Positions 1 to 23,460 of a stretch of 23,460 nt of DNA are shown in pieces. The notes beneath the pieces are model-generated. The model did not search any database, was not told where the DNA came from, and saw only the letters and a list, made by a program, of their open reading frames with translations. Each line of letters opens with the position of its first letter. The first letter of the stretch is position 1. This DNA is from a virus: the IMG/VR virus record IMGVR_UViG_3300042295_001137, positions 1-23,460 of that record; one strand, given 5' to 3'. The translations under genes were made by a program, and so were the position numbers.

Positions 1-1
1 T

Positions 2-1708
2 GCTAGCCACGGTTATGTTACTGGTGATCAAGTTAGGATTGAGAACGTTACGGGTGTTACCAGCAGTTCAAATAACTTCAATGGGACATACACCATTACG
101 AAGACGGGCGCTACCACATTTACCTATATGGCTCTGTCCAGTTTTACTGACACTGGTGCAGCTACAACGGGCATCATGACCGCTGCCGCTCTTTCCACTG
201 GCGACCTCATCAAGATTACCACCGGCACCTATAATACGACCACAGCCAACGATACAAGTGAAGCCTTGGTTAAGTCAATTGTTACCAACAATATCACTGG
301 TGGTTGCACAATCACACTTTACCCCTCAGCGGTTACTTCCATTGGTTACCAACCTCTGACACTCCAAGCCAGTTACACCACCGCCAAGATCTTCAAGGTT
401 AAGCGAGCCGATGGTCTTGATAATGGTGGTGCGTTTGTAACCAGCCGCATGCTACACTTGTTCGCCTCCTCTGAGGGAACCTGGGCGAATTCTGACACAG
501 CAACAAATTCTAACCTTGTGGTTAGTGTTGGTCCTGGATCTGCGACTGGTTCGAAGAAGATCATGGTCTTCTACAACACTGAGCTTGTAGAGACCTTGGA
601 CAACCTGACTGTCACTGACTCCACGGCCTCAACTTACTTGCCGACCTACGTCAACGCCACGTCATCTTATATCCAAGTGGGTTATGATGGCATTGCTGAT
701 GATCTGTTGGTGACAGTTGCTCCAGCCAACACTCTCGACGGTTGGAACATTGCCAACCTCGGTGGAAAAGTCAATGTGGGTAACTTCTCAGGTGGTGCCA
801 ACGGTGCTAACACTGAGAATTCTGACTGGATAGGTGACCTTGACCCAACGACTGACCTCTACACTGGCTTCCAGTCGTTCAGAAATGAGAATGACTACCA
901 GATCAATGTGTTGGCCATTCCAGGAGCTGTTGATTCTGACCTCCAACAAAACCTTGTTCAAGTGGCCCGTGTTCTCAACGCTGTTGCAATCTTGGATATC
1001 GCTGAGACAGTTGTACCTCGTCAGTACGCTGATTGGCGCAATGCGGCTGGTTCCTATGCTGATCGTACCAAGATTGATGATTGGCATGGTGCCTTGTTCG
1101 CTAACTGGGTTGATATCATTGACCCTTTCACCACTGATACTCGCCGCGTTCCTCCCTCAACTGAGGTGGTTCGCTGCATGGCCCGTACGTTCAACAACGA
1201 CAAGCCCTGGTACGCTGCGGCTGGTGAGATTCGCGGTTTCTGCGACAATGCTCAAGGCTTGCAGTTTAGAACGGTCAACCAAGCCTCTAAGACCCAGTCT
1301 TATGACAGCAATGTCAACTTGATCGTCAGCAACAATGGGCGCATTCAGGTGTACGGCGATCGCACACTTCAAGTGGCTGACTCCAAGCTGATGGAGCTGC
1401 ACGTGGCGATCCTCGCCAACTACATCGTCGCTAATATAGGGAATGTTAGCCGTCAGTTTGTCTTCGACCCAAATGACTCTGTGCTTCTGGCCCAGATCAA
1501 CCAAGCCATCACACAGTTTATGGACGGGGTCCAAAATGAGCGGGGTGTAACCCAGTACAAGTTGACTGTCGATGGTTCGAATAACAACGACGAGACTCGT
1601 GCACTTCGTGAGGTCATTGTTGACCTTGGCATCGTGCCTACTAGCACCGCTGAGCGGATCTACTTAAACCTTACCGTCAATCGTAGCGGTGCCCAGTTGA
1701 ACGCCTAA
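2..1708 (+). CDS. gp18: Tail sheath protein, 5'-truncated by the window edge
   Basis: Contractile sheath subunit that polymerises around the tail tube and drives DNA injection. The frame is open from base 2, so the gene begins before the window. An ATG at 128 lies inside the coding sequence and is not the start. The C-terminal ~250 residues carry the sheath pattern: WYAAAGEIRG, then VYGDRTL, then a long alpha/beta tail ending in NLTVNRSGAQ. The residues before and just after position 128 (GDQVRIENVTG, NGTYTITKTGATTFTY) form a small beta repeat of the kind often found as an added surface domain in phage proteins, so this sheath probably carries an inserted, outward-facing decoration domain. 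The gene is 26 bp upstream of the tail tube gene on the same strand, the order seen in T4 (18 then 19). The sheath identity is firm; the fold of the inserted domain is inferred from sequence pattern only. Confidence 0.93.
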   Translation, partial: ASHGYVTGDQVRIENVTGVTSSSNNFNGTYTITKTGATTFTYMALSSFTDTGAATTGIMTAAALSTGDLIKITTGTYNTTTANDTSEALVKSIVTNNITGGCTITLYPSAVTSIGYQPLTLQASYTTAKIFKVKRADGLDNGGAFVTSRMLHLFASSEGTWANSDTATNSNLVVSVGPGSATGSKKIMVFYNTELVETLDNLTVTDSTASTYLPTYVNATSSYIQVGYDGIADDLLVTVAPANTLDGWNIANLGGKVNVGNFSGGANGANTENSDWIGDLDPTTDLYTGFQSFRNENDYQINVLAIPGAVDSDLQQNLVQVARVLNAVAILDIAETVVPRQYADWRNAAGSYADRTKIDDWHGALFANWVDIIDPFTTDTRRVPPSTEVVRCMARTFNNDKPWYAAAGEIRGFCDNAQGLQFRTVNQASKTQSYDSNVNLIVSNNGRIQVYGDRTLQVADSKLMELHVAILANYIVANIGNVSRQFVFDPNDSVLLAQINQAITQFMDGVQNERGVTQYKLTVDGSNNNDETRALREVIVDLGIVPTSTAERIYLNLTVNRSGAQLNA

Positions 1709-1734
1709 TCTCTTAAAAACTAACTTCTTCTGTT

Positions 1735-2364
1735 ATGGGAAAAATGAACACTAAAAACACTTGGGGTAGCGCTGCTACCACAGGTGGAACTGGCATTGAT
1801 CAACAGCGCGCTGACTTGTTCAGGATCAGCCTTACGTTGCCTCCTTCACTGGGTGGCAACGGAGTTTGGGACGAGCAAGTGCAATTTGCTGTCGAGGGGT
1901 TTCCCTTCCCAGACATGAAGGTGACAACATTCGACACGAAGTACTTGAATCAGACCAACCATCAGGTTGGTGCAGACGCCTCCAACAGTGAGATTGCTAT
2001 ACCTGTTCGGTACGCTTTTTCTCAGCAGACTGCTCAAATCCTTTACAAGTGGATGTATCTTATCTCCAATCCGATGACGGGTGGAACGGGCCTTACATCA
2101 GCTGTAAAGTGCAATGGTGAGTTCCGTTGGTTGGTTCCTGACATGGCCAAGCAGATTGCTAATGCCAACAGCCTTGGTGGCGCTGATGCTTCTGACACCT
2201 TAAAGACTGGCTTGATCTACAAGCTTGAGGGATGCTTTATCACAGGTCTGAAACCCACAGACGCCAACATGGTGCAGGGAAACACCCCTGTGAATCTTGG
2301 ATTCACCTTGATGGTTGACCGTTACTATCCAATTAACCCCAGTGGCTTGATTGTAACGAACTAA
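1735..2364 (+). CDS. gp19: Tail tube protein
   Basis: 209-aa protein, the expected size for a T4 gp19-type inner tail tube subunit, which stacks in hexameric rings inside the sheath. It follows the sheath gene directly and ends just before a strong terminator. The N-terminus (KNTWGSAATTGG, then DQQRADLF) resembles that of the tube-like protein encoded at 12500-13156, supporting a shared tube fold. ATG 1735 is used here; a second in-frame ATG lies at 1744 (MGKMNTKN) and neither has a Shine-Dalgarno. Function rests on size, position, family-like sequence and the internal paralogue. Confidence 0.88.
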   Translation: MGKMNTKNTWGSAATTGGTGIDQQRADLFRISLTLPPSLGGNGVWDEQVQFAVEGFPFPDMKVTTFDTKYLNQTNHQVGADASNSEIAIPVRYAFSQQTAQILYKWMYLISNPMTGGTGLTSAVKCNGEFRWLVPDMAKQIANANSLGGADASDTLKTGLIYKLEGCFITGLKPTDANMVQGNTPVNLGFTLMVDRYYPINPSGLIVTN

Positions 2365-2367
2365 AAC

Positions 2368-2401
2368 AAAAATGGCCCAGAGTTTCCTCTGGGCCATTTT
2401 T
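2368..2401. terminator. Bidirectional intrinsic terminator between convergent genes
   Basis: Perfect 15-bp inverted repeat (AAAAATGGCCCAGAG, 2368-2382, with its complement 2387-2401) around a 4-nt TTTC loop. It has a GC-rich core and an A-tract on one side and a T-tract on the other, so it can stop transcription from both directions. It starts 4 bp after the tail tube stop and lies 13 bp beyond the end of the minus-strand operon. On the minus strand the loop reads GAAA, a GNRA tetraloop. Confidence 0.95.
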
Positions 2402-2413
2402 GTGTAGAGACAC

Positions 2414-2878
2414 TTATCGGATGTTCAGTAGCTCGAAAGCTTTGATCACATCTGAAGTAGAAGGCACTGTCGACAACTTGTGGTCAAGGGCCTCTTCTTG
2501 GCCAAAGATGTTGATGGCCACCTCATTGTTTGACACCAACACCGTAGAGATTCCACGAGGCCAAATGTATGTGGAAGTAGTCTCAGTGGAAACCTTCAGA
2601 ATTGCGTTGTAAGCGTCCCTGGTTTCTTTCAGGCTGATTCCACCATCAAGGGTGACCAGACTATAGCGTTTGGTGATTGAGTGTTCCAGATCACTGATAC
2701 CGTCCTGTGTGATGGGCAGGGTTAGGCTATGGTTGGAACTGTACACATCGACTACCATCTTGCCTTTCTTATGGATGACAAGACGCTTGAGGTCGTCAAT
2801 GTTTATAGCTGCCGTGTAGTCTTCTTGGGAGCTCTTTAAGAGTATGAAGATCGGTTTCTGTTTCTTTGAAGTGTTCAT
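2414..2878 (-). CDS. Hypothetical protein, last gene of the modification operon
   Basis: 154-aa soluble protein of unknown function. The N-terminus is basic (MNTSKKQKPIFILLKSS) and the rest looks mixed alpha/beta with no motif I can name. It is the final gene of the minus-strand operon and stops 13 bp before the shared terminator. Its first ~28 codons overlap the upstream small membrane-protein frame (2796-3092) in another frame. A later in-frame Met41 (near 2758) would remove the overlap, but the residues before it read as normal protein, so the longer form is preferred. Coding status is likely; role unknown. Confidence 0.7.
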   Translation of the reverse strand: MNTSKKQKPIFILLKSSQEDYTAAINIDDLKRLVIHKKGKMVVDVYSSNHSLTLPITQDGISDLEHSITKRYSLVTLDGGISLKETRDAYNAILKVSTETTSTYIWPRGISTVLVSNNEVAINIFGQEEALDHKLSTVPSTSDVIKAFELLNIR

Positions 2879-3092
2879 GTTTGATTGCGTTTAACTGTGG
2901 ATTTTTAAGTCCTTTTTGCTTTGCAAGGTAAACTAAGAAGTCGTCCAACAAGTAGTCTTCTACAGCACCGTTCTTGGGTAGAGTTCGTTTAAGACGGCTG
3001 ATGTACTCTAGAATAACACATCTTCCATAGTAAGCTTGGCTGGCAACAATGCCTATGAACCATAGAGATGGCACGATTGAAACTTGCCACAC
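2796..3092 (-). CDS. Putative small membrane protein, start uncertain
   Basis: 98-aa frame beginning at a GTG, with a hydrophobic helix near its start (IVPSLWFIGIVASQAYYG) and then a charged C-terminal part (LKRTLPKNGAVEDYLLDDFL). The same frame stays open upstream of the GTG, where it encodes another hydrophobic stretch (QIIYGPLTFLSAWLL) and runs back into the end of the preceding 167-aa gene, but it contains no ATG, GTG or TTG there. The true N-terminus may therefore use a rare start codon or be reached by frameshifting from the upstream gene. It overlaps the following gene by 83 nt. It resembles a one- or two-helix inner membrane protein; no family recognised. Confidence 0.5.
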   Translation of the reverse strand: MWQVSIVPSLWFIGIVASQAYYGRCVILEYISRLKRTLPKNGAVEDYLLDDFLVYLAKQKGLKNPQLNAIKHEHFKETETDLHTLKELPRRLHGSYKH

Positions 3093-3178
3093 TCCTTTGG
3101 TTAATAGCCATGCGCTAAGAAAGGTTAGAGGACCATAGATGATCTGACCTATTTTGTTGGTGGCCCTTAGTATCGTTA

Positions 3179-3682
3179 TTAGTCTCCTAGCTCTATGACC
3201 TTGCAGTTTTTCTTCAAGGTCTCTTCTGAGAAGTTTGAGTGATCGATTGTCGTTCCGTCTCGCAGGTGGACAGTTGTCGACTTCTTGGTGAATTCCACAA
3301 TTGAGATTGCTCGAAGGTTCAAGCCGCTCATGGCAAATACTGGAGATGCCAGACGACGCTCCACCTTTTGGGTTGGACCAGTCTTGCTCGTCTGGGTCTG
3401 AGGGACCGGCGGTAGACCCTCAGTCTTGTCAATCCACGGGTGGCTCTTCTCGGCAACCTGGGGTTTTACGCCCATAAGCTTTGCAAAGAGTGGTGGAACA
3501 TACCCATGCTTCTGGGCCACCTTCAGTAGGGTGTTTTCAATGCCGGTGGAGTTAGGCGAGCACAGCTTCTGAGAAGCCAGTTCGGCTACGATAGCTGACT
3601 TGGTCAGCTTGGTTTCAAGGGCTTTGTCAACCTTATTAAGGGCAGACACCGCTTGGTCTTTGTCTAGGTCACTTAGTTTCAT
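3179..3682 (-). CDS. Hypothetical protein, 167 aa
   Basis: Unrecognised soluble protein. Residues 1-70 look helical and charged (MKLSDLDKDQAVSALNKVDK). A proline- and threonine-rich linker covers about 90-110 (LPPVPQTQTSKTGPTQK). The C-terminal 50 residues look like a small beta unit (AISIVEFTKKSTTVHLRDGT). This suggests two short domains joined by a flexible linker. It lies 9 bp after the 73-aa gene on the minus strand and appears to be cotranscribed with the carbamoyltransferase cassette. The start at 3682 is an ATG with at most a weak purine-rich leader (AGAAGAAG). No function can be assigned. Confidence 0.7.
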   Translation of the reverse strand: MKLSDLDKDQAVSALNKVDKALETKLTKSAIVAELASQKLCSPNSTGIENTLLKVAQKHGYVPPLFAKLMGVKPQVAEKSHPWIDKTEGLPPVPQTQTSKTGPTQKVERRLASPVFAMSGLNLRAISIVEFTKKSTTVHLRDGTTIDHSNFSEETLKKNCKVIELGD

Positions 3683-3691
3683 AGGCTTCTT

Positions 3692-3913
3692 CTACTTTAC
3701 TTGATTGGTACTGTAAACAGATTTTCTCCCCATCGTGACATTGGACGTGGCTGTGACGTCCTTATTGGTAAACTCCCATATCTCGCCAGATTCATCCAGA
3801 ATGACCGTGAAGAGCTTTTCAATCTCACTGCCATAGTCTGTCACAAGCCAAATACGACCACGACCCTTGGGTGTGTTCACCTGCAGTGACTGCTGGACTT
3901 CGAGCACGATCAT
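3692..3913 (-). CDS. Small conserved-looking phage protein, 73 aa
   Basis: Small beta-rich protein (VNTPKGRGRIWLVTDYGSE, FTVILDESGEIWEFTNKDV). The spacing of Gly, aromatic and acidic residues resembles small SH3-like phage proteins of unknown role found in large lytic phages; that resemblance is from memory. Its ATG overlaps the carbamoyltransferase stop in an ATGA, indicating translational coupling. No catalytic motif is visible. It could be an accessory to the cassette or simply a passenger in the operon. Confidence 0.72.
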   Translation of the reverse strand: MIVLEVQQSLQVNTPKGRGRIWLVTDYGSEIEKLFTVILDESGEIWEFTNKDVTATSNVTMGRKSVYSTNQVK

Positions 3914-5628
3914 TGAAAGTTTCCAATTACTAGAATTGGTGTTGTCAACCCCTGCTTTTTAGCTTCATCCACATTGAAAGCCATGTCATCAATGGCATGT
4001 TGGGCTGAGTACACTATGGGCACTCCATGCACATTGAGGGATGTGTTGATCAAGGCTGGATGGTCTGGATACAAAGCTCTGAGAATGTTTGAGATGGGCT
4101 GAATGTTATTTGCCTCAATCATTTGAGGACGTCCAGAATATCCGTACTTTCCACTAAATTTTGGGTATGGATGCATCACACCACGAAAACGATTGACATC
4201 CACAGTGGGATGGTAGTCCAACGTCAAGATCATGTAGTCAAGTGAGCCTGCCACACGGTTGATGTCATTGTTGCTGAAGAAAGCATCAGCGTATTGCTTC
4301 AGCATGACTGGTGCCATTGGCATCACCGTGTCACGGCCATTAAGTGAGTTGATTGTGGCAACATTCTCCTCAGTGGGCAACGCCAATGTTGTGGTATTGC
4401 AAAGTGCTCGTGGTCCAAACTCCATTGAACCTGTCACTGTGTTGACAATCTTGTTTTGCTTCAATTGAGAGACCACGAACGAAATGTAGCTCTGCTTATT
4501 GTCGAAGTAGAAGTGACCAGGTTTAAATTCAGCCCCATTGTCGCAGGGAACAAAGAGATCGCGATGTCCCCAAAGCAAACTGTCCAGACCCAAGACAGAA
4601 TTTTGGTGGTAGCGCATCAGTCCAACGGCTGCACCTTGATCACCGGCAAGTGGTGTCGCACAGAATTCACCCGGAATCTTGGACAAGATGTGGTTATTCA
4701 GCTTGACATTGTAATGGAGTCCGCCAGTCACAATGATGTTGTCGATGGAAAACTCCTCGATAACGTCAGCGTAGTAATTTTCAATGATACATTGTACGAA
4801 GTGCCCAATGATCCGGCGCAGGTCGCCATGGTTAAAGTCATTCTTATTCTCGCCAGTAATCTTATAAATGACTGAGTCAAACTGAGCCCACAGGTTAGCC
4901 TTGACTTGGACAAGACGATCCACATTGATGTAGGTCTTATTGGTACTCTGTTCACCCACATTAGCACGATACTTTTCAGCCCATCGAATGGCTTCTAATT
5001 GCAGATCCTGGATTTCCTTGTTTGTGAGCACCTCATCAACCCAAGTCTCATACCCAAGGAATTTGTACTCATCCTGATTTTCTTTCATGCCACAGTAGGA
5101 TGTGGCATACTGGTACAGCAAACCTAGTGAGTTTTCATAGCCATAAACTCGATGAACCAACTGCATGCTGTCTGAGTGTGGTTTCCACTTGTAGATCGAG
5201 AAGACCTCTTCTTTGTTTCCAAATCCATCAGCCACACAGATGTGAATTCCGTCCAAAGCAGTGCTGTGTGCCTCAAAGAAGGCTCGTGCAGCCCAAGCAT
5301 GGGCGTCATGGTGAGTAAACTGAGGTGTAAGTGTGACCAACTTCAGTCCTGTCTTATCACAGAGATCTCTGACATAGGCAGCATTCCAATGCTTGTCACT
5401 GAAACCATTTGTGGCAAAGTCAAAGTCATCAAACCAGTGTGAGACATACAGGTACTCAAACTCGCTGCCTTCAGTCCTCTTCAAGCATTCCTCAATGGCC
5501 AGCTGTGGAAATTGAGAGGAACTCTTGACTCGGTTAATTCGTTCCTCTTCGTAACCAGCAATGATTCGGTTGTGGCTATCTGTCAGTATTGCAGATGCAT
5601 TATGTCCTAGTGTGATCAGCAGGTTCAT
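3910..5628 (-). CDS. Carbamoyltransferase, NodU/CmcH/TobZ family; probable DNA-base carbamoylase
   Basis: 572 aa, full length for the family. These enzymes use carbamoyl phosphate and ATP to form carbamoyl-adenylate in a Kae1-like N-terminal domain, then transfer the carbamoyl group to a hydroxyl. The diagnostic blocks are intact: EEERINRVK with FP (27-41), the metal-binding HHDAHAWAA (106-114), VADGFG (132-137), GGLHYNVKLN (302-311), DQGAAVG (330-336), EFGPRALC (403-410) and ALINTSLNVHGVPIV (525-539). The C-terminal ~200 residues form the YrdC-like half. The start overlaps the stop of the TS-like gene in an ATGA, so the two are made together. Because the partner looks like a cytosine hydroxymethylase, the likely acceptor is 5-hydroxymethylcytosine, as DNA or nucleotide. 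An antibiotic- or sugar-type acceptor is less likely in this setting. Family assignment is certain; the substrate is inferred. Confidence 0.95.
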   Translation of the reverse strand: MNLLITLGHNASAILTDSHNRIIAGYEEERINRVKSSSQFPQLAIEECLKRTEGSEFEYLYVSHWFDDFDFATNGFSDKHWNAAYVRDLCDKTGLKLVTLTPQFTHHDAHAWAARAFFEAHSTALDGIHICVADGFGNKEEVFSIYKWKPHSDSMQLVHRVYGYENSLGLLYQYATSYCGMKENQDEYKFLGYETWVDEVLTNKEIQDLQLEAIRWAEKYRANVGEQSTNKTYINVDRLVQVKANLWAQFDSVIYKITGENKNDFNHGDLRRIIGHFVQCIIENYYADVIEEFSIDNIIVTGGLHYNVKLNNHILSKIPGEFCATPLAGDQGAAVGLMRYHQNSVLGLDSLLWGHRDLFVPCDNGAEFKPGHFYFDNKQSYISFVVSQLKQNKIVNTVTGSMEFGPRALCNTTTLALPTEENVATINSLNGRDTVMPMAPVMLKQYADAFFSNNDINRVAGSLDYMILTLDYHPTVDVNRFRGVMHPYPKFSGKYGYSGRPQMIEANNIQPISNILRALYPDHPALINTSLNVHGVPIVYSAQHAIDDMAFNVDEAKKQGLTTPILVIGNFQ

Positions 5629-6410
5629 GACTTAAAGAATTTCAGATCTTGCAGAAGGTGGGAGGTAAGTTCAAAATTTGAAGGTTCAAGTGCATCGTCG
5701 TCAAAGAAGTGTCTTAGACGAAGTATGTCATTAAGTTCCATGGGATGAAATCGTGGCCAGTCAATCAGCGTGACATGCTCCATGGTAAGATTTTCTTCTT
5801 TGACATGGAGTGAACCCACGTTGTGGTAATAGGTTCCGATGGCCACGTTTAGAAGTGAGGCCATGATTTCTTGTAGTAGTGTAAAGAATACAACATCCGT
5901 TCTAAACCCAAAGTGCAACTCATTAGATCTCATGGTTGTGATAAGATGCAACTGGCCATCTCGAACAAGAAACTGTAGTGATGTGGTACAGATGTGGTCA
6001 TTGGTTGCTGACATGGCCACTTCACGTCGGTTGAACATGATAACGGCTCTACGAGATTCAGGGTCTTTCCTAAGAAGCTTAAAGCAGTGATGAAACTGTC
6101 TCTCTTCCCAAACATACTGGCCATAGTTTGAATTGACGTCACCCTTTTGGGCTCTTTCCCAAGCCTGAGGGTAGTACTTCTTAAGTTCAGTATTTTGGCT
6201 GCCCCATGCATACCAAGCCCATTGTATGGCCATATAAGGCACAAAAGAGATAGAGTCACTTCGGACGGTGGCCACCCTTTGGCACGGTTTGTGGATCTCT
6301 ACTCCAACGTTGATGTGCTCTAGCCAACCATTTGTTTGAACCTTTTTGTCACCCAACTTATGGTTGAGTAAGACGAATGCTTCTGGGACATTTGTTGCTT
6401 GAATAATCAT
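5625..6410 (-). CDS. Thymidylate-synthase-fold dCMP hydroxymethylase (predicted)
   Basis: 261-aa member of the thymidylate synthase superfamily. Catalytic Cys141 lies in DHICTTSLQF; the phosphate-binding arginines are R120/R121 (SRR) and R161 in MRSNELHFGF. Aligning without gaps from the catalytic Cys, E. coli TS N177, which selects uracil, is matched by Asp172. Asp here is the signature of the dCMP/CMP-specific enzymes such as T4 gp42, so the product is predicted to be 5-hydroxymethyl-dCMP (or 5-methyl-dCMP), made with methylene-tetrahydrofolate. Two changes are odd: the usual catalytic Glu (E58) is Gln63 in QWAWYAWG, and the usual H-x-Y pair (H207/Y209) is H202/K204. Its start overlaps the kinase stop and its stop overlaps the carbamoyltransferase start. 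A plain thymidylate synthase is disfavoured by Asp172. Confidence 0.88.
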   Translation of the reverse strand: MIIQATNVPEAFVLLNHKLGDKKVQTNGWLEHINVGVEIHKPCQRVATVRSDSISFVPYMAIQWAWYAWGSQNTELKKYYPQAWERAQKGDVNSNYGQYVWEERQFHHCFKLLRKDPESRRAVIMFNRREVAMSATNDHICTTSLQFLVRDGQLHLITTMRSNELHFGFRTDVVFFTLLQEIMASLLNVAIGTYYHNVGSLHVKEENLTMEHVTLIDWPRFHPMELNDILRLRHFFDDDALEPSNFELTSHLLQDLKFFKS

Positions 6411-7021
6411 GCGATCTCTGACAAGGCTTCCTCACAGGCATTGAGGATCTGGTCTTCTTCCTTGCGCACGTCTACCTTAGTCAACTTGGACAATCCTGTA
6501 AACAAACCAATGTTTAAAATTTCAATGAGCTGGTGCTCAATGGTCTGGGTCACGATCAAGTCTGTCGGCCGCATGGGGTCTTTGACCGTGATAGGCAGAG
6601 GCTGCATCATGAAAACCATGTCATATCTCTTCCTGGCCTTGGCTGTCTCTGTGATGGTCTTGACAAACTTTGCGTACTCTACCTTCTGGTTGTCGGCCAG
6701 GTCCTTGATATCAATGTAGAAGGTGGTGTAGAAGAGTGAGTCGGCCAAACTTCTGTCCACTAGGATCAGTTGGCCTTTTTTCGTGGCGAGTGCATCATCT
6801 TCCTGCTTGATCTTCTCCATGACCACTCTCTGTTGTAACTTGAAGTAATTCTGTGTGGAGTTTCTAACCACATCGATTGATGTGATCTTGTCCCTTATGC
6901 ACTCACCCACGATGTGGACCCTGCCACCAAATTTGGCTTTGATCTTGTGCATGAGTGTGGTCTTTCCAGCATTACACGGACCTGAAAAGGCAAAAGTAAC
7001 ATTCATACTCATCAAGAACAT
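6407..7021 (-). CDS. P-loop NTPase/kinase, NadR/AAA_28-like; possible modified-nucleotide kinase
   Basis: 204 aa with Walker A GPCNAGKT at 14-21, a GECIRD segment after the first helix (39-44) and a Walker-B/lid-like LVDRSLADS at 87-95. The layout resembles the AAA_28/NadR-type small-molecule kinases. It heads the operon and overlaps the hydroxymethylase in an ATGA. T4 needs a dNMP kinase (gp1) to phosphorylate hydroxymethyl-dCMP, so a similar job here is attractive but is inference from position. Nicotinamide-nucleoside salvage is another option for this family. The start is uncertain: Met1, Met4 or Met6 (MFLMSMNV). Its ATG is only 24 bp from the divergent ATG at 7046. Confidence 0.8.
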   Translation of the reverse strand: MFLMSMNVTFAFSGPCNAGKTTLMHKIKAKFGGRVHIVGECIRDKITSIDVVRNSTQNYFKLQQRVVMEKIKQEDDALATKKGQLILVDRSLADSLFYTTFYIDIKDLADNQKVEYAKFVKTITETAKARKRYDMVFMMQPLPITVKDPMRPTDLIVTQTIEHQLIEILNIGLFTGLSKLTKVDVRKEEDQILNACEEALSEIA

Positions 7022-7045
7022 AAATCAAAGCGTGTTCTTAGTGTC
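7022..7045. promoter_or_regulatory. 24-bp spacer between divergent starts
   Basis: All of the noncoding DNA between the kinase and gp26-like starts. It contains CTTA at 7037-7040, 5 nt before the + strand ATG, and no Shine-Dalgarno either way. Promoter elements for one or both directions must lie here or inside the opposing gene. Confidence 0.3.
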
Positions 7046-7867
7046 ATGGCGATTAAGAGCAACATTCAGGACTTTAGGCCCACAAGAGAAAAATTCTCCA
7101 AGAAAATCACCCTGCTCTCTGGCGGTTTTACGACACTGGACCACTTTCCAAACGGAGAAGTCACTGTCTATCCTTGGGATTCCAAAATGGACGACTGGGT
7201 TGTCAACAACTCCAGTTTGAAGCCAAATGACTTTGTTGTTCAGGCAGTCAAGCGAGTGGTAGCATTGGGTGATTGTCCAGTACAGAAGCTTGTCTTTGGT
7301 GACGTTCAGACAATCTTGTTGGTGTCAAGGGCGATGCGCAATAATAGTGTCTACGTCCATGAACCTCGTTGCACCACCTGTGGTCACATCCACCCAGAAG
7401 ATACTATTCGTATCCCTGATGACATGGAAATGGTGGGTGTTAAGCCTCAAGGATTTGTTGGCCACGATGACTTCACTCTTCCTGACTGCAAGGACGTGGT
7501 GTCCATTCGCCCATTGACTGTGGGTGATATTCAACGACTTGACCAGAGGAACGAGATTGAGTGTGCCACAGTCAAGCGAGAAGCTGCCGAATTGCTGTGG
7601 GTCATTGTGGCTGTGGGTGGTGGAAAACCCGAATCTCTGGAGGAAGTTGATCGTTGGTATGGTGCTCTGTCACCGGCTGACCAACTCTATTTTAACCTCA
7701 TGCGCCGTGAGCTGGACCCTCACCTAAGCCCTGAGATCAAGTACTCATGCAATAAGTGTAAGGCGGAGTTCAGCGTGCAGGTGCAGCTGGACTCCGAGTT
7801 TTTTCGTCAGAGAGTCAGAAAAGGCCCTGTACGACAGGTGGCACAGAACGTGGATGCTGGCAACTAA
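7046..7867 (+). CDS. T4 gp26-type baseplate/hub protein, zero-frame product
   Basis: 273-aa protein resembling the T4 baseplate protein family (gp26 type), which is needed for hub or tail assembly. It has two Cys pairs, CTTC (109-112) and CNKC (235-238), the second in a zinc-ribbon-like unit that ends at EFF (251-253), where many family members end or continue in another frame. After a run of six T at 7799-7804 the zero frame yields a basic 20-residue tail and stops. The +1 frame instead is open to 7997 and reads as convincing protein (see the 7803-7997 entry). A full product of about 316 aa by +1 frameshifting is therefore plausible; a homopolymer miscall would give the same picture. No Shine-Dalgarno precedes ATG 7046. 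Confidence 0.78.
   Translation: MAIKSNIQDFRPTREKFSKKITLLSGGFTTLDHFPNGEVTVYPWDSKMDDWVVNNSSLKPNDFVVQAVKRVVALGDCPVQKLVFGDVQTILLVSRAMRNNSVYVHEPRCTTCGHIHPEDTIRIPDDMEMVGVKPQGFVGHDDFTLPDCKDVVSIRPLTVGDIQRLDQRNEIECATVKREAAELLWVIVAVGGGKPESLEEVDRWYGALSPADQLYFNLMRRELDPHLSPEIKYSCNKCKAEFSVQVQLDSEFFRQRVRKGPVRQVAQNVDAGN
7799..7804 (+). other. T6 run, candidate frameshift site
   Basis: Six T encoding Phe252-Phe253 of the gp26-like protein. Slipping forward one base here joins the zero frame to the +1 frame that runs to 7997. It could be a programmed site or a one-base homopolymer error. Confidence 0.45.
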
Positions 7868-7997
7868 CTGTCGAAACATGTGTGTGGATCTTTTACAGGT
7901 TCCAGATTATGCACTTGACTGGTTTGTTGAATGGCACAATGATGCTAATAAGGAACCCACACCGTTTGACCCGTCGATGCTAAATGATGAAACCTAG
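7803..7997 (+). CDS. +1-frame C-terminal extension of the gp26-like gene, or a separate 39-aa gene from 7878
   Basis: The +1 frame is open from 7728 to the TAG at 7995-7997. From the T6 run it reads FVRESEKALYDRWHRTW, then NMCVDLLQVPDYALDWFVEW, ending PSMLNDET: hydrophobic-helical with well-spaced aromatics, as in the C-terminal fragments that follow gp26-type genes in other phages (from memory). If made separately it would start at ATG 7878 (39 aa) or ATG 7854, neither with a Shine-Dalgarno. It overlaps the exonuclease start by 14 nt. Without this ORF the stretch 7868-7983 would be a noncoding gap, unusual in this compact genome. Coding is likely; the mode of expression is unresolved. Confidence 0.6.
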   Translation, partial: FVRESEKALYDRWHRTWMLATNCRNMCVDLLQVPDYALDWFVEWHNDANKEPTPFDPSMLNDET

Positions 7998-8835
7998 TGA
8001 TCCCACAGACATCGACATCGTGATTGATGCTAGCAGCCTGTATGCTCGTGCATTTTTTGCGGCACAACGCTCTGGAACTGATCCGGTGATTGCTGGATTG
8101 CGGTCCTTCTTGGGGCTGATCAACCGTACAAAGGCCACTAGAGCCATATTTTGCTGGGATGGAAAATCAAAGTCTGAAAAGGTTCGTGGAGAGAAGCCAG
8201 AGGGTTATGATGACCACAGGGCCAGTTTCCAAGACAATATCGATTGGCTATGGTCTTGTCCTCAAATACGGTCACTTGATCATGAGGCTGATGATCTAGT
8301 TGCAACAGTGGTGTATAGTGACCTTATCTCACAGGAGGTCTATGTCGTCTCTGGCGACAAAGACTTGCAGCAACTAATGGACTGTCGTAAAGACAGAGTT
8401 GTTGGCTACTACTGTCTAAATAAGAAAAGACTGCTAACCACAGAAGAGGTTGTGGAGAAGTGGACTATCAAGAGGCCGTCCCACATTGCTGTGGCCTTAG
8501 CCATATTGGGTGATCCAGTTGACGGCATATCTGGCATCAAGGGTTGGGGACCCTCTAAAGTGGCGAAGCTTTTTGAAGCTGTGCCTCATGGTTCAACTTT
8601 CGAGGAAGCTGTGCTGGCCATAGACGACCAGATTCCTGAGCCACTTAAGCAGACTTTTTATGACTGTCTTGAGGCCACCATACTCCATCAAGATGCAGTG
8701 CTGGAGTCAGGCCCACAAAAACTAAATTGGCGTCACCCACATGAGTTGAGTGACGCCAATCTTGGAGAAATAAGAGAGCAGTATTCCAAGGGATACCATG
8801 AGGCTGTTCAGGTTTCTATCGACGATGACATTTAG
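7984..8835 (+). CDS. 5'-3' exonuclease / RNase H (FEN family)
   Basis: 283-aa flap-endonuclease-type nuclease that removes RNA primers and 5' flaps during phage replication (role of T4 RNase H or the T5/T7 exonucleases). Metal-site acidic residues are in place: D15 (VIDASSLYARAFF), D59 (CWDGKSKSEK), E101/D103/D104 (HEADDL), D125/D127 (SGDKDLQQL) and D177/D180 (LGDPVDGISG). The helix-hairpin-helix DNA-binding segment GISGIKGWGPSKVAKL begins at 181. The start is ATG 7984 or the adjacent ATG 7987. It overlaps the preceding short ORF and ends in a 4-nt overlap with the convergent gene at 8832, with no terminator visible. Confidence 0.93.
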   Translation: MMKPSDPTDIDIVIDASSLYARAFFAAQRSGTDPVIAGLRSFLGLINRTKATRAIFCWDGKSKSEKVRGEKPEGYDDHRASFQDNIDWLWSCPQIRSLDHEADDLVATVVYSDLISQEVYVVSGDKDLQQLMDCRKDRVVGYYCLNKKRLLTTEEVVEKWTIKRPSHIAVALAILGDPVDGISGIKGWGPSKVAKLFEAVPHGSTFEEAVLAIDDQIPEPLKQTFYDCLEATILHQDAVLESGPQKLNWRHPHELSDANLGEIREQYSKGYHEAVQVSIDDDI

Positions 8836-9299
8836 TCTTCGTTTGCATCTTCAACATTCCCATCATCCACAACACTCTTAATCATGGCATACCATCCGTT
8901 AGGGTCTTCTTTGCTGTTATCAATTTGTTCTGCGATCTGTTCAATGATCCGGTTGTAGATGTCCTCGTTGTATTCGATATACTCATCAACGCTGGAGTCT
9001 AGGTCATTCAGCAGGGCCTCAACACTTTCACGATCAGCTCGTAAGCCCCTCCTTCTCAGCCTCTTAGTGGCCCATAACTCTAACAAATCGTTGGCGTCCA
9101 TGTCCTCAGTGTCGTCAAAAGGGTTACCTTTCAAGACCTTACTCATTAAACTATCTGGACCTGGCTTAAAATTCTCCGGCTCCGGCTCAGTTAGCTTGGG
9201 TGAAGTGCGAACAATGCCCAGCTTGTTGAGGTAGTCGTCAGGGCCTTCTTCACCCAGTAACGCGTTGACCAACCTGGTTGCTTTGGTGTGGTTGCTCAT
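8832..9299 (-). CDS. Hypothetical acidic protein, 155 aa
   Basis: Strongly acidic protein (MDANDLLELWATKR, DLDSSVDEYIEYNED, VVDDGNVEDANED) with a proline-rich stretch (KLTEPEPENFKPGPD) and a predicted helical C-terminal half. No known motif. It is the last gene of the minus-strand spike operon, with its ATG overlapping the stop of the 117-aa gene in an ATGA. Its stop overlaps the exonuclease stop on the other strand. Placement among virion genes suggests a structural or assembly role, but nothing in the sequence proves it. Confidence 0.75.
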   Translation of the reverse strand: MSNHTKATRLVNALLGEEGPDDYLNKLGIVRTSPKLTEPEPENFKPGPDSLMSKVLKGNPFDDTEDMDANDLLELWATKRLRRRGLRADRESVEALLNDLDSSVDEYIEYNEDIYNRIIEQIAEQIDNSKEDPNGWYAMIKSVVDDGNVEDANED

Positions 9300-9649
9300 A
9301 GAGACAGCAGGGGTAGAGGTCCGTAAGCAGCACGTGTATAATAACGACTGACAGCAAAGTCAATAGTTGAACCGCTGGTGGATGAGGCGGTTAGTCGAAC
9401 CATGGCCAAGCTGGAGCTGATCTTGTAGGATATGATCTGACTGCCACCAGCAGGAGTCAAAGTTCCACTTGTTGCGGCGATATTTGCGAATGTGACACCA
9501 TCAGAGGACTCTTGAAACTGGTAGTCAATGTTGTTGGCACCCGCATTCTTCAGCGTGACGAATAGGCTGATTGGGCTGGACTGAAGTACTCTCCACATTT
9601 CAAGTGTGGAGGACGTGACTGCGTTGGTATCTTGAATGAAAGTATGCAT
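9296..9649 (-). CDS. Probable virion beta-sandwich protein, 117 aa
   Basis: Small protein with the pattern of phage surface beta-sandwich domains: LFVTLKNAGANNIDYQFQ, ESSDGVTFANIAATSG, then SQIISYKISSSLAMVRLTAS. Alternating hydrophobic strands joined by Gly/Ser/Asn turns, with the SSDGVTF turn, are typical of decoration or fibre-associated proteins. The layout resembles the protein encoded at 15020-15529 (IIENTSDYDLYFQ). It lies in the spike operon, 4 bp after the 71-aa gene, and is coupled to the next gene by ATGA. Exact position in the particle is unknown. Confidence 0.72.
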   Translation of the reverse strand: MHTFIQDTNAVTSSTLEMWRVLQSSPISLFVTLKNAGANNIDYQFQESSDGVTFANIAATSGTLTPAGGSQIISYKISSSLAMVRLTASSTSGSTIDFAVSRYYTRAAYGPLPLLSL

Positions 9650-9653
9650 GGTA

Positions 9654-9869
9654 TTAGCTTAGTAGAGTTTGAACAACCTTTAGGGCGAGGCTCTCAGTAC
9701 GAGTCTTCTTTTTAGCTGGCCGGGCAGTGGGCTTAAAACCATGATCAATGGCATTGAGAAGTCTCTTTTGCTTCTCAGCTTTGGCCTTGGTAGTATGCTT
9801 GGCCTTGGTTCCACTTGGAGTTGAAACCTTGTATTTGCCTTTGCCCACAGATTGAATTTTTACTGGCAT
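9654..9869 (-). CDS. Small basic protein, 71 aa
   Basis: Lys-rich protein: GKGKYKVSTPSGTKAKHTT, KAKAEKQKRLLNAIDHG, then ARPAKKKTRTES. The pattern of a short beta hairpin (YKVSTPSG), a TTKAKAEKQ helix cap and a terminal helix recurs in small basic proteins of many phages; the function is not established. The positive charge could suit nucleic acid or acidic partner contacts. It lies between virion genes of the spike operon and has no Shine-Dalgarno. Confidence 0.72.
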   Translation of the reverse strand: MPVKIQSVGKGKYKVSTPSGTKAKHTTKAKAEKQKRLLNAIDHGFKPTARPAKKKTRTESLALKVVQTLLS

Positions 9870-9895
9870 AAAATCTTGTTGTGTTAACTACACGT

Positions 9896-10462
9896 TTAGA
9901 AGCGAAGGCGCCACACAAATGTAGGAGCCAAACTGGAGTCTTTGTTGTAGCCAAGGATAACCTTGCGGGCCAACAGTGTGTTTCCACCCCCACCACTAGA
10001 CCCAGTAAATAGTCCAAGCTCTGTGATAAGCTGGGTATTGGCTTCACTGTAGGCAAGTGGAAGTTCAATGTCTACAATAAATGGGTAGGGGAATGATGCC
10101 TTAGATATGGGCTTGTACTGGCTGTCTGGAGTGCCACTTGAATCTGAGTCGTAAAATGTCAAGGGTGATTCCAACGTCACATCAGTCACCTTTGGTGGAG
10201 TTGTGCCAGTGCCTATTCCAAACTGTGTGCACACGTAGTTGACAATTGGACTACGAAATCCGAAAGCATACGCCATGGTTTGTCGTCCCTCATCTGTGAA
10301 GAGGTTGTGGCCCAGAGGTATTTCATGCTTCTGAATACCCCAGCCTGAAGGCTTTTTAGCCAATGCTTTGATGAGACCTTTGTCCACGGCCTCTTGTGTG
10401 GAGATCTCCCGGCCATCAGGCCGAGTCAATTTTGAAATGGTTACAAAACCCTGGGGTCTCAT
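9896..10462 (-). CDS. Phage tail/baseplate structural protein, 188 aa
   Basis: Contains NLFTDEGRQTMAYAFGF, then FGIGTGTTPPKVTDVTLESP, then ITELGLFTGSSGGGGNTLLAR and a terminal FVWRLRF. This string of signals (G-x-G-T-T-x-P, E-x-GLF, LLAR, W-R-x-F) recurs in structural proteins of contractile-tailed phages, usually among baseplate or fibre genes. It lies in the spike operon. The leader on the coding strand reads GTACTTAAGACC immediately before the ATG, a near match to the sequence before the GTG at 17220. There is no Shine-Dalgarno. A baseplate or tail appendage role is likely. Confidence 0.75.
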   Translation of the reverse strand: MRPQGFVTISKLTRPDGREISTQEAVDKGLIKALAKKPSGWGIQKHEIPLGHNLFTDEGRQTMAYAFGFRSPIVNYVCTQFGIGTGTTPPKVTDVTLESPLTFYDSDSSGTPDSQYKPISKASFPYPFIVDIELPLAYSEANTQLITELGLFTGSSGGGGNTLLARKVILGYNKDSSLAPTFVWRLRF

Positions 10463-10474
10463 GGTCTTAAGTAC
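10463..10474 (-). promoter_or_regulatory. GTACTTAAGACC element directly before a start codon
   Basis: On the minus strand GTACTTAAGACC abuts the ATG at 10462. The + strand gene at 17220 is preceded by GTACTTAAGCC (17209-17219). The shared GTACTTAAG core, immediately before two unrelated starts on opposite strands, suggests a common initiation signal, but only two close matches were seen. Confidence 0.3.
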
Positions 10475-10476
10475 TT

Positions 10477-11073
10477 TTATGGCTTCGACAGATTTTCAAC
10501 CTGACTAATGACATTTTTGATCTCTGTTATTTTGGCTTCTCCTCTTTCAGACACCACCGCTGCTGTGGTGTTAAGTATGTTTTTGCCGTATTCCTCAACA
10601 ATGACTGCATTTCTTTCAAGCGTAGCTGATATGTTTCCTGCTGCTTTACAGGCTGCCTGGGCACATTGCAGGTACTGAAGAACGCATCCATAATTCACTC
10701 CAGACTGGGCTATGAAGCGGTCTATCTGATCAACTAATCTTTGTAACTGAAGGAATGGGTGAAGATTTAACTTGGCTATTAGTGCATTGTAGGCCTGGTT
10801 CAAGTCAGATTTTAAAAGGGCTATGCCGGCTGCCGCAGACGGCAGATTAAGAAAAGGACAGGAGGCCCTTAGATTTTCATAACTTTGAACATCTATCTGG
10901 TCTAATGGCACCAATCTGTTGATGTCTGGAATTAGAGTCCTTGGATCTGATGCTTGTTCAATCAGTTGGGCAAGTCTTCTCAGCCCTGCCACTTTGTTGT
11001 TTAACGCGTCCATCTTGGACACCATGCCACTGATGGCTGCATCGATGATGTCACACCCATTATAGTTTGCCAT
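10477..11073 (-). CDS. Hypothetical helical protein of the spike operon, 198 aa
   Basis: Mostly alpha-helical, beginning MANYNGCDIIDAAISGMVSK, with heptad-like hydrophobic spacing in MDALNNKVAGLRRLAQLIE and again near the C-terminus (ERGEAKITEIKNVISQVENL). Five cysteines occur, several in the C-terminal half (GCVLQYLQCAQAACKAAG). The start chosen is ATG 11073 because the strong Shine-Dalgarno AAGGAGG lies 9 nt upstream and the previous gene stops at 11075. A longer frame to 11127 would lie inside that gene and is rejected. The position after the spike suggests a baseplate component; no family recognised. Confidence 0.78.
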   Translation of the reverse strand: MANYNGCDIIDAAISGMVSKMDALNNKVAGLRRLAQLIEQASDPRTLIPDINRLVPLDQIDVQSYENLRASCPFLNLPSAAAGIALLKSDLNQAYNALIAKLNLHPFLQLQRLVDQIDRFIAQSGVNYGCVLQYLQCAQAACKAAGNISATLERNAVIVEEYGKNILNTTAAVVSERGEAKITEIKNVISQVENLSKP

Positions 11074-11074
11074 G

Positions 11075-11446
11075 TTACTTGTCCTCCTTATTGCACAGAG
11101 CCAAAGCAATTGTTGCGGCCAAAGCATCCGCAGTTGTAAAGGTCTGGTCTATGATGGTTATTGGTCCAAGTTTTACTATGAGTCTTATAGCCGCTTTAGG
11201 TATCAGTGAAAGCAGTTTTTCAATGATGGATTGAAGCTGTTTTAAGACTGCCGCTATACCTCGCAAGGCTTCTGGAATAAGAGGAACCTTTAACAGTGGA
11301 AGTTTAGGCGGAAATCCAAGGGAGATGGTTGGAAGAGATACTGTGGGCAGCGGCAACGAAATGGTAATCGTTATTGTGTTGGTGGCTTTGTCCACTGACA
11401 CGGATGAACGTTGCCAAGCTAGTCCAACTGAAGGGGTGGTGGCCAT
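11075..11446 (-). CDS. Hydrophobic virion-operon protein, 123 aa
   Basis: Unusual composition: a Thr/Ser/Val/Pro beta-like N-terminus (NTITITISLPLPTVSLPTIS) followed by two hydrophobic helices (LRGIAAVLKQLQSIIEKLL and ADALAATIALAL). It is not a typical transmembrane protein because Lys and Glu punctuate the helices; an amphipathic oligomerising or membrane-active segment is possible. It follows the spike gene with no spacer and its C-terminal coding region carries the Shine-Dalgarno for the next gene. It could be a spike- or hub-associated component; not identified. Confidence 0.7.
   Translation of the reverse strand: MATTPSVGLAWQRSSVSVDKATNTITITISLPLPTVSLPTISLGFPPKLPLLKVPLIPEALRGIAAVLKQLQSIIEKLLSLIPKAAIRLIVKLGPITIIDQTFTTADALAATIALALCNKEDK
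11083..11089 (-). promoter_or_regulatory. Strong Shine-Dalgarno (AAGGAGG)
   Basis: Perfect AAGGAGG on the minus strand, 9 nt before ATG 11073 and inside the end of the 123-aa gene. It fixes the start of the 198-aa gene and is the only strong Shine-Dalgarno I found at a gene start in this window. Confidence 0.85.
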
Positions 11447-11447
11447 A

Positions 11448-12485
11448 TTATTGAGCTATTGTTGTAGTGGAGCCAACCATCACGTCGGTAAGAGGTACGA
11501 TGGGCACACCTGTGGGTGATCCATTATTGCCATTTGAGTGGACATGGGTGTTAAATGCTGCAACCAACAAGTCTGTCAGTACCACTGGTGTTCTGGCTAG
11601 TGCACCCAAAGCTATGTTTCCGCCATTGATTAACACATTCTGTGCAGAGACTTGCACACCAAGTTCCCCAATAACCACTGAAGACTGGTCTGGCGTTGAG
11701 ATTGTGGCTGTCGTTGGCGTTAAACTCACATATGTTCCACTGCCTGTAGACAACGCAATGTTGCCATTGCCATCCAACACCATGGTTGAACCAGCCCCAT
11801 CAGCTAAAGTAACGGTTCCATCGATGATGGTGAAAAGGACTGCGCCAACAAATAGTGAGTACCTGCCCACAAATTGGATCAGATCTTCGTCCAATGATAT
11901 GGCCATGTCAGTGGCTTTAACCGTGAAACCCTTCTGGGTTTCAAAGTTGATGTTGTCTGCAGCACTCACCTGTAGTGCACTGATAATTGCATTGATGTCT
12001 TGGACACTTATCAGAAGATCCTGGTTGGCTCTCAGGATCATTCCATCCACGCCGTCATCAAGTAGTATGACATTGCCCTTTGCGGTCGTAAGAATCACTG
12101 ACGTTTCATTGATTTCTACAGTGTGACCAAATTTTGTAAGAGCCGCTCTGAAAGGTTTTCCGTTCTTGTCATACTGATGAAGTTGGAAACTCCTTGCTTG
12201 TGGTCGGCTTTGTGTCGCCCACTCCCACAGGGGTTTCTCGGCTTCGCCGTCTAGGAACGTTACCCACACCTGGTCACCCACATCTGGAAGCCAATCCATG
12301 CCACCTGATTTGGATGTACCACCCGCTGGAAGACCACGTGATAGAGCCCAGGGCAGTTGTGCTGTGGAAATCTGGCTGGAGTTTCCATAGGCAATAGGAA
12401 CCCGAACCTTGAGTCGTCCAAGTTTCTCTGGGTCCTTGTTGTCTTCCACCCGGCCAGTGTAGACTCCTGGATATTGTGTGTCCAT
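11448..12485 (-). CDS. Baseplate central spike, gp5/gpV type without lysozyme domain
   Basis: 345 aa. The N-terminal OB-fold of gp5/VgrG-type spikes is clear: YPGVYTGRVEDNKDPEKLGR, RLKVRVPIAYG, then MDWLPDVGDQVWVTFLDG and EKPLWEWA (about residues 5-90). The middle is a long run of short beta repeats (VDGMILRANQDLLISVQD, STMVLDGNGNIALSTGSG), consistent with a triple-stranded beta-helix needle. The C-terminus has AFNTHVHSNGNNG with H314-x-H316; an HxH motif near the tip binds iron in P2/phi92-type spikes. The gp5 lysozyme domain is absent, so cell-wall digestion must come from another protein or not be needed. It heads the minus-strand spike operon, with its ATG 14 bp from the divergent ATG 12500. 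Confidence 0.92.
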   Translation of the reverse strand: MDTQYPGVYTGRVEDNKDPEKLGRLKVRVPIAYGNSSQISTAQLPWALSRGLPAGGTSKSGGMDWLPDVGDQVWVTFLDGEAEKPLWEWATQSRPQARSFQLHQYDKNGKPFRAALTKFGHTVEINETSVILTTAKGNVILLDDGVDGMILRANQDLLISVQDINAIISALQVSAADNINFETQKGFTVKATDMAISLDEDLIQFVGRYSLFVGAVLFTIIDGTVTLADGAGSTMVLDGNGNIALSTGSGTYVSLTPTTATISTPDQSSVVIGELGVQVSAQNVLINGGNIALGALARTPVVLTDLLVAAFNTHVHSNGNNGSPTGVPIVPLTDVMVGSTTTIAQ

Positions 12486-12499
12486 TTACTTATAGTAGA
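12486..12499. promoter_or_regulatory. 14-bp spacer between divergent starts
   Basis: The sequence TTACTTATAGTAGA is all that separates the spike and tube-like starts. CTTA (12489-12492) is 7 nt before the + strand ATG. There is no room for two ordinary leaders, so promoters must overlap the opposing coding regions or the transcripts be nearly leaderless. Confidence 0.35.
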
Positions 12500-13156
12500 A
12501 TGCGTATAGCGTCTAAAAACATTTGGGGCTCGTCCTCCGACCAGGGACTAGACCAACAGAGAGATGATTTGTGGTTTGTAGATTTCAAATTGGTGGCTGA
12601 TAGTTTGAATTTTACCTTGCCCACTTCTTGGCTATATGTCAAGTCCTTGAAGTTACCGGATCTAGATGTGAGTGCAGAGGTTTTCAAACGAGATTCACGC
12701 TCATACTACCTACCAGGCTACGACAAGCCAGTGGATGTGGTCACAATGTCGTTTTACTACTCAATTCCACAGACAGGCCAGATCTACCCACCCTTCTATC
12801 ACTTGCTGTATAAGTGGCGGGCCAGAGTAAGGGCCGGACGAGGAGCTGTATCGGGTGAGTCTGAGGAGTTCATATCTAAGTCCAACAACTATGGGGCCTC
12901 ATTGCCATCCAGGTGGGATCTGCCCTGCAGATTTTTGCGTGGAAATAGACCTGAGGAAACGACCACTGATTTTCTCCCAAGTACGGACATGATGACAGTG
13001 TCATCATCTCATACAATAAAAAATGCCTGGCTGTCAAGCCTAGGCATTAGTGAGCTGGACACTGGCAGCGCTGCCAAGGGCGTGGAGATCAAGGCGTCAT
13101 TCTACTGCGAAGACGTTTTACTCTCCACACCTGATGGAGTACGTTACGTACCTTAG
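12500..13156 (+). CDS. Tail-tube-like protein, probable gp54-type baseplate tube initiator
   Basis: 218 aa from ATG 12500. A longer frame from GTG 12476 would overlap the divergent spike gene and is rejected. The N-terminus KNIWGSSSDQGLDQQRDDLW parallels the tail tube protein (KNTWGS, then DQQRADLF), and sizes are similar, so the two are likely paralogues. In T4-like phages the tube fold is shared by gp19 and the baseplate proteins gp54/gp48 on which the tube nucleates. Lying divergently next to the spike gene, this copy fits an initiator or cap role. A tail completion protein is an alternative. The stop overlaps the convergent 64-aa gene by 4 nt. Confidence 0.78.
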   Translation: MRIASKNIWGSSSDQGLDQQRDDLWFVDFKLVADSLNFTLPTSWLYVKSLKLPDLDVSAEVFKRDSRSYYLPGYDKPVDVVTMSFYYSIPQTGQIYPPFYHLLYKWRARVRAGRGAVSGESEEFISKSNNYGASLPSRWDLPCRFLRGNRPEETTTDFLPSTDMMTVSSSHTIKNAWLSSLGISELDTGSAAKGVEIKASFYCEDVLLSTPDGVRYVP

Positions 13157-13347
13157 CTTGCAATTGGAGTGTGACCCAGCTTAGTAGGATTAGTTGCCTT
13201 GGCTCTGTCTTCATCAGACTTACGCAAGGTTTCTAGGATTCTTAGGCTTACTTCCACCGAAGGTCCAGAGGAACGGACCTTGTGGTTGGGCTTCTTCAAC
13301 CCAGCTAAGCTCTCAGCAATTTGAATGTGGTCGTTTACTTGTTTCAC
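13153..13347 (-). CDS. Small basic protein, 64 aa
   Basis: Begins at GTG 13347 and ends in a 4-nt overlap with the tube-like gene. It fills the whole gap between the neighbouring genes, which favours it being real. Sequence is helical and basic (KKPNHKVRSSGPSVEVSLR, ILETLRKSDEDRAKATNP). No motif recognised. The start codon is 14 bp from the divergent primase ATG. There is no in-frame ATG, so the GTG start is the only usual choice. Confidence 0.58.
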   Translation of the reverse strand: MKQVNDHIQIAESLAGLKKPNHKVRSSGPSVEVSLRILETLRKSDEDRAKATNPTKLGHTPIAS

Positions 13348-13361
13348 ATTCTTATCTACAC
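13348..13361. promoter_or_regulatory. 14-bp spacer between divergent starts
   Basis: ATTCTTATCTACAC separates the 64-aa gene (GTG 13347) from the primase (ATG 13362). CTTA (13351-13354) lies 7 nt before the primase ATG, the same spacing as in the 12486-12499 spacer. No Shine-Dalgarno is present. Confidence 0.35.
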
Positions 13362-14384
13362 ATGAATGGCCAGGCTATCATATCAGAAGTCAATGCACTT
13401 TTCTCGGTGGTTCCCGATAGAACCAATCGGGAAGAGCTGATCATTATCTGCCCTGAGCCAAATTGTGGTGACAAATCTGGCAATAGGTCGGTAAATATCA
13501 AGAGTGGCAAGACCAACTGTTGGCGTTGTAACAAGGGCGGAGACTTTGTTCGTTGGGCTAAATCTCTGGGATATGCCATTGAAGAAGGTGAAACTCAAGC
13601 TGTTAGTATTGATTCACTTGAGAGTCTGTCTGACGAGTTAGACAAAGTTGACAGGGTCTTTATGCCTTCGTCTGTGAGTGCCAGTTTGCCCCGTGGGTTT
13701 ATATCTATATGTCAAGAGCCTGATTCAGCCTATGCGATGCTTATTGCCAAGATGGCCAGGCGTAAAAAACTTTCCATTGAGGTGTTCTCCGAAGCGGGTG
13801 TGGGCTTTACTCGTGACTCTGAGCTTTGGGAACCGTACGCAATTTTTCCAGTCTATGAGTGGGGTAAAACAGTCTACTTTCAGGGCAGAACGTACGTGGA
13901 CATTCCGGGTGAATCTACAAAGAGATTTCCATCTAAGCGTGAAGTCAAGTTTGGATCAGCCTGTTGGGTCTACAATTTAGATGAGGTTAGAGAAACCCGG
14001 GCTTCCACGGTGGTCGTTGTTGAGTCCATACTCAATGTGATGTCCTTACGACAAGAGTTTGCTCGTCGTGGTATCACCGGTGTTGTGCCTGTGGCCGTGT
14101 TTAAACATTCAATTTCCTCCATGCAAGAGAGGAAGATCATGGCCATTCGTTCCGTCAAAGAAGTCTGTGTGATGTATGATGCTGATGCCACTCAGTCAGC
14201 TTTTAAGGAGTCACGCAAGTTCATGAACAGATGTCGTTTTTCAGTCGCCCACATACCTCAGACTCCAGAGGGAAGGACTCAGGACGCAAATGACAACGTT
14301 GAATTTGCTGTGGATCAATTTCTGAATCGCCAGTTCTATGACACAGCTGTTTCTCAACTAGAGATTGCACTACAAAATCTATGA
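13362..14384 (+). CDS. DNA primase, zinc-ribbon plus Toprim, no helicase domain
   Basis: 340 aa. The N-terminal zinc-binding unit has Cys30, Cys35, Cys53 and Cys56 (CPEPNCGDKSG, TNCWRCNKGG) of the CHC2/T7 type, recognising the priming trinucleotide. The Toprim catalytic site has Glu221 in VVVVESILNVMSL and the Asp pair D273/D275 in VMYDADA. It makes RNA primers for lagging-strand synthesis. T7-type primases are fused to a helicase; this one ends after the Toprim part, so the helicase is encoded elsewhere. A longer frame from 13194 is discarded because it would run through the 64-aa gene and add an unrelated N-terminus before the zinc unit. It overlaps the co-chaperonin start in an ATGA. Confidence 0.9.
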   Translation: MNGQAIISEVNALFSVVPDRTNREELIIICPEPNCGDKSGNRSVNIKSGKTNCWRCNKGGDFVRWAKSLGYAIEEGETQAVSIDSLESLSDELDKVDRVFMPSSVSASLPRGFISICQEPDSAYAMLIAKMARRKKLSIEVFSEAGVGFTRDSELWEPYAIFPVYEWGKTVYFQGRTYVDIPGESTKRFPSKREVKFGSACWVYNLDEVRETRASTVVVVESILNVMSLRQEFARRGITGVVPVAVFKHSISSMQERKIMAIRSVKEVCVMYDADATQSAFKESRKFMNRCRFSVAHIPQTPEGRTQDANDNVEFAVDQFLNRQFYDTAVSQLEIALQNL

Positions 14385-14956
14385 CCACAATCAAACCCAT
14401 TGGCGAACGTATTGCCATCATCAATACTGAAGAGGCCTACGAAGGAAAGCTTGCCCTTCCAGAAAGCCGTTCCAAGACTCATGTCCACGGAAAGTGTGTG
14501 GCGGTGGGTTCTGGTAAGTATCCAGACGGCACTGTCAAGGAGATCTATGCCAAGGTTGGTGAGGTCTACATCTATCAGATTGATGGCTCCCAGCAAGTCA
14601 ATGCGTCATTTAAGATCGACAATGAACTGGTCTTGCTGTTGCATCAGGCTGACATGATCTGTCGTCTAAACGATAAGACCGTCACGTTTGATTCTATCGA
14701 TATGATGGGTCACTGGCTTCTTGTTGAACCCAGCTTTAAGTCTGAGAGCACCATCATCATTCCTGATACTTCCAAAGATTCTCAGCATGAGCTTCATCAT
14801 TTCAAGTTGGCTAAGAAAGGTTCACAAGCAGATATCGAAGCTAACATCGGCGATGAGATTTTCCCTGCTCGTGGCCGTCTAACACCCCTGAACATTGACG
14901 GCAAGACGTACTGCTTCATCCAGGACAACTTTATCTATGGTCACCTTCAGAGTTGA
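14381..14956 (+). CDS. Tandem GroES-like (Cpn10) co-chaperonin
   Basis: 191 aa containing two Cpn10-like domains. Domain 1 (1-95): IKPIGERIAIIN, a short mobile-loop region EEAYEGKLALPES, GKCVAVGSGKYPDGTVKE, KVGEVYIYQ and FKIDNELVLLL, all matching the GroES order. Domain 2 (107-190): GHWLLVEPSFKSESTIIIP, ANIGDEIFPARG, YCFIQDNFIYGHL. Each loop region keeps a hydrophobic tripeptide (LAL, III) where GroES has IVL, the contact to GroEL. T4 gp31 is a single-domain phage co-chaperonin used with host GroEL to fold the capsid protein; a double-domain form recalls chloroplast Cpn20. No GroEL is present in the window, so host GroEL would be the partner. It is coupled to the primase gene and followed by a terminator. 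Confidence 0.85.
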   Translation: MTTIKPIGERIAIINTEEAYEGKLALPESRSKTHVHGKCVAVGSGKYPDGTVKEIYAKVGEVYIYQIDGSQQVNASFKIDNELVLLLHQADMICRLNDKTVTFDSIDMMGHWLLVEPSFKSESTIIIPDTSKDSQHELHHFKLAKKGSQADIEANIGDEIFPARGRLTPLNIDGKTYCFIQDNFIYGHLQS

Positions 14957-14975
14957 TCCTGCCACATAGACAAAA

Positions 14976-15005
14976 AAGACGGCCTGCATTTCTGCAGGCC
15001 GTTTT
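14976..15005. terminator. Bidirectional intrinsic terminator
   Basis: Perfect 10-bp stem ACGGCCTGCA (14979-14988) with its complement at 14993-15002, extended by an A-tract before and T-tract after, around a TTTC loop (GAAA on the minus strand). It separates the co-chaperonin gene and the convergent virion gene ending at 15020. It has the same loop as the terminator at 2368-2401. Confidence 0.93.
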
Positions 15006-15019
15006 GCTGTGGTAATGGC

Positions 15020-15529
15020 TTAGACGCCACCGCCACCGGACGTGCCACCGTAGCCGTCCGAAGCAGGCGAGGTGCCATTCGGAGCATCCGGAGGATTGCC
15101 CCAGTACTTGCCGATGACTGGATCATTGAAGATCGCATCATAGCCCCAACCGCGCTTGCCGGCGTTGACAATGTCAACCTGAGCGCCGCGCAGATCGCCC
15201 TTGTTACGCAGCACAGTGGACACGTTGGCCGTGACCGACTTAGCAGCACCAGCACTATCAACACCAGAACCGAAGAAGCCGAACTTCTTAGCGAGGATGT
15301 TGTAGCTAAGGGTCTTTACACCCTTAGGCTTAATGGTGACAGCTGAGCCAATGTTGGTGAAACCACTGGCAGTGAGCGTCGAAGCAACCTTGGCTTGGAA
15401 ATACAGATCGTAATCTGAAGTGTTCTCGATGATAAGATCGAGATTTCCAAGGCGCTCGTTAGCGTACTGCAAGTAGCCGTTGCAACGTGTGATGTCCGTT
15501 CCAAAACTTACTTGACTGACTTGATTCAT
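15020..15529 (-). CDS. Probable abundant virion protein, beta-rich with Gly-rich tail, 169 aa
   Basis: Begins MNQVSQVSFGTDITRCNGYL, with a beta-sandwich-like core (LDLIIENTSDYDLYFQAKV, SAVTIKPKGVKTLSYNI). The tail is flexible and Pro/Gly-rich (WGNPPDAPNGTSPASDG, then GGTSGGGGV). The gene is visibly richer in G+C, with more C/G-ending codons than its neighbours. It has its own ~100-bp leader with a hairpin and ends at a strong terminator, all suggesting high expression. A head decoration or other high-copy structural protein is the best guess. Codon bias could instead reflect recent acquisition. No Shine-Dalgarno; the leader before the ATG is A-rich (CCCACAAAAAC). Confidence 0.72.
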   Translation of the reverse strand: MNQVSQVSFGTDITRCNGYLQYANERLGNLDLIIENTSDYDLYFQAKVASTLTASGFTNIGSAVTIKPKGVKTLSYNILAKKFGFFGSGVDSAGAAKSVTANVSTVLRNKGDLRGAQVDIVNAGKRGWGYDAIFNDPVIGKYWGNPPDAPNGTSPASDGYGGTSGGGGV

Positions 15530-15543
15530 GTTTTTGTGGGTTT

Positions 15544-15559
15544 AGGTTCACTCGAACCT
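15544..15559 (-). promoter_or_regulatory. Leader hairpin upstream of the 169-aa virion gene
   Basis: Perfect inverted repeat AGGTTC/GAACCT with a 4-nt loop, 14 nt before ATG 15529 in a 104-bp noncoding leader. It is not followed by a T-tract in the minus direction, so it is unlikely to end transcription of the nuclease gene. It may be an operator or a 5'-UTR structure that stabilises the message or sets ribosome access. I saw no convincing promoter in the rest of 15530-15633. Confidence 0.45.
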
Positions 15560-15633
15560 GTTTAACTTACGGTATAAACACACTATTTCGGAATGACTAC
15601 TTCCAACATGATTCAAGATCAATCTTCTAGACC

Positions 15634-16686
15634 TTATTGGGCCATCAATTCTTGGCCGAAGGTCAACAGGTCTTCTTGTGGAATGTCTAGGCCCTTCTTA
15701 CTTGGTGGGTTATTTTCTAAGTAGGCCTTCATTAAGTTTTGCACGTCAAACACAACCTCCTTCTGGGACGTCTCAACATTGGGCTTATTGGTGGCTGACT
15801 CGATGTAGTCATAAACTGGAACAGCCCTGTGTGATAGTGGGTGGCCATAGAATCGTTGGGCCTCCTCAAAGGACTTCATTCTAACTTCAAACCTGTCCTC
15901 TGAGTCCTCTCTAACAGTGGCTTCAAATTGGGCCAAGGTATGCCGCCTATACTGTGGCATCTTGGTATCTACCAGTTGGGCTTTTCCACTTTTTGTGTCA
16001 AGGACCATCACATACTTCGTATCATTCATCTCACCGAAGTCTTGTTGGAATGGTGAGCCAACATAGAAGCACCCTGGCTTTAACTCTTGGAATTTGTGAA
16101 TGTGACCAAAAAAGGCTGCATCGACCTTTGGAATATCATCATTGGCCAGACCATCTTGAAGTGTAACACCATGGGCGGTGGCTCCTTGAATTGAGAAGTG
16201 TCCAAGAAGTATAACCTTCCTACCGCCAGCTTTTTCTTGTGCTTTCTTGACTGTTTCAATGACGATCTTCTTTAGCTCTTCCTCATTGTCAATGTATGAG
16301 ACACACGCAAAGACAGCTTCACACCCTGGGAAATCAATCACTTCATGGGATTTAACCACTTTGAAGATGTTGTTGTACATCACACCAGGGTGAACCTCAG
16401 TGCTCCTCAACCATTGCTCATGGTTGCCCATGAGTTTTATATTTTTGCCTTTGAAAGAAGACAGCGGCGTAAGGACAGAATGTATAGTGGGAATGGGAAT
16501 AGCCTGTCTGTCATCTGTGGTGTCACCAAGATCAATCAGGCCATCACACTTGTGTGTGTCATAGGTTTCCTTGAGAAAGTCCATGATCCTGTTGACACGC
16601 CATCTTTGCAATGGCATGGTTGGATCATTGAAACACCTCTCATGGCCGTCAGAGGCCTGGAGATCACCATAGATTAGAAATCGCAT
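15634..16686 (-). CDS. gp47: Recombination endonuclease subunit, gp47/SbcD/Mre11-type
   Basis: 350-aa calcineurin-like metallophosphoesterase. Motifs in order: YGDLQAS (D8), DLGDTTDDR (D55), GNHEQW (N88, H89), LGHFSIQ (H163) and FFGHIHKF (H195, H197). With a gp46/SbcC partner it processes DNA ends for recombination-dependent replication; the partner is not in this window. The usual His of motif I (D-x-H) is Gln10, a substitution that could alter nuclease activity. The start overlaps the stop of the Nudix-like gene in an ATGA, so the two are coupled. The C-terminal ~120 residues are the capping domain. Confidence 0.9.
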   Translation of the reverse strand: MRFLIYGDLQASDGHERCFNDPTMPLQRWRVNRIMDFLKETYDTHKCDGLIDLGDTTDDRQAIPIPTIHSVLTPLSSFKGKNIKLMGNHEQWLRSTEVHPGVMYNNIFKVVKSHEVIDFPGCEAVFACVSYIDNEEELKKIVIETVKKAQEKAGGRKVILLGHFSIQGATAHGVTLQDGLANDDIPKVDAAFFGHIHKFQELKPGCFYVGSPFQQDFGEMNDTKYVMVLDTKSGKAQLVDTKMPQYRRHTLAQFEATVREDSEDRFEVRMKSFEEAQRFYGHPLSHRAVPVYDYIESATNKPNVETSQKEVVFDVQNLMKAYLENNPPSKKGLDIPQEDLLTFGQELMAQ

Positions 16687-17195
16687 CAGAGCAACCTTAC
16701 AATTGATTTTCGAATGGAACTAGCATTCTCTTGGATGAATGGACCCAATTGTGGCGCCCAGTCAAGACCAAGTATCTCAGTGAGTTGAGTGTAGTGAGCT
16801 TTTCTGATCTCTGGATGCTTATCCGGTTCCTTGTTCACTATTGTGTCCAAAGTCTTTACAGGCATGACAAGCACAGCAATGACCCAGTGCCACTTGTCTA
16901 TGGCTGCTATGTTCTCATAGACACCAATGATCTTACCTCTGGTTGGATCTGCTTCAAGATTCAGCTCCTCACCCAGTTCCACTGCAAACTGTTGAGCCAG
17001 AGTAAAACCACATTCGTGCAACCCAGATGGCAATGACCAGCAGTTCTTTGCAGAACGGACATTGGGACCACGATAGATGAGTGGAAAATTACCTTGAGGA
17101 TCTACAGCAAAGCCAGAGGTGGTAACATATGGAGCTGGTGTTGGCAGATCCTCACATGTGCGCCATTTCCACTCAGCCTTAATGGGTTCAATCAC
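16686..17195 (-). CDS. Nudix-like hydrolase with degenerate Nudix box
   Basis: 169 aa. The N-terminus and core fit the Nudix fold (TTSGFAVDPQGNFPLIYRG, then CWSLPSGLHECG). The box runs from G58 to L80 (FAVELGEELNL). It keeps G58, E73 and the metal-binding E76/E77. It lacks the first Glu (F64), the Arg (V72) and the second Gly (N79) of G-x5-E-x7-REUxEExGU. It could hydrolyse a nucleoside diphosphate derivative with altered specificity or be catalytically weak. The start is GTG 17195, 24 bp from the divergent GTG 17220, and the gene is coupled to the gp47-like nuclease. Fold assignment is good; the substrate is unknown. Confidence 0.75.
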   Translation of the reverse strand: MIEPIKAEWKWRTCEDLPTPAPYVTTSGFAVDPQGNFPLIYRGPNVRSAKNCWSLPSGLHECGFTLAQQFAVELGEELNLEADPTRGKIIGVYENIAAIDKWHWVIAVLVMPVKTLDTIVNKEPDKHPEIRKAHYTQLTEILGLDWAPQLGPFIQENASSIRKSIVRLL

Positions 17196-17219
17196 AAATT
17201 CAAGAACTGTACTTAAGCC
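17196..17219. promoter_or_regulatory. 24-bp spacer between divergent GTG starts
   Basis: Both flanking genes start with GTG. The spacer ends GTACTTAAGCC right before GTG 17220, almost the same as the leader of the gene starting at 10462 on the other strand. CTTAAG is itself palindromic. No Shine-Dalgarno is present. Confidence 0.35.
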
Positions 17220-17585
17220 GTGACAATTGATCGAATTTTACAATTTCTGATGGAAGACACTGCTAGTGAGGTTTTGGACGAAAAGGCCAAAGCCTACATG
17301 GACCGTCTTCTGTTGAGACTCATGACATCTCCTGCCTTGATGTCATTTCTTGAGGCCACTCAGATTCTTAAGGAAGGAAATGACTACGTTGTCGAACTGC
17401 TCTTCAGAAAAGTGCCTGAAGAGCAAGTGGATGTGATCAAGGCTTTTATTGCTGAGCCAAACACTTCATTCTCTTTTGAGCAGAAAGGCCAGACTCACTT
17501 TGCTTTTAGAGTCAAACTAAATCCACAAGACCTGGATGGATCGGACGATTCCGAGCAGGGTCCAACAACTGGTGTTCCGGTGTGA
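17220..17585 (+). CDS. Hypothetical protein, 121 aa
   Basis: Starts at GTG 17220 (MTIDRILQFLMEDTASEV); an in-frame ATG at Met11 (17250) is an alternative. Helical N-terminal half (KAKAYMDRLLLRLMTSPALM), then a short alpha/beta part (NDYVVELLFRKVPEEQVDVIK, THFAFRVKLNPQDL) and a disordered acidic tail. No motif recognised. Its last 74 nt overlap the convergent 91-aa gene. It is followed by the portal gene on the same strand after the small minus-strand gene, so a head or packaging role is possible, but this rests on position alone. Confidence 0.68.
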   Translation: MTIDRILQFLMEDTASEVLDEKAKAYMDRLLLRLMTSPALMSFLEATQILKEGNDYVVELLFRKVPEEQVDVIKAFIAEPNTSFSFEQKGQTHFAFRVKLNPQDLDGSDDSEQGPTTGVPV

Positions 17586-17787
17586 TGTACACCAGCCGAC
17601 CCATGAGAAAGTCCTTGACAATCTTACGGCTCACATGCCCACGTGACTTGACGCTCTTAATCCCAAGATCTTGCACAGCCTTATCTAAGTCAACGCAGTC
17701 ATTCTTTTCTAATCTAAAGGCAATAACTTCTTCTTTTCCTGGCGTCTTAACCTTACTACGAATGTTTTGGTTACCTTGTTCTGTCAT
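17512..17787 (-). CDS. Possible ribbon-helix-helix-type small protein, 91 aa
   Basis: Basic protein with EEVIAFRLEKNDCVDLDKAV, then SVKSRGHVSRKIVKDFLMGRL: a beta-like strand followed by two short helices, the order of Arc/CopG-type DNA-binding proteins, although no family match was computed. If right, it would bind DNA as a dimer, perhaps as a repressor. It lies alone on the minus strand between + strand genes, overlapping the end of the 121-aa gene by 74 nt. The leader reads CTCTTAACC before the ATG, again with a CTTA element, and no Shine-Dalgarno. Confidence 0.6.
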   Translation of the reverse strand: MTEQGNQNIRSKVKTPGKEEVIAFRLEKNDCVDLDKAVQDLGIKSVKSRGHVSRKIVKDFLMGRLVYITPEHQLLDPARNRPIHPGLVDLV

Positions 17788-17826
17788 GGTTAAGAGAACA
17801 TACTCTACCTTAGTTTACAAGAACAT
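17788..17826. promoter_or_regulatory. 39-bp spacer before the portal gene
   Basis: Divergent spacer between the 91-aa gene and the portal. It has a CTTA-type element 3 nt before the minus-strand ATG and another (CCTTAG, about 17808-17813) 14 nt before the portal ATG. It probably holds the promoter for the 17827-22137 structural operon, but no canonical promoter is clear. Confidence 0.3.
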
Positions 17827-19806
17827 ATGAAATTTAGCACCATAGGGACAGAATTGCTGAGACGGATGGGCTTTATTGGCTCGGGAGACCCGGTCAGCTC
17901 GATCATTCCTCGTGCAAATACCGCGTCAGCTGGCCAGGAGCTGACAGACGACTTCATGGACGCCAGTCGCGTGGCCAATCCAGATACCTGGATGAAGTAC
18001 GCGACAATCATGAAGCGTCCCACATCCATGGATCAAGTACTTGATCTTTGGGAGGAAATGGGAACCTGGGACATGATGGCAGCGGCTCTGACTGAGTTAG
18101 TTGAGGAAGCCACCCAACGTGATCCAATCAACCCTGGAACACTTTGGTTTGAATGCAATGATGCTGAGTTTGAAGACGATCTCAACGAGATGCTTGACCT
18201 CATTGGGGTTGAAGACATTCTCAATTCTCAAGTTTGGTACCTGGCTGCTCTTGGAAACCACTATGAGAAGATTGAGTATGCTCAAGGTGAAGGCGTCTTG
18301 GGTCTGCACTTCATCCATCCAAAGGCTGTCCGTCGTTACTGGTTAGAGAAAAATCGCCAATGCATTGGCTTCAAGTGGTCAGATCGTAAGCCACGGGCCA
18401 ACGATATTTTTGTGGCCGCTGACGGCACGACAGAGATTCCACGTGCTTCCATTGCTGCGACACAAGGACGCAGTGAAGACCTTTGGTACCCGTGGGACAT
18501 GCTACACATGCGTCGTATGTTCCGCATGCGTACATCTGAATATGGTGAGGCCATCTATGATGAAGCTCAAGGAATTTACAAGAAGCTTCGCATGGCGGTG
18601 GACCAGATGGTTGTGCACAGAGCTCAGGTTCAGCCTGATCGTTATGTGATCAACATCGACGTACAAGAACAAGCCCCTGCTGACCAAATGCGTACGGTTC
18701 AGCGGTGGAAGCAAATGCTTCGTAGCAAGCAGTCATTTGGACGGGGTGACACAGACAGCATGTCGGCTCCCACTGATTTCAAGAGCTTTTACAACCCATG
18801 GGCTCTTGATTCAGTCTTGTGGGTTGCAATGCCCAAGGGGTTTCAGCACACCATCACAAAACTCGCAGGCACTGCCAATGTGCCTGATGTCTATGACATT
18901 GAGTTGTTGACTGACCTTTTCTATTCCATTATTGGCATGCCAAAAAGTTGGTTTGGCATTGGTGATTCTGGTGGTGGAGGTGCACCCTCTGGAAAATCAC
19001 TTCTAGCCCAAGACATTCGCTTCCTTCGCAAGGTAAGGTCCATTCGTAAGCCCATTCTTTCCCAGTACACTTGGTTGGGAAATTTCCACGCTATTCTTAA
19101 GGGCAAGACCAACCTTGATTCACTCAACATTCAAGCCAAGATGGCTGACATTGGTGGGTTGGAAGACCAGATGAAGTTGGACTTGTTATCCACTCAGGCG
19201 GATATTCTCAGCAAGTTGGCTGACGTCATGGCCGCTTATAACTTGCCGAAAGAAGCCTGGGTTGAACTTATATTCAAGCGTTACCTACGTTTGCCTGACA
19301 ATGTTGTCAATGTCTTTATGACGGCCTTGCCCTCACCGATGGAAGCACCCGCTTTCGAAGCTAAGGGCAACCCAGATAATCTGAAGAGGATTTTTGAGAC
19401 CATTCAGTCACGCCTTGACCCTGAAAAGAGCCAGATCATGATGAAGATCAAGTCAATCGTGGAAGCCTCTCATCTGGATAATCACGCCAAGAAAAAGTAC
19501 CGCAGAGCCTCTGACGTGCTGTCTGTTCCTCGTATTCGTGAGGGTGACGGTATCATGATTGGCGGTGAAGGAAGAATGATTGCTGGCAATGGCTTCGAGG
19601 TAAGCAAGGAGGCATTGGACGGGCCCAAGGACGGGCCCAAGAAACCTCTTAATGAGAACCAGAGGACCAAGATGACGCCACTCTTTATCAAAGAGTCCAC
19701 AGAAAAGCCACAGGCGCAAGCACAGGATCAGGGTCCAAAGCCAATATTTGAATCGGATAAAGACAACGAGCCTGCTTGGCGTAAGTATACTCGACTGAAC
19801 AAATGA
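17827..19806 (+). CDS. gp20: Portal protein
   Basis: 659-aa portal of the T4 gp20 type, which forms the dodecameric ring at the capsid vertex, nucleates head assembly and docks the terminase. The N-terminal region has the portal-type WEEMGTWDMMAAALTELVEE with PGTLWFEC, then IHPKAVRRYWLEKN and YDIELLTDLFYSIIGMPKSW (crown/wing), then IRFLRKVRSIRKPILSQY (stem). The C-terminus is long, charged and probably disordered (QAQAQDQGPKPIFESDK), with a short DGPK repeat. It starts the + strand structural operon and overlaps the next gene in an ATGA. No Shine-Dalgarno precedes ATG 17827. Confidence 0.9.
   Translation: MKFSTIGTELLRRMGFIGSGDPVSSIIPRANTASAGQELTDDFMDASRVANPDTWMKYATIMKRPTSMDQVLDLWEEMGTWDMMAAALTELVEEATQRDPINPGTLWFECNDAEFEDDLNEMLDLIGVEDILNSQVWYLAALGNHYEKIEYAQGEGVLGLHFIHPKAVRRYWLEKNRQCIGFKWSDRKPRANDIFVAADGTTEIPRASIAATQGRSEDLWYPWDMLHMRRMFRMRTSEYGEAIYDEAQGIYKKLRMAVDQMVVHRAQVQPDRYVINIDVQEQAPADQMRTVQRWKQMLRSKQSFGRGDTDSMSAPTDFKSFYNPWALDSVLWVAMPKGFQHTITKLAGTANVPDVYDIELLTDLFYSIIGMPKSWFGIGDSGGGGAPSGKSLLAQDIRFLRKVRSIRKPILSQYTWLGNFHAILKGKTNLDSLNIQAKMADIGGLEDQMKLDLLSTQADILSKLADVMAAYNLPKEAWVELIFKRYLRLPDNVVNVFMTALPSPMEAPAFEAKGNPDNLKRIFETIQSRLDPEKSQIMMKIKSIVEASHLDNHAKKKYRRASDVLSVPRIREGDGIMIGGEGRMIAGNGFEVSKEALDGPKDGPKKPLNENQRTKMTPLFIKESTEKPQAQAQDQGPKPIFESDKDNEPAWRKYTRLNK
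19618..19641 (+). repeat. Tandem 12-bp direct repeat in the portal gene
   Basis: Two exact copies of GACGGGCCCAAG encoding DGPK twice in the flexible C-terminal tail. This is a small in-frame duplication, probably tolerated because the region is disordered. Confidence 0.85.
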
Positions 19807-20474
19807 CGACAACGACAAGTCATACACTGAAGAGCCAAACAGTATCAGTCTCAGTGACACTCACTGAGACTGATCCAGCTCTCACGTATTTGACTGGCAC
19901 TATTCAGTGGGGTGATGGAACCACCACTGAGATCCCTTCAGCTCTTAAGTCCAGCAATGTTGTGACTGGCACTTACAGCCACACCTATGCCAATAAGGGC
20001 TTCTACGTCATCAAGGTCTTGGGTAGAAATTTCAAGTCACCCACTCCAACGACTGACTTGAATGTCATCTACCTGGACGTGGGCTCAGCAGTGGTTGTGG
20101 CAGTAAACCGTGGGTTTCTGCGTGGTCCAATATTGCCAGATAACGCCTCTGTTGGTCGATGGATACTAAATGGAGGTTCAGACATCCAAGTCATATCTTC
20201 TGACTTGCGCAATCTGTTGCTCACACAGAAAGGTGAGCGTCTGATGAATCCTGACTTTGGCACACAGATTAGCAAGTTGGTTTTTGAACTAGACTCTTCT
20301 GTTCTTGAAGCTCAGGTGCAACAAGAAGTGAATCAAGCCATTGCAAAATTTGAACCAAGAGTCAGTGTGATATCCATAACCACTGAGAGACAGCCAAACC
20401 AACGTCAAATAAACGTTGCAATACAGGTTCAAGCCCTCAATCAGTTTTTGACTTTAGGCCTTAGTTACTCATGA
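19803..20474 (+). CDS. PKD-domain / gp25-type baseplate wedge fusion
   Basis: 223 aa in two parts. Residues ~15-92 form a PKD-type Ig-like domain: TGTIQWGDGTTTE, then GTYSHTYANKGFYVIKVLGR, with the WGDG and SHTY...G signals of the family. Residues ~128-220 match the gp25/GPW baseplate wedge family: VISSDLRNLLLTQKGERLMN, PDFGTQISKLVFELDS, then ITTERQPNQRQINVAIQVQ. gp25 is a small (~130 aa) conserved wedge protein that contacts the sheath initiation complex; here it carries an extra N-terminal domain that may bind sugars or strengthen the wedge. It is coupled to both neighbours by ATGA overlaps. A baseplate role is well supported by the C-terminal part. Confidence 0.82.
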   Translation: MTTTTSHTLKSQTVSVSVTLTETDPALTYLTGTIQWGDGTTTEIPSALKSSNVVTGTYSHTYANKGFYVIKVLGRNFKSPTPTTDLNVIYLDVGSAVVVAVNRGFLRGPILPDNASVGRWILNGGSDIQVISSDLRNLLLTQKGERLMNPDFGTQISKLVFELDSSVLEAQVQQEVNQAIAKFEPRVSVISITTERQPNQRQINVAIQVQALNQFLTLGLSYS

Positions 20475-20806
20475 CTAAAAAGTCCAAATCTATCACGAAG
20501 GCCAAGATAATTCGCAGGTTCATGGAAGACTGCGAGTTGTCCTACGTTGATGCCAACAAGGTTCATGACTGTCTTGTTGGACTTGTGGAGGAAGCCGTCA
20601 TAAACCTTAGCAAAGTTAATCTTGGACATGTGGGTTCTATCACGCCCAAGATAATTAAAGGCAAATCAGTGTCGATGAATTTTAAGCGTTCAAAACAAGG
20701 TGTTGAAAAGGTACAGCGATACTTTTTCTTGGATGAACGCGTTCGCTTTCACCTCAAACTCTACAAGTCCTTTTCGGACAAGGTCGAGTACAACTACAAG
20801 CCATGA
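20471..20806 (+). CDS. HU/IHF-like DNA-binding protein
   Basis: 111 aa resembling the HU/IHF family: ITKAKIIRRFMEDCELSYVD, AVINLSKVNLGHVGSITPKI. The helical N-terminus and the beta turn with GHVGS followed by a basic arm (KGKSVSMNFKRSKQGVEK) match the order of HU dimers, but the conserved arm proline/aromatic pattern is not clearly present. HU-like proteins bend or package DNA. It sits between wedge and fibre genes and is coupled to both by ATGA overlaps, an unexpected neighbourhood that could mean a virion-associated role. The match is by eye only. Confidence 0.55.
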   Translation: MTKKSKSITKAKIIRRFMEDCELSYVDANKVHDCLVGLVEEAVINLSKVNLGHVGSITPKIIKGKSVSMNFKRSKQGVEKVQRYFFLDERVRFHLKLYKSFSDKVEYNYKP

Positions 20807-22137
20807 TCACTCCACTCATACTTCCAAAAGCTGCTGGGCTTCCATATGGTAACGGTGACGTAAGACACCTTACCAATACAGACGCAAACTCAGCCACATC
20901 TATATCTTTTGCCACACGTAATCTTTCTGAACGAGATAACATCTTGGCTGAGGTGATCAACCAACTCATCTCTGAGGTCAACAACAAGGAGCAGATCATT
21001 GACCTGCCAATTCCTCGTATCTCACTGTCAGCTTCACAGTCGACAGTGGTGCTGAACTACCGCATACCTTCTGGCTTTGAAGCGAGAGTTTTGAATGGCA
21101 TTGTGGCTTCAACGCCTTCTAACATTGTACGTGTTGAGGTCTTGTGGTCATCCACCTACGGAGCCACCACAGGCACGTCAGTGTCTTCTACCCTGAGTGA
21201 AGTCAGTGGCCAAACAACTTTCTATGGTGAGGGTGAATTCATCATCAAGGTGACCAACATTGGCAGTGCAACCGCTGAGGTCTGTGCTGATGTACAGATC
21301 ACTATGAGACCTGTGGCGGTGGTTCAAGGCTCACTGCTGATTCCTACCACGTCCACAAATGGCGGAGGTTCCTCTGGCTACTCAGGCTCATCTGGCCTAT
21401 CCGGAAATTCTGGCTTCTCCGGCACACGAGGTGCCTCTGGTTTTTCAGGTTACAGTGGCAGCAATGGTGCTGGGAGCCCTGCTTACACCACGGTGACTAC
21501 CAGTTTCACCATGCCAGGTGAAACGAGCAGTGTGACTATTTATGTGGGTGACAACAGTTGGATGACTGTGGGTCAGGTCATCTACATTGCCACTGCTGGT
21601 TATTTTACGGTGGCTTCCAAGACGTCCACCGACCAGATCTCTGCCACAAACCCAAGTGGCTACAGCCAGGCGGGTGGAGGAACAATATCCTCTGGTGCGG
21701 GTGTTTCACCCGGTGGATTAAGAGGACTCAGTGGTGCAGCAGGTGGTTCTGCGTCTATCGCTTCCACGACTGCAACCATCACCACTGCTTACTCTGGTAC
21801 AACCACTTCTCTTTCAGGCAGTTATGCTGCTCTTGTCAATGGTGCTGGTTCTTATACTGTTGGTGTGACCACACTTACGCTGGGTGCTAACACATTCAGG
21901 ATAATCCAGGGCCAATTATTGGTGATGATGAGAACAGGCAATCTGGTGTTGACTCTACCCGCACCCTTTACAACGTCCAACACTTTCGTGACAGTCACAG
22001 TGGATGATGCATTTCAGACGGCTGGTCAGACATCCAAGTTGATTACACCGACTGCGACAGTTCAGATAACCCTGCCTGCTGGTTACACTGCAGATACCCG
22101 TGTGGCCATCTCATACATTGGCATCGTTGTTGCCTAA
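20803..22137 (+). CDS. Collagen-like tail fibre/baseplate appendage protein
   Basis: 444 aa. Residues 1-180 look like a beta-rich attachment domain (IPRISLSASQSTVVLNYRI, GEGEFIIKVTNIGSATAEV). A collagen-like Gly-x-y stretch covers 192-224 (GYSGSSGLSGNSGFSG, then GFSGYSGSNGAG), with a second short one near 304-315 (GGLRGLSGAAGG). Residues 228-300 match a small domain often found beside such repeats in phage fibres: TMPGETSSVTIYVGDNSWMT, AGYFTVASK, SSGAGVSPGG. The C-terminal part ends VAISYIGIVVA and may trimerise or bind the receptor. It probably forms a trimeric appendage for host attachment. Its last 27 nt overlap the convergent 366-aa gene. Confidence 0.82.
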   Translation: MITPLILPKAAGLPYGNGDVRHLTNTDANSATSISFATRNLSERDNILAEVINQLISEVNNKEQIIDLPIPRISLSASQSTVVLNYRIPSGFEARVLNGIVASTPSNIVRVEVLWSSTYGATTGTSVSSTLSEVSGQTTFYGEGEFIIKVTNIGSATAEVCADVQITMRPVAVVQGSLLIPTTSTNGGGSSGYSGSSGLSGNSGFSGTRGASGFSGYSGSNGAGSPAYTTVTTSFTMPGETSSVTIYVGDNSWMTVGQVIYIATAGYFTVASKTSTDQISATNPSGYSQAGGGTISSGAGVSPGGLRGLSGAAGGSASIASTTATITTAYSGTTTSLSGSYAALVNGAGSYTVGVTTLTLGANTFRIIQGQLLVMMRTGNLVLTLPAPFTTSNTFVTVTVDDAFQTAGQTSKLITPTATVQITLPAGYTADTRVAISYIGIVVA

Positions 22138-23211
22138 TTCTTTCTGTACGTGTGAATTGGGGCAATCAGGCCAATACTTCTTAAAGTACTCTTTGATCAG
22201 TGCCCTGTAGGTCGAGTATCTTTGGGTCATCGTCATGTTTGAATTAAGCATGGCGATGACTTTTTCTTTTGGGCCAGATTCGTTGAATCTGGCCCCCATC
22301 CTCTCGACTAGTTGACGTCCCAAGGACCCTCTGTAGATTGACGTTTCATAGGCTTGGTGCTTGCAAGCCCATGTCTTAAACCTAAATAGTCTCTTGAGCT
22401 CCAGGTCAGTCCAGGGATGTTCAATGGCTGACACTATCCAAGAACCAGTCTGATCTTCCAAAGTGCAGGTACATTCGCCTGAGTAACGAATTCCACCACC
22501 AATGGCTGAGTTGTCTATCTTCAGCCTTATCTTTCCCAAAGTAATTTTGCCTGTGGTATCATTTGAAAAGAAGGCCATTGTCAGTGATGCTGTCTGAGCG
22601 GATGGTTCGGTGTAGCTGGGTGTGGTGTATTGAACTAGGCCAGACGTAACAGTTGAAGTGCCTGAGGAGCCATCGGCATTCTTAAACGTGAATGTGGCCG
22701 TTGAGGCCTTAAAACTGTGAGACTGCACACCAGAGTACTGGGCCCCACCAAAATAGTAATAGATGGCGTTCATGCTAACCCAAGCGCTGCCCACATACAC
22801 TTCCCATGTTACAACGGTGGCTTGTGATGCTGTAAACTCACACGTGACAGTAACACTTGGCGGAGTGCCTCCTTCAGGCGCAAAGCTAAAAGCCTCTGTG
22901 TTTAGTTGTTGGGTTATGGTGCCAACTCTTGGCGGACCATACAGTGACAGACTGGCTGGTATACTGTAGATTTGGCCATTAGCCACAATCTGAAGGGTGA
23001 CTGTGCCAACCTTGTTGCCTATGGGAGAATTGGGTGAGTCATCAAAAGGCGTGGAACTATTGTCATAGACTGCCTCATCCACCACTGTAATGTTGCCATG
23101 AGAAACGGGCAAGCTTAAGTTGCGGTGCGCCTCTATGTTGGCCACCAGCAGGTCTACTTGGGCCGTTACAGACGCCAGATCACTGGCGGTTATCAGTTGA
23201 GATGAGTTCAT
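22111..23211 (-). CDS. Probable virion protein with two-part architecture, 366 aa
   Basis: Residues ~80-260 look like tandem Ig-like beta domains (VTLQIVANGQIYSIPASLSL, SVTVTCEFTASQATVVTWEV, AQTASLTMAFFSNDTTGK). The C-terminal ~110 residues differ: helical, basic and aromatic (WTDLELKRLFRFKTWACKH, RYSTYRALIKEYFKKYWPD). The first part suggests a surface structural protein and the second a separate binding or enzymatic domain that I cannot identify. It is coupled to the 83-aa gene by an ATGA and convergent with the fibre gene. A fibre- or baseplate-associated role is plausible from the neighbours. Confidence 0.65.
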   Translation of the reverse strand: MNSSQLITASDLASVTAQVDLLVANIEAHRNLSLPVSHGNITVVDEAVYDNSSTPFDDSPNSPIGNKVGTVTLQIVANGQIYSIPASLSLYGPPRVGTITQQLNTEAFSFAPEGGTPPSVTVTCEFTASQATVVTWEVYVGSAWVSMNAIYYYFGGAQYSGVQSHSFKASTATFTFKNADGSSGTSTVTSGLVQYTTPSYTEPSAQTASLTMAFFSNDTTGKITLGKIRLKIDNSAIGGGIRYSGECTCTLEDQTGSWIVSAIEHPWTDLELKRLFRFKTWACKHQAYETSIYRGSLGRQLVERMGARFNESGPKEKVIAMLNSNMTMTQRYSTYRALIKEYFKKYWPDCPNSHVQKELGNNDANV

Positions 23212-23459
23212 GGCACAATTTGAGCTGGCACATAGTACTTGACACCGCTGACTTGTATTACAACAATTCTAGCACTGCTAGATGGCCAACTTTGGCCCGC
23301 ACTGTCCTTGTATGGGTTGACTGGCGTGGTTATCAGCAGGCCTAGGTGCGTTTGTCCATGGTTCTGCTCAACGTGTTCCTCGAGAGCTGATTGGGCCTGG
23401 GAGGTCCGTTGCTCTAAGGACAGTGTTTCTTCAGATGTTAGTATGCTAGTAGCACTCAT
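23208..23459 (-). CDS. Hypothetical protein, 83 aa, start at the window edge
   Basis: Charged helix at the N-terminus (SLEQRTSQAQSALEEHVEQN), then a beta-rich half (ARIVVIQVSGVKYYVPAQIV), a layout used by small fibre-tip or adaptor proteins. ATG 23459 is the last possible start in the window; because the frame cannot be followed further, the true start may lie outside. It is coupled to the 366-aa gene by an ATGA overlap, so the two probably work together. Function not assigned. Confidence 0.6.
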   Translation of the reverse strand: MSATSILTSEETLSLEQRTSQAQSALEEHVEQNHGQTHLGLLITTPVNPYKDSAGQSWPSSSARIVVIQVSGVKYYVPAQIVP

Positions 23460-23460
23460 C

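Follow-up and report, generated by a model that had tools for sequence, protein, structure and literature searches.

The window is the whole stretch of virus DNA analysed here, 23,460 nucleotides in length, and it carries on its minus strand a cassette of three adjoining genes. The first gene (6407..7021) encodes a P-loop nucleotide kinase of 204 aa, a proposed kinase of hm-dCMP or of carbamoylated dCMP; the second (5625..6410) encodes a 261-aa TS-fold protein (PF00303) resembling cytosine-type hydroxymethylases; and the third (3910..5628) encodes a 572-aa carbamoyltransferase (CT) that is predicted to be of the 5-hydroxymethylcytosine (5hmC) type. Minus-strand ORFs continue downstream with a 73-aa ORF (3692..3913), for which searches of the Pfam and phrog families gave no match, a 167-aa ORF of unassigned function (3179..3682), which starts 9 bp after the 73-aa ORF and is likely in its transcription unit, and a 154-aa ORF (2414..2878), the last one before the tail genes. 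ORFs of similar length to the 73- and 154-aa ORFs occupy the same place in the loci L002 and L005, and L005 also has an ORF of the size and place of the 167-aa ORF.

The initial annotation described the three cassette genes as joined by ATGA overlaps and translated in lockstep. The overlaps are present, ATGA being found at both the kinase/TS-fold junction (6407-6410) and the TS-fold/CT junction (5625-5628), and a third, previously unlisted ATGA (3910-3913) is formed where the CT stop overlaps the start side of the 73-aa ORF. However, overlaps of this four-base type are common in this genome, occurring at nine of the 21 same-strand neighbour pairs of a hand-picked gene list, so that they alone are no proof of coupled function; translation in lockstep was an over-reading, and the overlap was rejected as a sign of a special unit. 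The coupled function of the cassette is shown by its conserved gene order, not by overlap: kinase, TS-fold gene and CT keep this order in L002, L003 and L005 and, more distantly, in L017 and L077.

The match of the CT to PF02543 and PF16861 is well above the cut-off and spans the whole 572-aa protein, which had first been described as full length, and it also matches phrog_1601 (9e-62). It carries the motifs THHDAHA (position 105), VADGFGN (132), TGGLHYNV (301), PLAGDQG (326), GSMEFGPRALCNTTTLA (400), GRDTVMPMAPV (431) and LINTSLNVHGVPI (526). Carbamoylation of cytosine in DNA was first described in 2021, with an enzyme encoded by a phage contig from sewage (Yang et al. 2021, eLife, PMC8670742), and the precedent that had been named for this locus, a 5hmC carbamoyltransferase from environmental phage sequence, is real. 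Formation of 5cmdC by that enzyme was proven by LC-MS with 5hmdC DNA and with 5hmdCTP, showing that it acts at both the DNA and the nucleotide level (PMC8670742). The window CT is 35% identical to it over the full length (570 aligned columns). In a quick tree search, both enzymes fell within a phage clade of 65 members (SH-aLRT 100, branch 1.49), and rhizobial, Streptomyces, Burkholderia, haloarchaeal and cyanophage CTs fell outside; the phylogeny that had been proposed as a check thus groups the window enzyme with the proven 5hmC enzyme and not with the nodulation or antibiotic CTs.

The positions of TobZ W408, G421 and R423 were reported to be diagnostic, other CTs having W/G/R (PMC8670742). 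With equivalence to TobZ taken from the spacing of the motifs and from PDB alignments made with related CTs rather than from a direct TobZ alignment, the window CT has T/C/T at these positions. Within the phage clade, C is found at the G421 position in 53 of 65 members and T at the R423 position in 63 of 65; in the outgroup CTs the corresponding residues are G (10 of 11) and R (all 11). A TS-fold gene lies within 8 kb of the CT in 73 of the 78 clade loci, the other five being cut by contig ends, and all readable TS-fold proteins at these loci have the cytosine-type Asp (Asp177-type). Superfamily and motifs are shared with NodU/TobZ, and the CT might accordingly modify a sugar or small molecule beside an incidental TS-fold neighbour, but the separate, fully supported clade, the switched diagnostic residues and the TS-fold gene at 73/78 loci make this very unlikely. 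Taken from clade, signature residues and gene neighbourhood, 5hmC carbamoylation is a strongly supported prediction for the window CT.

The TS-fold protein matches PF00303 well above the cut-off. Its closest solved relative, in both sequence and model, is the CMP hydroxymethylase MilA (PDB 5b6d, 5jnh; 1e-23), followed in sequence by T4 dCMP hydroxymethylase (5e-20). Numbered with the T4 equivalents in brackets, the residues read Gln63 (Glu60), Ser94, Tyr96, Asp138 (Asp145), Cys141 (Cys148), Glu164 (Asp171), Asp172 (Asp179), His202 and Lys204 (Tyr218). The hydroxymethylase signature Ser94, Tyr96, Asp138, Cys141 and Asp172 is kept, with Asp138 three residues before Cys141 and Ser94-x-Tyr96 also present; all five equivalents in T4 gp42 (Ser94, Tyr96, Asp145, Cys148 and Asp179) are thus retained. 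In contrast to gp42, Glu60 is replaced by Gln and Asp171 by Glu, and Tyr218 and Arg220 are lost, which alters the pterin side as well. MilA, an enzyme of an antibiotic pathway, retains the Glu as Glu68, unlike the window protein. Gln is found at this position in all six Q-class loci that are readable there. The Glu (E. coli Glu58, T4 Glu60) is catalytic and was called conserved in all TS/CH/dCH members (PMC6400193). Alignment upheld the initial assignment of Asp172 as the cytosine-type residue, and the signature residues speak for the dCMP hydroxymethylase that had been claimed, but the annotation overlooked Gln63; with the Glu60 equivalent missing, and with related phages having a normal hydroxymethylase in addition to a Glu-less paralogue, assignment as a dCMP hydroxymethylase is less secure.

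Asp172 alone is no proof of hydroxymethylation, because the TS-fold dCMP enzyme of RB69 (PDB twins 9iqc/9iqu) is a dCMP hydroxylase, whose structure was solved with FAD. RB69p048 is nearly identical to these two TS-fold hydroxylases and Mosigvirus DNA is derived from 5-hydroxy-dC, so a flavin-type dCMP 5-hydroxylase like RB69/AfhB, with the CT carbamoylating 5-hydroxy-dC, was considered for the window. It is highly improbable: the sequence match to 9iqu (4e-7) is far behind those to MilA and the T4 enzyme, the AF2 model (pLDDT 90) is nearer MilA (Z 28) than 9iqc (Z 23), with T4 dCMP hydroxymethylase only at Z 20, and a hydroxymethyl group is what the proven CT acts on. In its best alignment RB69p048 has Glu at position 60 and is therefore not a Gln variant. 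The idea that RB69-type 5-hydroxy-dCMP synthases are marked by loss of the Glu was likewise dropped, as RB69p048, aligned pairwise with L012, most likely keeps it.

The kinase carries a P-loop and a DRS motif with a dNK/TMPK fold. Its Pfam match to AAA_28 (1.7e-14) is well above the cut-off and that to dNK (1.2e-5) just under it, its phrog match is 'thymidylate kinase' (8e-14), and its AF2 model (pLDDT 86) matches the NadR kinase domain, AbmG and human dCK at Z 15-16. It is 85-87% identical to the kinases beside the same genes in L002 and L005. As initially annotated, it belongs to the same unit as the TS-fold and CT genes, and about one in three of the CT loci has a homologous kinase. PF21448, the T4 gp1-type dNMP kinase family, is not among its Pfam matches, and the gp1-type family was undetected in 21 of 22 related records. 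A T4 gp1 orthologue was rejected, since the alignment with gp1 took in no more than 25 P-loop columns (probability 2.9%). An M6-type hmU DNA kinase seems unlikely as well: the alignment with gp54, which we take to be the 5-hmdU DNA kinase of phage M6, covered only 21 P-loop columns. A search of the M6, ViI, phiW-14 and T4 genomes yielded no first-look candidates, and its empty result carries no weight. Judged from the model, a kinase of deoxynucleoside/thymidylate-kinase fold would fit the role of an hm-dCMP kinase.

The three-gene cassette probably adds a carbamoyl group to phage cytosines. The CT clade, the signature residues, the co-occurrence with TS-fold genes and the cytosine-type Asp make 5-carbamoyloxymethyl-dC, or something derived from it, the modification that is best predicted. 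With little more than even confidence, we propose that the cassette makes carbamoylated cytosine for phage DNA in the order TS-fold hydroxymethylation, kinase and CT. The TS-fold enzyme, a Glu-to-Gln variant, would put a hydroxymethyl group on C5 of dCMP; the kinase would phosphorylate hm-dCMP in a gp1-like manner, as in T4, opening a route to the triphosphate; and the CT, with ATP and carbamoyl phosphate, would convert the 5-hydroxymethyl group of the nucleotide or of single-stranded DNA to 5-carbamoyloxymethyl, a step shown for the clade member 35% identical to it (PMC8670742). The carbamoylated cytosine may shield the genome from restriction. Of the hydroxymethylation-then-carbamoylation scheme initially read from the locus, carbamoylation stands on CT clade, residues and neighbourhood, and the TS-fold step is less secure owing to Gln63. 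Counted against the pathway are Gln63, the changed Asp171, Tyr218 and Arg220, and the separate Glu-containing hydroxymethylase of the L077 relative.

The Glu-less oddity of the window protein recurs in related phages. Three TS clades, each with its own support, have lost the Glu: the window's and two further ones. All are CT-linked, adjoin CTs from the part of the CT tree that holds the window enzyme, and retain Cys148, Asp179 and Tyr96. Most phages of the two further clades also encode a separate normal hydroxymethylase; of the 25 tree loci with a Glu-less TS, most of those with long enough flanks hold a Glu60 TS nearby, and in the 230-kb record of L077 the Gln60 protein is accompanied by a Glu60 hydroxymethylase and by an ordinary TS. 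These findings lend some weight to a tentative alternative, in which the CT carbamoylates 5hmC, the genome encodes a normal Glu60 hydroxymethylase in a part yet to be sequenced, and the operon TS-fold protein is an accessory paralogue that would bind or process the modified nucleotide or form mixed dimers. Against it, the Gln63 protein retains the hydroxylation signature residues and the Cys, and the map of the window's own phage type, about 99 kb, shows, besides the Gln60 protein, an ordinary Asn177 TS but no Glu60 hydroxymethylase. However, neither DNA polymerase A/B nor Terminase_6N was detected in this map of at least 99 kb, so that it may be incomplete and does not establish that a second hydroxymethylase is absent. 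Kinase and Glu-less TS are associated across loci (two-by-two table 18/3/7/33); the association was rejected as independent evidence, because the tree needs only two kinase changes, which makes it largely shared ancestry, and the sign test is powerless.

The stated role of Glu60 is water-mediated activation of methylene-THF, and its loss in three clades beside a retained Cys148, Asp179 and Tyr96 suggests an improbable but chemically distinct reading, in which the Glu-less enzymes work without methylene-folate. The Cys would attack C6 of 5-CH2-X-dCMP (X being carbamate or phosphate), X would be expelled to give an exocyclic methylene, and another nucleophile would add. On this reading 5-carbamoyloxymethyl-dC would be a stage on the way to a larger hypermodification, with the kinase supplying a second step of activation or salvage. 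Structure 9iqc, titled as a riboflavin-dependent monooxygenase with dCMP and FAD, offers a precedent for folate-free dCMP chemistry on a TS fold, and a UDG-superfamily domain is fused to some of the kinases in the set. But such a route has no known product, nucleophile or extra transferase, and a search of the window's relatives turned up no UDG-family gene or UDG-domain partner. The protein also keeps Asp138, the equivalent of the T4 residue that activates water for hydroxymethylation, and Glu-to-Gln may do no more than slow the enzyme. The broader proposal, that CT phages repeatedly turned a duplicated dCMP hydroxymethylase folate-independent and teamed it with a CT and a kinase, carbamate or phosphate serving as leaving group for hypermodification beyond 5-carbamoyloxymethyl-dC, is likewise doubtful.

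The favoured three-step pathway parallels that of T4, in which gp42, gp1 and a DNA-level transferase make hm-dCMP, phosphorylate it and decorate the hydroxyl; the decoration is glucose in T4 and, as predicted, carbamoyl in the window, and gp1 and the window kinase have no detectable relation beyond the P-loop. The sewage-phage CT shares with the window the phage clade, C/T for G421/R423 and a nearby TS-fold gene, whereas the 2021 paper mentions no kinase (PMC8670742) and the window operon has a kinase and a Gln60 TS-fold partner; in the CT tree the sewage-phage enzyme groups with loci whose TS-fold genes keep the Glu. Among cultured phages, Bacteroides phages BF503P1/P2/P4, BF486P2/P3 and BF494P1 (BF503P2 being the one looked at in detail) have a CT, a kinase homologous to the window's and a Glu-less TS-fold gene side by side, and they encode a separate Glu60 hydroxymethylase as well. 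They differ from the window in the order CT-kinase-TS, in a Glu-less class with Leu60 and in the kinase, which shares about 30% identity. Xanthomonas phage Xp15 and Acinetobacter phages Effie, MD-2021a and HHU4 have CTs of the window's clade (36-38% identity); in Xp15, Effie and MD-2021a, a Glu60 hydroxymethylase lies near the CT, and the window-type kinase and a Glu-less TS were undetected in Xp15 and Effie and at the MD-2021a locus.

5-Carbamoyloxymethylcytosine is so far known from one in vitro enzyme study, and the papers searched contain no report of its presence in cultured-phage DNA. The CT clade is widespread among phages, and cultured carriers can now be named. Its loci are of two forms: a simple one, in which the CT goes with a normal hydroxymethylase, and a complex one, in which it goes with a kinase, a Glu-less TS paralogue or both. 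The complex form raises the question of the role of a TS-fold enzyme that has cytosine recognition and the nucleophile but lacks the folate-activating Glu. The carbamoylation chemistry is already known; what is unusual in the window's cassette is the Gln-variant TS-fold partner.

The window comprises an entire IMG/VR record of 23,460 bases and is probably a genome fragment, because its relatives reach well past its ends. The cassette lies on the minus strand, flanked by tail and other structural genes: the kinase gene (7021-6407) is joined by an ATGA overlap to the gene of the thymidylate synthase (TS)-fold protein (6410-5625), and this in the same way to the carbamoyltransferase (CT) gene (5628-3910), past which a fourth minus-strand ORF of 73 aa (3913-3692) prolongs the chain. 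The overlaps read in the initial annotation as translation in lockstep are real, but they are unremarkable in themselves, since 9 of the 21 same-strand junctions in our chosen gene list have four-base overlaps. The order kinase-TS-CT is kept in the related CT loci L002, L003 and L005 (CT identity 78-80%) and also in L017 and L077 (47%). Elsewhere, positions 14381-14956 of the window encode a 191-aa protein resembling Cpn10/GroES; two stretches of it are matched, its length is roughly double the norm, and it is possibly a tandem co-chaperonin.

The window CT has both Pfam domains above cut-off and matches phrog_1601 at 9e-62. An enzyme of this type that makes 5-carbamoyloxymethylcytosine from 5hmC, named as precedent in the initial annotation, does exist, and its sequence is given in the Methods of that study (PMC8670742); the window CT shares 35% identity with it in an alignment spanning essentially the full length. 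In a tree of 76 CTs, obtained by a quick search, a branch of length 1.49 (SH-aLRT 100) separates 65 phage or phage-like CTs, among them the proven enzyme and the 572-aa window protein, whose phylogeny had been proposed as a check, from CTs of Sinorhizobium, Streptomyces, Burkholderia, haloarchaea and cyano-/pelagiphages. Association with modified DNA was strongest for W408, G421 and R423 in TobZ numbering (PMC8670742); at the equivalent positions, located through the conserved motif and its 13/2 spacing rather than by direct TobZ alignment, the window CT carries T/C/T. In the phage clade, 53/65 members have C at the G421 position and 63/65 have T at the R423 position, against G in 10/11 and R in 11/11 outgroup members, respectively. 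Only three clade members, all on MAG contigs, were found among 84,980 prokaryote species by a CT alignment scan that relies on short conserved patterns and may miss members.

Profile searches of all fetched loci detected a TS-fold gene within the flanks of 73 of the 78 clade loci, the other five being truncated by contig ends. Wherever the key column is readable in CT-adjacent TS-fold proteins, the residue at E. coli position 177 is Asp and the nucleophilic Cys is present. These loci extend the CT/TS-fold co-occurrence of the eLife study to a much larger set of phages. The kinase family occurs in 21 of 61 scorable tree loci, and next to CT and TS in cultured Bacteroides phages too; the word "kinase" is absent from the eLife 2021 text (PMC8670742). 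Other neighbours were also observed. In one related locus (L007:4162-9844), an ATP-grasp protein, whose C-terminal part is phosphoheptose-isomerase/polynucleotide-kinase-like, and two nucleotide-sugar epimerases lie between TS-fold genes. In Acinetobacter phage Effie (L046:8646-9317), the protein after the CT matches phosphoribosyl-ATP pyrophosphohydrolase, the same domain that the eLife study saw co-occurring.

The nearest solved relatives of the window TS-fold protein by sequence are MilA (1e-23) and T4 dCMP hydroxymethylase (5e-20), both before any thymidylate synthase, and its AF2 model (pLDDT 90) matches MilA (Z 28), the flavin-type dCMP hydroxylase 9iqc (Z 23), T4 dCMP hydroxymethylase (Z 20) and ordinary TS (about Z 20). 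The hydroxymethylation signature, an Asp three residues ahead of the Cys plus Ser-x-Tyr (PMC6400193), is retained, as is the cytosine-reading Asp noted in the initial annotation. The assignment as a dCMP hydroxymethylase holds for these features but not for the catalytic Glu, said to be conserved in all family members and to activate methylene-THF (PMC6400193), which is replaced by Gln63; the pterin-side positions Asp171, Tyr218 and Arg220 (T4 numbering) are changed as well.

Gln at the Glu60 position is found in 6/6 readable members of the window TS clade (window, L002, L003, L005, L017, L077), and two further CT-linked clades have Ile/Leu/Met or Lys there; the three Glu-less groups separate on the TS tree, each with support of 99-100. 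Where flanks are long enough, a Glu-less TS is usually accompanied by a normal Glu60 hydroxymethylase; in a 230-kb relative of L077, the Gln60 protein next to the CT coexists with two further TS-fold proteins, one an ordinary TS and the other a Glu60 hydroxymethylase. In overlapping contigs of at least 99 kb of the window's own phage type, the only TS-fold genes detected were those of the Gln60 protein and of an ordinary TS, with no Glu60 hydroxymethylase; this map may be incomplete, because DNA polymerase A/B and Terminase_6N were likewise undetected in it. A less likely, hypothetical reading is folate-independent chemistry of the Glu-less TS on an activated 5-CH2-X-dCMP; it would be consistent with the pattern of lost and kept residues and with the existence of a dCMP hydroxylase of the TS fold whose structure was solved with FAD. 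Among the other Glu-less groups, the very divergent class c paralogues (L007-L016, L018, L020, L033, L039, L054, L056), encoded adjoining the CT or close downstream, have Lys in place of Glu60 and for the most part lack Ser169, His216 and Tyr218; judged by these residues, they must read sugar and phosphate unlike normal hydroxymethylases. In L037 (7989-10885), CT, kinase and TS are consecutive, and the TS, sister to Glu-less class b, retains Glu60, possibly picturing the ancestral state.

The window kinase matches Pfam AAA_28 (1.7e-14) and, weakly, dNK. Structures similar to its AF2 model (pLDDT 86) include the NadR kinase domain, AbmG and human deoxycytidine kinase (Z 15-16, identity about 12-15%), and dCK, Drosophila dNK and thymidylate kinases rank high in Foldseek. 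Alignment with T4 gp1 and with M6 gp54 is confined to the P-loop surroundings, and one of the 22 related records yielded a T4-type DNMK. Since conversion of HMdCMP is the annotated function of T4 gp1, action on hm-dCMP would be the economical reading for the window kinase. Two phages (L008:10140-11408 and L054:6670-7941) encode the kinase as a fusion with a C-terminal UDG-superfamily domain (PF03167), a domain not found in relatives of the window's phage. On a Patescibacteria MAG contig (L050:6789-8447), the UDG domain lies in a separate 553-aa protein near CT and kinase. A 153-aa ORF after the CT of L013 (8600-9058; phrog_761, 1.8e-8) resembles a kinase, either degenerate or strongly diverged.

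The carbamoylation chemistry and the CT/TS pairing are already published; a search of the open-licence PMC literature found no report of a cassette that combines a kinase with a Glu-less TS. The homologous CT is active on 5hmdC DNA, preferably single-stranded, and on 5hmdCTP, and inactive on 5hmdUTP (PMC8670742). For the window, the case is built on clade, residues, neighbourhood and folds, with the CT activity being that of the homologue; the substrates of all three enzymes, the order of steps and protection from restriction are inferred. The main uncertainty is the synthesis of hm-dCMP by the Gln63 protein, whose retained activity is putative. The best-supported prediction for the product of the cassette is 5-carbamoyloxymethyl-dC.
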